Notes under the pieces: model-generated
What the model was told of the DNA's origin: nothing
The model's input: only the letters and a program-made list of their open reading frames with translations
Database searches by the model: none
Virus record (IMG/VR): IMGVR_UViG_3300044716_000883
Span: 115,382-179,381 of that record
DNA length: 64,000 bases
Direction: 5' to 3' (one strand)
From: a virus
Translations under genes and position numbers: made by a program
In this document: piece after piece, positions 1-64,000 of the stretch
Numbering within the stretch: the stretch's first letter is position 1
Layout: every line of letters starts with the position of its first letter

Positions 1-795
1 AGAAACCAATACGATAAATTTTCTATTTTAAATAATAGAATTCCATCAAAACAATACTATGTTTCTGTTGTACCTGATTATGTAACAATTACTTATTCTG
101 TTTCTATATTTACAAACTATGTAGAACAAAACAATAAAATTATTGAAGCAATAGAATTTGCTTCTGATTCATATTGGGGTGATGAAAATAAATGGCATTT
201 TAGAACAACATTAGATAGTTTCTCTACTACAAACATTATTAACAGCGGTGAAGATAAAGCAGCAGTAACTACTGTTACTTTAAAAGTAAACGGATATTTA
301 ATTGCTGATAGTGTTAATAGTGCTTTAGCAAATACTAATATGCATTATTCACCAGCTCAAGTTGTATTTGGTTTAGAAACTACCCCAGATCTAAAGACTA
401 TTTCTCCTAAAACTCAAATGCCTGAGAGTAATAGTGCTAGATCAACTTCATTTATTGGAGATGGAGTTAGTATAAGAAATACTATTGTTACTGGTGCCGC
501 TCTTGCTGACTTAACATATCTTAACACTAATAAAGCATTACTAGCTACATCAATTACGGCCCCTAATATTATTAATATCGCTGGAGCTAGTATCCTAGAC
601 CCCGCTCTTTCATCATCATTACCAGCAACAACCATAAATAATTTTATTATTTACGCAAACGGAGTATTAATACCTTCTAGTTTAGCAACACTTGTTCCTT
701 ATAGTGGTGGTGTATCTATTCAAATCAATATAGCAGCATTAGGATATCCACTACAACCTGATTATCAAGTAATAGTAATAGGTAAATTTCAATAA
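1..795 (+). CDS. 15: Tail terminator / sheath stabiliser, gp15-like (5' end outside window)
   Basis: The frame is open from base 1, so the gene starts upstream and the ATG at 340 is internal. The visible N-terminal part (about residues 25-105) carries a pattern I recognise from T4 gp15: a TYSVSIFTNY strand, an acidic helix, a YWG element and a TVTLKVNGYL strand. In T4, gp15 caps the tail tube and sheath and joins the tail to the head. The last ~100 residues are an extension not found in T4 gp15. They end in VIVIGKFQ and are duplicated in the next gene. The assignment rests on motif resemblance only; the extension's role is unknown. Confidence 0.6.
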   Translation, partial: RNQYDKFSILNNRIPSKQYYVSVVPDYVTITYSVSIFTNYVEQNNKIIEAIEFASDSYWGDENKWHFRTTLDSFSTTNIINSGEDKAAVTTVTLKVNGYLIADSVNSALANTNMHYSPAQVVFGLETTPDLKTISPKTQMPESNSARSTSFIGDGVSIRNTIVTGAALADLTYLNTNKALLATSITAPNIINIAGASILDPALSSSLPATTINNFIIYANGVLIPSSLATLVPYSGGVSIQINIAALGYPLQPDYQVIVIGKFQ

Positions 796-796
796 A

Positions 797-1126
797 ATGG
801 TAAGTAATAATGTATTAAATTTTAATAGCTTCTTTGATACTGATATTCTTTCTTATGTGAATACTAACATAACTAAGACAGCAGATATTGTAACAGCACC
901 AAACAAAGCTATTTTTACTGGCGCTAGTATACTTTTAGCACCTTCTATTTTACCACCAACATCTATTAGCAATTTTAATTTTTTTATTAACACTCAACAT
1001 ATTCCTTCATCCCAAGTTACATTAGCATCTTATGTAGATCGTATAGAAATTACATTTGATACAAATCAAGTAGGTTTTACATTACTACCTAGCGATGAAG
1101 TAATAGCAATTGGTAAATTTCAATAA
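797..1126 (+). CDS. Stand-alone copy of the gp15 C-terminal extension domain
   Basis: A 109-residue protein whose ATG lies one base after the previous stop. It aligns by eye with the C-terminal extension of the upstream gp15-like protein: ITAPN/VTAPN, GASIL, LPATTINNF/LPPTSISNF, then a shared end VIAIGKFQ/VIVIGKFQ. The pattern suggests a small beta-rich virion domain that arose by duplication. No catalytic motif, signal peptide or membrane segment is visible. A role at the neck or tail end, or as a decoration protein, is inferred from the neighbour. Confidence 0.7.
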   Translation: MVSNNVLNFNSFFDTDILSYVNTNITKTADIVTAPNKAIFTGASILLAPSILPPTSISNFNFFINTQHIPSSQVTLASYVDRIEITFDTNQVGFTLLPSDEVIAIGKFQ

Positions 1127-1128
1127 CA

Positions 1129-1332
1129 ATGGCATTAATTAGATTAGAACAAATATTATTACCTTTGCGCTACGATAGTGGAAGTGGTGTACTAGAACTT
1201 AAAGCGGATGCTGCTAAAACTGCTAGCTTTACTGAATTTAGAGTAAGCGGCTCCATTGTATCTTCAGGCTCAGTTTATATTGTACAATCAGGCTCACTAG
1301 AAGGTAATCCAGTGGACGGGGGGTCATTCTAG
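1129..1332 (+). CDS. Small structural protein, fibre-associated, unknown
   Basis: A 67-residue protein that starts two bases after the previous stop. Its C-terminal half is rich in Ser, Gly and Val (SGSIVSSGSVYIVQSGS), like the beta-strand modules of the giant fibre that follows. It may be a short fibre-attachment or virion protein. I do not recognise a family. The gene is followed by the first junction box and a palindrome, suggesting that the transcript unit ends or restarts here. Confidence 0.6.
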   Translation: MALIRLEQILLPLRYDSGSGVLELKADAAKTASFTEFRVSGSIVSSGSVYIVQSGSLEGNPVDGGSF

Positions 1333-1335
1333 GTC

Positions 1336-1344
1336 ATATTTATA
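1336..1344 (+). promoter_or_regulatory. ATATTTATA junction box before the giant fibre gene
   Basis: This is one of a set of near-identical AT boxes found at gene junctions across the window. It resembles the Bacteroidota -7 element TAnnTTTG with the last base changed. Here it lies about 58 bases upstream of the fibre ATG, so a normal leader is possible. A promoter role is inferred. Confidence 0.4.
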
Positions 1345-1346
1345 TG

Positions 1347-1362
1347 CGACTTATATAAGTCG
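1347..1362. repeat. 16-base perfect palindrome in the fibre leader
   Basis: CGACTTATATAAGTCG is a perfect palindrome directly after the junction box. A second perfect palindrome, GGTATATACC, lies downstream in the same leader. There is no T-tract, so it is not a standard terminator. It could be an operator, a processing site or an RNA hairpin at the 5' end of the fibre message. Confidence 0.5.
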
Positions 1363-1401
1363 TAGAATCCCGGTATATACCATTAAATAGGATCCATAGA
1401 T

Positions 1402-4400
1402 ATGGCAGTAAACATTAAATTAAAACGCAGTGCCGTTCCTGGCAACGTTCCTGACACCTCTCAGTTAGAGTTAGGTGAAATAGCTCTTAATACCCACGAC
1501 GGTAAAGCTTTCTTTAAACAAGACGTTAATGGACTACAATCCATTGTAGAATTAGCTTCTTTTACTAGTGGCTCATCAGTCGCTTCAGCATCTTACGCTG
1601 CTTACGCTGATTATGCTGCTAATGCGGGGACCGCCAATACTGCTTCTTATGTTAATAACGCCATATCTTCTTCATTTGCCACAACAGCATCGTATGCTCC
1701 TGGATCAGATACAGCCACAAGTGCTTCTTATGCTGCAACAGCATCATCTGCTAACAATTTTTTAGTAAGAGGTACATTAACTGCTCAAACTATTGTTGCT
1801 CAATACATTACCTCTTCAACAAGTTTTATTACAGGTTCTACTAAGTTTGGATCAATAATTTCAAATACTCATGAATTTACGGGTAGCATTAGTGTTAGTG
1901 GATCATTAGGAATAAATGGGATTGATTACGGAACAACATCAGCCTCTTTTGATACTCGTATTAATAATAATAGTTCAAGTATAGCAATACTTAGTGCTTC
2001 TCTTTTAGGAGAAACCGCAGCTATTTTTACTATTCTTTCTGGTCAAAGTAGTAGCATAAGTTCTTTAAGTTCTTCATTTTTAGCTTTTAGCAGTTCATAT
2101 AATACAGGATCATTTAGTGGTTCCTTTAGTGGTTCCTTGTTTGGAAGTGCTAGTTGGGCTCTAGATGCTGTTGATACTATAAATGCTCCTAGATATACTT
2201 TAACATCTTCATTTCAAAACTTTACACAATCTTATTATAGTGACAGTGCTTCTGTTAGTACAAGAGTAACAAATTTAGAACAATTTAGCTCTAGCTTAGA
2301 TGCAACATTCGCAACGGATGCTCAATTAAACGATGCTACTGCTTCATTAAGTGGATCTATATCATATCTAAGCGCTAGTTTCTTAATTGATAGTGCCTCA
2401 TTCAATACTCGTATTAATAATAACAGTTCAAGCATTGATTTATTAAGTGGAAGCTATTTGGCTTCAAGTTCATCGTTTGACACTCGCATTATCAATAATA
2501 GTTCAAGCATTGGTTTGTTGAGCGGTAGTTACTTAGCATCCTCCTCTTCATTTGACACTCGCATTATCAACAATAGCTCAAGTATTGCTTTATTAAGTGG
2601 TAGTTATTTAGCTGATTCTTCGTCATTTGATACCCGTATCTTAAACAATAGTTCAAGCATCGGTTTACTAAGCGGAAGTTACTTAGCTTCAAGTGCATCG
2701 TTTGACACTCGTATTATTAATAACAGTTCTAGCATCGGTTTATTGAGTGGTAGCTATTTGGCTTCAAGTGCATCATTTGACACTCGTATTATTAATAATA
2801 GTTCAAGCATTGCTTTATTAAGTGGCTCTTACTTATCAGATAGTGCCTCTTTCAACACTCGTATTAACAATAATAGCTCTAGTATTGGGTTGTTAAGCGG
2901 TAGCTATTTAGCTTCAAGTGCTTCATTCGATACAAGAATACTTAACAACAGCAGCTCCATTGGATCTCTATCAGGCAGTTTCTTAAGTGTTAGTTCTTCT
3001 AACTCAACTAGAATATCTAATCTAGAACAATTTAGCTCATCATTAGATACAATATTTGCTACTGATGCTGATTTAAATGCCTTAAGTTCTAGTTTCAATA
3101 CATTCTCTAGCTCAATTAATAGTTGGACTGGTTCTTCAACTTCACAATTTGGAGGTACAGCATCTTATTCTAACACTTCTATAAGTGCTTCTTATGCTGC
3201 AACAGCATCCTCAGCAGATAACTTTTTAGTAAGAGGAACTCTTACAGCACAAACAATTATAGCCCAATATATTACTTCATCAGTTGAATTTGTAACTGGA
3301 TCTACACATTTTGGAACAACAATTGATAACACACATCAATTTACAGGTAGTGTTAGTATTAGTGGTTCATTAGGAATAAATGGTATTGACTATGCTTCAA
3401 CATCAGCTTCATTTGATACAAGAATATTAAACAATAGTAGTTCTATTGGTTTACTAAGCGGAAGCTACTTGGCTTCTTCTTCATCATTCGATACTCGTAT
3501 TATCAATAATAGTAGCAGTATCGGTCTTTTAAGTGGTAGTTATTTGGCTAGTTCTGCGTCATTTGACACTAGAATTTTAAATAACAGCTCTAGCATTGGT
3601 TTGCTAAGCGGCAGTTACTTAGCTTCAAGCGCATCCTTTGACACTCGTATCTTGAACAATAGTTCAAGTATTGGTTTGCTAAGCGGCAGTTACTTAGCTG
3701 ATAGTGCTTCATTCGATACAAGAATACTTAATAATAGTTCAAGTATAGGGTCTCTATCAGGTAGTTTCTTAAGCGTTAGTTCTTCTAACTCAATAAGAAT
3801 AACAGACTTAGAAGCATTTAGTTCATCATTAGATGCAACGTATGCAACTGATGCTCAATTAAATGCAGCTACTGCTTCATTAAGTAGCTCAATAGCAATA
3901 TTATCTTCTTCATATACTTCTTTTAGCAGTTCATTCTCTACAGGTTCCTTTACTGGTTCTTTCAATGGAGATTTTACAGGATCATTAAATAATCTACAAG
4001 GTACAGCTAGACATATTCCATTCTTTAGTTCATCTCAAGTATTGGATGATAGTTCAATATATCAAGTTGGTAATGAAAGTGTTGCTATTAATCAAAATGC
4101 TGTTACGTCAGCAGCTCCTGAAGCATTATATGTTTGGCAACCAAATACATCTTCATTCAATGTAATTAGTGGTAAAGGTAATCTAGATAACTACCTACAA
4201 TTAAACATCCAGAATACCAATCAAGGATCTACAGCATCATCTGACATTGTAGCTACAGCAAATAACGGTAACGAATTTAGTAACTACATTAATATGGGTA
4301 TCAACAGTGAAAACTTTAGTGGTTTTCTTGGTGGGCCTAATGATGCTTATTTATTTTCTACTGGTAGTGAGTTTCATATTGGTAATATCACCCCAGGTAA

Positions 4401-7400
4401 ACACTTAGGTTTCTTTGTAGGTGGTGGAGATGTAGATACAGGTAATAAATTTGCTTTATATCCTACAAACCAACACCAAATGACTGGTTCATTAGATGTA
4501 AGTGGTAGTGTAAAAGCATTTTCATTTACTGGTTCTTTATTTGGAACTGCTAGTTGGGCTAATAATGCTATAACAGCATCTTATGCTTTAAATGCTATAA
4601 GTGCTTCATTTGCATCAAGTGGTTTAGGAGTATTTAGTGGATCATTTAGTGGATCATTCTTCGGTAATGGAGGTGGTTTAACAAATATACCTGCTTCAAG
4701 CGTTGTAGGATTAAATTTATCTCAAATTTCTTCTGGTAGTGTAACTGCTTCTGTAGACCCAGCTTATGGATTTAAAGTAAACAGCAACACAACTATTTCA
4801 GGTTCAACCCAAATAACTGGATCTTTAGGTGTAACAGGATCTGTTAGTATAGCAGGAACAGGTACAGTATTATCCGCTAATGTAGATACAATCGTATTTA
4901 CAGGTTCATTTGCTCAATCAGGATCAGTAACAGTAAACGGTAATATTACTTCTACTGGTACTATTACAGCTCAAACATTAAATGTTCAAACTATAACATC
5001 ATCTGTTAGTTTTATAACAGGATCATCTAAGTTTGGATCAATAATTTCAAATACACATCAATTTACGGGTAGTATTTTAGTGAGTGGATCTTTAGCTGTT
5101 AATGATTCTAACGTTATTTTAACTAACCAGACATCATCAATGTCTGTGCTAAGTGCTTCATTTGCATCAACCGCATCATATGTTACTTTAGCTCAAACTG
5201 CATCATATATTACTTTAGCTCAAACATCATCTTATGTAACATTAGCTCAAACAGCTTCATACGTAGCAAATGCTCAAACTGCATCTTATGTATTAAATGC
5301 TGTAAGTGCTTCATATGCATCAAATGCAGATTTACTAGATGGTAAAGACAGTACTATATTTGCAACTACAGGTTCAAATACATTTATAGGCACTCAAATA
5401 GTAACTGGAAGTTTATTTACTAGTGGATCAAATTCATTAGTAGGAAACACTATATTAGATGGTACTATTGGAATTAACGGAAACTCAACTTTAACAGGTT
5501 CATTCCTAGTATCAGGTTCTACTACTCAAATAGGAAATAATACCCTAATAGGTAATACCTCATTAACAGGCTCATTTAAAATATCAGGTAGCGAGACTGT
5601 TACAGGATATATTCAATTTGAACCTGTAACAACAAACATTGATACATCAATATCTGCTTCATATATTTTTGTAAGTGGATCTACAAAGGACTTATATTTT
5701 AGCCAAAATAGTGCTGGATATAGTAATGTAACTCGTTTACGTTGGTTAGAAGGTAATTTATATACTGGTCTATTAAATGGTGGTTTAATTACTACTCAAT
5801 CTTCTACTGTTTATCAAATTGGTAGTGGTAGTGGTATTATTGTAGATTTAAACGCATCATTAAATGATAATCCATACCCAACAATCCAATACTTAAGTTG
5901 GGGAAATCTATCAGCTAGTATTGCTCCTTTAACAGCATCATATCAACAAGCATTTGTTGGTATTGATTCATCAAACAACATTTACGCTCAAGGAATACCT
6001 TTTAGTAATGGTCAGTTTGATACTATAATAAACATTGGTAACGTATTATTCCAAAACCAATCTACAATTAATGGTGTTAAAACTCAACCTTCTGTAGCTT
6101 ATGGTTTTGAACAACAACAAAATGTATTTAATAGAGCATTCGGACCATTAAAATTATCAGGATATACTTTAGCACCTAGTGGATCTAGTACACGCGGTTT
6201 ATTAGTAGGAAGTGGTACAGCTTATTCTCCAGGATCTAACTACGTTATAGATCCAAATGAACCTTATTACACAACTGATTCTGGTACTAGTGTATCAAAA
6301 ATATTTAGATATTACCAATCAGGATCTAGTTGGGTTTATTTAACAAACGCAGGTGCTGGATATACAGCAATTGATCCAACTCAATATTCTAATAATGGTA
6401 CTTTATCAGGTGTAGCTAATGGTGAATGGTCAATCCAACGTGTATTTTGGTTCCCTAACTCCGTTACAAAAGCTATAGTAGTTTATTATGGTAATACAGT
6501 ATTTGCAACTGAAGCAGAAGCTATTGCTAATATCAACATAGAATCATTTGTTGAAGCACCTAATACCGCAGCTAACGCTATATATTTAGGTAGTATTGTA
6601 ATTAAAGGAAATGGTGTGTTTACTGCACCTACCGAATTTACAATAGTACCTGGAGGCTTATTTAGACAAGTAGGAGGAACTGGTGGTGGTGGTTCGGTAA
6701 TCACACAAACTCTATCAGGTTTATCTGATGTATTAATATCAGGCCCTACAAGTGGTCAAGCTTTAGTGTATGATTCTACAGCGGCTAAATGGGAAAATAA
6801 ATCATTTATTAGTGCTTCTATCTCAGGAAATGCTGCAACCGCAACAACTGCATCATACGCAGCAAACGTTCCTGAAACAGCATCTTATGCACTATCTGCC
6901 AACTCAGCTTCATACGCTATAACGGCTTCATATGTTAGTCCTTACACCGAGATACTTTCAGCATCGTTTGCAACAACAGCGTCATATGTTAGTCCTTATA
7001 CGACGATAATTTCATCTTCGTTTGCAACAACAGCATCATTTGCTTCAACTGTTAATTACGATAACCTTATAAGATCAGCTTCATTTGCTGAAACCGCTTC
7101 ATACGTTAGTCCGTATACAACAATAATTTCATCGTCATTCGCAACTACCGCCTCATACGTTAGTCCGTATACAGAAATATTTTCAGCATCGTTTGCAACA
7201 ACAGCATCATATGCTTCAACTGTTAACTATGACAATCTTATAAGATCGGCTTCGTTTGCTGAAACAGCGTCATATGTTAGTCCTTATACAATAATACTAT
7301 CATCTTCGTTTGCTGAAACAGCGTCATATGTTAGTCCTTACACAGAAATAATATCGTCATCATTTGCTACTACAGCATCATATGCTTCAAATATCAATTA

Positions 7401-8511
7401 TGATAATCTTATAAGATCGGCTTCATTTGCTGAAACAGCTTCATTTGCCTCAACATCTTCATATTCAAATAATATAGTAGGCGCTGCAAATTACATTCCT
7501 AAATTTACTGGAGGTAATACTTTAAGTAGCAGTATAATGTATGAAAATGCTAGTGGTATTGGTATTAATAATATTTCTCCATCCCATAAATTACAAGTAA
7601 GTGGAGATGCTGCTGTAGCCAACACCAACAGTACTTTAAATACAACTAAATATGCTTTATTATCTGGACTTCAATTAACATCCACGGGTACAGAATCAAA
7701 CCAATATGCTAATGTTGGTGTGTATGGAGCATTAGGATTTTCAGCAACATCATCAACTTTTACTCCATCAGATAAATCGTTTACAAGTGCAGTCTTAGGT
7801 CAATTTGGTAAAAGTGGAAATGGAAATATTTCTGGTAAAGTATCTTCATTTGCTTCTGCATTTGATCTTGCAGGTGGTGGTAACGTAACAACAATGGCTG
7901 GATTTAGAGCTTATGCTCCTCTTCAATCATTTGCTTTACCATCATTTACAGGTACTATAACAAACTACATTGGTTTATTAGTAGATGATATTACAGGAAC
8001 TACGGATGTAGATTCTCAAATCACTAACAAATATGGTATTTTCCAATCAGGATCTCTTGATAAAAACTACTTTGCAGGTTCAACAACATTCGCAGGTGGT
8101 GTTACCGGATCTTTACTTGGAACTGCAACCACTGCTTCATACGCAGCAACTGCATCATTTTCACAAAACCTAACAGTAGGAAGTTCATTAACTATTGATC
8201 AAACATTAACTGATTATGCTACAGTAGCATCATCAACTGTTGGATCAAATAACCTATTTACTCAAACTGTTGGTTCTTATACATCAGCATTCTTTAAATA
8301 CACCGTATCAAATGGTGGTAACACAAGAGCTGGTGAAGTAATAGCAGCTTGGAATGGTACTACAGCAGAATTTACAGATTTCTCAACAGTAGATATAGGT
8401 AATACTACAGCAGTAACTGCTTCAATATCAATAGTATCAGGACAAGTACAATTCAACGTTCAAACTAACAGTTCAGGATGGAGAATTAAATCATTAGCAA
8501 CATTCATGTAA
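1402..8511 (+). CDS. Giant repetitive tail fibre protein
   Basis: A 2369-residue protein. The first ~45 residues (KLKRSAVPGNVPDTSQLELGEIALNTHDG) are a typical virion-attachment head of phage fibres. The rest is Ser/Ala/Gly/Asn-rich: two arrays of a 25-residue unit (SFDTRI-NNSSSI-LLSGSYLA), a recurrent [18 protein letters not shown] module, an ASYVSPYT array, and several non-repeat globular stretches (about residues 870-1010, 1410-1775, 2030-2369). The low-complexity shaft with globular islands fits a long trimeric fibre. There is no C-terminal S74 domain, so folding may depend on another factor. Receptor contact would be near the C-terminus (inference). Confidence 0.85.
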   Translation: MAVNIKLKRSAVPGNVPDTSQLELGEIALNTHDGKAFFKQDVNGLQSIVELASFTSGSSVASASYAAYADYAANAGTANTASYVNNAISSSFATTASYAPGSDTATSASYAATASSANNFLVRGTLTAQTIVAQYITSSTSFITGSTKFGSIISNTHEFTGSISVSGSLGINGIDYGTTSASFDTRINNNSSSIAILSASLLGETAAIFTILSGQSSSISSLSSSFLAFSSSYNTGSFSGSFSGSLFGSASWALDAVDTINAPRYTLTSSFQNFTQSYYSDSASVSTRVTNLEQFSSSLDATFATDAQLNDATASLSGSISYLSASFLIDSASFNTRINNNSSSIDLLSGSYLASSSSFDTRIINNSSSIGLLSGSYLASSSSFDTRIINNSSSIALLSGSYLADSSSFDTRILNNSSSIGLLSGSYLASSASFDTRIINNSSSIGLLSGSYLASSASFDTRIINNSSSIALLSGSYLSDSASFNTRINNNSSSIGLLSGSYLASSASFDTRILNNSSSIGSLSGSFLSVSSSNSTRISNLEQFSSSLDTIFATDADLNALSSSFNTFSSSINSWTGSSTSQFGGTASYSNTSISASYAATASSADNFLVRGTLTAQTIIAQYITSSVEFVTGSTHFGTTIDNTHQFTGSVSISGSLGINGIDYASTSASFDTRILNNSSSIGLLSGSYLASSSSFDTRIINNSSSIGLLSGSYLASSASFDTRILNNSSSIGLLSGSYLASSASFDTRILNNSSSIGLLSGSYLADSASFDTRILNNSSSIGSLSGSFLSVSSSNSIRITDLEAFSSSLDATYATDAQLNAATASLSSSIAILSSSYTSFSSSFSTGSFTGSFNGDFTGSLNNLQGTARHIPFFSSSQVLDDSSIYQVGNESVAINQNAVTSAAPEALYVWQPNTSSFNVISGKGNLDNYLQLNIQNTNQGSTASSDIVATANNGNEFSNYINMGINSENFSGFLGGPNDAYLFSTGSEFHIGNITPGKHLGFFVGGGDVDTGNKFALYPTNQHQMTGSLDVSGSVKAFSFTGSLFGTASWANNAITASYALNAISASFASSGLGVFSGSFSGSFFGNGGGLTNIPASSVVGLNLSQISSGSVTASVDPAYGFKVNSNTTISGSTQITGSLGVTGSVSIAGTGTVLSANVDTIVFTGSFAQSGSVTVNGNITSTGTITAQTLNVQTITSSVSFITGSSKFGSIISNTHQFTGSILVSGSLAVNDSNVILTNQTSSMSVLSASFASTASYVTLAQTASYITLAQTSSYVTLAQTASYVANAQTASYVLNAVSASYASNADLLDGKDSTIFATTGSNTFIGTQIVTGSLFTSGSNSLVGNTILDGTIGINGNSTLTGSFLVSGSTTQIGNNTLIGNTSLTGSFKISGSETVTGYIQFEPVTTNIDTSISASYIFVSGSTKDLYFSQNSAGYSNVTRLRWLEGNLYTGLLNGGLITTQSSTVYQIGSGSGIIVDLNASLNDNPYPTIQYLSWGNLSASIAPLTASYQQAFVGIDSSNNIYAQGIPFSNGQFDTIINIGNVLFQNQSTINGVKTQPSVAYGFEQQQNVFNRAFGPLKLSGYTLAPSGSSTRGLLVGSGTAYSPGSNYVIDPNEPYYTTDSGTSVSKIFRYYQSGSSWVYLTNAGAGYTAIDPTQYSNNGTLSGVANGEWSIQRVFWFPNSVTKAIVVYYGNTVFATEAEAIANINIESFVEAPNTAANAIYLGSIVIKGNGVFTAPTEFTIVPGGLFRQVGGTGGGGSVITQTLSGLSDVLISGPTSGQALVYDSTAAKWENKSFISASISGNAATATTASYAANVPETASYALSANSASYAITASYVSPYTEILSASFATTASYVSPYTTIISSSFATTASFASTVNYDNLIRSASFAETASYVSPYTTIISSSFATTASYVSPYTEIFSASFATTASYASTVNYDNLIRSASFAETASYVSPYTIILSSSFAETASYVSPYTEIISSSFATTASYASNINYDNLIRSASFAETASFASTSSYSNNIVGAANYIPKFTGGNTLSSSIMYENASGIGINNISPSHKLQVSGDAAVANTNSTLNTTKYALLSGLQLTSTGTESNQYANVGVYGALGFSATSSTFTPSDKSFTSAVLGQFGKSGNGNISGKVSSFASAFDLAGGGNVTTMAGFRAYAPLQSFALPSFTGTITNYIGLLVDDITGTTDVDSQITNKYGIFQSGSLDKNYFAGSTTFAGGVTGSLLGTATTASYAATASFSQNLTVGSSLTIDQTLTDYATVASSTVGSNNLFTQTVGSYTSAFFKYTVSNGGNTRAGEVIAAWNGTTAEFTDFSTVDIGNTTAVTASISIVSGQVQFNVQTNSSGWRIKSLATFM
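2392..2991 (+). repeat. Eight tandem 75-base units in the fibre gene
   Basis: Eight in-frame copies of a 75-base unit encode variants of SASFDTRIINNSSSIGLLSG plus SYLAS. For example, the TTTGACACTCG segments begin at 2476 and 2551, exactly 75 bases apart. Silent differences between copies indicate selection at the protein level. The array is flanked by LEQFSSSLD...ATDA linkers. Confidence 0.85.
3403..3777 (+). repeat. Second array of five 75-base units in the fibre gene
   Basis: Five more copies of the same 25-residue unit. They are followed by the same SLSGSFLSVSSSNS exit and LE-FSSSLDATYATDAQLN linker as the first array. The whole block (attachment module, array, linker) therefore looks duplicated within the gene. 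Confidence 0.85.
6928..7443 (+). repeat. ASYVSPYT repeat array in the fibre gene
   Basis: Six copies of SYVSPYT(E/T/I)I(I/L/F)S alternate with SFATTAS or SFAETAS units, and three copies of NYDNLIRSASFAETAS are interspersed. Codon choice varies between copies. End points are approximate. This is a different repeat family from the two 75-base arrays in the same protein. Confidence 0.75.
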
Positions 8512-8525
8512 TAAAAATAAAAATT

Positions 8526-8702
8526 ATGTATATAGTACAAATGCAATTCATCCCAGGAAACGATCAAATTTGGGTAGAAAAATTAAACCCAACTGATCCT
8601 ATCTATCAGTATGATAATGAAGCTGAAGCACAAGCTAAAGCAACTGAATTACAAAATGCGGATGAAACTGGTAGAAAATATCGTGTTGTCCAATTAAACT
8701 AA
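8526..8702 (+). CDS. Small acidic protein between fibre genes
   Basis: A 58-residue open frame from ATG 8526 to TAA 8702 in what would otherwise be a 200-base gap. It begins MYIVQMQFIPGNDQIW and ends GRKYRVVQLN, with a central helix rich in Glu, Ala and Lys. Spacing to both neighbours (about 14 and 12 bases) is normal for this genome. I do not recognise a family. It may be a fibre-assembly or virion accessory factor. Confidence 0.6.
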   Translation: MYIVQMQFIPGNDQIWVEKLNPTDPIYQYDNEAEAQAKATELQNADETGRKYRVVQLN

Positions 8703-8714
8703 ATTAATTAAGTT

Positions 8715-10379
8715 ATGGCTCAAAAACACAGTCCTAGTATTGTTAAAGATGGTTTAATATTAAACCTAGATGCCGCTGACATATCATCATACAACGTTCC
8801 TTCTTTTGTTGAAGTATTAGTTGTAGCTGGTGGTGGTGGGGGAGGTATGGATATGGGAGGTGGTGGAGGTGGTGGTGGTGTTGTCTACACCCCCAAATAT
8901 AATGTATCTAGAGGTGACTCAATCTCAGTAACAGTAGGAGCTGGAGGTTGGGGTGCTCCTGCGGGTGGAACAAATAGAGGAGATGGGGTCGGACCACAAC
9001 CTGGTAGCCACCAATTTACAGTCCCTGCAACTAATGGAGGTAACTCTGTTTTTGGAAATATAACAGCTGTTGGAGGTGGATATGGAGCAAGCTCTTATTA
9101 TGGGTATCTTCCTGATTATGGCTATGGAGCTTCTGGAGGATCAGGAGGTGGATGCTCAGCATATACCCACGGAGGCGAACGATACGTAGATACTAATGGA
9201 ACACCAGGACAAGGATATCCTGGAGGTAATTCAGGTAATCCTTCTTCGGGAGGTGATGATCACTACTCTGGTGGTGGTGGTGGTGCTGGTGGTAGAGGAA
9301 CTAGTGGTCCTAACCACTCCGGACCTAATGGCACTAGAGCAGATGGTGGGCCTGGGATAAGATATCCTCAAATGAGCCCTTTTTACTTTGCTGGTGGTGG
9401 TGGTGGATCCGGTTACTCTAGTACTCAAGGAGGTAATGGAGGTTTAGGTGGTGGTGGTGGTGGAGCTGCTGGTGGAAATGGCAACACTGTAGGGGCTGGG
9501 GATACTAACGGCATAAACGCAGGAGTTAATGGAGGTTTAGGTAATAACCAGCCAGGTGGAAATGCAGGTGCTAATACTGGAGGTGGAGGTGGTGGTGGAT
9601 CACATTACAATTCAGGTAATAAGGGTGGAAATGGAGGATCAGGTATAGTAATAGTACGTTATCCCGGAATTCAAGCCGCTACTGGTGGTACTATTGAAAC
9701 TAAAGGTGGATATACTTACCATACTTTTACAAGTAGTGGAACTTTTGCTGTTGTAGCAGGTGGCACTACTTGGACTAATATTAATAATCCATCATTAAAT
9801 GCTTCTTTAGCTAATGGAACTTCTTATAATTCTTCTAATAAAGGTAATATAATATTAGACGGAACAGATGACACTATATTAGCACCATCAATTAATTCTT
9901 TAGGAGCTATACCTAACCATGCTTGGGAAATATGGGTAAAAAGTTCTGGTTTAGGTTCAGGCAAAAGTATTGGAGGTTTAATATGCCCTGATTACGGAAT
10001 GATATCATACATTTCTGGAGATGGAAATGTAGCTTATTATTTATATAATACAGATGGCACATTTGGTTACCTAATGAGTTTAGGAACATCCGGAGTAAAC
10101 TGTTTTGACAACAACTGGCACCATATAGTATGTACAAGAAACATTAGTACAGCAGCAATTTATGTTGATGGTACCCTTAGAAATTCTACCTCAGGAGGAG
10201 GAACTTGGTCTGGATCAACAGTTTGGAGTGGTATGAATACTCAAATAGGAAACAACCCAAACGATGCTTATTACAATCTAAAAGGAAATATTGGTTTAGC
10301 AAGAATATATAATAGATATTTTACAGCACAAGACGTATTACAAAATTTTAACGCAAACAAAAAAAGATTCGGATTATAA
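8715..10379 (+). CDS. Gly-rich adhesin with C-terminal LamG/ConA-like domain
   Basis: A 554-residue protein. Residues ~1-30 (SPSIVKDGLILNLDAAD) are a head shared with phage LamG proteins. Residues ~35-320 form a glycine-rich region with many GGGGG runs, like the polyglycine-sheet tips of some phage adhesins. Residues ~345-554 are a concanavalin/LamG fold with the typical strands: LDGTDDTI, WEIWVKSS, NWHHIVCTRN, IYVDGTL and a closing IYNRYFTAQDVLQNFN. It probably binds host surface glycan as a fibre tip. The stop is followed within two bases by the next LamG gene. Confidence 0.8.
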   Translation: MAQKHSPSIVKDGLILNLDAADISSYNVPSFVEVLVVAGGGGGGMDMGGGGGGGGVVYTPKYNVSRGDSISVTVGAGGWGAPAGGTNRGDGVGPQPGSHQFTVPATNGGNSVFGNITAVGGGYGASSYYGYLPDYGYGASGGSGGGCSAYTHGGERYVDTNGTPGQGYPGGNSGNPSSGGDDHYSGGGGGAGGRGTSGPNHSGPNGTRADGGPGIRYPQMSPFYFAGGGGGSGYSSTQGGNGGLGGGGGGAAGGNGNTVGAGDTNGINAGVNGGLGNNQPGGNAGANTGGGGGGGSHYNSGNKGGNGGSGIVIVRYPGIQAATGGTIETKGGYTYHTFTSSGTFAVVAGGTTWTNINNPSLNASLANGTSYNSSNKGNIILDGTDDTILAPSINSLGAIPNHAWEIWVKSSGLGSGKSIGGLICPDYGMISYISGDGNVAYYLYNTDGTFGYLMSLGTSGVNCFDNNWHHIVCTRNISTAAIYVDGTLRNSTSGGGTWSGSTVWSGMNTQIGNNPNDAYYNLKGNIGLARIYNRYFTAQDVLQNFNANKKRFGL

Positions 10380-10380
10380 C

Positions 10381-11646
10381 ATGCCATCATCATCAGGATT
10401 TAGAAATACAGCTAAAGATTCATTAGTATATGCAATGGATACTTACGATACTGGTAACTGTGTCACTCCATTAGGATGTGGAGGATTTAATAACAGTACC
10501 CAAGGTATTAAAAACATATTAACAGGAGTTACAGCATTATTTCAAAATGGATTAAAAATATCAAATAGAACCTTCTACACCGCTTTTGGAATATCATACC
10601 CTGAAGGATCTTATGGTGGTGATGCTGCTAATAGAAACGGACTAACAGAAGGATTTAATGTACGAAGTGGTGGAAAAACATACGATGCCTCACGTTCACT
10701 TCATATGTGGGTTTGGAATAATGATACCAATGCTTGGGTTCCTGATTCATATTTTAGAGGATTAAGATTGAATGGTCATTGTTATGATAACTACGGAGGT
10801 TATGGAGAATGGCAAAATGAATTAAATTATTTTAATGGTGATTATAATATTATAAAAAATGCATTTCCAAATTGTACTTTTATAATAGTTGGATCTCATG
10901 CTTGTTCAAATTTTGATTCTACTACTATTGCAAATTTAACAAGCTTAGGAGCACCAAATTCTACAATTAGTGGATGGACAAATAATGCTGAATGGCGCGA
11001 ATTTGTTCTTGTAGGCAAACCAGGATTAGGAAGTGGAAATGCATATGGGTGGGCGTATGAAAACTATTCTACCAACCCAGGCCAAGTAGCACATATGAAT
11101 TTAAGTGTAAATCCAAAATCATTAGGTATTATATCTTTTGATGGTACTGATGATTATTTTGATCTACCTACATCATCAATACCTACAGGCTACTTAATAA
11201 CAATTGAATTAGTAACTAAAGGAATTAATTCATACCCAAATTCTTCTATAATAGCAGGTGGAACAGGAGGAAATCAGGATTTAAACATTCATTTACCTTG
11301 GGGTGATGGAAATTTATATTGGGATGTTGGTAGACCTTTTAATAGAATTTATAAAGCAGTATCAGCTTCAGAACTTACTGGAGTTCATCATTGGGTATTT
11401 ACTAAAAATGCCTCAACCGGTATCATGAATATTTATTTAGATGGAAGCTTATGGCATACTGGGGGTGGACAAACATCAACTATTCCAGCAATGGGTGTAG
11501 TAAATTTAGGAAGATATAATATTGGTAACGGTGGATTATATTATTATAATGCATCTTTATCTGTATTAAATATATATAATAAGGATTTATCACCTTCAGA
11601 AATTCTTAGAAACTATAATAGTTATAAAAGACGAAACTTAGTATAA
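10381..11646 (+). CDS. LamG-domain receptor-binding protein
   Basis: A 421-residue protein. The N-terminal head (SGFRNTAKDSLVYAMDT) resembles those of its two neighbours. The middle ~170 residues contain an unrecognised domain with features of an SGNH-like or other alpha/beta fold (FIIVGSHACSN); this is weak. Residues ~245-421 form a LamG-like domain: ISFDGTDDYFDLP, HHWVFTKN, IYLDGSLWHTG and the closing motif IYNKDLSPSEILRNYN. It is likely a virion protein that binds carbohydrate. Its stop codon overlaps the ATG of the next gene (TATAATG). Confidence 0.75.
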   Translation: MPSSSGFRNTAKDSLVYAMDTYDTGNCVTPLGCGGFNNSTQGIKNILTGVTALFQNGLKISNRTFYTAFGISYPEGSYGGDAANRNGLTEGFNVRSGGKTYDASRSLHMWVWNNDTNAWVPDSYFRGLRLNGHCYDNYGGYGEWQNELNYFNGDYNIIKNAFPNCTFIIVGSHACSNFDSTTIANLTSLGAPNSTISGWTNNAEWREFVLVGKPGLGSGNAYGWAYENYSTNPGQVAHMNLSVNPKSLGIISFDGTDDYFDLPTSSIPTGYLITIELVTKGINSYPNSSIIAGGTGGNQDLNIHLPWGDGNLYWDVGRPFNRIYKAVSASELTGVHHWVFTKNASTGIMNIYLDGSLWHTGGGQTSTIPAMGVVNLGRYNIGNGGLYYYNASLSVLNIYNKDLSPSEILRNYNSYKRRNLV

Positions 11647-13391
11647 TGGCAATAGAACAAGGATATAGTAAAATAGTAACACAAGGACTAAAATTCTCCT
11701 ACGACACAGGTGATACTAGAAACTCATATACAGGACGCCCAACAGCCAATATATCAGCTGGTATTGGTATGAGTACATATAATAACGTTCCTGGTAGTGT
11801 ATCATCTACTTTAACCGGTACTGGAACCTATTATAGAGGTGCTGAAATAATAAGACAAGACCTAACAGCATTAGATGGAAGTGGAGCTAGTTGGTTAAGT
11901 GGAGGTAACAACCCAGGAATTGGTGTTGTAACTGGTGGTGGTGGGGGTATTGGAGGTAGATATACAGGACATAGTATATTTTTTAAACCAACAGTTCCAA
12001 CAACAAGTTGTCCTGTTTATACCCATTATTCAAATATTGGAGGTTGGCAGTCAACCTGTGACTACGATGATATGGGAGACGGGTGGTTTAGAGCAAGAGT
12101 AATTTGGTACGCTGGATCAACAGCATCAGATGGAAAATATTGGGCTATTAATCCTTTATCAACACCAACAGGCGCTACTGTAACAATATATTGGGCTGGA
12201 CCTTTTAAAGAAGATTTAAATGTAACTAACGTTTCCCAATATATTAATGGTACTAGATCATCAACACAAGGATTATTAGATGTAAGTGGAAAAGGAAATA
12301 CCATGAGTCTATCAGATGTGTCTTTTGATAGTAGTGCCTTTCCACAAATAACATTTGATGGAACTAATGATTATATTGATATTAGTTCCTTTGCTCCTGG
12401 TAGTAATTCTACAGGTACTATTTCTGCTATGGTATACCCACTACAAAACTCAGCAGATTCATATGTAATGGGAGTTGGTGGTAATACTACTTACGGCGCC
12501 AGTAGAGCTATTAGAGTAAATGGTGGTTATTGGTCTACTGTATCTTATGGTAGCGGTACTGAAGACTTTAATAGTATTGTTGCTGCTCCTTTAAATACAT
12601 GGCAACATGTAGCTTTTGTGTGGAATGGAACAACAGTTAATTTTTATCATAATGGAATATTATACACCACAACTAAAAGTGGAATGGTAAATTTTGCTGG
12701 GGATAAACTATCTATAGGAAGACCCCCATGGGGTCCTGGTTCTTATTGGCAAGGAAGGATAAATAATGCTCAAGTATATGATCGTGCCCTACCAGAAAGT
12801 GAAATATTACAAAATTATAATCATTACAGAACACGCTTTAATCTACCTGGTATAGTATACAATTACAATGAAAGTACTAGAGCCGACCTTTATACTGGTT
12901 ATTGGAATAATTCAACAACATACACAATGGCTGATTTTGGTGGAATGCCAAATGTAACAGCCCATGGTTGGTCTACAGGCCCAGCAACATATACTTTAAC
13001 TTTAGGTAGTTTACCAACACATACTAAGGTTAGATATAAAGTATACTGGCATTTAGTTGATTCATTAGATAATGAAACTAACCAACTATTTATAATGAAT
13101 TCATCTGGTACAGAAAGTGAAATATTAAGATTTACTAAACAGTACAACCTAGTACCCAACATTAGTGTAGCCGCATCTCCAGGTACATATACATGGTCCG
13201 GACCTAAAACATATACTTATAGGCCATGGGGTAGTGGTACCTATGGACAGGATGGATATATTATAGTAGACAGTGGGTGGGTTGATCACACAGCTTCATC
13301 ATTCACTGCTAGACATGTAATGGGAGCAGATCAAGGCCAATCAGACGAAGCAGAATATTTATCACACGTTGAAGTACAACTATTTGGTTAA
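11646..13391 (+). CDS. LamG-domain receptor-binding protein with extra C-terminal domain
   Basis: A 581-residue protein. It has a short head (GYSKIVTQGLKFSYDTGDTRN) and a first beta-rich segment to ~residue 215. A LamG-like domain at ~225-395 contains ITFDGTNDYIDIS, WQHVAFVWNG, FYHNGILYTT and the closing motif VYDRALPESEILQNYN. The C-terminal ~180 residues are an unrecognised beta-rich domain with many Trp and Tyr. It is the third of three consecutive LamG proteins with diverged cores, consistent with a set of host-range determinants. Confidence 0.75.
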   Translation: MAIEQGYSKIVTQGLKFSYDTGDTRNSYTGRPTANISAGIGMSTYNNVPGSVSSTLTGTGTYYRGAEIIRQDLTALDGSGASWLSGGNNPGIGVVTGGGGGIGGRYTGHSIFFKPTVPTTSCPVYTHYSNIGGWQSTCDYDDMGDGWFRARVIWYAGSTASDGKYWAINPLSTPTGATVTIYWAGPFKEDLNVTNVSQYINGTRSSTQGLLDVSGKGNTMSLSDVSFDSSAFPQITFDGTNDYIDISSFAPGSNSTGTISAMVYPLQNSADSYVMGVGGNTTYGASRAIRVNGGYWSTVSYGSGTEDFNSIVAAPLNTWQHVAFVWNGTTVNFYHNGILYTTTKSGMVNFAGDKLSIGRPPWGPGSYWQGRINNAQVYDRALPESEILQNYNHYRTRFNLPGIVYNYNESTRADLYTGYWNNSTTYTMADFGGMPNVTAHGWSTGPATYTLTLGSLPTHTKVRYKVYWHLVDSLDNETNQLFIMNSSGTESEILRFTKQYNLVPNISVAASPGTYTWSGPKTYTYRPWGSGTYGQDGYIIVDSGWVDHTASSFTARHVMGADQGQSDEAEYLSHVEVQLFG

Positions 13392-13402
13392 TAAAAAATA
13401 AA

Positions 13403-13411
13403 ATATTTATA
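13403..13411 (+). promoter_or_regulatory. ATATTTATA junction box, 3 bases before an ATG
   Basis: The box ends at 13411 and the next ATG is at 13415. If it is a -7/-10 element, the transcript would start at or inside the start codon, so the message would be leaderless. The same tight spacing recurs at 41771 and 43347. Confidence 0.4.
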
Positions 13412-13414
13412 CAT

Positions 13415-13756
13415 ATGGAAACACAATTCTCAAATCGCCGTTGGTTAGTAATACCAACAACAATAACAGGCTCGATTGAATTCAATCAAGTATTACAAGA
13501 TTCAACCGGATCTCTACGTTTAAGTGTAGACGGTACTCAAACATTCGTTAAATACGAAATAACAGAGGTAACAGAAAGTTACACATTATCTCATGTAGTA
13601 GCTGAAACTGGTGTTGAAACAACACATACTGTTGAAGCAGGCATTTATGGCCGCCCATCAATATACTCACCAGAATATCCTGAGTACAATCATGAAGAAA
13701 TATTAGCCCTACTATCAACCGAAGTATGGACTAAACCAATCGTTATAGACCCTTAA
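13415..13756 (+). CDS. Small virion-associated protein, unknown
   Basis: A 113-residue protein rich in Thr and Glu, with predicted beta strands (TTITGSIEFNQV, DSTGSLRLSVDG, TFVKYEITEV) and a Tyr/Pro-rich segment GRPSIYSPEYPEYNHEE. It is placed between the LamG genes and the collagen-like fibre and has its own junction box. It could be a fibre hinge or tail accessory. I do not recognise a family. Confidence 0.6.
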   Translation: METQFSNRRWLVIPTTITGSIEFNQVLQDSTGSLRLSVDGTQTFVKYEITEVTESYTLSHVVAETGVETTHTVEAGIYGRPSIYSPEYPEYNHEEILALLSTEVWTKPIVIDP

Positions 13757-13764
13757 TATTTATA
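13756..13764 (+). promoter_or_regulatory. ATATTTATA box before the collagen-like fibre
   Basis: The box overlaps the stop codon of the previous gene and is followed by CGAAAC, as at 45592. An inverted repeat CCTTAG/CTAAGG (13776-13797, 10-base loop) follows in the 48-base leader. It is a probable start of the fibre transcript; this is inferred. Confidence 0.4.
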
Positions 13765-13775
13765 CGAAACCCCCA

Positions 13776-13797
13776 CCTTAGGGAAAGTGATCTAAGG
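13776..13797 (+). other. Inverted repeat in the collagen-like fibre leader
   Basis: CCTTAG and CTAAGG form a 6-base stem around a 10-base loop, ending 7 bases before the ATG at 13805. With no T-tract it is more likely a leader hairpin that affects translation or RNA stability than a terminator. Confidence 0.4.
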
Positions 13798-13804
13798 ACG
13801 TAAT

Positions 13805-15688
13805 ATGGCAAATGAATTTGTAGCCCGCAATGGCCTCATTGCACTTGATAATTCCACTATAAGTGGTTCTTTAAATGTAATTAATAATATTACTGGTTCT
13901 AACGCTTTGTTCACCGGTACTATTACGGCACAAACATTATTAGTCCAAGATATTACTTCCTCAAGAGACTTTGTAACTGGATCTACCAAATTTGGTACTG
14001 TCCCTGCAAATACCCATCAATTTACTGGTTCAGTAAGTATAAGTGGAAGCCTTGCTTTTCCAACAATAGCAATAGGTACAACAGAAACTAATATAGTTGT
14101 AGCTGATGCTAGTGGTAATCTTAGATTTAGATCAAATTTAAGTTTACAGGGGACCACAGGTGCAACAGGCGCTCAAGGAACTACAGGTGCCACTGGTGCA
14201 CAAGGTATACAAGGTACTATAGGTGCTCAAGGTGTTCAAGGTGTTCAAGGTGTTATGGGTGATACGGGCGCGCAAGGCGCTATAGGTACTGGTACACAAG
14301 GTGCTATAGGTGCTACTGGTGCACAAGGTACACAAGGTGCCATAGGTACAACTGGTGCACAAGGTGCTATAGGCACAACTGGTGCGCAAGGCGCTATAGG
14401 AGCAACAGGTGCTCAGGGTGTTCAAGGTGTACAAGGAACTACAGGCGCTACAGGTGCCCAAGGTACTATAGGTACAACTGGCGCTCAGGGTGCCACAGGT
14501 GCAACAGGCGCTCAGGGTGTTCAAGGTGTACAAGGTATTCAAGGTGTACAAGGTCTTCAAGGTATTCAAGGTACTATTGGTACTACAGGCGCTCAAGGAA
14601 CCACAGGCGCTATCGGTGCTCAAGGTGTTCAAGGTGTTCAAGGTACTATAGGTACAACCGGTGCTCAAGGAACAATCGGTACAACAGGTGCACAAGGAAC
14701 AATTGGTACAACCGGTGCACAAGGATCAACAGGTGCTACCGGTGCACAGGGGGCAACAGGCGCTACGGGTGCACAAGGCGCAACAGGCGCTACTGGTGCA
14801 CAAGGTACAATCGGTACAACGGGAGCACAAGGTACAACCGGTACAACAGGCGCTCAAGGAACCACGGGTACAACGGGAGCACAAGGTACTATTGGTACCA
14901 CAGGTGCTCAAGGTACTGTTGGTACTACAGGCGCTCAAGGAACTACAGGTGCAACAGGAGCAAGTGCAGGAATAACTTCATATACAAACGTAGCAGATAA
15001 TAGAGTAATAACATCCGTTAACTCATCTACTATCAATGCAGAAACAAATTTAACATTTGACGGATCTACTTTAACAGTATCTGGAAATACTGCAAATAAG
15101 GTATCTGTTGTAGGTTCAGGCAGTGCAGCAAACTATACTCTATTCTCAATAGATGGAGCAAACGGACGTCTATTTGAAGTAACAGATGACTTATCAGACT
15201 CATTATTTTCAGTAAATACAGTTGCCGGTTTACCTGTAATTGAAGCATTTGCAAATAGTACAGTTAGAATGGGTCAATTTGGTCAACAAGCATTATTTGT
15301 ATCAGCTACTTCAGTTGGTATGGGTAATGAAGCCCCAGCCTATAAACTTGACGTTACAGGTACTATTCGTGCCTCAGCAGACGTTATTGCATATTCAGAT
15401 GCTCGTGTCAAAACAGATGTTATTACAATTGAAAATGCACTTGATAAAGTAAAAGCATTACGTGGTGTAACATATATTCGTGTAGATACAGAAGATAAGT
15501 CTCGTAAAATGGGTGTAATTGCTCAAGAAACTGAAAAAGTATTACCTGAAGTAGTACAACAAGATGAGAAGGGTAGATATAGCGTTGCGTATGGTAACAT
15601 AGTTGGTGTATTAATTGAAGCAATAAAAGAACAACAATCACAGATTGATGAATTAAAAATATTAGTAAATCAATTATTAAATAAATAA
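13805..15688 (+). CDS. Collagen-like tail fibre with C-terminal S74 chaperone domain
   Basis: A 627-residue protein. Residues ~1-100 contain a module also present three times in the giant fibre ([28 protein letters not shown]). Residues ~116-388 are uninterrupted Gly-X-Y triplets (GATGAQG, GTTGAQG, GVQGVQG). Residues ~390-525 are a beta-rich knob. Residues ~528-627 match the peptidase S74 intramolecular chaperone, with the Ser-Lys pair S531 and K536 in [10 protein letters not shown], then GVIAQE and a final coiled coil. In this family the domain trimerises the fibre and then cuts itself off. It is the best folding-competent fibre in the window. Confidence 0.9.
14149..14970 (+). repeat. Collagen-like Gly-X-Y coding repeat
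   Basis: About 270 residues of perfect Gly-X-Y triplets built from 9-15 base sub-repeats such as GGTGCACAAGG. The X-Y pairs are AQ, AT, TT, TI, VQ and IQ; proline is absent. Thr and Gln probably stabilise the triple helix in place of Pro. Near-identical sub-repeats make length change by recombination likely. Confidence 0.9.
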
Positions 15689-15691
15689 GTT

Positions 15692-16219
15692 ATGGGATTT
15701 ATAATCAAGCAACCCATTGAAACTAATCAAGGGTTGTTAACAGAAGCGTATGCTAGGATTGAAATGTATAGAGTAGATATGTTCTATGGTTTATTACATG
15801 CTACTGTAGCTATGTACCCTAGTAGACAGATTGCAAAAGATACTTTTCCTGTATATTTTGGAGAAATCAATACTCATCCTTCTCAAATTGTAGGAGTAAG
15901 TATAGTGTATAATGGAGAAGAAATAGAGTACCCAACCTATTTTGAGCTTCCTATGGTAGATCCTGTTGAAGTTGAAATACCTATACATGAGGATGTTGTT
16001 GGAAGTAAAACAAGTACATACTACGATTTTGATGATAATGGAGAAATTGTAGAAAAAACAAGAGAAGAAGAAACAAAATCAACAATCCAAACAGGAACAC
16101 AAAATATAACTAAACAAAAAATAAACATAAATAAAGAAAATGTTTATTCTTTTGCTTATGAAGAAGTTAAAAAAGAATTTGGTAAGATATTTGGTGAAGA
16201 AAATATAATAGACGAATAA
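15692..16219 (+). CDS. Virion or fibre-associated protein, unknown
   Basis: A 175-residue protein that starts three bases after the fibre stop. The first ~95 residues are a compact alpha/beta or beta domain (IIKQPIETNQGLLTEAYARIE, GVSIVYNGEEIEYPTYFELP). An acidic and Thr-rich stretch follows, ending in a charged helix (VYSFAYEEVKKEFGKIFGEE). Its position suggests a fibre adaptor or tail accessory. The stop overlaps the next ATG (TAATGG). I do not recognise a family. Confidence 0.6.
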   Translation: MGFIIKQPIETNQGLLTEAYARIEMYRVDMFYGLLHATVAMYPSRQIAKDTFPVYFGEINTHPSQIVGVSIVYNGEEIEYPTYFELPMVDPVEVEIPIHEDVVGSKTSTYYDFDDNGEIVEKTREEETKSTIQTGTQNITKQKININKENVYSFAYEEVKKEFGKIFGEENIIDE

Positions 16220-16710
16220 TGGGTATAAGTACACAAGGCTCTACTAACGTTTCTCTCAACACAGCTGCTACATATGTTGGGGCTTCGCCAAAGTCTATGC
16301 GTACTGTTGGAGGTAAAACTTTCCCTAGATATGATACCTCAAGTGCTTCTATGGATACAATGCTTAGAAGTACAAGTCTATTTCAGGTTATTGTTTATAG
16401 TAGTAATACATCACAAGGAACAGTAAGTATTACTTACCCATTCAGTGTAAGTGGAGATGGTGCTGGGTCTAATCACTTTGTAATCTCTAAAGTATATTCT
16501 TACATTACTATTGTAGCAACATCAATCTATCCTTATTACTTTAGACGTTGGGCTACAACATCCGGAGGTACATCTCCAATTTTAACAGGTGGTACAACAT
16601 CTGGTGATAACCAACCTTATGGCACTGCTGGTTCACCAATCGTTTATTCATATAACTTTAACGTTACAGATGCGGCTAGTTATACCACAATTTATGCAGT
16701 ATTTTCATAA
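16219..16710 (+). CDS. Beta-rich virion protein, unknown
   Basis: A 163-residue protein rich in Ser, Thr, Tyr and Gly, with alternating hydrophobic strands (TVSITYPFSVSG, VISKVYSYITIVATSIYPYYF, VYSYNFNVTDAASYTTIYAVF). It looks like a small structural or tip domain and is the last gene of the fibre block. No catalytic motif is visible. It is co-translated with the previous gene through a TAATG overlap. Confidence 0.6.
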   Translation: MGISTQGSTNVSLNTAATYVGASPKSMRTVGGKTFPRYDTSSASMDTMLRSTSLFQVIVYSSNTSQGTVSITYPFSVSGDGAGSNHFVISKVYSYITIVATSIYPYYFRRWATTSGGTSPILTGGTTSGDNQPYGTAGSPIVYSYNFNVTDAASYTTIYAVFS

Positions 16711-16718
16711 TATTTATT
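16710..16718 (+). promoter_or_regulatory. ATATTTATT box at the start of the accessory island
   Basis: It overlaps the stop of the last fibre gene and lies 12 bases before the first island gene at 16731 (followed by GCAAAATAAGTT). It may start the first island transcript. Confidence 0.4.
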
Positions 16719-16730
16719 GCAAAATAAGTT

Positions 16731-17603
16731 ATGAATGTTGTATGGTGTGCTGAGCACATTCAATTTTATTCCAATCTCGAAAAAGCATTTTTGTATACTT
16801 CCATCCTAACATGGAAGCATTTTTATCCTCATCACACCACTAATTTATACTGTGATAGTCATAGTGAAGCTGTTATTAGAGATATGGGTATTATTGATCT
16901 GTGGGACAATATTAATACAGAAGTATTAAATAAAAAGCAATATACATTTAATGAAAATGCATTTTGGGCTTCATCAAAATTAAAGGTTATAAATGAACTT
17001 ACAGCTCCGTTTGTTGTAGTAGATTTAGATTTATTTATCAAACAAAAATTTATTCCTGAAGATTATTGGCGGCAAGATATTATTGGTAACTTTATGGAAA
17101 TAACTTCTCATCATTACCCAGAACCATATAAAATTAAAAAATACATGGATCTACCTGAATATGATTGGGATGATAAAGCTATTAATGTTGCATTTTTATA
17201 TATCAATAATGAAAAGTTAAGGGCGGAATATGCTCAAACTGCTCTAGAGTGGATGACTACTATGACAGAAAAAGGAGGCGATATTAACGGCCTTAATATG
17301 GTTTTTTGTGAACAAAAATTATTATGGCAATTAGTAAAACAACATAATCTAAACCATAAATTTTTATTTAATGAAACATTAGTATGTTGGAAAGATCAAT
17401 GGGTCGAAAATAATTTAGGTATATTCAATAACAAAAATCAATATAACTACGCTGTTCATTTTGGTCCTGGTAAAAGAACAACATTTGATAAAAGCAACCC
17501 ACATTGGGAATTGTGTACTCAAAATATATTAGAAACATTTTTTAAGTATTTTCCTCATTTAAGTATAAACGTATCAAATCTATTAGAAAAAGGCCATGTT
17601 TAA
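16731..17603 (+). CDS. Probable GT-A type glycosyltransferase
   Basis: A 290-residue protein that opens the island. Around residues 89-97 it has hydrophobic residues leading to an acidic motif (APFVVVDLDLFI), typical of the metal/nucleotide-sugar site of GT-A folds. Upstream is a YTSILTWKHFYPHHTTNLYCDS segment like the start of a nucleotide-sugar binding fold. It resembles uncharacterised Bacteroidota proteins annotated as glycosyltransferase-like, but the sugar and acceptor are unknown. It overlaps the next gene by 8 bases. Confidence 0.5.
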   Translation: MNVVWCAEHIQFYSNLEKAFLYTSILTWKHFYPHHTTNLYCDSHSEAVIRDMGIIDLWDNINTEVLNKKQYTFNENAFWASSKLKVINELTAPFVVVDLDLFIKQKFIPEDYWRQDIIGNFMEITSHHYPEPYKIKKYMDLPEYDWDDKAINVAFLYINNEKLRAEYAQTALEWMTTMTEKGGDINGLNMVFCEQKLLWQLVKQHNLNHKFLFNETLVCWKDQWVENNLGIFNNKNQYNYAVHFGPGKRTTFDKSNPHWELCTQNILETFFKYFPHLSINVSNLLEKGHV

Positions 17604-18318
17604 TAAAAAATATATAAAATCCCACTTAACCAATAATGCAACCACACCAGTACCTTACAGATGGACACATGGTGCTACTGATCTTCATTTAGGAGACGGA
17701 TTAATAGTTTACTCTATTATACAACACATGAGAGCCAAAAACTGTGTTTGTATTGGATCAGGAGGGGGATACATTCCTAGATTGATGACCCAAGCTAGAA
17801 GAGATCTATATGATCAAGGTATATTTGAAGGAAACAATGAATATAATTGGGGAGATATAGGAGCAACCTATGTAGTTGATGCTTGTAACGGAATAGGAGG
17901 ACCAACTGATTTAGAAAATGAACAATCTTTCTATAGAACTAATTTCTACCCTCGACTTATCAAATCAACCTCAGAAAAAGCATACTATGACTTTTTTGTA
18001 CTACAAGATATTAAAATAGATGTTTTATTTATTGATGGTGATCATTCATATGAAGGTGTTAAGTTAGATTTTGAATTATACTCTAAAATATTATCACCTA
18101 GAGGTATCATACTAATACATGACACTGATGGTGAGTATGAAGAATCATTAATTGTTTCAGAAGATGCTAAAAAAGATCATCATCGTTTTGATGGTCCTTC
18201 CCGTTTAGTTAAAGAACTTCAACAAAATCCTGAATGGAATTTGGTAAATTTATTTAATTTTCGTATATTGAGTGATAAACCATCATCAAGCGGTATAACT
18301 ATAGTTAATAGAAAATGA
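17596..18318 (+). CDS. Class I SAM-dependent methyltransferase
   Basis: A 240-residue protein with a Rossmann methyltransferase pattern. Motif I is CVCIGSGGGYIPRL (~residues 51-64), and a later strand reads VLFIDGDHSYEGVKLDFELY followed by SPRGIILIHDTDG, which is characteristic of the Methyltransf_24 type. The IDGDHSY motif commonly accompanies sugar O-methyltransferases. It overlaps the genes on both sides by a few bases, so the three genes 16731-19154 are probably translated together. The substrate may be a glycan (inference). Confidence 0.75.
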   Translation: MFNKKYIKSHLTNNATTPVPYRWTHGATDLHLGDGLIVYSIIQHMRAKNCVCIGSGGGYIPRLMTQARRDLYDQGIFEGNNEYNWGDIGATYVVDACNGIGGPTDLENEQSFYRTNFYPRLIKSTSEKAYYDFFVLQDIKIDVLFIDGDHSYEGVKLDFELYSKILSPRGIILIHDTDGEYEESLIVSEDAKKDHHRFDGPSRLVKELQQNPEWNLVNLFNFRILSDKPSSSGITIVNRK

Positions 18319-19154
18319 TAAGATTAGTTACAGTAACAGGTTCTCGTACCAATACACTTTGGCATATGCTAAGTTATTATAAAGACTTAGTTGATGAAAT
18401 ATACGTTGTTGTATATGAATGGGAAGGATTTAGTACATACGATGATGTATTATCTATTACAAAACAATTCCCAAACGTTCGTATTGTAGATAGAGTAGTA
18501 GCAGAAAAATACAATTGGGAAACCGTTACTGCCTTATACAATAAAACAAAAATGCTACACCCTAATGATTGGTGGGTCGTTTCAGACGATGATGAATTTC
18601 ATGTATATTCAAAAGATTTAAGAGAAATTATAGCAGATTGTGATACAAATGGGTGGGATGTAGTACGGGGTGGGTTTATTGATAGAATAGGCAAAAACGG
18701 AACATTTCCTGAAATAACCAATGACGAAGATATATTTAAACAATTCCCTTTAGCTGGATTTTTTAGATACCCCTTAAGCGGTGCTTGTCCAAATAAAGTT
18801 TGTATATTGAAGGGTTATATAGAAATAACACCAGGACAACACTATGCAAAAATAGATGGACATACAACATGGAAATGGCAAGGATGGAATCATCCATTAA
18901 TTGCTCCTGTTCGTGGGTATAATGTTCAAGTTCATCATTTTAAATGGGATAATACATGTGTAGAAAGAATAAAAGCAGTAGCTAATATCAAACAATTATA
19001 CTCATATTCAGATGAATATAAAAAAATGTATCAGGCATTAAGAAGTAATAACTTTGAAATTGATATTACGGATAGTAGATTTATGATTGAAGAAGTTGGT
19101 ATTTGGGGATATAATCAATGGGACAAATTATTTAATATAATATTATCAATATGA
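18315..19154 (+). CDS. Glycosyltransferase-like protein (GT-A, SDDDEF motif)
   Basis: A 279-residue protein. It begins with a strand and loop (MIRLVTVTGSRTNTLWHMLSYY) and has a clear acidic motif in WWVVSDDDEFHVY (~residues 90-102), fitting the DxD-type site of GT2/GT92-like enzymes. Later HHFKWD and WKWQGW segments are candidates for the acceptor side. The start overlaps the methyltransferase stop and the end overlaps the small gene that follows. The sugar specificity cannot be read from the sequence. Confidence 0.6.
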   Translation: MIRLVTVTGSRTNTLWHMLSYYKDLVDEIYVVVYEWEGFSTYDDVLSITKQFPNVRIVDRVVAEKYNWETVTALYNKTKMLHPNDWWVVSDDDEFHVYSKDLREIIADCDTNGWDVVRGGFIDRIGKNGTFPEITNDEDIFKQFPLAGFFRYPLSGACPNKVCILKGYIEITPGQHYAKIDGHTTWKWQGWNHPLIAPVRGYNVQVHHFKWDNTCVERIKAVANIKQLYSYSDEYKKMYQALRSNNFEIDITDSRFMIEEVGIWGYNQWDKLFNIILSI

Positions 19155-19348
19155 CACAAGAAGAAAAAGAAAAAGAACAATTAGTTCTTGAACAACGTAA
19201 AGTTAAAGCATTAGAAAAAATTGCCACTACGTTAGACGCACTTACATGTTGGTTTGAAGAAATTGACAAAGATGAGTGGAGTGATAGGATTCAATTCTAC
19301 CTATCAGAATTTCATGAAGCCTCTGTAAAGAAGGAAGATAGTGAATAA
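19151..19348 (+). CDS. Small charged helical protein
   Basis: A 65-residue protein, strongly charged (TQEEKEKEQLVLEQRKVKALEKIA), then ALTCWFEEIDKDEW. It looks like a single long helix with a short tail. It overlaps the genes on both sides by 4 and 8 bases, so it belongs to the glycosyltransferase operon and may help complex assembly. The function is not recognised. Confidence 0.6.
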   Translation: MTQEEKEKEQLVLEQRKVKALEKIATTLDALTCWFEEIDKDEWSDRIQFYLSEFHEASVKKEDSE

Positions 19349-20636
19349 ACTGGGTGTAATAGTACCTTATAGGAATAGATATGAACAATTAACTGCGTTC
19401 AAAGAATCTATTACAAAGTATCTTGAATCCAAAAACATAAACTTTGAATTAATTATAGTTGAGCAAGATAATGCTAAACTTTTTAATAGAGGTATGTTAC
19501 TTAACATTGGATTTAAGTATGCTAAGAAACTTAAATGCAATTATGTTGTACTCCATGATGTGGATATGCTACCAATTGGTGTAGACTATTCTTATTCAGA
19601 TACACCTATACACTTAGCTACCGATAATATTCCATTTGAATCCTATTTCGGTGGTATTACATTATTCCCATCAGAATTATTTGAAAAAATAAATGGATTT
19701 TCTAATTTATATTGGGGTTGGGGATTTGAAGATGATGATTTACGATATAGATGTATAAAAAATAATATCCCATTCCAGAATATTATAGCTGATACATTTA
19801 CAAACGAGAAACTACCCATTTTTAATGGGATTGATGCCTATGCAACTATACCAAACGTTATAAATTATAATAGAAATTTTAAAATAGAATTAGATATTAA
19901 TTTAGATAGAGTCATTTATAATGTAGAAACACAATTTGATGAGTTTCCTATACTAACCATAGAGGGATATGATTTTAAGCTTTTCTATAATTCTTTTAAT
20001 AGATTTTATCTACAACTTTTTGATAAAAAGGGTAACTATTATGATGCACATTCAGACATTGTAACAACATCAAATAATAAAATAAAAATAGAATATAATA
20101 AAACTGATAAAACAATTATTTTTATAGTAAATGGTGTTCAAAATATTATTCAACTTTCAAATTATATACATAATTACTCTAACATAGATAATATAATAAT
20201 TGGTTCGGATAACATAAAAGAAAACTTTTTTAAAGGAACTATAAATGAATTTTTATTGAAAGAAAATGATGATGTAAAAATACATTATAAAAACTATAAT
20301 ATCACTAAATATAAATTTACTGACATTTCAGATAATAAAACTGATGGTAAATTTTTTAAAGTTTATTTAGATTATTTTAAACCATTTGTAAATCACTATT
20401 CATATATACCATTTAGACGAAGTAGTAAACTTTTAAAATTGGAACATGAAGATTGTGGATTTAACAATGGTAGATGGCAGGATGATAACAGTAGGTGGAA
20501 TCAATTGAGATATAACAATGAAGTACAATTAGGACATCACGATGGTATTGATGATGGGTTAACTACTTGTGTAGATTATAAAGTGTATAGCAAAATAAAA
20601 GATAATAAAATAACTCATTTAAATGTAGGAATATGA
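19341..20636 (+). CDS. GT7-type galactosyltransferase-like enzyme with inserted LamG-like domain
   Basis: A 431-residue protein with a GTG start, preceded by an AAGGAAG ribosome-site-like run. Residues 1-~150 carry the beta-1,4-galactosyltransferase pattern: VIVPYRNR, FNRG, the metal site HDVDMLP (D73, D75) and the donor/acceptor motif YWGWGFEDDD (124-133). Residues ~155-345 look like a LamG jelly-roll (NFKIELDINLD, FIVNGVQN, IIIGSDNIKENFFKGTINEFLL). Residues ~350-431 return to a GT7-like C-terminal part (LEHEDCGFNNGRWQDD, DGIDDGLTTCVDYKV). It is thus a lectin-like domain placed inside a transferase. It overlaps both neighbours. Confidence 0.75.
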   Translation: MNKLGVIVPYRNRYEQLTAFKESITKYLESKNINFELIIVEQDNAKLFNRGMLLNIGFKYAKKLKCNYVVLHDVDMLPIGVDYSYSDTPIHLATDNIPFESYFGGITLFPSELFEKINGFSNLYWGWGFEDDDLRYRCIKNNIPFQNIIADTFTNEKLPIFNGIDAYATIPNVINYNRNFKIELDINLDRVIYNVETQFDEFPILTIEGYDFKLFYNSFNRFYLQLFDKKGNYYDAHSDIVTTSNNKIKIEYNKTDKTIIFIVNGVQNIIQLSNYIHNYSNIDNIIIGSDNIKENFFKGTINEFLLKENDDVKIHYKNYNITKYKFTDISDNKTDGKFFKVYLDYFKPFVNHYSYIPFRRSSKLLKLEHEDCGFNNGRWQDDNSRWNQLRYNNEVQLGHHDGIDDGLTTCVDYKVYSKIKDNKITHLNVGI

Positions 20637-22069
20637 AACTAGGAGTATGTGTGCCTTATAGAAATAGAGAAGCACATTTAAAAGAATTTGTACCTCGCGT
20701 AGGAAAATTTTTAGAAGAAAGAGGCATTGACTACTGCATGTATTTTGGCCATCAGGTAGATGACAAATTATTTAACAGAGGTGCTATGAAAAACATAGCA
20801 GCTAAACATGCTTTTGAGGATGGATGTGATTATATTGTATGGCACGATATTGATATGATCCCTGTAGATGATCATTGTGATTATTCTTTCCCTAAAGACA
20901 ATCCACGACATATAGCAGTTAATATTTCTAAACACAATTACCATTTAAAGTATGAAGATTACTTTGGTGGTGCTGTTATATTCTCAAAAGAACAAGTAGA
21001 AAAAACCAATGGTTATTCTAATGATTATTGGGATTGGGGTATGGAGGATGATGATTTGTTTTGGAGGTGCATATATGAAGGATATGCTAACATTAGTTAT
21101 CTAGATTATAAAGATAAAACTAATACTTATTTAAGATTTAATGGGTATGATTCTCATGTTAAAGTCCCATCAAGTCCTACTTTAAAAGACCTAACACATC
21201 GATCCCACACCATATCAATATTAGTTAGAGCCTTCCAGCAACAAGATAAAATGTCTATTTACTTGATAGGATCTGATAATAAACAATTTGTTGAATACCC
21301 TATATTAAGAAGACCAGGATATGACTATAGTATTTCTTATAATAATTCTAGAGCATATACTTCAATGTTATGGAATACATTTAATAAACCTTACTATCAA
21401 TGGATGAAACGCTTTGAAAACCAATGGAGTTGGGTAACAATAGCTACCGATGCTTATGAGAAAAAAATTCATGTCTATATGAATGGAGTTGAATCACAAT
21501 CATCATCAGGCACAGGTACTGATTCTCCAGCTATCTATGAAGGTAATTTAAAACGTTACATGGATATGGATTATTATTTAGGTACATCCCCCTTTTTGGG
21601 AGATGATAATCCTGGAAAATATTTTAAAGGAGACATGTCTAAACTAATGATGTGGGATAGGTGTTTGAGCGAAGAAGAAATATTATCTTCATTTAATAAT
21701 ACGATAGATGGTTTAGTACTTGACTATGATTTTAGTCATGACAAACTATTAAAGGATCAAACAGGAAATAATAATAATGGCTTAGTAACAAGCTGCTTTA
21801 AACTAGAAGAAGAAATAAAAGTACCAAACACAGTTGTCCCTTATAGAACACCGGGCCGTATGGATTGTTTAGAACATCCTGATGAAGGATTTCATGAAGG
21901 ATCTTGGATAAAAGGTAAAACAACGGCTCGTAATGAGGAAAGATTTATAATGCAAATGCAACAAGGTACAATTGATTATAAAAATGATGGTATGAATACT
22001 TTAAAATATACACTAGTAAATGTTGAAGAAATAACACCAAAAGCTAAATTAATTAACGTAGTGTTGTAA
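20633..22069 (+). CDS. Second GT7-type enzyme with inserted LamG-like domain (paralogue)
   Basis: A 478-residue paralogue of the previous gene, which it overlaps by 4 bases. It has CVPYRNREAHL, WHDIDMIP (D72, D74) and YWDWGMEDDD (132-141). The insert at ~155-385 is a clearer LamG domain: FNGYDSHVKVP, TISILVRAFQ, WSWVTIATD, IHVYMNGVE, YYLGTSPFLG and the closing MMWDRCLSEEEILSSFN, which matches the LamG ends in the fibre genes. The C-terminal part (RMDCLEHPDEGFHEGSW, KNDGMNTLKYTLV) completes the GT7 core. Probable sugar transfer to a glycan that the LamG domain also grips. Confidence 0.8.
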   Translation: MKLGVCVPYRNREAHLKEFVPRVGKFLEERGIDYCMYFGHQVDDKLFNRGAMKNIAAKHAFEDGCDYIVWHDIDMIPVDDHCDYSFPKDNPRHIAVNISKHNYHLKYEDYFGGAVIFSKEQVEKTNGYSNDYWDWGMEDDDLFWRCIYEGYANISYLDYKDKTNTYLRFNGYDSHVKVPSSPTLKDLTHRSHTISILVRAFQQQDKMSIYLIGSDNKQFVEYPILRRPGYDYSISYNNSRAYTSMLWNTFNKPYYQWMKRFENQWSWVTIATDAYEKKIHVYMNGVESQSSSGTGTDSPAIYEGNLKRYMDMDYYLGTSPFLGDDNPGKYFKGDMSKLMMWDRCLSEEEILSSFNNTIDGLVLDYDFSHDKLLKDQTGNNNNGLVTSCFKLEEEIKVPNTVVPYRTPGRMDCLEHPDEGFHEGSWIKGKTTARNEERFIMQMQQGTIDYKNDGMNTLKYTLVNVEEITPKAKLINVVL

Positions 22070-22077
22070 TATTTATT
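22069..22077 (+). promoter_or_regulatory. ATATTTATT box before the radical SAM gene
   Basis: It overlaps the stop of the GT7 gene and lies 18 bases before ATG 22096. It fits the genome-wide junction motif, and a new transcript may begin here. Confidence 0.4.
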
Positions 22078-22095
22078 ACAAGTAAACAAACAAAT

Positions 22096-23574
22096 ATGTC
22101 AGAAGAATTAAGGTTATGGAGGGATAAAAATCTCAACAAAGTTAGTAAAAGCTTTTGTGCCGCCAAATGGTTAAATGCTAGTTTGCACCTAGGCCATGGA
22201 TTTACAAATTCATGCCATTTACCTCTACCCCACCCTGTTGATTTAGAAGAAATCAAGAAAAATCCATCAGCACTTCATAATACTCAGCATAAGAAAGAAA
22301 TGAGAAAAATGATGCTAAAAGGTGAACGTCCCGCTGAATGTTCATATTGTTGGAAAATTGAGGACATAGGTAGAGATAATATTTCGGATCGTGTTTATAA
22401 GAGTAAAATTTATTCTAAAGAAGATCTTAATCGTATTGCAAAAACTCCATTCCATGAGGATGTGAATTTAAAAACTGTAGAAATTAGCTTTGACAGAACA
22501 TGTACATTTGCTTGTTCTTATTGTAATGCTGGTTATAGTACAACATGGGGTAAGGAAATTAATAAATTTGGACCCTATCAGAAATTTAAAACAGTTTCAG
22601 CAGAAGCATACCAAAATGATGGGTCATGGGCCGACAAGTATGGTAAACATAGTCAGTTTAATCCTTATGTTGAAGCATTTTTAGCTTGGTGGCCTGAGTT
22701 ATCTAAAGAGTTACAAGAAGTAAGAATTACAGGTGGTGAACCAAGTGCTAGTCATAATTTTTGGAACTTTATTGAAACTCTAAAGCAATATCCCGCTGAA
22801 AATATGGCGTTGGCTGTTAACTCTAATCTAGGAATGGATCAGAAAACTCTAGAGAGAATGATCCAAATGACTAAAGATATTAAAATTAAAGAATTTGACT
22901 TATATACAAGCAATGAAGCTGTAGGAGCTCATGCTGAATATATTCGTGATGGATTAAAATATGATGTATGGAGACAAAATCTGGTAACATTTATTGAAAA
23001 TGCCAAATTTAGATCCGTTACTATAATGATGACTATTAATAGCCTATGCCTATTCAGTATAGATGAATTTTTAGATGACATGTTAGTGCTGAAAGAAAAA
23101 TACGGACCTAACAGACCAAATGTAGATTTAAATATTTTACGTTGGCCTGGATTTATGTCTCCTTTAGCTTTACCTGATGATATTAAAAAATCACTTCATA
23201 CTAGATTAAAAAGATGGTACAATAAAAATAAAAAGAATCCATTATTTAGTACAGGGGAAAAAGCTCAAATTGAACGTTTAATAGATTATATTGAAGTAGT
23301 TCAAAAAGGACATAACTATACTGAAGATGATAAAAGTTTATTATTGCATGATTTTAAATCATTTTATAAACAATATGATTTTAGACGTGGTAAAGACTTT
23401 AAAATGACATTCCCTGAATTAGCTGAATGGTATGATACTTTGGTTGTAGACCAAGACATACCATCAGTTGAAATGAAAGATGGATCTATAACTCACTTTG
23501 AAAAAGGTGTCTATATACCACCCCCAGGAACAATACCACCCCCAGAATTAAAACTACCACCCAAATTAATATAA
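22096..23574 (+). CDS. Twitch-type radical SAM protein
   Basis: A 492-residue protein. The radical SAM cluster motif CxxxCxxC is C136, C140, C143 in RTCTFACSYCNAG, followed by a GGEPSAS element (ITGGEPSAS) for SAM binding. The N-terminal part carries further cysteines (C21, C40, C82, C85 in ECSYCWKIED), and YCNAGYSTTWGKEI is characteristic of phage twitch-domain radical SAM proteins as I know them. The C-terminus is a Pro-rich tail (PPPGTIPPPELKLPP). The reaction is unknown; in this island it could alter a sugar or a peptide. It directly abuts the epimerase gene. Confidence 0.85.
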   Translation: MSEELRLWRDKNLNKVSKSFCAAKWLNASLHLGHGFTNSCHLPLPHPVDLEEIKKNPSALHNTQHKKEMRKMMLKGERPAECSYCWKIEDIGRDNISDRVYKSKIYSKEDLNRIAKTPFHEDVNLKTVEISFDRTCTFACSYCNAGYSTTWGKEINKFGPYQKFKTVSAEAYQNDGSWADKYGKHSQFNPYVEAFLAWWPELSKELQEVRITGGEPSASHNFWNFIETLKQYPAENMALAVNSNLGMDQKTLERMIQMTKDIKIKEFDLYTSNEAVGAHAEYIRDGLKYDVWRQNLVTFIENAKFRSVTIMMTINSLCLFSIDEFLDDMLVLKEKYGPNRPNVDLNILRWPGFMSPLALPDDIKKSLHTRLKRWYNKNKKNPLFSTGEKAQIERLIDYIEVVQKGHNYTEDDKSLLLHDFKSFYKQYDFRRGKDFKMTFPELAEWYDTLVVDQDIPSVEMKDGSITHFEKGVYIPPPGTIPPPELKLPPKLI

Positions 23575-24564
23575 ATGAAAATACTAATAACAGGGGTAGC
23601 AGGATTGTTAGGATCAAGACTAGCCAACTGGATTATTCTAAACCACCCAGAAGCTGAAGTTGTTGGTATAGATGACTTAAGCGGAGGGTATAGAGAAAAC
23701 ATTCCATCTAAAGTAAATTTTTGGCAAATGAACTTAGTGGATCATCCAATTGAAAATTGCTTTGAAAATCATAAGTTTGATTATGTTTTTCATTTTGCGG
23801 CTTATGCTGCTGAGGGATTATCTCCTTTTATTAGAAAATTTAACTATGAAAATAATTTAGTAGCTACTTCTAGAATAGTAAGTAATTGTATAAAATACAA
23901 TGTAAAAAGATTAGTATTTACTTCTAGCATGGCTGTATATGGTCACGGTAATAGAGAAAGATTTGATGAAAATCAAACACCGAAACCTATTGATCCTTAT
24001 GGCATAGCAAAATATGCTTGTGAAATGGATATACAGGTAGCTGGTGAACAACATAGTTTAGATTGGTGTATAATTAGACCACATAATGTATACGGTATTA
24101 ATCAAAATATTTGGGACAAATATAGAAATGTATTAGGTATTTGGATGTATCAACATCTTAATAATAAACCTATGACTATATTTGGTGATGGAATGCAAAC
24201 AAGAGCTTTTAGCTATATTGATGATATAGTAGAGCCATTATGGAAAGCAGCTATTGAACCAAAAGCATCTAAAGAAATTATTAATTTAGGAGGTATTATT
24301 GGATATACTATTAGTGAAGCCAATACTATAATAAAAAATATTATCGGAGGAGGTATTACTGAGTTTAAAGAAGCTAGACATGAAGTTAAACATGCTATCC
24401 CTACATACCAGAAATCTATTAATATATTAGGATTTGAACATAAAACTGACTTACACTATGGTTTAATTAAAATGTGGGAGTGGGCTCAAGTACAACCAAA
24501 ACGAGATCGTTTTATTTGGCCTAGTTACGAATTAGATAAAGGAATATATAAATTTTGGCAGTAA
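23575..24564 (+). CDS. NAD-dependent sugar epimerase/dehydratase (extended SDR)
   Basis: A 329-residue protein of the usual length for UDP-sugar 4-epimerases. The NAD site GVAGLLG spans residues 7-13. FTSSMAVYG (115-123) and the catalytic Y142-xxx-K146 (PYGIAKYA) are intact. The later NLGG and SINILGF elements are also family-typical. It probably converts a nucleotide sugar (UDP-Glc/GlcNAc type) for the transferases nearby; the exact substrate cannot be told. Its ATG follows the previous stop directly. Confidence 0.85.
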   Translation: MKILITGVAGLLGSRLANWIILNHPEAEVVGIDDLSGGYRENIPSKVNFWQMNLVDHPIENCFENHKFDYVFHFAAYAAEGLSPFIRKFNYENNLVATSRIVSNCIKYNVKRLVFTSSMAVYGHGNRERFDENQTPKPIDPYGIAKYACEMDIQVAGEQHSLDWCIIRPHNVYGINQNIWDKYRNVLGIWMYQHLNNKPMTIFGDGMQTRAFSYIDDIVEPLWKAAIEPKASKEIINLGGIIGYTISEANTIIKNIIGGGITEFKEARHEVKHAIPTYQKSINILGFEHKTDLHYGLIKMWEWAQVQPKRDRFIWPSYELDKGIYKFWQ

Positions 24565-25904
24565 TGATATTCATGTATGAAGATAAAAAGCATTTTTCAA
24601 ATTTTACAGCATGTAATGATGTAAATGCTTCTGGTATTAAAAGATTTGGCAGGTCTCCATTAATTGGAGCTATGACAAGTACATTAACTTGGATAGAAGG
24701 ACAAACAATAACTTTTAGATATGAAGAATCTTTTCCACAACTTGAATTATTAGATGTAAACAAACATAAAGATACAATACACTATATAATCCCCTCTGGA
24801 GTTAATCACAATCCTAAAGATTGGGCTGGTGGTTATCCACCAAGTGAAGGTAGAAGTTTGTTTGATTATTTAAATAATAAGTATTTAAAAGATTTAAGAA
24901 ATAATGAAGCCTTTTTATTGTTAGATCAAAGTTTAGAAGGATATCATGCTCCTTGGTTATGGGACTTTTTCCATTCTGAATGTGATAGAAAAGGTTTTAA
25001 TCCTTTTAATATCATATATGTAACAGGAGATATAATAGCATCTGAAACTTATAGTAAATGGGCAGATGAAAACAATATTCCTCCTACAAATAGAATGTTA
25101 GTATTAGGATACCCTCACTTTCAAATAGATGTTTTTTTAAATTCTAGTAATAAAGTTCATTTATTTAAAGATCCATTACCTAGTTTTGAGGATCATATTA
25201 AACACAAAACTGAAAATTTAAATGATATTAAAACATATGCTTGTTTAAATAAACGTTTACGAGCCCATAGAATATGGTTTTATACTTACTTATATTACAA
25301 TAATCTACTAGATAAAGGATTAGTAAGTATGAATCCATATAATTCAAATATGTTAATACAGTGGGAAGAAAAAAAGATGGAAGAAGAAAGATTTGCTGAA
25401 CCTTTAAAAATACTGCCACTAAATATTTATGGAAAGTCTAATAAAGAACTAGGTGATAATTTCTACATAACCCGATTTAACCCAGAAGTATGTTTAGATA
25501 CATGGGTAAATGTAGTACCTGAAGCATCATACGGTGATTTAGATGGTAATGTTTTCTTAAGTGAAAAAATATTTAAACCTATTGCATGTAATCATCCATT
25601 TATTGTTTTAGGTAGTAAAGGAAGTCTAAAAGAATTAAGAAAATTAGGTTATAAAACATTTGATGGTTGGATAGATGAATCTTATGATGAGTTAAGTACT
25701 TGGGAGCGATTTGAAGCTATTATAGATGCTATTAAAAAAATAGATGCTATAGAAGATAAATTAGAATGGTATAAATCTATGGAACCCATTATCAAACACA
25801 ACTATGAAACTCTAAAAAGAAATGTTTTAAACGAAGCACCACCCGCATTTGATAAAATAAAAGAACGTTATTTAACTCGTTATTCAAGTAATTGCAAAAA
25901 CTAA
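24564..25904 (+). CDS. Putative glycosyltransferase (GT-B/fucosyltransferase-like C-terminus)
   Basis: I prefer the ATG at 24564, which overlaps the previous stop (TAATG), to an upstream TTG at 24555. The protein is 446 residues. The C-terminal third has VFLSEKIFKPIACNHPFIVLGSKGSLKELRKLGYKTF, similar in layout to the donor-binding SEK..KP..HPF motif of GT10-like and exostosin-like transferases. It shares this with the gene at 27636, marking a paralogue pair. The N-terminal half is not recognised. No signal peptide is seen. Confidence in the enzyme class is modest. Confidence 0.5.
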   Translation: MIFMYEDKKHFSNFTACNDVNASGIKRFGRSPLIGAMTSTLTWIEGQTITFRYEESFPQLELLDVNKHKDTIHYIIPSGVNHNPKDWAGGYPPSEGRSLFDYLNNKYLKDLRNNEAFLLLDQSLEGYHAPWLWDFFHSECDRKGFNPFNIIYVTGDIIASETYSKWADENNIPPTNRMLVLGYPHFQIDVFLNSSNKVHLFKDPLPSFEDHIKHKTENLNDIKTYACLNKRLRAHRIWFYTYLYYNNLLDKGLVSMNPYNSNMLIQWEEKKMEEERFAEPLKILPLNIYGKSNKELGDNFYITRFNPEVCLDTWVNVVPEASYGDLDGNVFLSEKIFKPIACNHPFIVLGSKGSLKELRKLGYKTFDGWIDESYDELSTWERFEAIIDAIKKIDAIEDKLEWYKSMEPIIKHNYETLKRNVLNEAPPAFDKIKERYLTRYSSNCKN

Positions 25905-25908
25905 TATA

Positions 25909-26832
25909 ATGTACAGATGGCAATATAAAGATATTAATATAACTAATGATTCTAAAATAATAATAGGATTAGGAGATAGTTTTACTCAAGGACAAGGAGC
26001 ATGTGATGTCCATGTTTGGGAAAAATATAATTGGGATTTAAAAGACATGCAAAGTAAATATGAAAAAGATATATTACCTTTTGAGTATGAAGGAGCATGG
26101 GTCAATCAATTATGTAAAAATCATATGCCTGATTGGATTCCAATTAATTTTGGAATGAGAGGATGCGGTAATAGAGCCACCACAAAACAACTCTATTTAC
26201 ACCCAGATTTAGGTATAGAAAAAGCAAAAGAAAAAATAGTAATATTTGCTGTTACTGGTTTTGAAAGATTTGACTTTGTAAATAAATCATTTAATGATCA
26301 CCATCAATTTTTTGCTATGTGGCCAAGCCCCTGGAGTGATGGAGCTACAAATAAAAAATTATGGGAAGCCTACCATGAGGATATCTTTGATGAACGTTTT
26401 TCAATAGTTGAAGCTTTATTAAATATATGTGAAGTTCAAACATGGTGTAAAGCAAATAATGCTAAATTTATATTATGTAGTGCCTTTAATAGTAATTTAA
26501 ATAGAAAATATTTTGAAAAATATCTAAGAAAAGATAATAATTCTAATTTAAGTTTATTAAACCTAATAGATTGGAATGATATCTTCAGACCTCAAGGATT
26601 TGAAAGTTTTACTGATATGTTAGTTCATTATGAGAATAGAGAAGATTTAAAAGGAGGTGGCTTTTACATGTGGGCCCATGAGCAAAAGAAAGGAACACCT
26701 GAGGGGTATTTTACTCCATGTGCTCATCCGTCTTATAAAGGACATAAACTAATAGCTGAATCCATGTATGAATATATTCAAAATAATTTTAAAAATATAA
26801 ACCAACCAAAACAATCAATTAATATAATTTAA
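25909..26832 (+). CDS. SGNH/GDSL-type hydrolase
   Basis: A 307-residue protein. The nucleophile block GLGDSFTQGQG puts Ser at residue 24. Block II/III-like segments follow (NFGMRGCGNRA, VIFAVTGFERFDF), and a C-terminal CAHPSYKGHKLIAE supplies the catalytic His. These enzymes cleave esters, often acyl groups on sugars. It is the first of three SGNH-like genes in this cluster. A glycan deacylase role is inferred from context. Confidence 0.8.
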   Translation: MYRWQYKDINITNDSKIIIGLGDSFTQGQGACDVHVWEKYNWDLKDMQSKYEKDILPFEYEGAWVNQLCKNHMPDWIPINFGMRGCGNRATTKQLYLHPDLGIEKAKEKIVIFAVTGFERFDFVNKSFNDHHQFFAMWPSPWSDGATNKKLWEAYHEDIFDERFSIVEALLNICEVQTWCKANNAKFILCSAFNSNLNRKYFEKYLRKDNNSNLSLLNLIDWNDIFRPQGFESFTDMLVHYENREDLKGGGFYMWAHEQKKGTPEGYFTPCAHPSYKGHKLIAESMYEYIQNNFKNINQPKQSINII

Positions 26833-26833
26833 T

Positions 26834-27658
26834 ATGAATCAATTTCCTCATTTCCCTTGGTATTTTAATAAAAAAGAATTCTTTAAAATGAACACATCTG
26901 TTGCGCCAGAAATGGATTTTTATCCTGCTGACCATAAAGATGCTTATGAAAAAAATCTGAAAACCCAACCAGAAGACTGGCATTATAGAACTAAAAAAAT
27001 TAAATATAAACTTAATTCACTTGGGTATAGAGCCCCAGAATTTAATACTATTAAATGGAATGAATCTGTAGTTTTATTTGGTTGTTCTTGTACATTTGGA
27101 ATTGGAGTAGATGAAGATGAAACTATATCTCATTACTTAAATGAAAAACTAGATAGACCTGTTATAAACATGGGATGGCCTGGTGGTTCTAATATGAATA
27201 TGTTAATGAATTCTTTAGTGTTATCTCAATCAAATCAAATACCTTATGCTATAGTATTTTTATGGAGCACAACAGATAGACTTCCTTTATTTACTGATAG
27301 ACAGGTTTATAATGTCGGGCCTTGGGATTCTAATGAAAATAAAAAAAATGTAGAATATAGAGATTCATATAATGATATTTCTAATGCTTTGTTTGAAAAT
27401 TATAACTTTTTTATTCAAAATGAAACTATGAATAGTTATTTTACATCTCAATTTGCTAAAGAAATATGGAAAGAAAAAACAAAATACATAACAGGTACTT
27501 TTTTCAATAACACTGCATTGTGTATGGATACACACCACGTATTTAAAATAGATAACAAAGCCAGAGATTTAGTCCATCCAGGAATAGAATCTAATAAATC
27601 AGCAGCTAGTAATTTAGCCCACTTAATAGAAAATTATGGAGTCAAAAATTTATTGTAG
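26834..27658 (+). CDS. SGNH-like hydrolase
   Basis: A 274-residue protein with the SGNH layout: VVLFGCSCTFGIGVDEDE with Ser85 as the likely nucleophile, PVINMGWPGGSNMNM as the Gly block, AIVFLWSTTDRLP as the third block, and DLVHPGIESN for the Asp/His pair. The first ~70 residues form an extra N-terminal region. It overlaps the next gene by 23 bases in another frame. It is probably an esterase or acyl-transfer enzyme acting on a glycan. Confidence 0.7.
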   Translation: MNQFPHFPWYFNKKEFFKMNTSVAPEMDFYPADHKDAYEKNLKTQPEDWHYRTKKIKYKLNSLGYRAPEFNTIKWNESVVLFGCSCTFGIGVDEDETISHYLNEKLDRPVINMGWPGGSNMNMLMNSLVLSQSNQIPYAIVFLWSTTDRLPLFTDRQVYNVGPWDSNENKKNVEYRDSYNDISNALFENYNFFIQNETMNSYFTSQFAKEIWKEKTKYITGTFFNNTALCMDTHHVFKIDNKARDLVHPGIESNKSAASNLAHLIENYGVKNLL

Positions 27659-28928
27659 TCTAGAAGGTTACGACAGTATACTTAATTCGAATCGTCCAAA
27701 CGGTTCATCTAGATCTTGGTATTTAGAAGAATTAAAAGAGATTCAATATCCTATGATGTGGGGTGATTGGAATATTTTTAAGGATTGCCAAACTAAAACC
27801 GGATTAATTCAAGGAGAAGAAGTTAGAAGTATGTCTTGTCCTCTTTATGGTTGTGAGTTTTTAGATTATAGAAATATGGATCAAATAGGAGATAATCCTC
27901 ATTTATACATTATAAGTGTATATCATCCTTTCTTTTTTGAAAATACTAGAAATATAGGCTTTTCATGCATATCACCAAAATATCTAGAAGATATTAGAAA
28001 GGGTAAATGTAAAATAGTAATATGCTGCTACAATGAAGGATACTCAGGATCTGATGGTAATAATGATTTAGAAATAATAGAAGAATGGAGAATAAAATCC
28101 AATTTACCTTCTAAGTCAGTTTATTATGTAACAGCTAACTTAATAGCAGATAAAATAGCTAAAGAAAAAGGATTAGATTTAGAAGTTAAATGCTTAGGTA
28201 CATTTGAACCTTGTGTTAAATTTTATTATGAGGATGATAATATAATTCCTTTTAATCCAATAGATGATAAGCATTTATATCTTTCTTATAATAGACAAAT
28301 AAGATTTCAACGTCAAAAATTTGTAGGTGAATTAAGAGCAAATGAATTACTAGGTAAAGGGTTAGTAAGTTTAGGCAAAATTACTGATTATACCTTATGC
28401 AGAGATATAGATGAAGAACTACAACAATGGTATTTACAAAACACACCATTAACCATCAGTGATGATATAACACCTAATTTGGCATGTAATATATACGCAC
28501 CTGATTTTGAAAGAACATTTATGTCCGCTGTAACAGAAACTTTAACTAATAAAGGTACACTTTTTCTATCAGAAAAAACATGGAAACCCCTTCTTGTGGG
28601 TCATCCGTTTGTAACTTATGCTAATAAAGGTACATTAGGATACTTAAGAAGTATTGGTTATAAAACATTTGGACAGTGGTTTGATGAAAGTTATGATGAT
28701 GTTGAAGATGAAACAACTAGATATAAAATGGTAGTTGAACAGATTATAAAGTATAAAGACAAATCAACTGATGAACTTAAAGCTATAAGAGAAGAAATGA
28801 AAATGACTTTAATTCATAATCAACTTCATTTTAGACAAATGTTCAAAGAAAGATATAATGTTAAAAATGAAAGTTTAGTATTAATTCAATATTTTCAAGA
28901 AATTTGGAATACAATAAAAGATAAATAA
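27636..28928 (+). CDS. Putative glycosyltransferase, paralogue of 24564-25904
   Basis: A 430-residue protein. The C-terminal region GTLFLSEKTWKPLLVGHPFVTYANKGTLGYLRSIGYKTFGQWFDESYDD lines up with the same region of the gene at 24564 (FLSEK, KP, HPF, LGYKTF, W-DESYD). The rest is diverged. It has an internal VTETLTNKG segment ahead of the donor-like motif. The two genes sandwich the first two SGNH genes, suggesting a functional module or a duplication. The acceptor is unknown. Confidence 0.5.
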   Translation: MESKIYCSLEGYDSILNSNRPNGSSRSWYLEELKEIQYPMMWGDWNIFKDCQTKTGLIQGEEVRSMSCPLYGCEFLDYRNMDQIGDNPHLYIISVYHPFFFENTRNIGFSCISPKYLEDIRKGKCKIVICCYNEGYSGSDGNNDLEIIEEWRIKSNLPSKSVYYVTANLIADKIAKEKGLDLEVKCLGTFEPCVKFYYEDDNIIPFNPIDDKHLYLSYNRQIRFQRQKFVGELRANELLGKGLVSLGKITDYTLCRDIDEELQQWYLQNTPLTISDDITPNLACNIYAPDFERTFMSAVTETLTNKGTLFLSEKTWKPLLVGHPFVTYANKGTLGYLRSIGYKTFGQWFDESYDDVEDETTRYKMVVEQIIKYKDKSTDELKAIREEMKMTLIHNQLHFRQMFKERYNVKNESLVLIQYFQEIWNTIKDK

Positions 28929-29719
28929 TGGGAAGAGTTTTTACTTTTGGATGTAGTTTTACAGAATATAGTTGGCCAACATGGGCTGATATGATATTGT
29001 ATAAACGTGAAGGTGTTAATTATGCTATTTGTGGAGGAGGATTTGAGCAAATTATGAGTAGTTTAGTTCAATGTGATATAGACTATAAATTAACTAAGGA
29101 TGATCATATTTTTATTGTCTATCCTAATTTATTAAGATGGGATGCTCCAACATATCCTAAAATGTTATGTTATGGGAATGCCATTACCTCACCATGGATG
29201 GATCATAAAGATAAATTATGGAATGTTGAAGGTATGGTTTATAAAAATTTAAACTGGATGTACATGATTAATGAATTTTTACTTCATAAAGGTGTAACAT
29301 TTAGATATGGCAGTATAACTAAAATATTTACTTATTTAGAAAATTATTTTTTAGATTCTTATCAAATTGAAGGTGATGTATTAAAACATCTAGAATATAT
29401 AAAAAGTCACATCCCATTATTAACTGATTTTTATACACACATGTACGGAGATCAAAATGATGATAGCCAATGGAAAGCAACAAAACAATGGAAAGATCGT
29501 GGTGAATATCACCCCCGTCCTACACATCATTATGATTGGTTAAAAAATATTCTTTTGCCTACCATAAATTTGGACGTATATTTAACCCCAGATGATATAT
29601 CCAATATGGAGAAAGTAATAGATAGTACTGATGACTATAATGTTGTTGAGAACTATTTTTCCCATTCAGAATATGAAAGTAATAGAAAAGATTGGTATAA
29701 AATAAAAAAACATAATTAA
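28928..29719 (+). CDS. SGNH-like hydrolase, diverged
   Basis: A 263-residue protein. The start RVFTFGCSFTEYSWPTWAD gives the nucleophile Ser10 and the typical short N-terminus. YAICGGGFEQIMSS is the second block, and HIFIVYPNLLRWD the third. HPRPTHHYDWL is the best candidate for the catalytic His. It is more diverged than the other two SGNH genes. The ATG overlaps the previous stop (TAATGG), so it is translationally coupled to the glycosyltransferase-like gene. Confidence 0.65.
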   Translation: MGRVFTFGCSFTEYSWPTWADMILYKREGVNYAICGGGFEQIMSSLVQCDIDYKLTKDDHIFIVYPNLLRWDAPTYPKMLCYGNAITSPWMDHKDKLWNVEGMVYKNLNWMYMINEFLLHKGVTFRYGSITKIFTYLENYFLDSYQIEGDVLKHLEYIKSHIPLLTDFYTHMYGDQNDDSQWKATKQWKDRGEYHPRPTHHYDWLKNILLPTINLDVYLTPDDISNMEKVIDSTDDYNVVENYFSHSEYESNRKDWYKIKKHN

Positions 29720-29724
29720 TAAAT

Positions 29725-30897
29725 ATGAAAGTAGGTTTTATTGGCGTTGGCAAATTAGGCAAAGACGCCGCTGAAGTTATGCATGAAGCAGGTCATGATG
29801 TTTTAGGGTATGATGTAAGGATAGTGCATGACACAAAGATTAGAATGACAACATCATTAAAAAATGTTTGTGAGTATGGTGATATTATTTTTATCGCGGT
29901 TCCAACCCCACACCACCCAGATTATGATGGTAGCCAACCAACATCACATTTAGAGCCAAAAGATTTTAACTATAATATTGTTAAAAACATATTAGAAGAA
30001 ATTAATCAATACACAACTAAAGAACAATTAGTAGTGTTAATATCAACAGTTCTACCAGGTACTACAAGACGTGAGTTTATTCCATTAGTAAAAAATTATA
30101 GGTTTATTTATAATCCTTATTTAATTGCTATGGGTACTGTAAAATATGATATGGTTAATCCTGAGATGGTAATAATAGGAACTGAAGACGGTACTGAAAC
30201 AGGGGATGCTAAATTGTTAACTGAATTTTATAAATCATTTGTATATAATAATATAAGATATGAAATTGGTACTTGGGACGATGCTGAAGCAATTAAAATA
30301 TTCTATAACACATTTATCTCAGCCAAATTATCATTAGTTAATATGATAATGGATGTAGCTGAAATAAATGGTAATATGAATACAGATGTTGTGACAGGTG
30401 CTTTAGAAAGAAGTACAAAACGAATTATGGGTTCTTCTTATATGAAAGCTGGTATGGGAGATGGAGGTGGGTGTCATCCTCGAGATAATATTGCTTTAAG
30501 ATACATGGCTGAAAAATATAAGTTAGGATATGATTTATTTGATTCTATTATGAAATCTAGAGAAGTTCAAGCTGAAAACATAGCTAAACGCTTAATAGAA
30601 TTACACGATGTATATGAACTACCAATTGTTATTCTAGGCGAAAGCTACAAACCAGGAGTTCCATATATAGATGGTTCTTACACTAAATTAATTGGTTATT
30701 ATTTAGAAAATAAATTAGAATATAAAGGATTACAATATGATAAAACTGATAATCAGGCTGTGTATTTATTAGGACATAGGGGTGTACATAACACTACCGA
30801 TTTCCCTAAGGGTAGCATTATTTTAGATCCTTGGAGAGAAAGACTTAAAAAAGATACAATCTATTACGGAAATAAAATAACAAGATGGATATACTAG
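29725..30897 (+). CDS. UDP-glucose/GDP-mannose 6-dehydrogenase family enzyme
   Basis: A 390-residue protein. The NAD site MKVGFIGVGKLG (G7-x-G9-xx-G12) is followed by VPTPHHP, STVLPGTTRREF and YNPYLIAMGT. The catalytic cysteine is C250 in GDGGGCHPRDN, and the closing domain has VILGESYKPGVPYIDGS. These are the family's signature elements. It makes a UDP-uronic acid or similar by two NAD-dependent oxidations. It overlaps the carbamoyltransferase by 13 bases. The product would feed the nearby transferases. Confidence 0.85.
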   Translation: MKVGFIGVGKLGKDAAEVMHEAGHDVLGYDVRIVHDTKIRMTTSLKNVCEYGDIIFIAVPTPHHPDYDGSQPTSHLEPKDFNYNIVKNILEEINQYTTKEQLVVLISTVLPGTTRREFIPLVKNYRFIYNPYLIAMGTVKYDMVNPEMVIIGTEDGTETGDAKLLTEFYKSFVYNNIRYEIGTWDDAEAIKIFYNTFISAKLSLVNMIMDVAEINGNMNTDVVTGALERSTKRIMGSSYMKAGMGDGGGCHPRDNIALRYMAEKYKLGYDLFDSIMKSREVQAENIAKRLIELHDVYELPIVILGESYKPGVPYIDGSYTKLIGYYLENKLEYKGLQYDKTDNQAVYLLGHRGVHNTTDFPKGSIILDPWRERLKKDTIYYGNKITRWIY

Positions 30898-32456
30898 GAA
30901 TATCAGCATATTACCATGACTCAGCAGCTTGCTTATTTAGAGACGGCAAATTGATATATGCTTGTGAAGAAGAAAAATTTACAGGTATTAAACATGATTC
31001 TTCATTTCCTGTTAATTCAATAAAGTATATTTTTGATCATTTTACTGATAAAGTAGATCTTGTATGCTATTATGAAAAACCTTCTTTAAAAATAAAAAGA
31101 GCATTTAAACATAATCTTAAATCTGTTCCTCGTATATTGTGGACTAGTATTAAATTATGGTTTCAATTAGGGCAATTTAATGCTCCTGTACATTATTCTT
31201 CTCACCATAATTCTCATTTAGCATATGCTTATTATACCTCACCTTTTGATAAAGCAACAGTAATTAGCATAGATGGCGTTGGTGAGGAAGATACAATATG
31301 TGTTGCTAAAGCTGAGTATGGAAGAATAACACCAATAAAAACAACTAAATATCCACATTCATTAGGATTATTTTATTCTGCTATAACAGCATTTTTAGGA
31401 TTTAAACCAAATGAAGGTGAATATAAAGTAATGGGTTTAGCATCATATGGTGACCCCTCAGTGTATTCTGGTGCTTTCAATAAATTAATTTCTCATAGAG
31501 ATGGTATTAAAACAAACATGAAATACTTTACTTGGGATAAAAGTAATGATACTATGTTTAATCATCACTTAATAGAATTATTAGGTGATAATAGATTACC
31601 TAATGAACCAATAACCCAACGTCATAAAGATATTGCTGCTGCTTTACAACAACAATATGAGAGTATGTTTTTCTATTTATTAAATCAACATCCTGGAGAA
31701 AATTTATGTTTAGGGGGTGGTTGTGCTTATAATGGAACCGCAAATGGCAAAATTAAAGTATACACCGATTATAAAAACATTTATATACCACAAGCACCAT
31801 CAGATGCTGGATCGTGTATTGGTGCGTGTTTAAATTATTTAGGGTACCATCGTGAAGTAGACAAATATTTAGGGCCACATTTTGATACACAAATTCAAGG
31901 TGCTAGACTTTTAAATTTATGGCTACTTGCTGAAGAATTATATAAAGGTAAAGTTATAGGTTGGTATGAAGGTAAAATTGAATTTGGAGCTCGCGCATTG
32001 GGTCACCGCAGTATATTAGCAAGCCCAACATACCCTGGTATGCAAGACCGTATCAATAAGCTCATTAAAAAACGAGAAATGTTCAGGCCTTTTGCTCCAA
32101 TGGTAACTTATAATACCCAAAATAAGTATTTTTATTCCGATGATTACGTGCCTTATATGAACCAAGTAGTTAAGGTTAGAGAAGAATATAGAGATAAACT
32201 AACCGCAATTACACATGTTGATGGTACTGCTCGTATACAATCTGTAAAATTAGAAGATAATGATAGAATATATAGATTATTAAATCTTTTTGGTGAGCAT
32301 AGTGGATTTCCTATATTATTGAATACATCATTCAATATAAAAGATAAAACAATGGTGCTATACCCAGAAGATGCTTTACAAACGTTCTGGGATACCGACA
32401 TAGACATATTAGTTATTAACAATCAAATGATATTTAAAAATGATAAAATTAATTAA
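30885..32456 (+). CDS. Carbamoyltransferase of the NodU/TobZ/HypF-like family
   Basis: A 523-residue protein, close to the family's usual length. The N-terminal YrdC/Kae1-like part begins ILGISAYYHDSAACLFRDGKLIYACEEEKFTGIKHD, which is diagnostic. It then has SIDGVGEEDTI and EYKVMGLASYGDP, the His/Asp-rich metal region, LCLGGGCAYNGTANGKI, and FGARALGHRSILASP with PFAPMV and ILLNTSFNIKDKT at the end. Members transfer a carbamoyl group from carbamoyl phosphate via ATP to a hydroxyl of a sugar or antibiotic. Here it probably carbamoylates a sugar. Confidence 0.92.
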   Translation: MDILGISAYYHDSAACLFRDGKLIYACEEEKFTGIKHDSSFPVNSIKYIFDHFTDKVDLVCYYEKPSLKIKRAFKHNLKSVPRILWTSIKLWFQLGQFNAPVHYSSHHNSHLAYAYYTSPFDKATVISIDGVGEEDTICVAKAEYGRITPIKTTKYPHSLGLFYSAITAFLGFKPNEGEYKVMGLASYGDPSVYSGAFNKLISHRDGIKTNMKYFTWDKSNDTMFNHHLIELLGDNRLPNEPITQRHKDIAAALQQQYESMFFYLLNQHPGENLCLGGGCAYNGTANGKIKVYTDYKNIYIPQAPSDAGSCIGACLNYLGYHREVDKYLGPHFDTQIQGARLLNLWLLAEELYKGKVIGWYEGKIEFGARALGHRSILASPTYPGMQDRINKLIKKREMFRPFAPMVTYNTQNKYFYSDDYVPYMNQVVKVREEYRDKLTAITHVDGTARIQSVKLEDNDRIYRLLNLFGEHSGFPILLNTSFNIKDKTMVLYPEDALQTFWDTDIDILVINNQMIFKNDKIN

Positions 32457-32547
32457 ACGCTGGATTGATAAATGGAAACACAAGCGTAAAATGAAAAAAA
32501 GAATTGAACAACTAAAGAAAAACGATCCATTCATCTATAAACATTAA
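32440..32547 (+). CDS. Very small basic protein
   Basis: A 35-residue open frame from ATG 32440, overlapping the carbamoyltransferase stop by 17 bases and ending one base before the next ATG. It is very basic (KLIKRWIDKWKHKRKMKKR), then IEQLKKNDPFIYKH: one amphipathic helix. The tight fit at both ends supports translation. The function is unknown; RNA, DNA or membrane contact is possible. Confidence 0.5.
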   Translation: MIKLIKRWIDKWKHKRKMKKRIEQLKKNDPFIYKH

Positions 32548-32548
32548 T

Positions 32549-32968
32549 ATGATAACAGTATTATTTGGACAACCACACTCAGGTAAAACAACATTAGCTG
32601 ATAAACTAGAAGCGGATTATTATATAGATGGAGACCATCTAAGAACTATGTTTCAAAACAAAGATTATAGTAGGCAAGGTAGAATTAATAACTTAAATAG
32701 AGCTAGTGATATTGCTACTTATTTACATTATAACGGTGAAAACGTAGTTTTATCTTTAGTTTATCCATACCAAGAAACAAGAAATTACTTAAATGGCTTG
32801 GTACCTGGGGTTAAATGGATTTATTTAACATATGAAATAGATAGAGGTAGAGAACAATTCCACGTAGCTGATTTTGAACACCCAGCTGATGATGAAGCTC
32901 TATACTTAAATACAGAATGGATAAGCGAAGAAGATTGTATCAAACAAATTAAAGAATATGTGGGATAA
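32549..32968 (+). CDS. Adenylylsulfate (APS) kinase-like P-loop kinase
   Basis: A 139-residue protein. The Walker A motif is G7-Q-P-H-S-G-K-T14. Next comes YYIDGDHLRTMF (D27-G-D29), as in CysC where the pattern is LDGDxxR, and then RQGRINNLNRASDIATYL, equivalent to CysC's RxENxRR-A element. WIYL and the tail are short compared with full CysC (about 200 residues). APS kinase makes PAPS, the donor for sulfotransferases. It could instead be a related small-molecule or polynucleotide kinase. It overlaps the next gene. Confidence 0.65.
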   Translation: MITVLFGQPHSGKTTLADKLEADYYIDGDHLRTMFQNKDYSRQGRINNLNRASDIATYLHYNGENVVLSLVYPYQETRNYLNGLVPGVKWIYLTYEIDRGREQFHVADFEHPADDEALYLNTEWISEEDCIKQIKEYVG

Positions 32969-33356
32969 GAAAGTACATGTTAAAAGTTCAATGGAACGTA
33001 AAGATAGTCAATGGTCATTGTTTATTGGACGTTGGCAACCACTCCACACAGGCCATAAAGAATTATTTAGACAAGTAATTAGTGAAGGTGGTAAAGTGTG
33101 TGTTGGTATTAGAGATGGAGAAGTTAATGAAAAAAATCCATTTAGTCCATTTCAAGTAATGGATACTATTTTTAATGAAATGCAAGCTGAAGTAGAAGCA
33201 GGCACTCTAAAAGTAATCATTATACCAGATATTTGCAGTGTTGAATTTGGACGCGGTGTTGGATACGATATTATAGAGCATATACCACCACCAGAAGTGG
33301 CCGAAATATCAGCGACTAAAATACGTGAACAAATGAAATCTGAAGGTAAATTATGA
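32958..33356 (+). CDS. HxGH nucleotidyltransferase (NMNAT/ATP-sulfurylase-like fold)
   Basis: A 132-residue protein. LFIGRWQPLHTGHKELF holds the HTGH motif (residues 30-33), and AEISATKIREQMKSEG near the C-terminus is the ISxTxxR motif. These two motifs define the adenylyl/cytidylyltransferase superfamily, and the GRWQPLHTGH wording is close to NadM-type NMN adenylyltransferases. Its pairing with the APS-kinase-like gene makes an adenylyl-sulfate role possible, but nothing in the sequence proves it. It overlaps both neighbours by 4-11 bases. Confidence 0.75.
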   Translation: MWDKKVHVKSSMERKDSQWSLFIGRWQPLHTGHKELFRQVISEGGKVCVGIRDGEVNEKNPFSPFQVMDTIFNEMQAEVEAGTLKVIIIPDICSVEFGRGVGYDIIEHIPPPEVAEISATKIREQMKSEGKL

Positions 33357-33700
33357 TAAAATATCCTACCTATTTTGTAGATATAGATGGTACACTAATT
33401 AAGTACAGAAAATTCAGTGAAATAAATGAAATACCACCAACACCTATACAAAGTGTTATTGATAAAGTAAATAATGAATATGACAACGGTACTCATATAG
33501 TAATTACAACTGCTCGACCTGCAGAACTTGAGTTGTTTACAAAACAAGAACTAGAAAAAATTGGCGTAAAATACCATCAATTAGTAATGGAAATTGGTAG
33601 AGGTACAAGATACATTATCAATGATAGAGACCCAGAAGCACCTGAAGTTGATAGAGCAGTTGGTATTAATTTAAATAGAAATGAAGGAATATGCATGTAA
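33353..33700 (+). CDS. HAD-family phosphatase-like protein
   Basis: A 115-residue protein. YFVDIDGTLIKY gives the nucleophile D10 and acid D12 of the HAD motif I. Motif II is in HIVITTARPAE and the last motif in YIINDRDPEA. The short, cap-less length fits capsule-biosynthesis phosphatase-like or polynucleotide-kinase-phosphatase-like HADs. It overlaps the nucleotidyltransferase by 4 bases and DUF2061 by 10, so it belongs to the same four-gene set. Confidence 0.75.
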   Translation: MIKYPTYFVDIDGTLIKYRKFSEINEIPPTPIQSVIDKVNNEYDNGTHIVITTARPAELELFTKQELEKIGVKYHQLVMEIGRGTRYIINDRDPEAPEVDRAVGINLNRNEGICM

Positions 33701-33900
33701 GTAAAAAAAGACATATAGCCAAAACCATTAGTTATCGCGTTATTAGTACGCTGATTGGATTTGGCATTATGTGGGCTGTTACCGGCAGCATTAAAATCGG
33801 TGCTGCGTTTGGTATTGCTGAATTAGTATATAAACCAATACAGTATTACATTCATGAACGGATATGGTATAAGTGGATTAAATATGGTTTAAAAAACTAA
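33691..33900 (+). CDS. DUF2061-like small membrane protein
   Basis: A 69-residue protein with two predicted membrane segments (ISTLIGFGIMWAVTG, IGAAFGIAELVYKPIQYYI) preceded by KRHIAKTISYR. The order KTISYR...GSI..GAA.G..E...K...Y..HER.W matches DUF2061. This family is often found near sulfate-activation genes (general knowledge), which agrees with the APS-kinase-like gene upstream. The function is unknown. Confidence 0.85.
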   Translation: MHVSKKRHIAKTISYRVISTLIGFGIMWAVTGSIKIGAAFGIAELVYKPIQYYIHERIWYKWIKYGLKN

Positions 33901-33908
33901 TATTTATA
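33900..33908 (+). promoter_or_regulatory. ATATTTATA junction box
   Basis: It overlaps the DUF2061 stop and lies 6 bases before ATG 33915. This is one of the family of boxes in the window. Spacing to the start is very short for a bacterial promoter. Confidence 0.35.
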
Positions 33909-33914
33909 TGTGTT

Positions 33915-34202
33915 ATGAATAAAATAAAAGAAATAATGAGTGCATGGGCTGTATCATTTAACCCATCACCAGAACAAAGAGAATTAGCGGAGAAGCGATA
34001 TGAGATATGTTTAGGTTGCGAACATTATGGTAAAAGTAGACCTGTAATCGGAGATGAATATTGTAAAAAATGTTTATGTTCTCTACAAAAAAAGGTATAT
34101 ACACCGAAATTAAACAAAACCTGTCCTCTTAAAAAATGGGAAATTGTAGAAAAAGAATTTAAAGATAAAGAAATAAAAAAAAATAAACAAACATTAATAT
34201 AA
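33915..34202 (+). CDS. Small Cys-rich zinc-ribbon-like protein (paralogue of 38422-38655)
   Basis: A 95-residue protein. It shares a pattern with the gene at 38422: start KIKEIMSAWAVSFNPSPEQRELAEKR, then C-x-x-C (CLGC), a CKKCLC group, K-V-Y-TPK, and a closing CPLKKWE. The spaced cysteines suggest one or two zinc sites. The tail is Lys-rich. No enzyme motif is seen. Both paralogues directly follow a small membrane protein gene, which suggests a conserved two-gene module. Confidence 0.75.
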   Translation: MNKIKEIMSAWAVSFNPSPEQRELAEKRYEICLGCEHYGKSRPVIGDEYCKKCLCSLQKKVYTPKLNKTCPLKKWEIVEKEFKDKEIKKNKQTLI

Positions 34203-34206
34203 TAAT

Positions 34207-35670
34207 ATGAGAGCAGTTATAGTCGGACTAGATTTTATATATGACTCAGTTGGCAATTTACTACCAATAGAAATGAACACAAACATTGGTTATGCCAACC
34301 AAAAAGTTGAAAAGGATTCAGATGTTTTTGATATGACTGAGTTTCAAAACTTTGTAACCACAAATGGGTTTTTAAAAGTAACATATATAGGTAAAAATAC
34401 TCAAATTAAAGAACAAATTGAAAAGGTTACTACTCAACTTTCTTTAGAATTTGAGTCAATGTTGGTCTCAACATCTGCTATTACTATACCATATGTTGAA
34501 GATAGTCCAACACATTTAATTGTAAGAACAGCTTTTGACACGACTGCAATTTTAGATGATCTTTATTGTGGAAATAAGATTAATTATTTAAACCTAATAA
34601 AAGACTCCGAATTTGGACTAGAGTTTGCATATCTTAATGAAGATGGAGAGTTAGTTAACCACATCACAAATATATTAGATAATGGAATCCACCCAAACTT
34701 CATATTAAAGGCTGTAAAACCAGCATATGACAAAAAAATATACCCAAAATTTTATAGAGTTTCAAATCAAACAGAATTAGATATTGTATTACAAAACGTA
34801 ACCTCTGATTATTTTTTAATGCCATTCTACTTTAATGAAACAAAACTACATTCAGAAAAAATAACTAAAATAAGAAAAATTAGTATGTTTTTTCCTCCTA
34901 ACTTGGAGTCTATCCATATAGGAGCATATACTGATTTAGCAATACAAAAATTAAATAGCAATGTTGTTTTTGATCCAGATACATTTGAAATAGATAACAT
35001 AAATAGGTTGGCATACTTTACAAGAGATTTCAGGATAGAGGGTTTACCGAAATTAATGGATGATGATTATGTAATAATGGCTGATGATACAATGAAGAGC
35101 GGATTGGATTTGCAAGTTGGTGATTTAGTTAAAACAATAGATATACCCAACCCAGAAAATGCTGATGCTAAGAATATAATGGTTAATTATCAAATTGATA
35201 TGGAAACCTTTTTAAGTGGTGTTACATATAGTACAAATAAAGTAACAAGCAAAAGAAGAATTGATATTGTAGTTGAAGTTATGGAAATAAATTTTAGTGA
35301 TGGTACAAATTGGTTCGATACAGTAAACTCAAGTTATTTAGTTTACGAAAATAATGAAATTAAATTTAAAAAAATAATGGATTTTGTTGAAGGAGACATT
35401 GTGTTATTAGTTGATACATCTGATAGCCAGAATGTACAAATACAACAAAAAATAGTACAAAGCACAACCTTAAAAGAAAAAGAATTTTCAGGTTGGACAA
35501 TTTCAGTTGAGAGAGAACATCTATTTTTAACAGTTACAACACCAAACACTACTAATGTATCTTTTGCTAATACATTTTTTGCTGCGGTGGAACATAATTA
35601 TTATTCCTGTATTTATGACACTACATGTGGTAAAGGTTACTTTTGTCTCCGAGGCAGATGTACAACATAA
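34207..35670 (+). CDS. Large unrecognised protein with Hint-like C-terminal part and Cys-rich end
   Basis: A 487-residue protein. The N-terminal part (MRAVIVGLDFIYDSVGNLLPIEMNTNIGY, HLIVRTAFDTTAILDDLYC) has an ATP-grasp-like feel; I recall similar uncharacterised proteins in marine T4-like phages. The C-terminal half (VIMADDTMKSGLDLQVGDLVKTIDIP, MDFVEGDIVLLVD, VEREHLFLT, AVEHNYYSC) resembles an intein/Hint module without the usual N-terminal Cys. It ends CGKGYFCLRGRCTT. The function is unknown; self-processing is a possibility only. Confidence 0.55.
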   Translation: MRAVIVGLDFIYDSVGNLLPIEMNTNIGYANQKVEKDSDVFDMTEFQNFVTTNGFLKVTYIGKNTQIKEQIEKVTTQLSLEFESMLVSTSAITIPYVEDSPTHLIVRTAFDTTAILDDLYCGNKINYLNLIKDSEFGLEFAYLNEDGELVNHITNILDNGIHPNFILKAVKPAYDKKIYPKFYRVSNQTELDIVLQNVTSDYFLMPFYFNETKLHSEKITKIRKISMFFPPNLESIHIGAYTDLAIQKLNSNVVFDPDTFEIDNINRLAYFTRDFRIEGLPKLMDDDYVIMADDTMKSGLDLQVGDLVKTIDIPNPENADAKNIMVNYQIDMETFLSGVTYSTNKVTSKRRIDIVVEVMEINFSDGTNWFDTVNSSYLVYENNEIKFKKIMDFVEGDIVLLVDTSDSQNVQIQQKIVQSTTLKEKEFSGWTISVEREHLFLTVTTPNTTNVSFANTFFAAVEHNYYSCIYDTTCGKGYFCLRGRCTT

Positions 35671-35717
35671 TACTAATCAACACCCCCAAATTAATTAATA
35701 TTAAATTTCTATATAAA

Positions 35718-35795
35718 ATGACAAGTCAAGAAAAACAAATTACAGACAATATTGTAAATAGTATTGGTAATTTAATAGTGCAGGCTAATAGCTAA
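35718..35795 (+). CDS. Possible micro-protein
   Basis: A 25-residue open frame (MTSQEKQITDNIVNSIGNLI plus five residues) in the 150-base gap before the sulfotransferase gene. It reads like a short amphipathic helix and has a clean ATG. No homology can be judged at this length. Chance is a real alternative. Confidence 0.3.
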   Translation: MTSQEKQITDNIVNSIGNLIVQANS

Positions 35796-35821
35796 TTAAA
35801 TAAGATTTTTAAATAAAGTTT

Positions 35822-36553
35822 ATGTCAATTTGTGTAAATAACGACCTTATATGGGTGGCAACCCCAAAATGTGCTAGCATGTCTATAGAATGTGCTTTTA
35901 TTAATTCTAATCTGAACATAGATCATTACAAATACGGACAAAGTAAATCTTATCCTGAACATCATCATATTAGGTTATCTGATTTGTATCAAAAATTTGG
36001 TAAAAAAGATACTGCAGTAATTAAAAGAGATTATTTTGACAGATGGATTAGTGGATTACAGTATTTGTGGATGATGTATGAGGAAAAAAATTATGAAATA
36101 ATAATAAAATGGGAAGATATCAATAATGATTTTATATATGAGACTTTCACACCAGAATTTATCGATCAAATATACTCTTTACCATCCTCAGTAAATTCAT
36201 CAGATCTATTAAGTTTTAGCGAAATAAACAAATATAAGGAAGTATTAAAACTAATTACTTCTAAATTAGTAAAACCAAAACTAAAAGACTCTAATACCCC
36301 CTTTAATCCATATTTTTTGCTAAAATCACAATCACATTGGGTAGATAATAATAAATGTACATATGAATTTAATATTAGTGAGATTGACAAATTTGAAAAT
36401 TTTATTTCAAATAGATATAATGTGAAATTTAAGGTATGTAAGTTAAATCAAAATAAATCTAGAAAAAATCAAATCATAAAAGACGAAAAACTTAAACAAT
36501 GGGTATGGGATAATTTTGAGAAAAGATTTGAAAAAAGAAACTCATTAATATGA
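35822..36553 (+). CDS. Sulfotransferase-family protein
   Basis: A 243-residue protein. Near the N-terminus IWVATPKCASMSIECAF (P15-K16-C17-A18-S19) matches the 5'-phosphosulfate binding motif of PAPS-dependent sulfotransferases. AVIKRDYFDRWISGLQYLW supplies the second motif (RD-xxx-R-xxS) that contacts the 3'-phosphate. These enzymes move sulfate from PAPS to sugars or other hydroxyls. With the APS-kinase-like gene upstream this makes a plausible sulfation route. It overlaps the next gene by 4 bases. Confidence 0.75.
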   Translation: MSICVNNDLIWVATPKCASMSIECAFINSNLNIDHYKYGQSKSYPEHHHIRLSDLYQKFGKKDTAVIKRDYFDRWISGLQYLWMMYEEKNYEIIIKWEDINNDFIYETFTPEFIDQIYSLPSSVNSSDLLSFSEINKYKEVLKLITSKLVKPKLKDSNTPFNPYFLLKSQSHWVDNNKCTYEFNISEIDKFENFISNRYNVKFKVCKLNQNKSRKNQIIKDEKLKQWVWDNFEKRFEKRNSLI

Positions 36554-37047
36554 TAATATCAAACAAATATTTTAATCATTCTGAATGTTTAACTATATTA
36601 GATTTTGTAAAATCCAACCAACAAAAATGGAAATTATTTAATAGAGAATATGAATCCCATGCTATAGATTATTCACTTGAAACAATGTGGTTATTTGAAA
36701 AGCTTAGTTCTTTTTTTGAAGAAAATATAAATTTAAAAATAAAAAAATTAAAACCACAAATACATTTTCATAAATTTAAAGAAGGTGATTGGTTTGGAAA
36801 ACATAATGACGCCCGAGATAATAGAGTATATGCTGTCGGTGTTTTATTAAATGACAATTTTGATGGAGGAGATTTTAAATTTTATAACCCAACAGAACAA
36901 ACACTAAATAAAATAGTAGGAAATACTTACTTGTTTGATGTTAGAATTGAACATGAAATAACACCTATTATAAAAGGAGAAAGATATTCATTATTGTGGT
37001 TTTTACAAAACGAACATATCAAATTTCAAACAAATAAATTAATATAA
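36550..37047 (+). CDS. 2-oxoglutarate/Fe(II)-dependent oxygenase-like protein
   Basis: A 165-residue protein with a double-stranded beta-helix and a complete metal triad: H85-x-D87 (WFGKHNDARD) and distal H135 (IEHEITPI), followed by R145 (KGERYSLLW) for 2OG binding. GGDFKFYNP between them is typical of prolyl-hydroxylase-like P4Hc proteins. It probably hydroxylates a small molecule or protein side chain; the substrate is not evident. The ATG overlaps the sulfotransferase stop and its stop abuts the next gene. Confidence 0.8.
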   Translation: MIISNKYFNHSECLTILDFVKSNQQKWKLFNREYESHAIDYSLETMWLFEKLSSFFEENINLKIKKLKPQIHFHKFKEGDWFGKHNDARDNRVYAVGVLLNDNFDGGDFKFYNPTEQTLNKIVGNTYLFDVRIEHEITPIIKGERYSLLWFLQNEHIKFQTNKLI

Positions 37048-37664
37048 TGAAAGGTACAGAAGAACTTATAATAAGTAACAATGCAATAAAATTATCAACT
37101 GATGATGAATATAGTGCCGTTATGCACATTGCCGAAAAATCTATAATGAATAAACTTGCAGAAATTGTTACTAAAAATGGAGGTGATATACTAGAAATTG
37201 GATTTGGTATGAACCTATCTGCCGATGCTATACAATCAAATCCAAATGTAACGTCTCATACTATAATTGAAATCCATCCTATACAATACCAAAGAGCATT
37301 AGAATGGGCAAAATTGCAAAAAAAGAAAACTACAATTTTACTAGGAGATTGGATTGATTTACTTCCACTTTCTGATGTAAAATTCGATGGTATTTTACAT
37401 GATACACATTTAGACTCAAATATACATAAATTTTTAGACTATGTTGTAGATAATTGTAAAAAAAATACGATTGTTGGTTTTTTTGGATTTCCTAAATTTG
37501 ACTTACGTTTAAATGGAGTTAGATGTTCAATTGATAGTGAAATATATGAAACACTCCCTTATAAGGATAATATACATTTTAAACATAATCAATTTGAATT
37601 AAAATATACTATATTTGATGGAACACAATTTAAATCAGACAATAAAACAATATCTTTACTATAA
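37047..37664 (+). CDS. SAM methyltransferase, guanidinoacetate-methyltransferase-like
   Basis: A 205-residue protein. ILEIGFGMNLSADAI (motif I, residues 48-62), then TIIEIHPIQYQRALEWAK, WIDLLPLSDVKFDGILHDTH. This order (EIGFGM...IE.....Q...WA......DGILYDT) is characteristic of GAMT/RMT2-type N-methyltransferases. It may methylate an amino group of a small molecule or protein side chain. It starts right at the oxygenase stop. The substrate is not known. Confidence 0.75.
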   Translation: MKGTEELIISNNAIKLSTDDEYSAVMHIAEKSIMNKLAEIVTKNGGDILEIGFGMNLSADAIQSNPNVTSHTIIEIHPIQYQRALEWAKLQKKKTTILLGDWIDLLPLSDVKFDGILHDTHLDSNIHKFLDYVVDNCKKNTIVGFFGFPKFDLRLNGVRCSIDSEIYETLPYKDNIHFKHNQFELKYTIFDGTQFKSDNKTISLL

Positions 37665-37679
37665 GAAATCTGACTTAAA

Positions 37680-38117
37680 ATGATAAAATTCGAATTAGAT
37701 ATTAACGATTATAATTTAATTAAAGATTTAAATGTATTGCAATATAAGGATGATTTGCAATCCGATGATATAAAAAAATTAATAACATATTTTAATTCTG
37801 AATATACATGGGATAAGATGTTTAATTTTAATGATGTTACGGATAGAATTAAAAATGGCCATTTATTATTTATTTTATATTATGAAAATAAATCTATTGG
37901 ATATGTATTTTTCAAACCAATAACCAATTCCGAATTTTATCTTTATAATTTATATGTTACAAACAAAATATATCGTCCTTTCTATGCACCTCAGTGGTTT
38001 GTAAATAGATGTATAGGTTTATTACCAAAATCAATTTTAAAAATATTGTGTGAATGCGAAGACTGGCATGCATCAGCACAAAATGTGTTTATTTCAAACG
38101 GATTTATAAAAATTTAA
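37680..38117 (+). CDS. GNAT-type acetyltransferase-like protein
   Basis: A 145-residue protein. The pattern of beta strands with SIGYVFFKPI, FYLYNLYVTNKIYRPFYAP (the central V-region of GNATs) and ECEDWHASAQNVFISNGFIKI (the AxxxFxxxGF end) fits the N-acyltransferase fold. The acetyl-CoA loop Q/RxxGxG is not obvious, so it may be diverged or inactive. It is the last gene of the accessory island, 15 bases after the methyltransferase. Confidence 0.6.
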   Translation: MIKFELDINDYNLIKDLNVLQYKDDLQSDDIKKLITYFNSEYTWDKMFNFNDVTDRIKNGHLLFILYYENKSIGYVFFKPITNSEFYLYNLYVTNKIYRPFYAPQWFVNRCIGLLPKSILKILCECEDWHASAQNVFISNGFIKI

Positions 38118-38131
38118 TTATATAAAATAAA

Positions 38132-38142
38132 TTTGGTGGTCT
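38132..38142 (+). promoter_or_regulatory. TTTGGTGGTCT element, shared with 54297
   Basis: The 11-base string TTTGGTGGTCT is in a gap upstream of a junction box (38157) and a start codon. An identical string is upstream of the gp32 gene. It is a candidate -35-like or activator site. Confidence 0.4.
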
Positions 38143-38156
38143 CCATTCTCTTGTAT

Positions 38157-38165
38157 ATATTTATA
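38157..38165 (+). promoter_or_regulatory. ATATTTATA box upstream of 38186
   Basis: It follows the TTTGGTGGTCT element by 14 bases and precedes ATG 38186 by 20 bases. With the upstream element it is the best-formed promoter candidate of the set. Confidence 0.5.
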
Positions 38166-38185
38166 TCAAACAAATAAAATTTATT

Positions 38186-38422
38186 ATGACAGTATTAGTA
38201 ATCCTAATCATCGTTGCCGTAGCGGTATTCGTTGCTATGAAAACCGGTAAGGTTAAAGATGCAAACAACAACAACATTCCTGACGCTATTGAAAAGCCAC
38301 TTGAAGAAGTAAAAGAAGTAGTTAAAGCAACTGTTGCAAAAGTAAAAGCTACTAAAGCACCACAAGCTCCTAAAGCAACAAAAAAACCAGTAGCAAAAAC
38401 TAGTGCTAAAAAGCAAAAGTAA
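38186..38422 (+). CDS. Small membrane-anchored Lys/Ala-rich protein
   Basis: A 78-residue protein. Residues ~3-17 form a strong hydrophobic segment (VLVILIIVAVAVFVAM). KDANNNNIPDAIE (a Ca-binding-like D-x-N-x-N pattern) follows, and then a Lys/Ala/Pro tail (KATKAPQAPKATKKPVAKT) like a histone-tail or DNA-binding tail. It could tether DNA or another factor at the membrane. The stop overlaps the next ATG (TAATG). Confidence 0.7.
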   Translation: MTVLVILIIVAVAVFVAMKTGKVKDANNNNIPDAIEKPLEEVKEVVKATVAKVKATKAPQAPKATKKPVAKTSAKKQK

Positions 38423-38655
38423 TGCTAAAACTAGCAGAAATAGCTAAGGCATGGATAGCAGCAGCTAATCCAACACCTGGGCAAAAAATTATAGCAGAGC
38501 ATAGGGCGAGTGTTTGTGACACTTGCCCAAGCAAAGCTTATAATAAAATAATGGATTTCTATTTTTGCAGTGAATGTGGATGTCCACTAAACAAAAAAAT
38601 TTTCAGTCCTGTTGAGGGACCTAAAGCTTGCCCGTTAGCTAAATGGGAAAAATAA
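38422..38655 (+). CDS. Small zinc-ribbon-like protein (paralogue of 33915-34202)
   Basis: A 77-residue protein. It begins LKLAEIAKAWIAAANPTPGQKIIAEHR, then has CDTC, YFCSECGCPLNKK and ACPLAKWEK. The arrangement matches the gene at 33915 residue by residue at the cysteines and at PxPxQ and PLxKWE. Two zinc-binding sites are likely. The function is unknown. Its ATG overlaps the stop of a small membrane protein gene. Confidence 0.75.
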   Translation: MLKLAEIAKAWIAAANPTPGQKIIAEHRASVCDTCPSKAYNKIMDFYFCSECGCPLNKKIFSPVEGPKACPLAKWEK

Positions 38656-38659
38656 CGTT

Positions 38660-38929
38660 ATGGCACAATTAACACCAGAAGAATTACAATCAGTTAAAGA
38701 CTTACAGTCTAAGTACAATCAAACCATATTTGAAATCGGTGCGTCTGAAGCGCAAATGATCGCATTTCAACAGGGCATTGAGAAATTACAAAAAGCTAAA
38801 GAAGGCTTAATATCTGATCTATCAACAATTGAACAGAAAGAATCGGAACTAATTAAATCTTTGCAAGAAAAGTACGAACAAGGCAGTATAGATCTAGAAA
38901 CAGGAAAAATAACATTGGATCAACAATAA
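38660..38929 (+). CDS. Coiled-coil protein upstream of the tail sheath gene
   Basis: An 89-residue protein, nearly all predicted helix with heptad-like spacing (LQSVKDLQSKYNQTIFEIG, EKLQKAKEGLISDL, ESELIKSLQEKYEQG). It probably dimerises. It may be a tail-assembly chaperone or a virion scaffolding partner. It precedes the sheath gene by about 75 bases. I do not recognise the family. Confidence 0.65.
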   Translation: MAQLTPEELQSVKDLQSKYNQTIFEIGASEAQMIAFQQGIEKLQKAKEGLISDLSTIEQKESELIKSLQEKYEQGSIDLETGKITLDQQ

Positions 38930-38953
38930 CCTGCGGTTTATAGCTGTTTTTGG

Positions 38954-38962
38954 ATATTTATT
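38954..38962 (+). promoter_or_regulatory. ATATTTATT box upstream of the tail sheath gene
   Basis: It lies 42 bases before ATG 39005, a normal leader length. A weak AACC/GGTT hairpin precedes it but is too short to call a terminator. Confidence 0.45.
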
Positions 38963-39004
38963 ATTAGGTCAATCCTATTAAATTTTCAAAAACAATTATA
39001 AAAA

Positions 39005-41173
39005 ATGGGCGAAAAAATTTTATCTCCTGGCGTATTCCAAAATGAATCTGACCAATCGTTAGTTCAAAGAGGTATCCAAGGTACAGCAACTGCTATCGTT
39101 GGTCCAACCGTGTTGGGTCAACCATTAGTTCCTACCTATGTTACTTCATACACTGAATTCCAACAAAAATTCGGAGAAACATTTAAGAGTGGTAGTTACT
39201 ACTACGAATATTTTACATCATTAGCTGCTAGAGATTTCTTTAGCAACGGTGGTCAAACATTATTAGTTACTAGAGTTATTAGTGGTAGCAATAATGTAAA
39301 TACTTATGCACAAGCAGATGTACCAAACTCTTTAACAGCAACTGCTGGTACTGTATCTTCTGCTTCATTTGTATTAAATTCATTTGATACCGGTAGTACT
39401 CCATATATGGCACTTGGTATTCCTAATGAAAATACTTATCTTATAAATGTAAACCAAAATACATCCTGGCTGCCAGCAGGATCAACATATGCTGATACAG
39501 TTTCAGAAATACTTCATGTTTTTGTTGGGGCAAGCCCAACCATTGATCAGGTAGGTAACTATATTACAGCCTCTCTTAATGCAAGTGCTAGTCTCTTTAG
39601 AAATAAGTTTACAGCATCTTTTGATACTGCTACTGATACTTTAACTTTTACCACAGTTGTTACAGCTAACCAAAATAGTGTTCCTAACAACAATTGGTTT
39701 GTAAGCCGTTCATTGTATGGCCCTAGTATTACACTTAAAAGCCCTAATAGTACTGGACAGTTTTTTGATAATGGTGCTGATGGTACTGTAAATAATACAT
39801 TTACTCTTGAAACTATAGCTTGGGGTAACCAAATGAACAATACATCAAGTATATCAGCTGGTGCTCTAGCAAGTGGTAGTGCAGCTAACGTTCGTTGGGA
39901 AGTTACAAATGTAAACACAGGAAGCGGTACATTTAACTTAGCAATTCGTGCAGGTAATGATAATACTGCTCAACCTAACTATCTAGAAACATATACTAAC
40001 TTATCATTAGATCCAGCTTTACCTAACTATATCTCTCGTGTAATTGGTGACAATAAGCCAGTTTACAAAGTGGATGGTGATGGTGTTCCATTTATTGATT
40101 ACACTGGTTCTTATGCTAATGCTTCTCCATATGTTCGTGTTAAGTCTGTAGATTACCCACAAATTGATTCAATTGATAATAATGGTAATTATAAGTCTGC
40201 TTCTTTAGCATCTAGCTTACCACTATTAGGTAGTGGTTCAAAGGGTGGTTCATTTGCTGGTGGTGTTGCTGCAACAAACGCACCTCAATTAATGAACGAA
40301 GCAATTACATCTACAAACGTACAAGGATTCTTTTCTAATGATTACATCAATGCATTCAATTTATTAACAAATAAAGATGAATACCAATTTAATGTATTAT
40401 TAGCACCAGGTATTACTTTAGATAATAGTGCTGCTGCTTACATGATCGCTACTTGTGAAGGTAGAGGTGATGCTATTGCAATGGTAGATTGTAAAACATA
40501 TGGTTCAACTGTAACAGGTGCTACACAAGCAGCTGCTGGTCAATCTAGCAACTACGCTGCTGCTTATTGGCCTTGGGTTCAATTACGCTCAACTGGATTA
40601 GGCAAAGCAGTATGGGCCCCAGCTTCAACTATAATGGGTGGTGTTTTAGCATTCAACGACCAAGTTGGTGCTGAATGGTTCGCTCCAGCAGGTTTAAACA
40701 GAGGTGGTGTTAATGCATTAAAAGCTGAAAGAAAATTATCTCAAGCAGATCGTGATGCCTTATATGAAGGTAATGTTAACCCATTAGCTACATTCCCTGG
40801 AAATGGTGTTGTAGTATTTGGTCAAAAGACATTACAGAAGAAAGCTACAGCTTTAGATAGAGTAAACGTTCGTCGTTTATTGATTAGATTAAAAGATTTC
40901 ATCGGTGATGTTGCAAACAACTTAGTATTCGAACAAAATACAACAATAACTCGTAATAGATTCTTATCTCAAGTAAACCCTTATTTAGATTCAGTAGTAC
41001 AACAACAAGGTTTATATGCTTACCAAGTGGTGATGGATGATTCAAACAACACACCTGATGTAATCGATAGAAACCAATTAGTAGGTCAGATTTATATCCA
41101 ACCAACTAAGACAGCTGAATTTATCATATTAAATTTCAACGTATTACCAACTGGCGCTACATTCCCTGCATAA
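39005..41173 (+). CDS. 18: Contractile tail sheath protein, gp18-like
   Basis: A 722-residue protein. The N-terminus LSPGVFQNESDQSLVQRGIQGTATAIVGPTVLGQPLVP is the classical sheath start (LSPGVYxxExD...). The central part is variable and beta-rich. The C-terminal ~300 residues hold the conserved sheath core: WAPAS, LNRGG, KAERKLSQADRDALYEGNVNPLATFPG, VVVFGQKTL, DRVNVRRLL and FIILNFNVLPTG. In the T4 family this forms the contracting outer tail. It is followed by the tube gene, as in T4. Length is near T4 gp18 (659) but with inserts. Confidence 0.93.
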   Translation: MGEKILSPGVFQNESDQSLVQRGIQGTATAIVGPTVLGQPLVPTYVTSYTEFQQKFGETFKSGSYYYEYFTSLAARDFFSNGGQTLLVTRVISGSNNVNTYAQADVPNSLTATAGTVSSASFVLNSFDTGSTPYMALGIPNENTYLINVNQNTSWLPAGSTYADTVSEILHVFVGASPTIDQVGNYITASLNASASLFRNKFTASFDTATDTLTFTTVVTANQNSVPNNNWFVSRSLYGPSITLKSPNSTGQFFDNGADGTVNNTFTLETIAWGNQMNNTSSISAGALASGSAANVRWEVTNVNTGSGTFNLAIRAGNDNTAQPNYLETYTNLSLDPALPNYISRVIGDNKPVYKVDGDGVPFIDYTGSYANASPYVRVKSVDYPQIDSIDNNGNYKSASLASSLPLLGSGSKGGSFAGGVAATNAPQLMNEAITSTNVQGFFSNDYINAFNLLTNKDEYQFNVLLAPGITLDNSAAAYMIATCEGRGDAIAMVDCKTYGSTVTGATQAAAGQSSNYAAAYWPWVQLRSTGLGKAVWAPASTIMGGVLAFNDQVGAEWFAPAGLNRGGVNALKAERKLSQADRDALYEGNVNPLATFPGNGVVVFGQKTLQKKATALDRVNVRRLLIRLKDFIGDVANNLVFEQNTTITRNRFLSQVNPYLDSVVQQQGLYAYQVVMDDSNNTPDVIDRNQLVGQIYIQPTKTAEFIILNFNVLPTGATFPA

Positions 41174-41189
41174 GGGGGTGTAGTTGCTA

Positions 41190-41198
41190 ATATTTATT
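41190..41198 (+). promoter_or_regulatory. ATATTTATT box before the tube gene
   Basis: It lies in the 50-base gap between the sheath and tube genes, 25 bases before ATG 41224. It may give the tube gene its own high-level transcript. Confidence 0.4.
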
Positions 41199-41223
41199 AA
41201 TAGCAATATAAACACAACATAAA

Positions 41224-41709
41224 ATGGCTGTATTATCACCAAACGAAATAATGTTCACAGCGTTTGAACCTAAAGTTCAGAATCGTTTTATCATGTACAT
41301 CGATGGTATTCCTGCGTACTTGATTAAAAAGGCATCTGCTCCTGGATTTGAAGCTGGTGAAATTATTTTAGATCATATCAACGTTTACCGTAAAGTTAAA
41401 GGTAAAGTTCGTTGGAATGACATGACTTTAGAATTATATGATCCTGTAACTCCATCAGGTGCACAATCAGTAATGGAATGGGCTCGTTTAGCACACGAAT
41501 CAGTAACAGGCCGCGATGGTTACTCAGATTTCTACAAAAAGAGCATCACATTAGACATCTTAGGTCCAGTAGGTGATGTAGTAGGTGAGTGGATTATCAA
41601 CGGTGCTTACGTTAAAACTGCAACTTTCGGTGAATACGATTGGAGCGCAGACGCAGCAGTTAGCTTATCAGTAGTGATAGCTATGGATTATTGCGTATTG
41701 AACTTCTAA
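41224..41709 (+). CDS. 19: Tail tube protein, gp19-like
   Basis: A 161-residue protein, close to T4 gp19 (163). The segments FEPKVQNRFIMYIDGIPAYLIKKASAPGFE, VYRKVKGKVRWNDMTLELYDPV, GYSDFYKKSITLDILGPVG and WIINGAYVKTATFGEYDWS are those of the T4-type/Hcp-like tube subunit. It stacks as hexamers inside the sheath. A strong terminator follows, consistent with the need for high and separate expression. Confidence 0.93.
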   Translation: MAVLSPNEIMFTAFEPKVQNRFIMYIDGIPAYLIKKASAPGFEAGEIILDHINVYRKVKGKVRWNDMTLELYDPVTPSGAQSVMEWARLAHESVTGRDGYSDFYKKSITLDILGPVGDVVGEWIINGAYVKTATFGEYDWSADAAVSLSVVIAMDYCVLNF

Positions 41710-41734
41710 TTATATTTCAATATCTTTTTATATA

Positions 41735-41766
41735 AGGCGTCTGCTTTTAGCAGACGTCTTTTTTTG
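41735..41766 (+). terminator. Rho-independent terminator after the tube gene
   Basis: The 11-base stem AGGCGTCTGCT / AGCAGACGTCT (one G.U pair) with a TTT loop is followed by a run of T (TTTTTTG). It sits 26 bases after the tube gene stop and is the clearest terminator in the window. Confidence 0.9.
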
Positions 41767-41770
41767 TTTT

Positions 41771-41779
41771 ATATTTATA
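41771..41779 (+). promoter_or_regulatory. ATATTTATA box directly after the terminator, 3 bases from ATG
   Basis: It lies between the terminator and ATG 41783. Because the terminator ends transcription, a promoter is needed here, and this box is the only candidate. The 3-base spacing implies a leaderless or nearly leaderless message. Confidence 0.5.
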
Positions 41780-41782
41780 TCC

Positions 41783-42277
41783 ATGGAATTATTAAAGTCG
41801 TTTGATAAAACAAAACTAGATTTAGAAAATCCTTCACCATCGGGTTTTAATAGACTTGATACTATTACTGATTACAACGCTAATAGCACAGGTACCCCAA
41901 CTAGTAAAGCAAATCCTGGTGCACCATCTCGTTTCTTTCAAAAATTTGTTCCACAAGAAACATATTTACAATACGTTAAGAATTTATCTGGCAAAAGTAA
42001 TTTATTAAATTTAAGTGGCCTTAATAGTAGTATTGATCTTTCTACCAACACTAACTATACAATATTTGACGCTACTGACCTTGACATTGAAAAACCAGGA
42101 GTTAATGGTGGTATTCCATACAAACAAGAAAAAGACCCAACAGTATACCCAGTAACAGCACAAAGAGTAACACCATCAAGGGGGGCATTCCCAGTACAGG
42201 GAGAGGGTGCTAAAAAATATACCCAACCTTTTTCCCCAACTAAAACATACTCAGAGTTTATAAAGAAGTTTATTTAA
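41783..42277 (+). CDS. Virion/tail assembly protein, unknown
   Basis: A 164-residue protein, low in hydrophobic core, rich in Pro, Asn, Ser and Thr (ENPSPSGFNRLDTITDYNANSTGTPTSK, PYKQEKDPTVYPVTAQRVTPSRG). It is probably extended or disordered, like the protein at 45623, which is also Pro/Asn-rich and in the same operon. It could be a baseplate or tail accessory. It starts a new transcription unit after the terminator. Confidence 0.55.
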   Translation: MELLKSFDKTKLDLENPSPSGFNRLDTITDYNANSTGTPTSKANPGAPSRFFQKFVPQETYLQYVKNLSGKSNLLNLSGLNSSIDLSTNTNYTIFDATDLDIEKPGVNGGIPYKQEKDPTVYPVTAQRVTPSRGAFPVQGEGAKKYTQPFSPTKTYSEFIKKFI

Positions 42278-42308
42278 TACTTACTTGGTAAATGCCTTTT
42301 TTCTTCGT

Positions 42309-42317
42309 ATATTTATA
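42309..42317 (+). promoter_or_regulatory. ATATTTATA box before gene 26
   Basis: It lies 23 bases upstream of ATG 42341. The gap also contains a T-run (CCTTTTTTC) without a convincing stem. Confidence 0.4.
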
Positions 42318-42340
42318 TATATAATAAATAAAATAAGTTT

Positions 42341-43084
42341 ATGGCTGAATTAAAAATTCCAACAGAAATCGTTTCGTTACCCTCAAAAGGTTTATTGTAC
42401 CCCGAGACATCCCCACTATCTAAAGGCGAAGTTGAGATGAAATATATGACGGCAAAAGAAGAAGATATTCTTACCAATACCAACTTTATTCGTCAAGGTA
42501 CCGTTATTGATAAATTATTACAAGCACTAATTGTAACACCAATTGATTACAATGAATTACTAATTGGTGATAAAAATGCAATATTAGTTGCTGCTCGTGT
42601 TTTAGGTTATGGTAAAGATTATTCTTTTACATACAATAGTAAAGAAGTATCTGTTGATTTATCTACATTAGAAGATAAAGTAGTTGACGAATCACTATTT
42701 ACCCGTGGCTCAAATGAATTTAATTTCACATTACCACACTCAGGTAACAACGTTACATTTAAATTATTAACACACGGTGACGAACAAAAAATCGAAGCTG
42801 AGATTAAAGGTTTATTAAAAGCAAACCCAAATGTGTCTACAGATGTTACTACACGTTTAAAACATATGATCACTTCAATTGAAGGTAAACGTGATCAAAA
42901 AGATATCCGTGATTTTGTTGATAATTACTTAATTGCTAAAGACGCTAGAGCATTACGTGAGTATTACGCTAAAATCCAACCAGATATTAATTTGCTATAT
43001 AAACCAGAAGATGGTAATTATACAGGGGAGGGTATAGCTATTCCGATTTCACTTAACTTTTTTTGGCCTGACTCAGGACTATAG
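42341..43084 (+). CDS. 26: Baseplate hub assembly protein, gp26-like
   Basis: A 247-residue protein. The opening IPTEIVSLPSKGLLYPETSPLSKGEVEMKYMTAKEEDILTN and the closing IPISLNFFWPDSGL are the landmarks of the gp26-type proteins of T4-like phages as I know them. In T4, gp26 helps build the baseplate hub and gene 51 comes next. Here the gp51-like reading frame overlaps the 3' end and lacks a start codon. A run of seven T at 43058-43064 lies just before the gene 26 stop, and a frameshift there would fuse the two. Confidence 0.75.
   Translation: MAELKIPTEIVSLPSKGLLYPETSPLSKGEVEMKYMTAKEEDILTNTNFIRQGTVIDKLLQALIVTPIDYNELLIGDKNAILVAARVLGYGKDYSFTYNSKEVSVDLSTLEDKVVDESLFTRGSNEFNFTLPHSGNNVTFKLLTHGDEQKIEAEIKGLLKANPNVSTDVTTRLKHMITSIEGKRDQKDIRDFVDNYLIAKDARALREYYAKIQPDINLLYKPEDGNYTGEGIAIPISLNFFWPDSGL
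43058..43064 (+). other. T7 slippery site for a probable +1/-2 frameshift between genes 26 and 51
   Basis: The 26 frame reads AAC TTT TTT TGG CCT GAC TCA GGA CTA TAG. One base forward (or two back) on the T run moves translation into the frame 0 ORF that reads GGC CTG ACT CAG GAC TAT AGA. That frame has no ATG, GTG or TTG between its preceding stop (43035) and the conserved residues. Confidence 0.6.
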
Positions 43085-43337
43085 ATTAGTATTATTTAAT
43101 CAAATCCACGAAATTGTATTTCACGGAAATGGTGGTTACGATTGGGACACTGTTTATAATATGCCTATTTGGTTACGTTTATTTACGTACAATAAAATGA
43201 AAGAACATTATGCTAAACAGAATGAGGAAAACGAAAAAATAAATAATCAATTACAAAATAAAGTTGCAAATATTGCAAAACCAAACATAAATCAACCACC
43301 CCCACCAACATACAAAGTAAAGGCGCCTAAGAAATAG
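43065..43337 (+). CDS. 51: gp51-like baseplate hub assembly protein, translated as frameshift extension of gp26
   Basis: The frame is open from 43038 to TAG 43337 but has no standard start codon. From the shift point it reads GLTQDYRLVLFNQIHEIVFHG, GGYDWDTVYNMPIWLRLFTY, a charged helix and a Pro-rich tail. HEIVFHGNGGYDWDTVYNMP plus IWLRLFTYNKM is what I recognise in gp51-type proteins, and 26 then 51 is the T4 gene order. The stop codon lies inside a terminator stem. A fusion made by ribosomal frameshifting is the simplest reading; an ATT or similar start is the alternative. The feature start is the first codon after the shift. Confidence 0.6.
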   Translation, partial: GLTQDYRLVLFNQIHEIVFHGNGGYDWDTVYNMPIWLRLFTYNKMKEHYAKQNEENEKINNQLQNKVANIAKPNINQPPPPTYKVKAPKK

Positions 43338-43345
43338 GCGCTTTT
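43323..43345 (+). terminator. Terminator overlapping the gp51-like stop codon
   Basis: The stem GCGCCTA / TAGGCGC with loop AGAAA is followed by TTTT. The stop codon TAG is in the right arm. A junction box (43347) follows at once. Confidence 0.7.
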
Positions 43346-43346
43346 A

Positions 43347-43355
43347 ATATTTATA
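43347..43355 (+). promoter_or_regulatory. ATATTTATA box after the terminator, 3 bases from ATG
   Basis: It has the same arrangement as at 41771: terminator, box, TCC/CC, ATG. The repetition of this layout supports a promoter with a leaderless message for the tape measure gene. Confidence 0.5.
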
Positions 43356-43358
43356 TCC

Positions 43359-45584
43359 ATGCGCATAGATTTTACACCACGTTTATTTATGAATCCCCAA
43401 GCGGATCTTAAAGCAGCCCAGGAATTAGCTGAGGTTGTTGAGGTTCTTAAAGATTCCTTTAAGAGCTTAGGGGTTATTATTAAACAGGAAATTGGGGATA
43501 ATATTAAAGATGCTGATAAGTTTACAAAAGCTTATGGTAAAACATTAGCATCTGATCTTACAAGATCATTCAATAGTTTAGGTAAAAAAAGCGAAGAACT
43601 TCTTAAAAACCAAGAAGCATTAAAAAATGGTCAAGCTAAGAGTAAAGATATTCTAAAGCAAATTGAACAAATAGAGCAAAAAAGAAAAAATGTTTCTATT
43701 GATCTAAAAAATGCTCTTAAAGCAGGAGTAATAGACCAACAACAATACACAAATCTACTATCAGAATCCCTTCAAAAACACGAAGAAACAATTGAAGCTC
43801 TAAAAACCCAATCAGAGCATGCTATGCGTACTGAGAATGCAATGGGTAATTTAGGAAGTATTGTCAAGGGTTTAAATAAAATTCCTATATTAGGTAGTTT
43901 AATTAATAGTGAAAAGGTTTTAGAAAAAATGCAGCAAACTGCTGCTAAAACAGGAAGTTCTCTTGCTGTAATGGGAACCGGTATTCTTGAATTAGGTAAA
44001 AGTATTGGTAAAGGCTTTACTGATCCCCTTACAGTACTAACATTTTTTCTTAATGCTGGATTAAAAGCAGATAAACAAACTACTGAATTAGCTAAGTCTT
44101 TAGGTATAGGAAAAGATCAAGCAAGTGGTTTACGCCAAAACTTTGTTAGATATGCTGCCGCAACAGGAGATGCTTTTATCACTACTGATAAATTAGTAGA
44201 AGCCCAAGGTGAGTTAACTAATGAATTAGGAATAGCAGCCCAATATTCAGGCAAACAAACAGAAGATTTTACCCGTTTAACCAAATTAATGGGATTATCA
44301 GCGAATGAAGCTGGTAAATTGGCTCGTTTATCTGTTGTAAATGGTGCTTCAATAGAAGATACTACTAAATCAATTATTAAAGGATCAGCAGCTTCTCAAA
44401 GATCAAATAAGATTTCTGTTGATCAAAGAACAATATTAAAAGATGTAGCTAATCTAAGTGCAGGAATACTTGTTAAATTTCAAGGTAATCCAGAAGCATT
44501 AGGAGCAGCAGTCGTACAAGCAAGAGCATTAGGTTTAAATTTAGAAGAAGTAGATAAAATTGGTGAATCGCTTTTAAACTGGGAATCATCAATCGAAAAT
44601 GAACTTAAAGCTGAACTAATAACAGGTAAACAACTTAATCTAGAAAGAGCAAGAGCAGCTGCCTTAACTGGTGACCAAGCAGCATTAATGCAAGAAATAG
44701 GTTCGCAAGTAGGTACATTGGGAGAATACCAAAACATGAACGTTATAGCTCAAAAATCATTAGCTGAAGCGTTTGGGTTAAGTAGAGATGAGATGAGTAA
44801 AATGCTTATTGAACAAGAAAAAATTAATAAGCTGGGTGATGTATCTCAAATGACTCTTGATCAACAACTAGAAGCATTAAAAGCACAAGGTGAACCTTTA
44901 GATAGTGTTTTGTATAAACAAATCCAACAACAATCAGCACAAGAAAAATTCAATAATGCTATTTCAAAATTACAAGATTTAATTGGTAATTTAGTAGCAG
45001 GTCCTTTTGGTACCTTTATTGATATGTTATCTAATGCTGCAAGTAGTGGTTTTGCTCTTAAAGCAGCAATCGTAGCTATTGGTTCTTTATCATTAGCTAG
45101 AACAATAGGAAGTTTAGTAACTATGGCTTCTACATTATCGGCATCCGCGGTAGCTGGTACAACAACAGCATCAGCTCTTACATTAGGATTAGGTGCTGTA
45201 GCAATTGTTGCTGGAGTTACAGCTGTGATATCTATGATGAATAGTGCCTCAGATGAGGCTTCAAAAAGGGCACAACAAGTGCAAGATGGTATAGCATCTT
45301 CAAGTAAAGGTCCATTCACTATCACAGATAAATTTGGTGCAACTGCTATAACAGCAGCTGGTGATGGTATTGCTGTTTCACCTAACATTAATAAAGGTGG
45401 AGGTGGTGATAATACAGGATTAATGTCCGCAATCAATGAATTAAGAAACGCAGTAAACGCATTAGCTAATAAACCTGCACCAGCAATGGCAATACAAGTA
45501 GGCGCAGAAAAATTAGGTGAAGTCGTTGGAAGACAAGCAGAAACAGGTACTAACCAATACAAAAATGCATATAGACTAGCATAA
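43359..45584 (+). CDS. Tail tape measure protein
   Basis: A 741-residue protein. Residues ~10-170 are helical and coiled-coil-like (DSFKSLGVIIKQEIGDNIKDADKFTKAYG, KKSEELLKNQEALKNGQAKSKD). The middle is a long helical array with a hydrophobic block around residues ~550-640 (IVAIGSLSLARTIGSLV, LTLGLGAVAIVAGVTAVISMM) typical of tape measures. The C-terminus is a small module (VGAEKLGEVVGRQAETGTNQ). It sets tail length and is ejected into the host. In T4 this is gp29, following 26-51-27-28; the position agrees. Confidence 0.8.
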   Translation: MRIDFTPRLFMNPQADLKAAQELAEVVEVLKDSFKSLGVIIKQEIGDNIKDADKFTKAYGKTLASDLTRSFNSLGKKSEELLKNQEALKNGQAKSKDILKQIEQIEQKRKNVSIDLKNALKAGVIDQQQYTNLLSESLQKHEETIEALKTQSEHAMRTENAMGNLGSIVKGLNKIPILGSLINSEKVLEKMQQTAAKTGSSLAVMGTGILELGKSIGKGFTDPLTVLTFFLNAGLKADKQTTELAKSLGIGKDQASGLRQNFVRYAAATGDAFITTDKLVEAQGELTNELGIAAQYSGKQTEDFTRLTKLMGLSANEAGKLARLSVVNGASIEDTTKSIIKGSAASQRSNKISVDQRTILKDVANLSAGILVKFQGNPEALGAAVVQARALGLNLEEVDKIGESLLNWESSIENELKAELITGKQLNLERARAAALTGDQAALMQEIGSQVGTLGEYQNMNVIAQKSLAEAFGLSRDEMSKMLIEQEKINKLGDVSQMTLDQQLEALKAQGEPLDSVLYKQIQQQSAQEKFNNAISKLQDLIGNLVAGPFGTFIDMLSNAASSGFALKAAIVAIGSLSLARTIGSLVTMASTLSASAVAGTTTASALTLGLGAVAIVAGVTAVISMMNSASDEASKRAQQVQDGIASSSKGPFTITDKFGATAITAAGDGIAVSPNINKGGGGDNTGLMSAINELRNAVNALANKPAPAMAIQVGAEKLGEVVGRQAETGTNQYKNAYRLA

Positions 45585-45591
45585 CCATTAA

Positions 45592-45600
45592 ATATTTATA
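45592..45600 (+). promoter_or_regulatory. ATATTTATA box after the tape measure gene
   Basis: It is followed by CGAAAC exactly as at 13756. ATG 45623 lies 22 bases downstream. Confidence 0.4.
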
Positions 45601-45622
45601 CGAAACAATTAAATAATTAAAA

Positions 45623-46006
45623 ATGTCACTAGAAAACAAATTAAAGGATAGTAAATTAAGCTTAGAGGGTAACGGATTTAATCCACAACTTAAAACACCT
45701 TCTTGGGGATTCAGTAACCCAAATGTTAACCCAGCAACATTAAACCCATTAGACCCAAAACTTAGTGCACTACAATATACACATGGTGTAGACTCTGTAC
45801 CAAAAGATGTTAAGATTGTAAGTTTTAACAAAACACAATACAAACCATATTTGCCAACAGAATCTCAATTAGATGAATTAGATACAAGAGCTCCTAGAAA
45901 TAGTAGAGCTGGTGGGGTAGGATCTGTAGTATCACAAATCTACAAATCATCAACCAACCAGAACTATAAAGACAAAGGTCCTAAAACTGGCCGTTACATA
46001 TCATAA
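45623..46006 (+). CDS. Small Pro/Asn-rich baseplate-region protein
   Basis: A 127-residue protein, largely without regular structure (GNGFNPQLKTPSWGFSNPNVNPATLNPLDPKL), with a basic tail (NYKDKGPKTGRYIS). It may thread through or cover the tube/baseplate interface. It resembles the 41783 protein in composition but not clearly in sequence. The function is unknown. Confidence 0.55.
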   Translation: MSLENKLKDSKLSLEGNGFNPQLKTPSWGFSNPNVNPATLNPLDPKLSALQYTHGVDSVPKDVKIVSFNKTQYKPYLPTESQLDELDTRAPRNSRAGGVGSVVSQIYKSSTNQNYKDKGPKTGRYIS

Positions 46007-46015
46007 TTAATAGGA

Positions 46016-48058
46016 ATGCCTCTAATAGACCTAAAAACAAACTTAAAGTCACTTAAGTATGGCAATGATCGTACTAATGCCGGAAGCAGTGGCCAACCTT
46101 ATGTAATAACTGATCCTGACGGTAATACTAATTTGTCTCTAGGTGCCAATAATGTGGCTGGTGATGTTCTTCGCCTTATAGGTGTAAACAAAGTTCCTTT
46201 AGTTCCAAATTTATCTGTTAAATTAAATGATAGTAAAGTAGGACGATTTGTCAATCAAGCATTAAATACAGATGATTTTATTAGAGGAGGAGCTGTAGGG
46301 TCTGTTCAAGCATCTATTAATGATATTTTTCGTATAGGGGCTTTCCTTACAGATGTACCTAAAGGATCTATATTCATTGCTAAGCAAGTAGGTTTACAAT
46401 TATCAAACCCAAAATTAGAAGTTAAAAAAGGTGGAGCTGCTTTTTTTGGTGGTATTCTTAAGGCTGCTTTTAGTGGTAGCCCGGCTCAAGCATTAGGTAC
46501 TGCTACTGGTGGGATTTTAGGACCTACTCGTATATATAATGCTGGTATTAATACTTTAGCTCAAGTACCTTCAAATGCATTTGGTATTCACTTTAGTAGA
46601 CATGGTTTATTGCCTGTACAAGACGAACAAACTAAATATGAAAATGTAGTTACTTTTAATAATAACAGCACTGATAGTAAAAATAATAGATTAGTAGAGT
46701 TAGTAGATAAATTTGATTTAGGAGATCAAGCTTATGAAGCAAATCCTAATTTCAATCTTAACGCAGCTAGAAAAGCAAACAGACAAGCAAATAGGCAAGG
46801 TAGGAAAAATAATAGACAATCAAATCAATACCAACGATTTTTAAATACTGCATACCCCGGTATTCCTCACACTACTACTAAGTTTAAAAAACAAAAATTA
46901 GATCTTTCTAAATTTACAATTTCTGCTTATCCAACAGGCCCTGGATCCGTATATGGTATAGGAACTACTATAATTCAAAGATATAGTTTCTCTGAAGACA
47001 AATTAAAAATTGAAGAATCTTTAAGTAATGCTTCTAGTTTTGCTGGTAACTCTAGACTTAATTCTGCTCCTATAGAGTATACAAATGCCTTAGGAGAAAA
47101 AGCAAAACTATCTACTAATACTGCTGCTAAATCCATTAACAAATATGTTGGTATAAATTTCAACTCAACAACAGGATCAGCCGATATTAAAGGTGCTTTA
47201 ACACAAGGAACTTTTGGCACATATGCTAAATTAGTAAGTGAAGTAAATTTAAGAACCACTTCTTCTCAAGCAATACCTGCATTTGGCACTTACACAAGTA
47301 TAAATAATGTTACTTATGGTAGTAAAATTTCTACTACAGATCCTCAAGTAAATAGAGGTACACCTGATTTTAGATATTATGGAACGGGCTCCCTAGTAGC
47401 TAATACTTCTGGCTCTGCAAAAACATACAATAATTCTACTGTCCTTACTAGAAATGATGCTAGTATAATGAGTGTAATATTTAGAGCTATTAATCCATTT
47501 GATGCATCATCGTCAACTAATGAGAAATCATGGGCATTTAATGCTTATATGAGTGGTTATAAAGATGATTTTAATGCTACTTGGAATGATATTAATTATG
47601 CAGGTAGAGCAGAAAGTTTTTATATTTACAATAAATTTAAACGCTCCATAAGTTTTAACTTAAAAATACCTTGCTTTAATAAAATAGAATTATATCAAAA
47701 ACATAGAGAATTAGGACAATTAGCATCAGTAACAGCTGGCTCTTATAAAAATAATGTATTATTAGGTGGTGTTTTACTTAAAATAAACATGGGTAATTAT
47801 TTAGTTGGTGAATATGCTACTTTAAATAATGTAAGCTATAGTATTCCTGATAATGCTTCTTGGGATATAGCAGATGATGCTTTATTATCAATGTATCTTG
47901 ATGTTAGTTTTAATTTAACAATAGTACATAAAGACTTACCACGCTATCAACAAGCAGAGGGTACATCTGGATTCTTTGGCCACTTACCATCTCAATTAAC
48001 ACCAGCCTACACTGCTTCTGTAATAACTCCTATATTAACCAAATTTAAAATAGATTAA
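46016..48058 (+). CDS. Baseplate/tube-junction structural protein
   Basis: A 680-residue protein. A segment around residues 60-170 lists loops and strands with Gly-rich turns. A basic stretch AARKANRQANRQGRKNNRQSNQYQRF (~residues 245-270) is unusual. The C-terminal ~140 residues (ESFYIYNKFKRSISFNLKIPCFNKIELYQKHRELG, GVLLKINMGNYLVGEYATLNNVSYSIPDNASWDI) look like a baseplate or tube-initiator core (gp48/gp54 type in position). The assignment is tentative. It is followed by the LysM protein in the same unit. Confidence 0.5.
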   Translation: MPLIDLKTNLKSLKYGNDRTNAGSSGQPYVITDPDGNTNLSLGANNVAGDVLRLIGVNKVPLVPNLSVKLNDSKVGRFVNQALNTDDFIRGGAVGSVQASINDIFRIGAFLTDVPKGSIFIAKQVGLQLSNPKLEVKKGGAAFFGGILKAAFSGSPAQALGTATGGILGPTRIYNAGINTLAQVPSNAFGIHFSRHGLLPVQDEQTKYENVVTFNNNSTDSKNNRLVELVDKFDLGDQAYEANPNFNLNAARKANRQANRQGRKNNRQSNQYQRFLNTAYPGIPHTTTKFKKQKLDLSKFTISAYPTGPGSVYGIGTTIIQRYSFSEDKLKIEESLSNASSFAGNSRLNSAPIEYTNALGEKAKLSTNTAAKSINKYVGINFNSTTGSADIKGALTQGTFGTYAKLVSEVNLRTTSSQAIPAFGTYTSINNVTYGSKISTTDPQVNRGTPDFRYYGTGSLVANTSGSAKTYNNSTVLTRNDASIMSVIFRAINPFDASSSTNEKSWAFNAYMSGYKDDFNATWNDINYAGRAESFYIYNKFKRSISFNLKIPCFNKIELYQKHRELGQLASVTAGSYKNNVLLGGVLLKINMGNYLVGEYATLNNVSYSIPDNASWDIADDALLSMYLDVSFNLTIVHKDLPRYQQAEGTSGFFGHLPSQLTPAYTASVITPILTKFKID

Positions 48059-48062
48059 GTAA

Positions 48063-48371
48063 ATGGAACGTTATACTAGCACAGACATATTAAAGCAAGC
48101 AAATACAAATCGCCCATATTACAAAGGTAAATTCTACCCAGATATTCCCTTATCAGAGTCTGATGAATATATTATTACAACTGTTGGAGATAGACTTGAT
48201 AATATAGCTTATTCTTATTACCTTGATACTACCTTATGGTGGGTGATTGCTGCTGCAAACAATAATATAACTAAAGGTGCATTGTACCCAGAACCAGGCA
48301 CACAATTAAGAATACCAACAGATGTAAATGCTGTTTTAAATTTATATGATCAATTCAATAAAGCCAGATAA
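48063..48371 (+). CDS. 53: LysM-like baseplate protein, gp53-type
   Basis: A 102-residue protein. DRLDNIAYSYYLDTTLWWVIAAANN...PEPGTQLRIP is the classical LysM-type element of phage tail proteins (gpX/gp53-like), with the WWVIA core intact. It may hold the baseplate wedge or hub and bind peptidoglycan. It ends 5 bases before the hub gene. Confidence 0.75.
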   Translation: MERYTSTDILKQANTNRPYYKGKFYPDIPLSESDEYIITTVGDRLDNIAYSYYLDTTLWWVIAAANNNITKGALYPEPGTQLRIPTDVNAVLNLYDQFNKAR

Positions 48372-48376
48372 ATGTT

Positions 48377-51300
48377 ATGTCAATATTCAGAGAATCCTTC
48401 AAAACAAAAATAAGTGGATCTTTAGCAGCCCGACAAAAGGCTATGACGGATCGTACTCCTAGTACAATTCAATATTTGAATTCTCGTAATTCATGGATTA
48501 GAATGACGTCTAGCGTTAACGTTGGGGGTAGTAATGTGTTGGCTGGTCGGAATGTCTTATTAGGTGGAACTACACAGCCTTTTGGATTAAAATCTGGAGT
48601 TGGATCAACATTAAATAAAGCCTACAGTACCAAATCCACATCCGGCGTTGATAATAGATTAGGTCTTCGCCCAATGGCTGGTATTGTTAACATGAATATT
48701 AAATCCAAATCAGCGTACGGCTCATTAAGAGAAGCAGTAGTTAATTTTCAATGCTGGGATATTCATCAACTTGAAGAATTAGAATTGCTTTATATGCGTC
48801 CTGGATATACAGTACTTGTAGAATGGGGATGGACACCTTATTTAGATAATAGTGGAAACTTAGTAACAACCTTACCTCCTTTTTATGATATTTTAAGTAG
48901 AAAATCAACAGACAGAACAAAAATATTCAAAGAACTATATGAAGCCAGTAGAGACTCTGGGGGTAACTATGATGCTATGTTTGGGTATGTCAAAAACTAC
49001 CAATGGTCAGCTAGACCAGATGGTGGTTATGATTGTCAAACAACAATTATATCAACCGGTGAAATTATTGAATCGTTAAAGGTAAACTATGTATTACCTG
49101 ATTTAACTAAACTTAATAATACTACTAGTCTTGGTGATGGGTTCCTAAACGCTGAATTTGCACTTCAAGGAACAGCACCACCAAATAGATTTAAAGAACA
49201 TTACGAAAAAAATATATTAGCTGGTGTTTGGGCTGAGGCTTATTTTAAATTAAAAGATGCAACTGCTAAAACAATTAAACCTCTTGGAGGAGGGGTAGCA
49301 ACGACCACCCCCGCTACTGCAACACTATCCTCTAATTCTATATTCAAAGATAATATTGGAGTAGTATTTGGAACTCCAATTAGCGAAGAGAAATTTCACT
49401 TTGTTAATGCACCCTATCTTTATTATAATTGGTCTCCTTTAGGTCAAAGTACTACATCTCAAATGTATATTACTTTAGAAGCTGTTTTTGATGTAATTAA
49501 CAAATACGTTATACCAAAAGATGGATCTGGTTTTAAATTAATGGAATTATCTACTCAAACAGAAGGATATACAGGCACTGCAGAAGATCTATTATGTGTA
49601 GCTCATCCTATACAAGTATCAGTAGACCCTACAGTATGTATTATTAAAAGTCCTTTATGGTATGAAACTGGACCAACAGGAGTATTAAGTGGTATAAGCG
49701 CAGCTGCAGCAGCAAATCCACTCCAAAAAAAGGCGGATGATATTAAAAAAGCAGCAACTGATTATGCAACTCTATATGATCCTACAAAAGTAGCAGATAA
49801 CCAAAATAGGTATCTTGTATTTGAAGCAGCAATTAAAAATATAGCCAACATTACTGAATATCAGCAGATTAATACTTTATTAGGCTCATCAGATATTCCT
49901 TCTTATTTAAGTAAGGAATATACTTCTGGAGGAGTAATGGGTTTACAAAAATCTGTTTATCTACCACTACAAGATCATCTTGACACCACCTTAGGCCTTG
50001 ATATAACTGTTGATATTAATCTTGCCAGCAGTAAAACAAATAAAATTGTTCCTGTTATCCCCACAGGTACCCCACCACCACCTGCAATAACAGTGTCTGT
50101 TTCTTCTATAGATAATGCAAAAGCTGCTCTACTTGAATTAAAAGGTTTACAAAAAGATTTCTTCTATAATGGTGATCCTTATAGTGAATTAGGATATATA
50201 GGAAACATATATGTAAACTTAGATTTTCTTTATAGACTATCTTTAGATCCAAATCTTGAATCATCAGATAATAAAGAAAAAAATGAAATTAATTTATACA
50301 AGTATGTAAAAAATCTAATGGCTGCAATACAACCATCTATTGGTAATATTAATAGCTTTGAAGTACATGTTGACCCTGTAGATAATAAAGCTAGAGTAAT
50401 TGATATAAACTTTACCGGAGATAAAGCCCCAAAATTATTTGAACTACAAGTAGGTAACTTAAATTCAGTAGTTAGAAATTATAGTTTACAATCACAAATA
50501 TTCCCTGAACAATCATCTATTATTGCTATTGGTTCACAGGCACAAGGAGGTCAATTAGGTATGCAAAATAATACTATGATTGATTTTAATAAAAATTTAA
50601 CTGATAGAATAATAGAAAAAAAAGATTTTGGAATAACAAGTGTCGGTAACTCTTCTTTACACGGTAGTAGTGTTATAAATACTGCACTAGCTAGTAATTT
50701 AGGAGGTATAATATTCATGTTTTCAACTTTACAACAAACAACAACAGCACCAGGATCCGGAACAGATATAAGTACATTGTTTACTAGATGCAAAAGTAAT
50801 TTAAGAGATTTAATTGTATACTTCCAATCCATTACACTATCTCCAGGCGCTAATAGAAACATAATTCCATTTAAATTCTCATTTGAAATGGACGGTATTG
50901 GTGGGTTAGTAATAGGAAATCTATTTACTATAAACTCGGACGTATTACCTAATGGATATAAAGGTGGTACTGTTGGTGTTAAATTAGCACAAACAATAAC
51001 TGGTATATCTCATACTGTTGGTAGTAGTGATTGGACAACTAAAATTGATGCTTTAAATATTGTATTAGGAAAAGGACCAAATACTATTGCATTTAGTAGT
51101 TTAAAATTAGCTACTTTAATTGAAGAATCATTTAAAAATTCATTACAATCTGCTGCTGCAATAGCAGCAGCAACTCCCCCAGGTGGTGGGGGCGGTGGAG
51201 GATGTACTCAAACTTATCGTGGGTATATCCCTCAAAGGGCTTCACAAAGTACTACAGTAAAAAATGAATATATACCTGCTTTACAACGAAAATTTCCTAG

Positions 51301-51700
51301 TTTCTCTACAGGGCTTAAATTACTAATGGCTGCTCAAACACAACAGGAAGGATTTTTCGCTGGAAGTATATCTTATACATCAAATAATCCAGGAAACGTA
51401 GGTACACATACCGGGCACTTATATCGCGTTACAACTTTCCCAACACTAGAAGATGGTGTTGAGGCTCAATGGACAAAAGTATTAAAAGGTGCATATGCCA
51501 ATACTTCTAGGTATTATAGATCAAATATGACTTTATATGATTATTTGCATCAATATGCACCTCCATGTGATAATGCTGGGAATCCATCAACTAATGATCC
51601 AACAGTATACACTAATTTTGTAATTAATTATTTTGCAACAGTTGGGGGTATTACTATAACAGCAACAACAACTTTAGACCAAATTAAGGCTATACCATAA
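48377..51700 (+). CDS. Baseplate hub protein with C-terminal lysozyme-like domain
   Basis: A 1107-residue protein. The N-terminal part shows a hub-type pattern (REAVVNFQCWDIHQLEELELLYMRPGYTVLVEWGWTPYLD). The body is large, with a Pro-rich linker (PVIPTGTPPPPAITV, ~residue 560). After a Gly-rich linker (~930-940, PPGGGGGGGCTQ) comes a ~165-residue domain with TQQEGFFAG (E991, candidate catalytic Glu), SNNPGNVG and FPTLEDGVEAQWTKVL. This is the NNPGN-type muramidase/transglycosylase pattern. It would dissolve peptidoglycan at entry, as T4 gp5 does. Confidence 0.8.
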   Translation: MSIFRESFKTKISGSLAARQKAMTDRTPSTIQYLNSRNSWIRMTSSVNVGGSNVLAGRNVLLGGTTQPFGLKSGVGSTLNKAYSTKSTSGVDNRLGLRPMAGIVNMNIKSKSAYGSLREAVVNFQCWDIHQLEELELLYMRPGYTVLVEWGWTPYLDNSGNLVTTLPPFYDILSRKSTDRTKIFKELYEASRDSGGNYDAMFGYVKNYQWSARPDGGYDCQTTIISTGEIIESLKVNYVLPDLTKLNNTTSLGDGFLNAEFALQGTAPPNRFKEHYEKNILAGVWAEAYFKLKDATAKTIKPLGGGVATTTPATATLSSNSIFKDNIGVVFGTPISEEKFHFVNAPYLYYNWSPLGQSTTSQMYITLEAVFDVINKYVIPKDGSGFKLMELSTQTEGYTGTAEDLLCVAHPIQVSVDPTVCIIKSPLWYETGPTGVLSGISAAAAANPLQKKADDIKKAATDYATLYDPTKVADNQNRYLVFEAAIKNIANITEYQQINTLLGSSDIPSYLSKEYTSGGVMGLQKSVYLPLQDHLDTTLGLDITVDINLASSKTNKIVPVIPTGTPPPPAITVSVSSIDNAKAALLELKGLQKDFFYNGDPYSELGYIGNIYVNLDFLYRLSLDPNLESSDNKEKNEINLYKYVKNLMAAIQPSIGNINSFEVHVDPVDNKARVIDINFTGDKAPKLFELQVGNLNSVVRNYSLQSQIFPEQSSIIAIGSQAQGGQLGMQNNTMIDFNKNLTDRIIEKKDFGITSVGNSSLHGSSVINTALASNLGGIIFMFSTLQQTTTAPGSGTDISTLFTRCKSNLRDLIVYFQSITLSPGANRNIIPFKFSFEMDGIGGLVIGNLFTINSDVLPNGYKGGTVGVKLAQTITGISHTVGSSDWTTKIDALNIVLGKGPNTIAFSSLKLATLIEESFKNSLQSAAAIAAATPPGGGGGGGCTQTYRGYIPQRASQSTTVKNEYIPALQRKFPSFSTGLKLLMAAQTQQEGFFAGSISYTSNNPGNVGTHTGHLYRVTTFPTLEDGVEAQWTKVLKGAYANTSRYYRSNMTLYDYLHQYAPPCDNAGNPSTNDPTVYTNFVINYFATVGGITITATTTLDQIKAIP

Positions 51701-51701
51701 A

Positions 51702-52208
51702 ATGAAAGTACCAAAAAATATAATACAAACCGGCAAATACACCTCAGGAAGAGAGTTTGTAGAAGAAAAAACAAATAAACCATATCAAGGATATTACTAT
51801 GAATTAAATGGTTTTTTATATACAGGAAGAGAATATAGTATAGATGCTATTAAAATAATAAAAATAGAAAACCAAAACCAATTATATAATAGCAGCAATA
51901 CTGCCCTGTTTTCACTTGTATCTGGTATTACATCACAACAATTATCATCACCACCAATAAACAGTATTAACAAGCACAACCCAATAGGAATTAGTTTTAC
52001 CCCACTCAATAAAAAACCACAGTTTTTTGTACAAAAAATTAATGTAAATCCAATTATCATAAAAGAAGTAGATGAGAAATCATATATTTCTGTACGAGGA
52101 AATCCTTTATATAAAACAACCTTTATAGGAATTTATGATGGTGTTGATCAAAACTTAGACAAAGCAGAAACCCAATTACCTGGTTTAAAGACTTTCTTGT
52201 CAGTCTAA
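51702..52208 (+). CDS. Unknown protein after the hub
   Basis: A 168-residue protein that starts one base after the hub stop. It is rich in Tyr, Asn, Ile and Lys (IIQTGKYTSGREFVEEKTNKPYQGYYYELNGFLYTGREYS). This looks like a beta-rich virion or baseplate accessory domain with a central SSPPINS linker. I do not recognise the family. The gene ends the tail operon. Confidence 0.55.
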   Translation: MKVPKNIIQTGKYTSGREFVEEKTNKPYQGYYYELNGFLYTGREYSIDAIKIIKIENQNQLYNSSNTALFSLVSGITSQQLSSPPINSINKHNPIGISFTPLNKKPQFFVQKINVNPIIIKEVDEKSYISVRGNPLYKTTFIGIYDGVDQNLDKAETQLPGLKTFLSV

Positions 52209-52243
52209 ATTTTTAGTCTTATATTTCGTCAAATAAAAAGGTT

Positions 52244-53527
52244 ATGTTTTACATTATTGAACGTTCAGACCAGCTAGAAAAGCTGGGTAGTTTTGGGGAC
52301 TGTTTCGTCAGTTTCATCCCTAAAAACAACAAATACCATCCTGCATTAACTGAATTGAGTTTAGTTTACGTTAGGGACATCATCAGAACTAAAGGATTTA
52401 TGTTGTGTATTAATCACAGTGAGTCATTTGGATTAAAGAAAGAAGATGTTGAGTGGTGGTTACTTAACAACACACAAAAGATGTGGGTATTAGATAAGAA
52501 AGAAGCACTGTATTATTTCAACAAACCACATAAGCTATTTGATGTAAATTTCATCAAACACATTCACAAAATACCAACTAACTGTAGTGAATTTTATTAC
52601 ACCAAACATTATTTTCTACCTAATGTCAATTGCCTAATACCAATCAGCAAACATTATGAAGAGTGGGAAAATGTATTTAGTGAAGTATTACCATTGATCC
52701 AATCATACACACCGAATGATCAATTTACCTTTAACAATGAGCGTACAACTAATGTATTTTATCAGCTCGAATCAAACGGTATAAAGCTCAATAAAAACTG
52801 CTTCATCGACTATTACCAAGGTAAATTACCCCACCCAGAATTCAATTTATCTCGCGGAAAAATATACACACATTACAATCTATACACAACAACATCACGC
52901 CCATCTAACACATTTAACAGCGTTAATTTCGCAGCATTAAATAAAGATGATGGCGAACGTATGTGTTACATGCCTGAAAATGATATGTTTGTTGAAATGG
53001 ACTTCCAAGGTTACCATCCACGTCTAATTGGTGAAATGGTTAATTGGCATTTTCCTAAAGATAAAAATACATACGAGTTATTAGGTCAGTTGTTAGGTGT
53101 ATCACAACAAGACGCTAAAGAATTAACATTCAAACAGTTGTATGGTGGTGTGTGGGCTGAATACCAGTACAAACCATTCTTCAAAGATGTAAATATGTTT
53201 ATTGATGATATGTGGGACACGTATCAATATGGTAAGTATTATGAGACGGAAAACAGAATATTTATACCTGACGATGATATGACTCAAGCTAAGTTATTCA
53301 ATTATATAGTGCAGAGTAAAGAAACGTCAACCAACGTTGAATTATTAGAAAAGGTACTTGATTATTTAAAAGGTAAAAAAACCAAAATAGTATTATACAC
53401 CTATGACGCGTTTTTGTTTGATTATAGCAAAGAAGACGGCGACATATTGCAAGATATAGTAAAATTACTGGAATATCCGGTAACTATTAAGCAAGGAAAT
53501 ACATATCATGGTTTAACTAAAATATAA
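52244..53527 (+). CDS. Compact family A DNA polymerase-like protein
   Basis: A 427-residue protein. TTTSRPSNTFNSVNFAAL (the T-GRL element) leads to motif A VEMDFQGYHPRLIGEMV (D253), motif B DAKELTFKQLYGGVW (K...F...YG) and motif C YTYDAFLFDY (D388). The N-terminal ~220 residues show no recognisable 3'-5' exonuclease. The polymerase core is therefore present but short and diverged (motif A lacks the usual Glu). T4-like phages normally carry a family B enzyme (gp43), so this is unusual. It follows a junction-like TATATTTC box at 52220. Confidence 0.7.
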   Translation: MFYIIERSDQLEKLGSFGDCFVSFIPKNNKYHPALTELSLVYVRDIIRTKGFMLCINHSESFGLKKEDVEWWLLNNTQKMWVLDKKEALYYFNKPHKLFDVNFIKHIHKIPTNCSEFYYTKHYFLPNVNCLIPISKHYEEWENVFSEVLPLIQSYTPNDQFTFNNERTTNVFYQLESNGIKLNKNCFIDYYQGKLPHPEFNLSRGKIYTHYNLYTTTSRPSNTFNSVNFAALNKDDGERMCYMPENDMFVEMDFQGYHPRLIGEMVNWHFPKDKNTYELLGQLLGVSQQDAKELTFKQLYGGVWAEYQYKPFFKDVNMFIDDMWDTYQYGKYYETENRIFIPDDDMTQAKLFNYIVQSKETSTNVELLEKVLDYLKGKKTKIVLYTYDAFLFDYSKEDGDILQDIVKLLEYPVTIKQGNTYHGLTKI

Positions 53528-53536
53528 ATATTTATG
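53528..53536 (+). promoter_or_regulatory. ATATTTATG box overlapping the start codon
   Basis: The last three bases of the box are the ATG of the next gene. If it is a promoter, initiation would be inside the gene. It is better read as a variant or as chance. Confidence 0.25.
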
Positions 53537-53956
53537 ACAGACAATATATTTTTCGATTTGAACAAATTATTCTGCACTTTCACGAAGCTCGAAAATTTAG
53601 AAACCACTGTTTCTACAATTAATCGCCGCCACGCCATCTTATATAATAAGATCTTCATTCTTGAGTCGCCTCAGAGTGATGAATTAATGTGCACATACAA
53701 TATTGATATGGGCAACTCAGTTAACGATCCGTTACCAAGTACCATATTATTACACCGCAAGAAAGAATCAAACACACTATACACAATTAATGCATTAAAC
53801 GCTTTAATTAAAGAATTGAATGGCGGTGTTTTAGATACTAAATTTATAGTAAATTGGCACGACTACAAAAACAGCATATTACTTACCAATGGTAATAGTC
53901 CTGAATTACGTAGATTAGATACCTCTATTTATAAAATTATAGATCTTAATAAATAA
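53534..53956 (+). CDS. Unknown replication-region protein
   Basis: A 140-residue protein with an alpha/beta look (FDLNKLFCTFTKLENLETTVSTINRRHAILYNKIFI, ALNALIKELNGGVLDTKFIVNWHDYKN). No catalytic motif is clear. It is located between the polymerase and gp32, so a role in replication or its control is possible. The stop overlaps the next ATG (TAATGG). Confidence 0.6.
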   Translation: MTDNIFFDLNKLFCTFTKLENLETTVSTINRRHAILYNKIFILESPQSDELMCTYNIDMGNSVNDPLPSTILLHRKKESNTLYTINALNALIKELNGGVLDTKFIVNWHDYKNSILLTNGNSPELRRLDTSIYKIIDLNK

Positions 53957-54291
53957 TGGCAACATATACAGCATCACAACTTAACGGAGTAGGATCAGTA
54001 GGTGAAAACCTATCAGGATTAAAAACATTTACATTCACTAATCCTAGTTCATCAGCATATTTCACATTAGAAACAGTACCTAACGCTACTGGTTCATATG
54101 CTGGTTCTCCTACAAATGCATTAGGAACATGGGCTGTATCTGCATCTATGGGATTTGTTTCTTCATCATATGTTGCTTCGGTTGTTGTACAACCAGGATC
54201 TTCTGTTCTTACCTTTACACCTACATCGGCTGTTACTGGTACTACTTATCGTTTAAGAGGAACAGGAGAATATAGTTTAACTATCTCTTAA
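53956..54291 (+). CDS. Small beta-rich protein, structural-looking
   Basis: A 111-residue protein, Ser/Thr/Gly/Val-rich (TYTASQLNGVGSVGENLSGLKTFTFTNPSSSAYFTLETVP). Its composition is like the virion beta proteins and is out of keeping with the replication genes around it. It could be a decoration or adhesion domain. A regulatory gap with TTTGGTGGTCT follows. Confidence 0.6.
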   Translation: MATYTASQLNGVGSVGENLSGLKTFTFTNPSSSAYFTLETVPNATGSYAGSPTNALGTWAVSASMGFVSSSYVASVVVQPGSSVLTFTPTSAVTGTTYRLRGTGEYSLTIS

Positions 54292-54296
54292 GATAG

Positions 54297-54307
54297 TTTG
54301 GTGGTCT
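54297..54307 (+). promoter_or_regulatory. TTTGGTGGTCT element before the gp32 gene
   Basis: Identical to 38132-38142. A TATATTC string (TTCTTATATTC) follows, then ATG 54347. It is probably a promoter for the replication block, possibly early or middle. Confidence 0.45.
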
Positions 54308-54346
54308 AAGTAAATTTTCTTATATTCAAGTCTAAATAAAACAGTT

Positions 54347-55177
54347 ATGGATTTAAATCTGGCAAAGCAGAAATTAGCCGCTGCACAAAACAAAGGTGGT
54401 CAACAAAGAGAAAGAATTGACTACACTAAAATTTTCTTTAAACCAAAACCAGGTAAGTACATAGTACGAATTTTACCTTCAGTGTATGATAAGGCATGGC
54501 CTATCCGTGAAGTACAGTTCCACTATGGTTTCTCTAAAGGACCAATCTTGGCTTTATCAAATTGGGGTGAAGCAGATCCAATTGCGGATTTTGCAAAAAC
54601 ACTTCGTAAATCATCTGATAGAGAAGATTGGCAATTAGCTAAAAAAATCGAGCCAAAATCTCGTTATTTTGCAGCTGTAGTAGTACGTGGTGAAGAACAC
54701 TTAGGTGCTCGCTTATGGGAATTTGGTAAATTAACAAACGATCAGTTATTAGGTATTGCTGCTGATGAAGACTATGGTGACTACACAGACATCACAGACG
54801 GTAGAGACTTTACTATTGATGCTGTTGAAGATGTTATTGCTGGTAGAAAGGGTGTTAAATGTAACCTTCGTATCAAGCCAAAAACATCTCCGATCTCTGA
54901 AGATGCAGCAGTAGTAGAAAAAGTACTTAACGAGCAACCTGATATCTTGGCAATTAATCGTAGATACACTTACGAGGCTTTAAAAGACATCTTGACTAAA
55001 TGGTTAAATCCTGAAGATGAAGCTGCTACTGAAGCTCCTATCGCATCTAAAGATGCAGAGGAAGAAGATGATTTCTTAACCGAAATGAACAAACCAGTAA
55101 CACCAACTTACTCTTTAGAAACTCCTGCTGCTAAAACTAGCAATGCAGATAAATTTAACGATCTATTCAACGACTAA
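54347..55177 (+). CDS. 32: Single-stranded DNA-binding protein, gp32-like
   Basis: A 276-residue protein. The N-terminus is a short basic helix (MDLNLAKQKLAAAQNKG). The core has FFKPKPGKYIVRILPSVYDKAWPIREVQFHYGF, and RYFAAVVVRGEEHLGARLWEFGK is typical of the gp32 OB-fold in T4-like phages. The C-terminal ~60 residues are acidic (EDEAATEAPIASKDAEEEDDFLTE), the tail that recruits partners. It has no cysteines, so the zinc site of T4 gp32 (His-Cys3) is missing. The next gene, uvsX, starts 2 bases later. Confidence 0.88.
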   Translation: MDLNLAKQKLAAAQNKGGQQRERIDYTKIFFKPKPGKYIVRILPSVYDKAWPIREVQFHYGFSKGPILALSNWGEADPIADFAKTLRKSSDREDWQLAKKIEPKSRYFAAVVVRGEEHLGARLWEFGKLTNDQLLGIAADEDYGDYTDITDGRDFTIDAVEDVIAGRKGVKCNLRIKPKTSPISEDAAVVEKVLNEQPDILAINRRYTYEALKDILTKWLNPEDEAATEAPIASKDAEEEDDFLTEMNKPVTPTYSLETPAAKTSNADKFNDLFND

Positions 55178-55179
55178 TT

Positions 55180-56262
55180 ATGGCAAAAAGTAAAGACAGC
55201 TTAACGACTGTAGTATCAGAATCGTTAAAAAAATCATTTAACATTGATGCGTTTAAGAAATCTAAATTTTTAGACCAATCAGTTAAATTTAAACCTCAAA
55301 GATGGATTAAACTGTCTGAAGCTTTCCAAGATGTCATTTCATTACCTGGTATTCCGATGGGCCACATAAGTTTATTACGTGGTCACTCGGACACTGGTAA
55401 AACAACAGCAATGTTAGAGGCAGCAGTAGCAGCCCAAAAAATGGGTGTACTACCTGTCTTTATCATTACTGAAATGAAATGGAATTGGGAACACGCTCAA
55501 CAAATGGGCTTCGAAATGGAACCAGTAGTTGACACTGAAACAGGAGAAATTGTTGATTACAAAGGTTTCTTCTTATATGTTGATAGAGGTTCATTAAACA
55601 CAATTGAAGATGTAGCATCATTTATTGCTGATCTTCTAAGTGAACAAGCATCAGGTAAATTACCATTTGACTTATGTTTCTTCTGGGATTCTGTAGGATC
55701 AATTCCTTGTAGATTATCAGTTGAATCTAATAAGAATAACAACGAATGGAATGCTGGAGCTATGTCTCAACAATTTGGTAACTTTATCAACCAGAAAGTT
55801 GTATTATCACGTAAAGAAAACCAACCATATACTAATACGATGGTATGTGTTAATAAGGTGTGGGTTGCAAAACCAAATTCACCTATGGAACAGCCTAAAA
55901 TGAAAAATAAAGGCGGTGATACAATGTTCTTTGATTCATCACTTGTAGTAACATTTGGTAATATTTCAAACAGTGGTACTAGTAAGATTAAAGCAACTAA
56001 AGACGGTAAAGACGTAGAATTTGCTAAACGCACTAAAATATCAGTTGATAAAAACCACGTTACAGGTGTTCAAACAAAAGGTACTGTTACAATGACAGTT
56101 CACGGTTTCATTGCTGACGATAAGAAAGCAATTGACCTATACAAGAAAGAACATTCTAAAGATTGGTTACAAATTCTAGGTTCAGCTGACTTCGACGTTG
56201 TTGAAGAAGATGAAATGGAAGAAAATTTTAAAGAAATAAATCTAGTAGATGTCGAAGAGTAA
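55180..56262 (+). CDS. uvsX: RecA-like recombinase UvsX
   Basis: A 360-residue protein. The Walker A motif is GHSDTGKT (residues 68-75), then VFIITEMKWNWEHAQQMGFEMEP, and later Walker B-type LCFFWDSVGSIPC. The N-terminal part (SVKFKPQRWIKLSEAFQDVISLPGIPMGHISLL) is like UvsX. It catalyses strand exchange and, in T4, recombination-dependent replication with gp32. It overlaps the exonuclease by 14 bases. Confidence 0.9.
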   Translation: MAKSKDSLTTVVSESLKKSFNIDAFKKSKFLDQSVKFKPQRWIKLSEAFQDVISLPGIPMGHISLLRGHSDTGKTTAMLEAAVAAQKMGVLPVFIITEMKWNWEHAQQMGFEMEPVVDTETGEIVDYKGFFLYVDRGSLNTIEDVASFIADLLSEQASGKLPFDLCFFWDSVGSIPCRLSVESNKNNNEWNAGAMSQQFGNFINQKVVLSRKENQPYTNTMVCVNKVWVAKPNSPMEQPKMKNKGGDTMFFDSSLVVTFGNISNSGTSKIKATKDGKDVEFAKRTKISVDKNHVTGVQTKGTVTMTVHGFIADDKKAIDLYKKEHSKDWLQILGSADFDVVEEDEMEENFKEINLVDVEE

Positions 56263-57277
56263 ATATGAACAATTACTCACTAACGTACAACCAGACATCA
56301 GAAAAGAACTAAGCTCAATTTTAATCATAGACGGCCTCAATACATTCTTGAGGTCGTTTACTATGATTAATCATATAAATCCCGATGGCCATCATATTGG
56401 TGGTTTGACAGGATTTTTAAAATCAATTGGTTATGCGATCAGGATGACTGATCCAACTAAAGTAGTTATTGTATTTGATGGTGTAGGTGGTTCAAACGCT
56501 AGGAGAAATCTGTTCCCAGCATATAAAGCAAATCGTAATGTTAATCGCATGACGAATTATTCCATATTCCAATCGAAAGATGAGGAACAGGAAAGTATTA
56601 ACAATCAAATGGAACGTTTGATTCAGTACCTTAAATGCCTACCTGTCACTGTTGTAGGAATTGATGGACTAGAAGCAGATGACATTATTGGTTATTTAGC
56701 AACTAAATTCCAGGCACATGATGACACCCAAAAGGTAACTATCATGTCTGCTGATAAGGATTTCTTACAATTAGTATCGGATAAAGTACAATGTTATTCT
56801 CCTACTAAAAAGAAAGTATACACCCCAAAAGACGTATTGGAAGAATATGGTGTTACAAGTCAAAACTTCCTTAACTACAAAATATTGATGGGTGATTCAA
56901 GTGATAATATCCCTGGCATTAGCGGATTAGGACCTAAAAAACTATTTAAGCTATTCCCAGAATTAGCAACTGATGTTCAATTAACAGTGGATGGCATTAT
57001 TACTAAAGCAGCAGAAAATATCAGTGAAAACAAATTATATTTATCTGTTGTAGAAAGACGCTACCAGTTATATACTAATCATCAATTGATGTCTTTGAAT
57101 GGTAGTTTCTTATCACCAGAGAATAAACAATTAGTTAAAGACGCATTTACCAATTCTTATGAATTGAATTCGCCAATATTTCTTCAATTGTATCATAATG
57201 ATAAATTAGGTGAATCAATTCCTAATGTACAATCTTGGTTAACACAATTATTTGGTTATCCAAATTCTTTCAAATAA
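56249..57277 (+). CDS. rnh: 5'-3' exonuclease / RNase H (FEN-like)
   Basis: A 342-residue protein. The metal residues are present: LIIDGLN (D28), VVIVFDGVGG, GLEADDIIGYLA (the EAD-D motif) and MSADKDFLQLV (D-KD). LMGDSSDNIPGISGLGPKK is the helix-hairpin-helix that holds DNA. It removes RNA primers and 5' flaps. It overlaps uvsX and is followed by the helicase, an order in keeping with a replication operon. Confidence 0.88.
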   Translation: MSKSKYEQLLTNVQPDIRKELSSILIIDGLNTFLRSFTMINHINPDGHHIGGLTGFLKSIGYAIRMTDPTKVVIVFDGVGGSNARRNLFPAYKANRNVNRMTNYSIFQSKDEEQESINNQMERLIQYLKCLPVTVVGIDGLEADDIIGYLATKFQAHDDTQKVTIMSADKDFLQLVSDKVQCYSPTKKKVYTPKDVLEEYGVTSQNFLNYKILMGDSSDNIPGISGLGPKKLFKLFPELATDVQLTVDGIITKAAENISENKLYLSVVERRYQLYTNHQLMSLNGSFLSPENKQLVKDAFTNSYELNSPIFLQLYHNDKLGESIPNVQSWLTQLFGYPNSFK

Positions 57278-57286
57278 ATTTAGGTT

Positions 57287-58663
57287 ATGACAACATTACA
57301 GAAATTAAATCAATACGGACCCGTATTCCAAGTAAAAGTATTAGGAGCCTTGCTAACGCAAAGACAATTCCTAATTAACATTATAGATTCACTCGATTCA
57401 GAGTATTTTGAATCATCAGCTCACAAATGGATTATTGAATATATCCAGAAATACTTTAGTGAATATCACACAACACCCACAGTAGAAACATTATCTATTG
57501 AGGTAAAAAAGATTGAAAATGAAGTATTAAGAATATCAATTGCTGAAGCACTAAGAGAAGCATATAAAATGTCTGATCAAAGTGATTTAGAATGGGTAGA
57601 AGATGAATTTAGTACCTTCTGTCGTAATCAGCAAGTTAAAAAAGCAATATTAGGTTCAGTTCAGTTACTTGAAATGAATGACTTTGAAAGTATCTTACAA
57701 CTAATCAGTAAAGCAGTTAACGCAGGTGAAGATAAAACAATAGGATTAGATTATAACTTAGATATTGAAGCTAGATATCGTGAAGATGATAGAAACTGTA
57801 TTCCATTCCCTTGGCCTGTATTTAACGAAATTACTCAAGGGGGATATGGTAAAGGTGATTTAGTATTAGTATTCGGTAATCCTGGAGGTGGTAAGTCATG
57901 GGCTATTACAGCAATGGGGGCTTATGCCGCAGCATTAGGATATAATGTAGTACACTATTCACTTGAATTAGGTGAAGGTTATGTTGGTAAAAGATACGAT
58001 GCTGTGTTTTCGGGTATTGAAGTTGATAAATTACATTTGCACCGTAAAGAAGTAGATGAAATTGTAGGTAAAGTAAAAGGTAAAGTAATCATCAAAGAAT
58101 ACCCACCTAAGAGAGCATCATTCGATGTAATCGAAGCACACCTACAACAACTAGAACACCAGAATGACTTTAAACCAGATTTAATTATCATTGACTATCT
58201 AGATTACATGCGTACACGTTCTAGAAAAGAACGTAAAGAAGAAATTGATGATGTTTATGTTGCTGCTAAAGCATTTGCTAAAGAAAAAGGTATACCTGTT
58301 GTATCACCATCTCAAGCAAATAGAGGCGCTGCAAAATCAGATATCATTGAAGGAGATAATGCAGCGGGGTCATATGAAAAAATTATGATTGGAGATATTA
58401 TCTTATCATTAGCACGTAAACGTAAAGATAAAATTGAAGGAACTGGTAATTGGCACATTATGAAAAACAGATATGGTGCTGATGGTATGACATTTAGATC
58501 CAGAATTAATACATCAAACGGATATATTGATATAGATCAAAACCCAGTTGATGACGATGATATTGAGACTGGTTCCCAAAATAAAGCTGTGAACGATTTC
58601 TCGAGTGTGGGTGCAGAAGAAAGGCAACTACTTCAACAGAAGTTTTTCAAGCTTGAGAATTAA
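57287..58663 (+). CDS. 41: Replicative DNA helicase, DnaB/gp41-like
   Basis: A 458-residue protein. N-terminal helical domain (~1-150); then the RecA-like motor with Walker A GNPGGGKS (197-204), VVHYSLELGEGYVGKRYDA, Walker B LIIIDYLDYM, a Gln/Ser switch (VVSPSQANRGAA) and the Arg-rich SLARKRKDK. Its length and layout match T4 gp41 and DnaB. A hexamer would open the fork. A primase is not seen in this window. Confidence 0.9.
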   Translation: MTTLQKLNQYGPVFQVKVLGALLTQRQFLINIIDSLDSEYFESSAHKWIIEYIQKYFSEYHTTPTVETLSIEVKKIENEVLRISIAEALREAYKMSDQSDLEWVEDEFSTFCRNQQVKKAILGSVQLLEMNDFESILQLISKAVNAGEDKTIGLDYNLDIEARYREDDRNCIPFPWPVFNEITQGGYGKGDLVLVFGNPGGGKSWAITAMGAYAAALGYNVVHYSLELGEGYVGKRYDAVFSGIEVDKLHLHRKEVDEIVGKVKGKVIIKEYPPKRASFDVIEAHLQQLEHQNDFKPDLIIIDYLDYMRTRSRKERKEEIDDVYVAAKAFAKEKGIPVVSPSQANRGAAKSDIIEGDNAAGSYEKIMIGDIILSLARKRKDKIEGTGNWHIMKNRYGADGMTFRSRINTSNGYIDIDQNPVDDDDIETGSQNKAVNDFSSVGAEERQLLQQKFFKLEN

Positions 58664-58677
58664 TTAAGGTATATACT

Positions 58678-58686
58678 ATATTTATA
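58678..58686 (+). promoter_or_regulatory. ATATTTATA box before the thioredoxin gene
   Basis: It lies 18 bases upstream of ATG 58705, in the gap after the helicase stop. Confidence 0.4.
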
Positions 58687-58704
58687 ACTACAACAATAAA
58701 AATT

Positions 58705-58965
58705 ATGATAAAGGTTAAACGATTCACGGCTACTTGGTGTGGCCCATGTAAAACTCTTGCTCCTGTATTCGAACAAATACAAACAAGTTTTCCAGATGTT
58801 ACATTTGAAACAATAGATGTTGACGAAAATAGAGAAGCGGCACAAGAAAATTTTGTAACCTCAATCCCTACCGTTATCTTTGAGAAAGATGGATTAGCAA
58901 AACAACGTTTTACTGGTGCTCAACCAAAATCTGTATACATAGATACTATTAACTCACTAAAATAA
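58705..58965 (+). CDS. trxA: Thioredoxin
   Basis: An 86-residue protein, small for a thioredoxin (usual 105). It has the active site TATWCGPCKTLAP with C12 and C15, then FETIDVDENREAAQENFVTSIPTVIFEKDG, including the cis-Pro TSIPT. It lies 13 bases before the ribonucleotide reductase and probably reduces it. Confidence 0.92.
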   Translation: MIKVKRFTATWCGPCKTLAPVFEQIQTSFPDVTFETIDVDENREAAQENFVTSIPTVIFEKDGLAKQRFTGAQPKSVYIDTINSLK

Positions 58966-58978
58966 AAATTAAAAGAAA

Positions 58979-60829
58979 ATGGATGTAACGCAAGAAATTC
59001 TTAGCGAAATCACAACGTACATGAAGTACGCTAAGTATGTGCCTGAATTGAAAAGAAGAGAAACCTGGACTGAATTAGTTACGCGTAATAAAGAAATGCA
59101 TCAAACTAAATTCCCCCAACTAAAAAATGAAATCGAAGAAGCTTATAAATTGGTCTACGCTAAAAAGGTTTTACCATCAATGCGTAGCTTACAGTTTGCG
59201 GGCAAGCCCATTGAACTTAATAATGCTCGTATATTTAATTGCAGTTTTCTGCCTATTGATGATTGGCGTTCATTCAGCGAAATAATGTTCTTATTATTGA
59301 GCGGATGCGGAGTAGGCTACTCAGTACAAACTCACCACATAGATCAACTACCTGAAATTAAGGTACCAACTAAACAAAAAAGATACCTAATAGGCGACAG
59401 TATTGAAGGATGGGCTGATGCTGTAAGAATGCTTTGTAAAGCGTATTTTACAGGTGCTCCTTTGCCTCTATTCGACTTTAGAGACATCAGAGCAAAAGGC
59501 GCTCAGTTAATCACTGTAGGTGGTAAAGCACCTGGTCCTGAACCATTAAAAGAATGTTTATTCAACTTACAAAAAGTATTTGATCGTAAACAAAATGGTG
59601 ATAGATTAACATCAATCGATGCTCATGATATGGCTTGCCATATTGCAGATGCAGTATTATCTGGTGGTATTAGACGTGCAGCATTAATCTCATTATTCAA
59701 TTTGGATGATGAAGCAATGTTAACATGTAAGTTTGGTAGCTGGTGGGAAGAAAACCCACAAAGAGGACGTGCTAACAACTCTGCAGTTGTAATGCGTCAT
59801 AAAATTGATGAAGAAGAATTCTTTAAATTATGGAAGAAAATTGAATTAAGTGGATCTGGTGAACCAGGCATTTATTTCTCAAATGATAAAGACTGGGGTA
59901 CTAACCCATGTTGTGAAATTGCTTTACGTTCTTATCAGTTCTGTAACTTATGTGAAGTAAACGTTTCAAATGTTGAATCACAAGAAGACTTAAATGAAAG
60001 AGTACGTGTAGGTGCCTTTATTGGCACATTACAAGCAGCATATACTGATTTCCATTACTTAAGAGATATATGGCGTAAAACAACTGAAAAAGATGCTTTA
60101 CTAGGTGTTGGTATGACAGGTATTGGATCTGGAACTATATTAGCTTATGACTTGAAGAAAGCAGCTGATTTAGCTAAAGAAGAAAATGCAAGAGTAGCAG
60201 AATTAATTGGTGTTAACAAAGCAGCTCGTGTAACTACAGTTAAACCATCAGGTACTTCATCATTAGTATTAGGTACTGCAAGTGGTATTCACGCTTGGCA
60301 CAATGACTTCTACATCAGACGTATTCGTGTAGGTAAAAACGAAGCTATTTACTCCTACTTAGCAGCTAACCACCCAGAATTAGTTGAAGATGATTTCTTC
60401 AAACCAACAATTCAAGCTGTAATTTCAGTACCACAACGTGCTCCACAAGGATCAATTTTAAGAACTGAAAACGTAATGGATATGTTAGAGCGTGTTAAGA
60501 AATTTAACATGCAGTGGGTTAAAAAAGGACATAGAAAAGGTGCTAACACAAACAACGTATCTGCAACTGTATCAATTCAAGAAGGCGAATGGGAACAAGT
60601 AGGACAGTGGATGTGGGAAAACAGAAACACATTCAATGGCTTATCAGTATTACCTTATTTTGGAGGTACATACAAACAAGCTCCATTCGAAGATATTACT
60701 GAAGAACAATTCAATGAAATGGCTCAACACCTACATTCAATTGATTTAAGTAAGGTTGTTGAATTTAGCGATGAAACAGCATTAATGGATCAAGCAGCTT
60801 GTGCTGGTGGTGCATGTGAAATAGTATAA
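58979..60829 (+). CDS. nrdJ: Class II (B12-dependent) ribonucleotide reductase
   Basis: A 616-residue protein. MRSLQFAGKPIELNNARIFNCSFLP, GCGVGYSVQTHHI and LSGGIRRAALISLF are followed by the NPCCEIALRSYQFCNLCEVN core and the C-terminal redox pair (CAGGACEIV). These match the monomeric adenosylcobalamin-dependent enzyme. It makes dNTPs without oxygen. The partner is the thioredoxin upstream. There is no nrdA/B pair, and it depends on host B12. Confidence 0.88.
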   Translation: MDVTQEILSEITTYMKYAKYVPELKRRETWTELVTRNKEMHQTKFPQLKNEIEEAYKLVYAKKVLPSMRSLQFAGKPIELNNARIFNCSFLPIDDWRSFSEIMFLLLSGCGVGYSVQTHHIDQLPEIKVPTKQKRYLIGDSIEGWADAVRMLCKAYFTGAPLPLFDFRDIRAKGAQLITVGGKAPGPEPLKECLFNLQKVFDRKQNGDRLTSIDAHDMACHIADAVLSGGIRRAALISLFNLDDEAMLTCKFGSWWEENPQRGRANNSAVVMRHKIDEEEFFKLWKKIELSGSGEPGIYFSNDKDWGTNPCCEIALRSYQFCNLCEVNVSNVESQEDLNERVRVGAFIGTLQAAYTDFHYLRDIWRKTTEKDALLGVGMTGIGSGTILAYDLKKAADLAKEENARVAELIGVNKAARVTTVKPSGTSSLVLGTASGIHAWHNDFYIRRIRVGKNEAIYSYLAANHPELVEDDFFKPTIQAVISVPQRAPQGSILRTENVMDMLERVKKFNMQWVKKGHRKGANTNNVSATVSIQEGEWEQVGQWMWENRNTFNGLSVLPYFGGTYKQAPFEDITEEQFNEMAQHLHSIDLSKVVEFSDETALMDQAACAGGACEIV

Positions 60830-60831
60830 AA

Positions 60832-60900
60832 ATGAGTCATGATAATCTAGTACAAAACATAATAAGTGGAGTGTACGGAAGCATAAAAGGAAATAGATGA
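60832..60900 (+). CDS. Possible micro-protein coupled to the DUF5522-like gene
   Basis: A 22-residue open frame starting two bases after the nrdJ stop. It begins MSHDNLVQNIISGVYGSIKG and ends in ATGA that overlaps the next start. It may be a leader peptide that couples translation. The length is too short for any family call. Confidence 0.35.
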   Translation: MSHDNLVQNIISGVYGSIKGNR

Positions 60901-61100
60901 AACAGTTTATTGAAAATGTAGATTATTATATAGAGGGCGAGCGCGTGATTTTCACTGCGCTCGCTCACATTAATAGAGGCGAATGCTGTGGAAATGGTTG
61001 TAGACACTGCCCCTACTCTCCAAAACACACTAGGAAAAATGTGGTATTGGCAGAAAAATTACTTAAATTTAATCCAAATAAAGAAAATGGATCCAAATAA
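60897..61100 (+). CDS. DUF5522-like Cys-rich small protein
   Basis: A 67-residue protein. YYIEGERVIFTALAHINRGECCGNGCRHCPYSPKH holds the GxCCGxGCRHCPY motif I recognise for this uncharacterised Bacteroidota family (five cysteines in 12 residues). Probably metal-binding. It overlaps the preceding micro-ORF by ATGA. The function is not known. Confidence 0.75.
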   Translation: MKQFIENVDYYIEGERVIFTALAHINRGECCGNGCRHCPYSPKHTRKNVVLAEKLLKFNPNKENGSK

Positions 61101-61248
61101 AATGCACGAACGAGTGCTCGAAATACAGAAAAACATAACTGTAGCAACCCCAGAACAACAAACAGCAATGTTAGGTGAATTACTTGATATTGCATCTAAG
61201 GTAGAACAATCATTATCTGATATTAAAATTGATATCGATGAGGAATAA
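61087..61248 (+). CDS. Small acidic helical protein
   Basis: I place the start at ATG 61087 (53 residues); ATG 61102, one base after the previous stop, is equally possible. The sequence is MDPNKMHERVLEIQKNITVA and onwards, ending SDIKIDIDEE: helix-turn-helix length, acidic tail. A longer upstream reading from 60988 would overlap the DUF5522-like gene in another frame and is unlikely. The function is unknown. Confidence 0.55.
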   Translation: MDPNKMHERVLEIQKNITVATPEQQTAMLGELLDIASKVEQSLSDIKIDIDEE

Positions 61249-61450
61249 TATAGTGGAGGGAATATTAGTTGTTATTGGTTTAATTATGCTAGTAGCAATG
61301 TTGTTTGGATTACCATTACAAATACTATGGAATCTACTTATGCCTGAATTATTCAGCTTACCATACATTAGTTTTTGGCAGGCTTGTGGTTTAAATTTAA
61401 TAGCAGGTATTCTATTCAGATCAAATATCACAGTAAAAAATAAAGATTAA
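61238..61450 (+). CDS. Small two-span membrane protein
   Basis: A 70-residue protein from ATG 61238 (an upstream TTG at 61229 is less likely). Two hydrophobic segments are EGILVVIGLIMLVAMLFGL and FWQACGLNLIAGILF. It overlaps the stop of the previous gene. It could be a membrane-active or immunity-type protein. I see no family. Confidence 0.6.
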   Translation: MRNNIVEGILVVIGLIMLVAMLFGLPLQILWNLLMPELFSLPYISFWQACGLNLIAGILFRSNITVKNKD

Positions 61451-61451
61451 C

Positions 61452-61919
61452 ATGGCACAAAACAAATTTCAATCAACAAAGTTGTTTGACGGTTTCAGTA
61501 CAGTATTCCGTCAATGGAAAGCAGAAGGAACACACTGTAGATTTCTTCATGGATACGGAGTATCATTTAGAGTATGGTTCGAAGGTGATTTAGACGAACG
61601 TAATTGGGTTTGGGACTTTGGGGGTATGAAACGTGCTAAAAATGCCATTGATGGTAAGAACCCTAAAGAGTGGATGGATTATATGTTTGATCATACTACA
61701 ATCGTAGCTGAAGATGATCCAGGATTAGGTGGATTTAAAACAATGGATGAACTTGGTATTATACAATTAAGAATAATCCCAGCTGTTGGAGCAGAACAAT
61801 TTGCAAAGTATGTTTTTGAGAAGTTAGATGATTTTGTTAGACAAGAAACTGAAGGTAGAGTTAAAGTAGCGAAAGTGGAATTCATGGAACACGCTAAAAA
61901 CACTGCCATATATGAGTAA
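61452..61919 (+). CDS. queD: 6-carboxy-tetrahydropterin synthase, QueD
   Basis: A 155-residue protein. THCRFLHGYGVSFRVWFEG carries the Cys/His core (canonical C-x3-HGH; here HGYG, so one His is Tyr), then LDERNWVWDFGGMK, YMFDHTTIVAEDDPG. These landmarks fit the phage QueD form. It makes 6-carboxy-tetrahydropterin, the second step toward preQ0. It overlaps the next small gene by 8 bases. The changed His deserves a check, as zinc binding uses three His in the family. Confidence 0.8.
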   Translation: MAQNKFQSTKLFDGFSTVFRQWKAEGTHCRFLHGYGVSFRVWFEGDLDERNWVWDFGGMKRAKNAIDGKNPKEWMDYMFDHTTIVAEDDPGLGGFKTMDELGIIQLRIIPAVGAEQFAKYVFEKLDDFVRQETEGRVKVAKVEFMEHAKNTAIYE

Positions 61920-62205
61920 GAAACTTGACAAAAACCTAGAAAAATTACGTCGCAAGATGCTTCGTGAAGAGTACGAACAACAACACCCACACCATAGTGA
62001 AGGCTTGTGGGAAGAATTAAATTTAGAAAATAACAGCTACTGGGATGTAGACCATCTAGAGAAAAAAAATGCAAAAACAAACCAGGGTATCAAATACTGG
62101 GAAGAAAGGTATGCTAATGCATCTGGTAATATGGGAAAATGGTATTGTCAAATTAGAATTAATAAATTAAAAAAGAAACTCCACACCTATGAAAATAAGT
62201 CATGA
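61912..62205 (+). CDS. Unknown small charged protein within the 7-deazaguanine set
   Basis: A 97-residue protein, highly charged (SKKLDKNLEKLRRKMLREEYEQQHPHHSEGLWEELNLENNSYWDVDHLEKKNAKTNQG). It overlaps queD by 8 bases and the dpdA-like gene by 17 bases, so it is part of the same unit. It could aid the transglycosylase or DNA binding. I do not recognise a family. Confidence 0.6.
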   Translation: MSKKLDKNLEKLRRKMLREEYEQQHPHHSEGLWEELNLENNSYWDVDHLEKKNAKTNQGIKYWEERYANASGNMGKWYCQIRINKLKKKLHTYENKS

Positions 62206-62974
62206 GCTGCCTTTAGGCTTAATGCATTATGCTTACCAATGGAATGATTACGATTATTGCTTACCACATTTAATTGATCACTACGACCAATACAGAATAT
62301 TCTTTCAGAAATCACGTTTAGATAAACGTTTTATTATAATGGATAATGGTTTATTCGAAGGAGTAGTTCACACAACTGAAGATTTATTAGAAAAGATTAA
62401 TTTAGTACGCCCTGACATATTCATAGTACCAGACGCTTGGAATGATGCTACAACTACTCTTCGCAACGCTAAGAGTTGGATGATTAATTACAAGCAACAT
62501 CTACCAGAAGGTGTTAATCTAATGGCAGTATGTCAAGGACAAGATATAGGTGAATTAATTACAACATATCAAACATTAGTTGATTTAGGTTATACCCACA
62601 TTGCATTTAATCATTCTAGTATTGCATACCAAAAAGAATATGGCAATCTAGAACATCTAAAAGCAGCAATGTATGGTAGAATGGAATTAATTAGACGTTT
62701 AGTCCAATCAGATATTATCAGAAAATCATTCTATCATCACTTATTAGGTTGTTCATTACCACAAGAATTTATGTCATATGCTGATTGGAAATTTATCAAA
62801 TCAGTGGATACGTCTAATCCAATTTTAGTTGGAGCTGAAGGGGTAAGATACACTGATAGTGGTATTAGTTTCAAACCAAAAGAAAAACTTGAACATTATT
62901 TTGAGAAAGATTTAAGCGGGCAGAAAGAAGATATTATATTTAATGTACACAAGTTTAAATCATTTATTAAATAA
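62189..62974 (+). CDS. dpdA: DNA-guanine transglycosylase-like protein (DpdA/TGT family)
   Basis: A 261-residue protein, shorter than bacterial TGT (~380), like the phage DpdA forms. FIIMDNGLFEG is the D-x-G nucleophile-type region; PDIFIVPDAWNDATTTL; LMAVCQGQD (the QG motif); HHLLGCSLPQEF (H-LG-G-type); SVDTSNPILVGAEG (SxDxS). These mirror TGT. It would swap guanine in DNA for a preQ0-type base. The position between QueD and QueC supports it. Confidence 0.75.
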   Translation: MKISHELPLGLMHYAYQWNDYDYCLPHLIDHYDQYRIFFQKSRLDKRFIIMDNGLFEGVVHTTEDLLEKINLVRPDIFIVPDAWNDATTTLRNAKSWMINYKQHLPEGVNLMAVCQGQDIGELITTYQTLVDLGYTHIAFNHSSIAYQKEYGNLEHLKAAMYGRMELIRRLVQSDIIRKSFYHHLLGCSLPQEFMSYADWKFIKSVDTSNPILVGAEGVRYTDSGISFKPKEKLEHYFEKDLSGQKEDIIFNVHKFKSFIK

Positions 62975-62980
62975 AAAGTT

Positions 62981-63181
62981 ATGACAGAATTTATTTCACT
63001 TTACGATTATTTAGGTAAAGCAGCAGGTAAAGAATTAGGTAAGCAAGTAGCAGAAGTTGCATCAGCATCTAGAGTACCATGCAAAACAAGACAAGTATCA
63101 AATACAAAATATGCTGGTCCTGTTATGTTATATCCAAGAATATTTTTGGAGTTATATTTTATAGCACATAATAACGCTTAA
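62981..63181 (+). CDS. Small unknown protein before queC
   Basis: A 66-residue protein: TEFISLYDYLGKAAGKELGKQVAEVASASRVPCKTRQVSNTKYAG and a hydrophobic C-terminus (FLELYFIAH). A Gly/Lys helix with a tail. No family is recognised. The end of the gene forms part of a hairpin (63173-63196). Confidence 0.55.
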   Translation: MTEFISLYDYLGKAAGKELGKQVAEVASASRVPCKTRQVSNTKYAGPVMLYPRIFLELYFIAHNNA

Positions 63182-63196
63182 ACGGGAGTAAGCGTT
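63173..63196 (+). terminator. Hairpin before queC, weak terminator
   Basis: AACGCTTA/TAAGCGTT, an 8-base stem with an 8-base loop, covers the end of the previous gene. The following bases TAATAAG are not a T-run, so it may be an RNA-stability hairpin rather than a true terminator. Confidence 0.4.
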
Positions 63197-63237
63197 TAAT
63201 AAGTAAATACGATCCCAAACAAATAAATTCATTTTAA

Positions 63238-64000
63238 ATGAAACAAGCAGTTTTATCATTATCAGGTGGTATGGACAGTAGTTCATTATTGTTACACCTA
63301 TTAGCTAATGGCTATGAAGTAACAGCATTGGGTTTTGATTATGGTCAAAAGCACAAAGTAGAATTAGAGCGTGCTACATCATTAGTTGACTATGTAAATG
63401 AAAAAAACTGTGGATGTGGTGGTAAACCTATCTACGGAAATATAACATTTCAAATTATTAAATTAGATGGTTTATCTCAATTATTAAATTCATCTTTAGT
63501 AACTGGTGGTAGTGATGTTCCTGAAGGACACTACGAACAAGACAACATGAAAGAAACAGTTGTACCTAATCGTAATAAGATTTTCTCTTCATTAATTCAA
63601 GCTGTAGCATTATCGCTTGCAACTAAAGATTTAGGAGGTGGAGTTTTAGAAAAAAGAGATGTAGCTATTGCTATGGGTATTCATGCTGGTGATCATGCTA
63701 TTTATCCTGATTGTAGACAAGAGTTCCGTGATGTTGATTTTGAAGCATTTAAAACAGGCAATTGGGACTCAGAATTAGTATACCACTACACTCCATATCT
63801 TGAAGTTAATAAATTTGATATTTTAGAGGACGGGCAAAGATCTTGTGATATCTTGGGTCTCGATTTTAATGAGGTATATAAGCGTACTAATACATCTTAT
63901 AAACCAATTTACTACTGTCAAGGAGATGAATATGGTGAATGGTATTCTGATTATAAATCAGCTGCATCAGTAGAGCGTATTGAAGCATTCATTAAATTAG
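63238..64000 (+). CDS. queC: 7-cyano-7-deazaguanine synthase, QueC (3' end outside window)
   Basis: The frame is open from ATG 63238 to the window end (254 codons). MKQAVLSLSGGMDSSSLLLHL has the PP-loop SGGMDS. GFDYGQKHKVELERA and NRNKIFSSLIQAVALSLA are family-typical, as are GIHAGDHAIYPDCRQEF and RSCDILGLDFNEVYKRTNTSYKP. The last two Cys-containing elements are near the zinc site. It turns 7-carboxy-7-deazaguanine into preQ0 with ATP and ammonia. It is the last gene here. Confidence 0.93.
   Translation, partial: MKQAVLSLSGGMDSSSLLLHLLANGYEVTALGFDYGQKHKVELERATSLVDYVNEKNCGCGGKPIYGNITFQIIKLDGLSQLLNSSLVTGGSDVPEGHYEQDNMKETVVPNRNKIFSSLIQAVALSLATKDLGGGVLEKRDVAIAMGIHAGDHAIYPDCRQEFRDVDFEAFKTGNWDSELVYHYTPYLEVNKFDILEDGQRSCDILGLDFNEVYKRTNTSYKPIYYCQGDEYGEWYSDYKSAASVERIEAFIKL

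Follow-up and report, generated by a model that had tools for sequence, protein, structure and literature searches.

Two tandem phage glycosyltransferases of GT7 type with a LamG-type domain between the halves of the catalytic fold

Two adjacent phage genes, P1 and P2, encode GT7-type glycosyltransferases in which a LamG-type domain lies between the N- and C-terminal parts of the catalytic domain, an architecture that is almost certain from sequence profiles and predicted structures combined. The genes were found in a window of 64,000 nucleotides (positions 115,382 to 179,381 of IMG/VR virus record IMGVR_UViG_3300044716_000883). They belong to a family of three paralogue groups, with at least 260 distinct full-length proteins from at least 139 contigs of uncultured phages. 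This family is old and under selection.

Results

A preliminary description of the window had placed two tandem genes at 19341-22069, each beginning and ending as a GT7 enzyme and carrying a LamG jelly-roll inside the catalytic domain. Open reading frame analysis returned exactly these coordinates (Table 1), with the P2 start overlapping the P1 stop by 4 bases. Both proteins scored above the Pfam cut-offs for GT7N and GT7C (P1, E 2.4e-18 and 5.1e-17; P2, E 2e-17 and 1.2e-19) and contained the DxD and WGWG/WDWG-EDDD motifs by which their N-terminal halves had been assigned to GT7. The proposed return to GT7 at the C-terminus was confirmed by full-length alignment of the models on B4GALT1/B4GALT7 and by human B4GALT1 (6fwu_A), which matched the family profile in two colinear stretches (profile 1-150 on chain 51-203 and profile 421-470 on chain 221-269). 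Against a Laminin_G_3 cut-off of 27.6 bits, the P2 insert (248 residues) scored above, at 51.2 bits (E 2e-13), and the P1 insert (~210 residues) below, at 14.6 bits (E 0.037); the LamG call for P1 is therefore based on its match to the family profile, on the predicted structure and on the fold comparison. As modelled, the P1 insert is of LamG type by fold and family alignment, and is not a Laminin_G_3 member. Searches of PHROGs with P1 and P2 gave weak matches at most, and neither protein had a match in NCBIfam.

AlphaFold2 models of P1 (mean pLDDT 95.0, pTM 0.91) and P2 (mean pLDDT 95.4, pTM 0.91) were aligned with B4GALT1/B4GALT7 structures from first to last residue, both halves together. 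P1 residues 1..431 superposed on 4irq_B with Z 25.8 (203 aligned, 2.1 A), and P2 residues 1..478 on 1tvy_A with Z 28.1 (214 aligned, 1.9 A). Both modelled inserts were concanavalin-type beta-sandwiches, with Z of 16-22 to LamG/pentraxin chains; the middle of the P2 model matched PAPP-A (8d8o_B) with Z 21.6 (197 aligned, 2.5 A), and that of P1 matched 8i59_B with Z 17.7 and PAPP-A with Z 17.5. In the models, the N- and C-terminal halves of each protein form one GT-A fold with the LamG domain lying between them, as had been anticipated.

Table 1. Coordinates of the gene pair, its domains and neighbouring genes in the window.
Feature	Position	Strand	Evidence and details
Methyltransf_24 gene, cassette member	17596..18318	+	Pfam; relatives in 130/139 contigs
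GT2-like gene (Glyco_tranf_2_4, weak), cassette member	18315..19154	+	Pfam; relatives in 135/139 contigs
Small ORF, 65 aa	19151..19348	+	Read from sequence; overlaps both flanking genes
P1, LamG-inserted GT7 glycosyltransferase, group A	19341..20636	+	431 aa, GTG start; ORF, Pfam, model, fold
P1 GT7 N-terminal half, residues 1-147	19341..19781	+	HDVD (D73, D75); WGWGFEDDD (E130-D133)
P1 LamG-type insert, ~residues 148-358	19782..20414	+	Fold match 155-348; empty-site alignment, fold; bounds +/- a few residues
P1 GT7 C-terminal part, residues 359-431	20415..20633	+	Conserved H369 at 20445-20447
P2, LamG-inserted GT7 glycosyltransferase, group B	20633..22069	+	478 aa, ATG start; ORF, Pfam, model, fold
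P2 GT7 N-terminal half, residues 1-156	20633..21100	+	HDID (D72, D74); WDWGMEDDD (E138-D141)
P2 LamG-type insert, ~residues 157-404	21101..21844	+	Fold match 162-398; Laminin_G_3, empty-site alignment, fold
P2 GT7 C-terminal part, residues 405-478	21845..22066	+	Conserved H415 at 21875-21877
Twitch-domain radical SAM gene, cassette member	22096..23574	+	NF033640, 304 bits; relatives in 133/139 contigs

Conservation was examined across the family. Locus sets comprised the best 80 per scan, and the counts are samples skewed to near relatives. The set of 139 contigs excludes 20 loci from contigs seen twice (names matched by eye and overlap checked), which counts out of 159 loci retain; the pair L020/L119, which shares sequence and comes from different contigs, was kept. 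Among the matches listed, the insert was present in all 260 distinct full-length proteins, with an insert region of 189-259 residues. With groups assigned by nearest seed, both Asp residues of DxD, the xED Glu and the Asp after it were each found in 113/113 group A and 120/120 group B proteins, and the C-terminal His in 112/113 and 119/120, respectively. Judged by these residues, A and B are very probably active, inverting GT-A transferases of GT7 type. Group C has lost part of its catalytic residues (the xED Glu is kept in 9, the C-terminal His in 18 and DxD in 25 of 27 proteins). The third metal ligand of B4GALT1 (bovine Met344) appears to lack a fixed equivalent in the family; the position three before the C-terminal His (the P2 C412 column) is L/S/K/T in group A and Cys in group B, the alignment there being uncertain. 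A metal-binding role for the C-terminal His in GT7 is given in PMC7185993.

The insert is more divergent than the core, with mean pairwise identities of 0.30 versus 0.53 in group A and 0.46 versus 0.70 in group B. In both regions dN was far below dS, indicating purifying selection, and several residues of the group B insert, among them E221, N237, W265 and N284, were each invariant in 120/120 proteins.

The insertion point is constant in the family, after the xED helix and the next strand and ~10 residues ahead of the metal-binding His; it presumably corresponds to the base of the mobile B4GALT loop, which covers donor and acceptor when closed. Insertless GT7 relatives, which retain the GT7 residues, are known in bacteria (aquatic ones, Pelagibacteraceae genomes among them) and in other phages, and have a clean empty site. 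Their match to the family profile broke off at ~154-160 and resumed at ~405-407 in 25 of 30 bacterial loci and in 65 of the best 80 viral loci, with a median of 3 residues between break and resumption (n = 79 distinct insertless proteins). A tree of the GT7 core required two changes between insert-carrying and insertless proteins and placed some bacterial insertless GT7s among the LamG-carrying groups; one clade was not rejected (p-AU 0.388). In a quick tree of the LamG domains, in which long branches were flagged, the inserts also needed two changes, but the tree with all inserts together had a log-likelihood 8.30 higher, so that a single origin of the insert is not rejected. Given two changes in both trees and one clade rejected in neither, a single insertion event behind all LamG-carrying GT7s is possible, rather than established.

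The inserts had also been proposed to derive from domain exchange with the LamG domains of nearby fibre genes and to share a glycan target with them, for which we found no support. In every one of the 41 insert domains compared, the best match was another insert. The best match outside the family was a free LamG gene for 40 of the 41, a LamG ORF of unclear type for one and a virion/fibre-type LamG for none, in a comparison of 15 virion LamGs, a small set, with 45 free ones; six LamG ORFs that could not be typed were left out. A further LamG comparison excluded two GT7 fragments at contig edges and any domain shorter than 120 residues. On these comparisons a recent exchange with the fibre LamGs is rejected. 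Among the three fibres of the window, only fibre 3 exceeded 20 bits with the insert profile (32.2, compared with 106.0 with the virion profile). The 'WDR-LSEEEIL-FN' ending ascribed to both inserts is present in P2 and absent from P1; nor is it special to the window's fibres, as an alignment with a zebrafish pentraxin extends across it (MWDYVLSSAQI). Genes related to the LamG fibre genes of the window occurred in 4, 1 and 2 of 139 contigs (6 kb flanks), compared with 130-135 for the cassette genes. In 5 of 20 large contigs, whose records may be incomplete, every LamG_3 match lay within GT7 genes.

The gene order of the cassette is methyltransferase, GT2-like, [C], A, B, twitch radical-SAM and, often, a free LamG gene. 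These genes point to a cassette for building glycans that is conserved among large aquatic phages not yet cultured. Among the matches listed, repeats included, the order A-B was found in 118/159 loci and C-A-B in 33/159. The ATG of B overlapped the stop codon of A by 4 bases in 75 of 151 pairs and by 1 base in 46. The free LamG proteins are stand-alone (median ~248 aa) and lack GT7; their gene was found in 73 of 139 contigs, and within 3.5 kb downstream of B in 82 of 146 loci. A search of 50,697 isolate phage records found no match to P1 or P2; the LamG-split GT7 occurs in many uncultured aquatic phages and, at the sensitivity used, is absent from the compared isolates. The T4-type late promoter TATAAATA occurred 18 times in total, compared with a mean of 19.7 in shuffles; this count is not above chance, and late expression is therefore unsupported by this promoter.

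Discussion

We favour, with modest confidence, the reading that P1 and P2 are two distinct, catalytically competent GT7-type enzymes with the LamG domain as a built-in acceptor-recognition module; for the recognition role of the insert taken by itself, the chances appear evenly balanced. The LamG domain would hold the growing glycan, or a glycosylated protein, at the active site; acting after the GT2-like enzyme, A and B would attach further sugars in turn, and the methyltransferase, perhaps with the radical-SAM enzyme, would modify the product. Phage structural proteins and host glycans are the likeliest acceptors, the evidence favouring neither, and a virion target is somewhat less likely than not. 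LamG-type domains bind proteins or other ligands as well as sugars, so 'lectin' is used here as the name of a fold. The faster divergence of the insert relative to the core is as expected of a recognition surface, although relaxed constraint would also fit. Group C retains the insert despite its partly lost catalytic residues, so the value of the LamG domain need not depend on catalysis; this counts against the favoured reading. Hypervariable extensions from the GT-A core are described as setting acceptor specificity (PMC7185993).

A narrower proposal, which we consider doubtful, is that the insert permanently specifies the acceptor through a built-in connection to the catalytic loop, gating both loop closure and acceptor choice; group C would then be a lectin paralogue, partly dead, guiding the A/B pair. 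In B4GALT1 the loop closes on binding of the UDP-sugar, and in lactose synthase alpha-lactalbumin acts transiently beside the acceptor site; an insert at the base of a loop of this type would exert this effect permanently. If true, the specifier would control substrate use in a way new to GT-A enzymes.

It is also possible, at somewhat less than even likelihood, that the insert docks the transferase not on a sugar but on a particular phage protein (a fibre, a collagen-like protein or a cassette partner), as a scaffold for virion glycosylation. Consistent with this, the cassette in the window is preceded on its own strand by fibre and collagen-like/S74 genes and has a sheath gene ~17 kb downstream, many cassette loci encode a free LamG protein as candidate partner, and no polysaccharide flippase or polymerase was found among the scanned genes. 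Relatives of the collagen-like/S74 gene were, however, present within the flanks in only 38/139 contigs, and the distance from cassette to sheath varied widely (16/20 large contigs with a sheath match). Remodelling of a host surface polysaccharide during infection, for receptor masking or superinfection exclusion, seems somewhat unlikely: the scanned genes included no recognisable membrane glycosyltransferase or flippase, and no GT7 enzyme is known to initiate chains on a lipid carrier. Pointing the other way are the insertless GT7s of aquatic bacteria, including Pelagibacteraceae, and the proposal that cyanophage glycosyltransferase clusters make a diversified outer polysaccharide (PMC7824862).

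A passenger role for the insert, neutral or tied to stability and without part in recognition, would accommodate its low identity relative to the core and the GT7 residues retained by insertless relatives, but is improbable given its presence in 260/260 distinct full-length proteins, purifying selection and the group B invariants. Least probable, and very unlikely, is glycosylation of phage DNA (hypermodified bases). Phage glycosyltransferases can act on DNA (PMC12619734), but the 179 kb record, which may be incomplete, yielded no thymidylate-synthase-family gene in a search positive for control genomes and no Tet_JBP gene in one run without a positive control, and Pfam recognised no DNA-binding feature in P1 or P2.

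B4GALT1 and B4GALT7 (CAZy GT7) share with P1 and P2 both halves of the fold, DxD, WGWG-EDDD and the C-terminal His (Z 25.8-28.1), with 34-38% identity over ~150 columns of the N-terminal half; the aligned animal enzymes lack LamG, whereas P1 and P2 have ~210-248 residues inserted before the His. In GT27 polypeptide GalNAc-transferases, a lectin-fold domain also works with a GT-A catalytic domain, and that of GalNAc-T2 helps bind glycopeptide acceptors (PMC4432651). According to the same source, this lectin domain is separate and attached by a flexible linker. It lies outside the catalytic domain of enzymes from another GT family, whereas in P1 and P2 LamG sits between the GT7 halves. GnT-IVa/MGAT4A (GT54) is likewise a transferase regulated by a lectin domain (PMC9296478), but one that is C-terminal, not inserted, and in another GT family. 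In PGAP4 an insertion splits the GT-A fold and places the acceptor; as described in PMC5785973, it consists of tandem transmembrane segments (residues 262-308), with no lectin, in a eukaryotic Golgi enzyme. A literature search, mostly at the level of titles and abstracts, found no description of LamG within a GT7 enzyme. Lectin domains appended to glycosyltransferases are known; in this family the lectin-like domain is internal to the catalytic domain, at a single site, in at least 260 distinct proteins, and the occurrence of insertless and insert-carrying enzymes in one family provides a natural experiment on how GT-A enzymes gain acceptor specificity. The main text of PMC12619734, on the Moraphages, lacks the terms LamG, laminin, concanavalin and galactosyltransferase, but these jumbo phages from aquatic metagenomes are also large and have four core glycosyltransferase groups, and may be the same as, or related to, the cassette-bearing phages.

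The GT7 fold of P1 and P2 is split by a LamG-type domain

P1 and P2, the two tandem GT7-type glycosyltransferases, matched exactly the ORF positions in the preliminary description, and its order of GT7, LamG and GT7 was borne out at the sequence level. Pfam detected GT7N and GT7C in both proteins and, C-terminal to these, Laminin_G_3 in P2; the Laminin_G_3 match in P1 was sub-threshold. Human B4GALT1 aligned with the N half of P2 (E 4e-32). A profile built from 129 family members (A1) matched B4GALT1 in two colinear stretches, with a gap of ~17 chain residues against 270 profile positions, and this gap region separately matched an S-layer domain protein, a sialidase and pentraxins.

Structure prediction, proposed as a check in that description, gave the same picture. 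AlphaFold2 models, made with the family alignment, were compared with known folds using VIA-align. The P2 model (mean pLDDT 95.4, pTM 0.91; residues 1..478) matched B4GALT1 (1tvy_A) with Z 28.1 over 214 aligned residues at 1.9 A, and the P1 model (95.0, 0.91) gave Z 25.8 on 4irq_B and 1tvy_A. The predicted middles matched LamG/pentraxin folds: PAPP-A (8d8o_B, Z 21.6), 4dqa (21.0) and pentraxins (17-19) for P2; 8i59_B (17.7), PAPP-A (17.5) and laminin LG5 (1qu0_A, 16.4) for P1. The best 50 of 292 BFVD matches (E <= 0.001; top E 1e-12) were single-domain by description and score, and none had both domains.

The insert is a constant feature of the family

Viral contigs were scanned twice, giving 170 and 178 relatives; the best 80 of each scan were taken. 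In these loci 354 ORFs matched P1 or P2, of which 347 were full length (260 distinct) and seven were partial, cut short at contig edges or, for L127, belonging to a broken frame. The insert was present in all 260 distinct proteins, its region spanning 189-259 residues. They split into groups A (P1-like, n=113), B (P2-like, n=120) and C (n=27). Groups A and B have near-invariant catalytic residues; group C has lost part of them, the xED Glu being retained in 9/27 and the FNRG Arg replaced by Tyr in 27/27; on sequence, group C is perhaps a pseudoenzyme.

Among 139 uncultured-phage contigs encoding family members, 99 contained A and B, five A only and three B only; the other 32 contained A, B and C, a third LamG-GT7 paralogue lying upstream of A. 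Six of the eight single-copy contigs were truncated at contig ends (L119, L139, L141, L142, L019, L056), and L109 and L010 had one copy inside the stretch covered. The ATG of B overlapped the stop codon of A by 4 or 1 bases in 121/151 A-B pairs.

Bacterial genomes contained at least 30 loci encoding relatives; among those 30, 25 had GT7s without the insert (insertless), three had it (L162, L163, L164, all from MAG contigs), one was a fragment (L189) and one was distant (L191). With a Pelagibacteraceae GT7 as query, 65 of the 80 viral loci listed were insertless and 15 had the insert. On 79 distinct insertless proteins the family profile broke at ~154-160 and resumed at ~405-407; the median spacing between the two parts was 3 residues. 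By alignment, the join is P1 N147/R359 and P2 S156/R405, ~10 residues before H369/H415. Relative to the published GT-A scheme (PMC7185993) the site lies C-terminal to the xED helix and N-terminal to the C-His, where we would place the beginning of the third hypervariable region. Many viral contigs (L192-L254) encode an insertless GT7 of ~250 aa, from a phage GT7 lineage different from the LamG family.

Ratios of dN to dS against the nearest relative, L003, were ~0.04 (core) and ~0.06 (insert) for P2, and ~0.07 and ~0.22 for P1. Purifying selection acts on both parts, more weakly on the insert.

The inserts are not closely tied to the fibre LamGs

Laminin_G_3 occurs at five places in the whole record, the three fibres and the two inserts, and a tie between them had been suggested. 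The comparisons do not support it. For 41/41 compared inserts the nearest match was another insert, followed in 40/41 by a free (stand-alone) LamG, and free LamGs were closer to inserts than fibre LamGs were. In 5/20 large contigs (G009, G010, G014, G019, G020) LamG_3 matches (E <= 1e-3) were confined to GT7 genes; a LamG fibre is therefore not an obligatory partner. Virion-type LamGs (n=15: three window fibres and 12 others) were nearest to each other in 11/15 and to unassigned LamG ORFs in 4/15. Outside their own class, 9/15 were nearest to an insert, so that a distant common origin is possible. Tandem two-LamG ORFs also occur near GT7 genes (Table).

Predicted function

Architecture, fold, insertion site and conservation are shown by sequences and models. 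A and B very probably transfer sugar, because their GT7 motifs are intact. The insert would recognise the acceptor of the transferase, a role to which we give an even chance in view of where it sits, how much faster it evolves and what has been described in other GTs for lectin domains (PMC4432651, PMC9296478) and hypervariable extensions (PMC7185993). Candidate targets are a virion protein, a host glycan or, least likely, DNA. P1 and P2 had no match at E <= 1e-5 among 50,697 isolate-phage records, and the literature listings searched contained no description of LamG within a GT7 enzyme. The GT-A fold is likewise split in PGAP4 and lectin-aided transferases are already known; the LamG-split GT7 thus extends known kinds.

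Neighbouring genes

Relatives of window genes near the pair were Methyltransf_24 (130/139 contigs), GT2-like (135), twitch radical-SAM (133) and collagen-like/S74 (38); relatives of the three LamG fibres were near it in 4, 1 and 2 of 139. The collagen-like/S74 protein is a candidate O-glycosylation substrate. A free LamG ORF (median 248 aa) lay <=3.5 kb downstream of B in 82/146 loci; the window, without a free LamG, has an epimerase in its place. From 16731 to 22069 each gene start overlaps the preceding gene's end, which fits one operon. TATTTATA (minus strand: TATAAATA) is found 4-60 bases ahead of several plus-strand genes in the window. Its total count is no higher than chance, but 7/15 minus-strand matches have such positions; it may be a promoter or leader motif of the phage.

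Table. Positions of features in the window and in related loci
Feature	Position	Remark
Group C	L062:2474-3970	
Group C	L026:1965-3470	
Group C	L054:2750-4255	
Free LamG gene	L054:8844-9683	~248 aa, downstream of radical-SAM gene
Free LamG gene	L082:10807-11481	as above
Free LamG gene	L036:8937-9671	as above
Tandem two-LamG ORF	G016 (contig of L271) 99441-100688	
Tandem two-LamG ORF	L269:7831-10476	
Small ORF	window 19151-19348	65 aa; overlaps GT2-like gene at its stop and P1 at its GTG start
Thr-rich collagen-like protein	window 13805-15688	C-terminal Peptidase_S74 chaperone domain; near glycosyltransferases
TATTTATA sites	window 1337, 13404, 13757, 41772, 42310, 43348, 45593

Follow-up and report, generated by a model that had tools for sequence, protein, structure and literature searches.

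A Putative Programmed +1 Frameshift Joining gp26- and gp51-Type Sequences in the Tail Assembly Chaperone Gene of T4-Related Phages

Introduction

How can a reading frame encoding a conserved tail domain be expressed when it has no start codon and overlaps the end of the gene before it? This question was raised by a phage sequence in which a gp26-like gene runs into such a frame, for which a preliminary description had proposed a "+1 or -2" slip at a run of seven T. The frameshift that produces the tail assembly chaperones G and GT of phage lambda (Levin 1993; Xu 2004) is reviewed in PMC5009743, where the G-T shift is described as conserved in long-tailed phages "except T4". The preliminary description had known of no such event for T4-type genes 26 and 51. 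This has to be corrected, since poly-T -1 signals in T4-like chaperone genes are credited by PMC12846349 to Vladimirov, Gautam & Davidson 2022 (Virology 566:9-15), a paper that, according to PMC10885494, also covers T4-like phages with short and long chaperone genes and no shift. As far as these citing articles convey it, the chaperone identity of gp26/gp51, the two-gene state of T4 and the -1 poly-T site were most likely already known.

A Start-Less Frame Overlaps the End of the gp26-Like Gene

The window, i.e., the whole stretch of 64,000 nucleotides of viral DNA that was analyzed, contained the following features at this locus:

41224 to 41709, plus strand: tail tube protein gene, given as context (phrog_4542, E 4.9e-21)
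42341 to 43084, plus strand: gp26-like gene, called as an ORF of 247 aa ending in ...LNFFWPDSGL and a stop; the unshifted short product
43055 to 43072, plus strand: putative shift cassette AAC TTT TTT T/GG CCT GAC (slash, shift), with a core invariant in 81 dereplicated junctions
43065 to 43337, plus strand: +1-frame extension of 90 aa, GLTQDYR...KAPKK and a stop, recognized as an open frame without a start, by a chain of hhalign comparisons and by codon-position bias
43359 to 45584, plus strand: probable tape measure gene, given as context and assigned by position, the gene in the same place in Flavobacterium phage immuto being annotated as tape measure

As originally described, the second frame was open from 43038 to 43337, overlapped the end of the gp26-like gene and lacked a start, its first ATG, GTG or TTG lying at 43161, inside the conserved core. 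The overlapping pair was located between the tail tube gene and the long ORF at 43359-45584, for which profile searches gave no family match of its own. The T run occupied positions 43058-43064 within the codons AAC TTT TTT TGG, and a +1 slip at the P-site Phe codon (43061-43063) would skip one T and join gp26 and the extension into a protein of 331 aa. The motif CTTTYTTTGGCC occurred once in the window, against 0.02 occurrences expected.

Two further observations were made at this locus. The tail tube gene and gp26 were separated by a 164-aa ORF without a family match (41783-42277), and the sequence TATAG at the gp26 stop (43080-43086) was kept even in relatives with an earlier stop, e.g., GCCTGAGTATAGA.

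The Overlap and the Slip Site Are Conserved Among Relatives

IMG/VR was scanned with either part of the gene, and 156 loci containing both were retrieved, representing 91 distinct junctions. The downstream frame was offset by +1 in all 156 loci. After dereplication of the junctions at 95% identity (n = 81), the site NNC TTT YTT/T GG CCT GA was found to be fixed. The shift was directly preceded by the codons TTT TTT in 74 junctions and by TTT CTT in the remaining seven. The P-site codon was therefore TTT_T or CTT_T, respectively, in agreement with a YTT_T sequence able to re-pair in the +1 direction. The overlap, the missing start and the T run had been expected to recur together in relatives; the +1 frame recurred without exception, but the run of seven T proved not to be essential (TTTCTTT in 7/81).

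For each locus, the chance of an open stretch of 50 codons is about 1.3%. Outside the overlap, mismatches in the shifted frame were distributed over the three codon positions as 0.17/0.11/0.39, mainly at the third position, and because of this bias the second frame is taken to be translated and to be under selection as a protein.

Separately, a deletion across the junction was observed in locus L075 (1479-2358), which removes the cassette and truncates gp26 and possibly reflects an assembly error or a defective phage.

Related Phages Require Either a +1 or a -1 Shift

The +1 arrangement was also observed in three further sampled clades, the immuto-like (79/79 loci), Mel-JY01-like (75/78) and LR756508-like (17/18) phages, with three loci of the second and one of the third not scoring as +1. 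The isolates SP-15, LIS04, GXN1 and RM378 likewise require +1, and phage immuto, which infects a Flavobacterium, is a cultured member of the +1 group. In cyanophages, all of the 80 loci required a -1 shift, at nnT_TTT_TTC. The extension was also located in the -1 frame after T_TTT_TTY in the jumbo phages XacN1, RAS14, Atu_ph07, PA5oct, Phosso, 121Q and LR756511, as well as in phiM12, phiW-14 and HTVC008M.

The Extension Is Homologous to the C-Terminal Domain of T4 gp51

The gp26-like protein of the window matched phrog_150 (baseplate hub) with an E of 1.7e-8 and PF12322 with an E of 5.4e-5, the latter at 23.4 bits, just below the cut-off of 24.5; the best E for PF12322 among the relatives was 1.2e-21. 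Both T4 gp26 and T4 gp51 matched phrog_150 (E 7e-71 and 3e-84), gp51 reaching the end of this profile and gp26 stopping earlier, and by these matches the two proteins are one family. T4 gp26 ends in ...LKEFFELL at the family slip motif, while gp51, a single uninterrupted protein spanning both parts, continues into the domain that other phages would reach by shifting. Since both proteins are also listed as hub assembly chaperones by Leiman et al. (PMC3004832), the analogy with tail chaperones drawn in the preliminary description holds.

When the extensions were compared as profiles by hhalign, the +1 and -1 extensions matched at 96.8% and the -1 extension matched the gp51 C-terminus at 96.7%, the reversed controls giving 0.1-0.5%. 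The direct profile comparison of the window-clade extension with the T4 gp51 C-terminus was not significant (8%), so its homology rests on the chain through intermediates. A fused window profile was not significant against T4 gp51 either, because the profiles were shallow, and deeper profiles with the reversed controls were used in its place. By this chain, at 95-97%, the gp51-type C-terminal domain is present in the window extension. What had been called a gp51-like frame thus corresponds to the C-terminal extension of gp51 and not to the whole protein.

One gene with a gp26 body was found in each long or complete genome searched that had a +1 or -1 arrangement, and two were found in T4 and CP81. 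This genome contained one phrog_150 gene, against two in T4, and the Straboviridae arrangement of two full genes with their own starts was not found in it. On these gene counts, T4 has two paralogues, and phages of the present type have one gene combined with an apparent shift. The order of 26 followed by 51 had been said to match that of T4; the T4 genes are indeed adjacent, but they are divergently transcribed.

The short form was modeled by AlphaFold with a pLDDT of 90. The PDB match of highest probability among those shown was the HK97 tail assembly chaperone 2OB9, a weak one (prob 0.47, E 1.3). The viral structure matches of the short form were gp26/gp51-type proteins; a sequence search of the PDB gave no match.

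Two side observations were made in other phages. Campylobacter phage CP81 (22942-24254) carries two gp26-type paralogues in tandem and so adds to T4 another example of separate genes in place of a shift. In T4, the position at which the relatives carry the cassette is occupied by the junction of genes 26 and 25, which has a split ribosome binding site, and a common origin is conceivable.

The strongest competitor of a shift is that the downstream frame is an independent gene, translated by re-initiation after gp26 from a non-standard start such as ATT or the CTG at 43068. This had been raised in the preliminary description; the CTG, at +2, was invariant in the window clade, and cyanophages are annotated with a short gp51 as a gene of its own, beginning at an ATG directly behind gp26. 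Nevertheless, no Shine-Dalgarno (SD) sequence was present at initiation distance from the CTG, and the join was kept in SP-15, RM378, LIS04 and GXN1, which do not have it. The shift codons just upstream were invariant, both domains are continuous in T4 gp51, and the annotated start in HTVC008M removes part of the conserved domain. An independent start was consequently considered very unlikely.

Variant Sites Favor Ribosomal Slippage in the +1 Direction

Variants of the slip site also bear on what kind of slip would occur. Slippage of RNA polymerase at the T run would give a mixed mRNA, which the ribosome would read in frame, and homopolymers such as the T7 run present here do permit transcript slippage. 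However, the run comprises only seven T and is broken in many relatives that keep the +1 frame (TTTCTTT, TTCTTTT, TTTCTATGG), for which reason polymerase slippage is disfavored; in addition, the upstream hairpin with its SD-like loop (see below) points to translation. This reading was given even less credence than an independent start.

A -2 shift leads to the same frame as +1 and is allowed by frame arithmetic alone, and the choice between the two was made by reasoning from pairing rules. The relatives showed the variants TTT CTT TGG (window and immuto clades), TTT CTA TGG and TTC TTT TGG. In each variant, one P-site codon or more can still re-pair well after moving forward by a single base (TTT to TTT/TTC, or CTT to TTT as in prfB), and an acceptable two-base backward re-pairing exists in none. 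Furthermore, shifting in the related -1 clades takes place at another site, the canonical T_TTT_TTY. Since the variant sites permit +1 but not -2 re-pairing, a -2 shift is barely credible. The fusion proposed in the preliminary description is therefore strongly supported, and its direction resolves to +1.

A Covarying Hairpin With a Shine-Dalgarno-Like Loop Precedes the Slip Site

Upstream of the slip site, two more features were recognized:

43018 to 43037, plus strand: RNA hairpin with the stem TTATAC (43018-43023)/GTATAG (43032-43037) and the 8-nt loop AGGGGAGG (43024-43031)
43025 to 43032, plus strand: SD-like element GGGGAGGG, with near-invariant nucleotides and an excess in codon usage

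In a codon-level analysis, nucleotides were conserved beyond the needs of the protein in the pattern TAT-R-Y-N-GGGGAGGG-Y-ATA, between 42 and 25 nt upstream of the P-site codon. The codons of the SD-like element were nearly fixed (GGG in 74/81 and GAG in 79/81), although the same codons are rare in these genes, where GGG makes up 0.3% of codons and GAG was counted 15 times versus 83 for GAA. The loop is complementary to the 16S anti-SD, with a pairing energy of -10.9 kcal/mol against -5.9 in synonymous randomizations, and the distance from the SD-like element to the P site is 28 nt.

The R/Y pair of the stem was A-T in 48 and G-C in 33 of the 81 junctions, with no exceptions. Over the six stem pairs, 98.8% of the cells were paired with 52 double changes, a result reached by none of 500 shuffles, and slid stem registers paired at only 21-60%. 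On a tree built without the hairpin region, the stem sites changed 15 times each, and 11 of 11 supported independent pairs were coordinated. The hairpin had an MFE z of -2.4 versus synonymous randomizations. No relevant match was obtained in Rfam, and no downstream stimulatory structure was found (consensus 0 kcal/mol). A long-range pairing preferred by RNAalifold (upstream GGG/downstream GCC plus TATA/TATA) was rejected, as it showed no double changes and would pair mRNA inside the ribosome.

A sequencing error or gene decay as the source of the frame break, with a hairpin arising by chance from coding constraints, has a negligible probability: the deletion in L075 would fit decay, but the same break and cassette recur in hundreds of independently assembled loci, a conservation that refutes this reading, and the stem covaries in those 11/11 cases and exceeds the synonymous randomizations.

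The 3' foot of the hairpin was located about 23-24 nt upstream of the P-site slip codon, roughly the point at which mRNA leaves the ribosome. The hairpin, lying just outside the exit, may refold behind the ribosome, pulling the mRNA forward and opposing backward slips; alternatively, its loop may hold the 16S anti-SD. It is likely to be a stimulator of the +1 shift. Synthetic upstream hairpins are known to stimulate +1 and reduce -1 shifting in yeast (PMC3639245), and SD-stimulated +1 shifts have a known SD distance of 3 nt (PMC5009743).

The three further +1 clades also showed an SD-like peak, located at about -36 to -28, with the weakest margin over randomized sequences in the immuto-like one. 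In the -1 clade of the cyanophages the peak was located at about -18 to -10, near the classical 9-14 nt spacing of SD sequences in -1 shifting (PMC5009743).

As a separate observation, the interval separating the SD-like element from the slip site (about -26 to -6) often contained a small hairpin in the immuto-, Mel-JY01- and LR756508-like clades, with a mean z of about -0.6 to -1.7 giving it weak support. Examples such as TACCG-ATCA-CGGTA and GACATCC-CGAT-GGATGTC recall the bridged SD sites of T4 genes 25 and 38. In the Flavobacterium group, SD sequences are thought to be little used for initiation.

Discussion

Taken together, these results argue, with a probability of roughly 0.93, for programmed +1 frameshifting at this locus, yielding short and long tail assembly chaperones. 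The phage would be a T4 relative with a contractile tail, and the locus would encode its tail assembly chaperone. Most ribosomes would produce the short gp26-like form. In a fraction of them, at AAC TTT TTT TGG, the P-site tRNA-Phe would re-pair one base forward (TTT_T here; TTT_C or CTT_T in relatives), and translation continuing in the +1 frame would give the long form, ending in a counterpart of the T4 gp51 C-terminal domain. If the parallel with lambda G/GT holds, this long form would serve to connect the tape measure protein and the tail tube. The A-site codon at the shift, TGG, is a sense codon, which was counted against this reading. So were the SD distance of 28 nt, far greater than the 3 nt of known SD-stimulated +1 shifts, the non-significant direct comparison with the T4 gp51 C-terminus, the weak HK97 match and the few Mel-JY01- and LR756508-like loci that did not score as +1.

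The existing annotations are affected as well. In immuto (NC_055915.1), the 36-aa hypothetical protein KNV73_gp038 (locus L156, 4839-4949) covers just the end of the +1 extension and leaves the remainder of the domain unannotated, and the gp51 entries of cyanophages, pelagiphages and phiM12 are short ORFs of about 45-57 aa. The gp51 of the cyanophage (L192, 2218-2391) and of pelagiphage HTVC008M (L193, 16366-16503) is probably a -1 extension of gp26. The long chaperone has thus been missed or truncated in annotations.

Concerning earlier work, no description of a +1 shift in the gp26/gp51 family or of the upstream hairpin was found in the literature searched, most subscription journals lying outside it. 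What appears to be new is the +1 direction, together with the covarying hairpin on the 5' side and the differing SD spacing between +1 and -1 clades. It may be, at about even odds, that a 5' hairpin with an SD-like loop constitutes a new class of bacterial +1 stimulator and that shift direction has co-evolved with the position of the SD-like element within one family. The "except T4" gap is tied to a broad range of T4 relatives in which shifting apparently occurs, forward in some and backward in others, although their genes form a single homologous family. This provides a natural series for asking how the ribosome is pushed to +1 or -1, and the covarying hairpin with its SD-like loop is a concrete and easily testable putative stimulator.

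The proposed system resembles lambda G/GT in its short and long products, in the overlapping frames between the tail tube and tape measure genes, in a slippery site placed close to where the first frame ends and in a second frame without a start. However, lambda G/GT is a -1 system of another protein family, whereas a +1 shift with a conserved upstream hairpin and an SD-like loop is proposed here. T4 gp26/gp51 belong to the same family, gp26 being the counterpart of the short form and gp51 that of the long one; nevertheless, T4 has two separate genes and the poly-T sites of T4-like phages are cited as -1, in contrast to one gene and +1 here. In phage Adele (Vandenendeviridae/Andersonviridae, PMC12846349), a start-less downstream frame at a T-rich site was likewise misannotated as a separate gene, but the chaperone shift in those families, another phage group, is -1 at GTTTTT. 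The prfB (RF2) gene shares the +1 slip at YTT_T and an SD-like element upstream; its SD lies 3 nt away with the stop TGA in the A site, whereas here the SD-like element is at 28 nt in a hairpin loop, the codon is TGG and the system is not autoregulatory. Finally, a 5' hairpin that re-forms as the mRNA leaves the ribosome is shared with the synthetic hairpins of PMC3639245 and with the "zippering" of the take-off hairpin of T4 gene 60 (PMC5009743). The +1 test of PMC3639245 was synthetic and carried out in yeast, whereas the element described here is natural, covarying, equipped with an SD-like loop and found in a bacterial virus.
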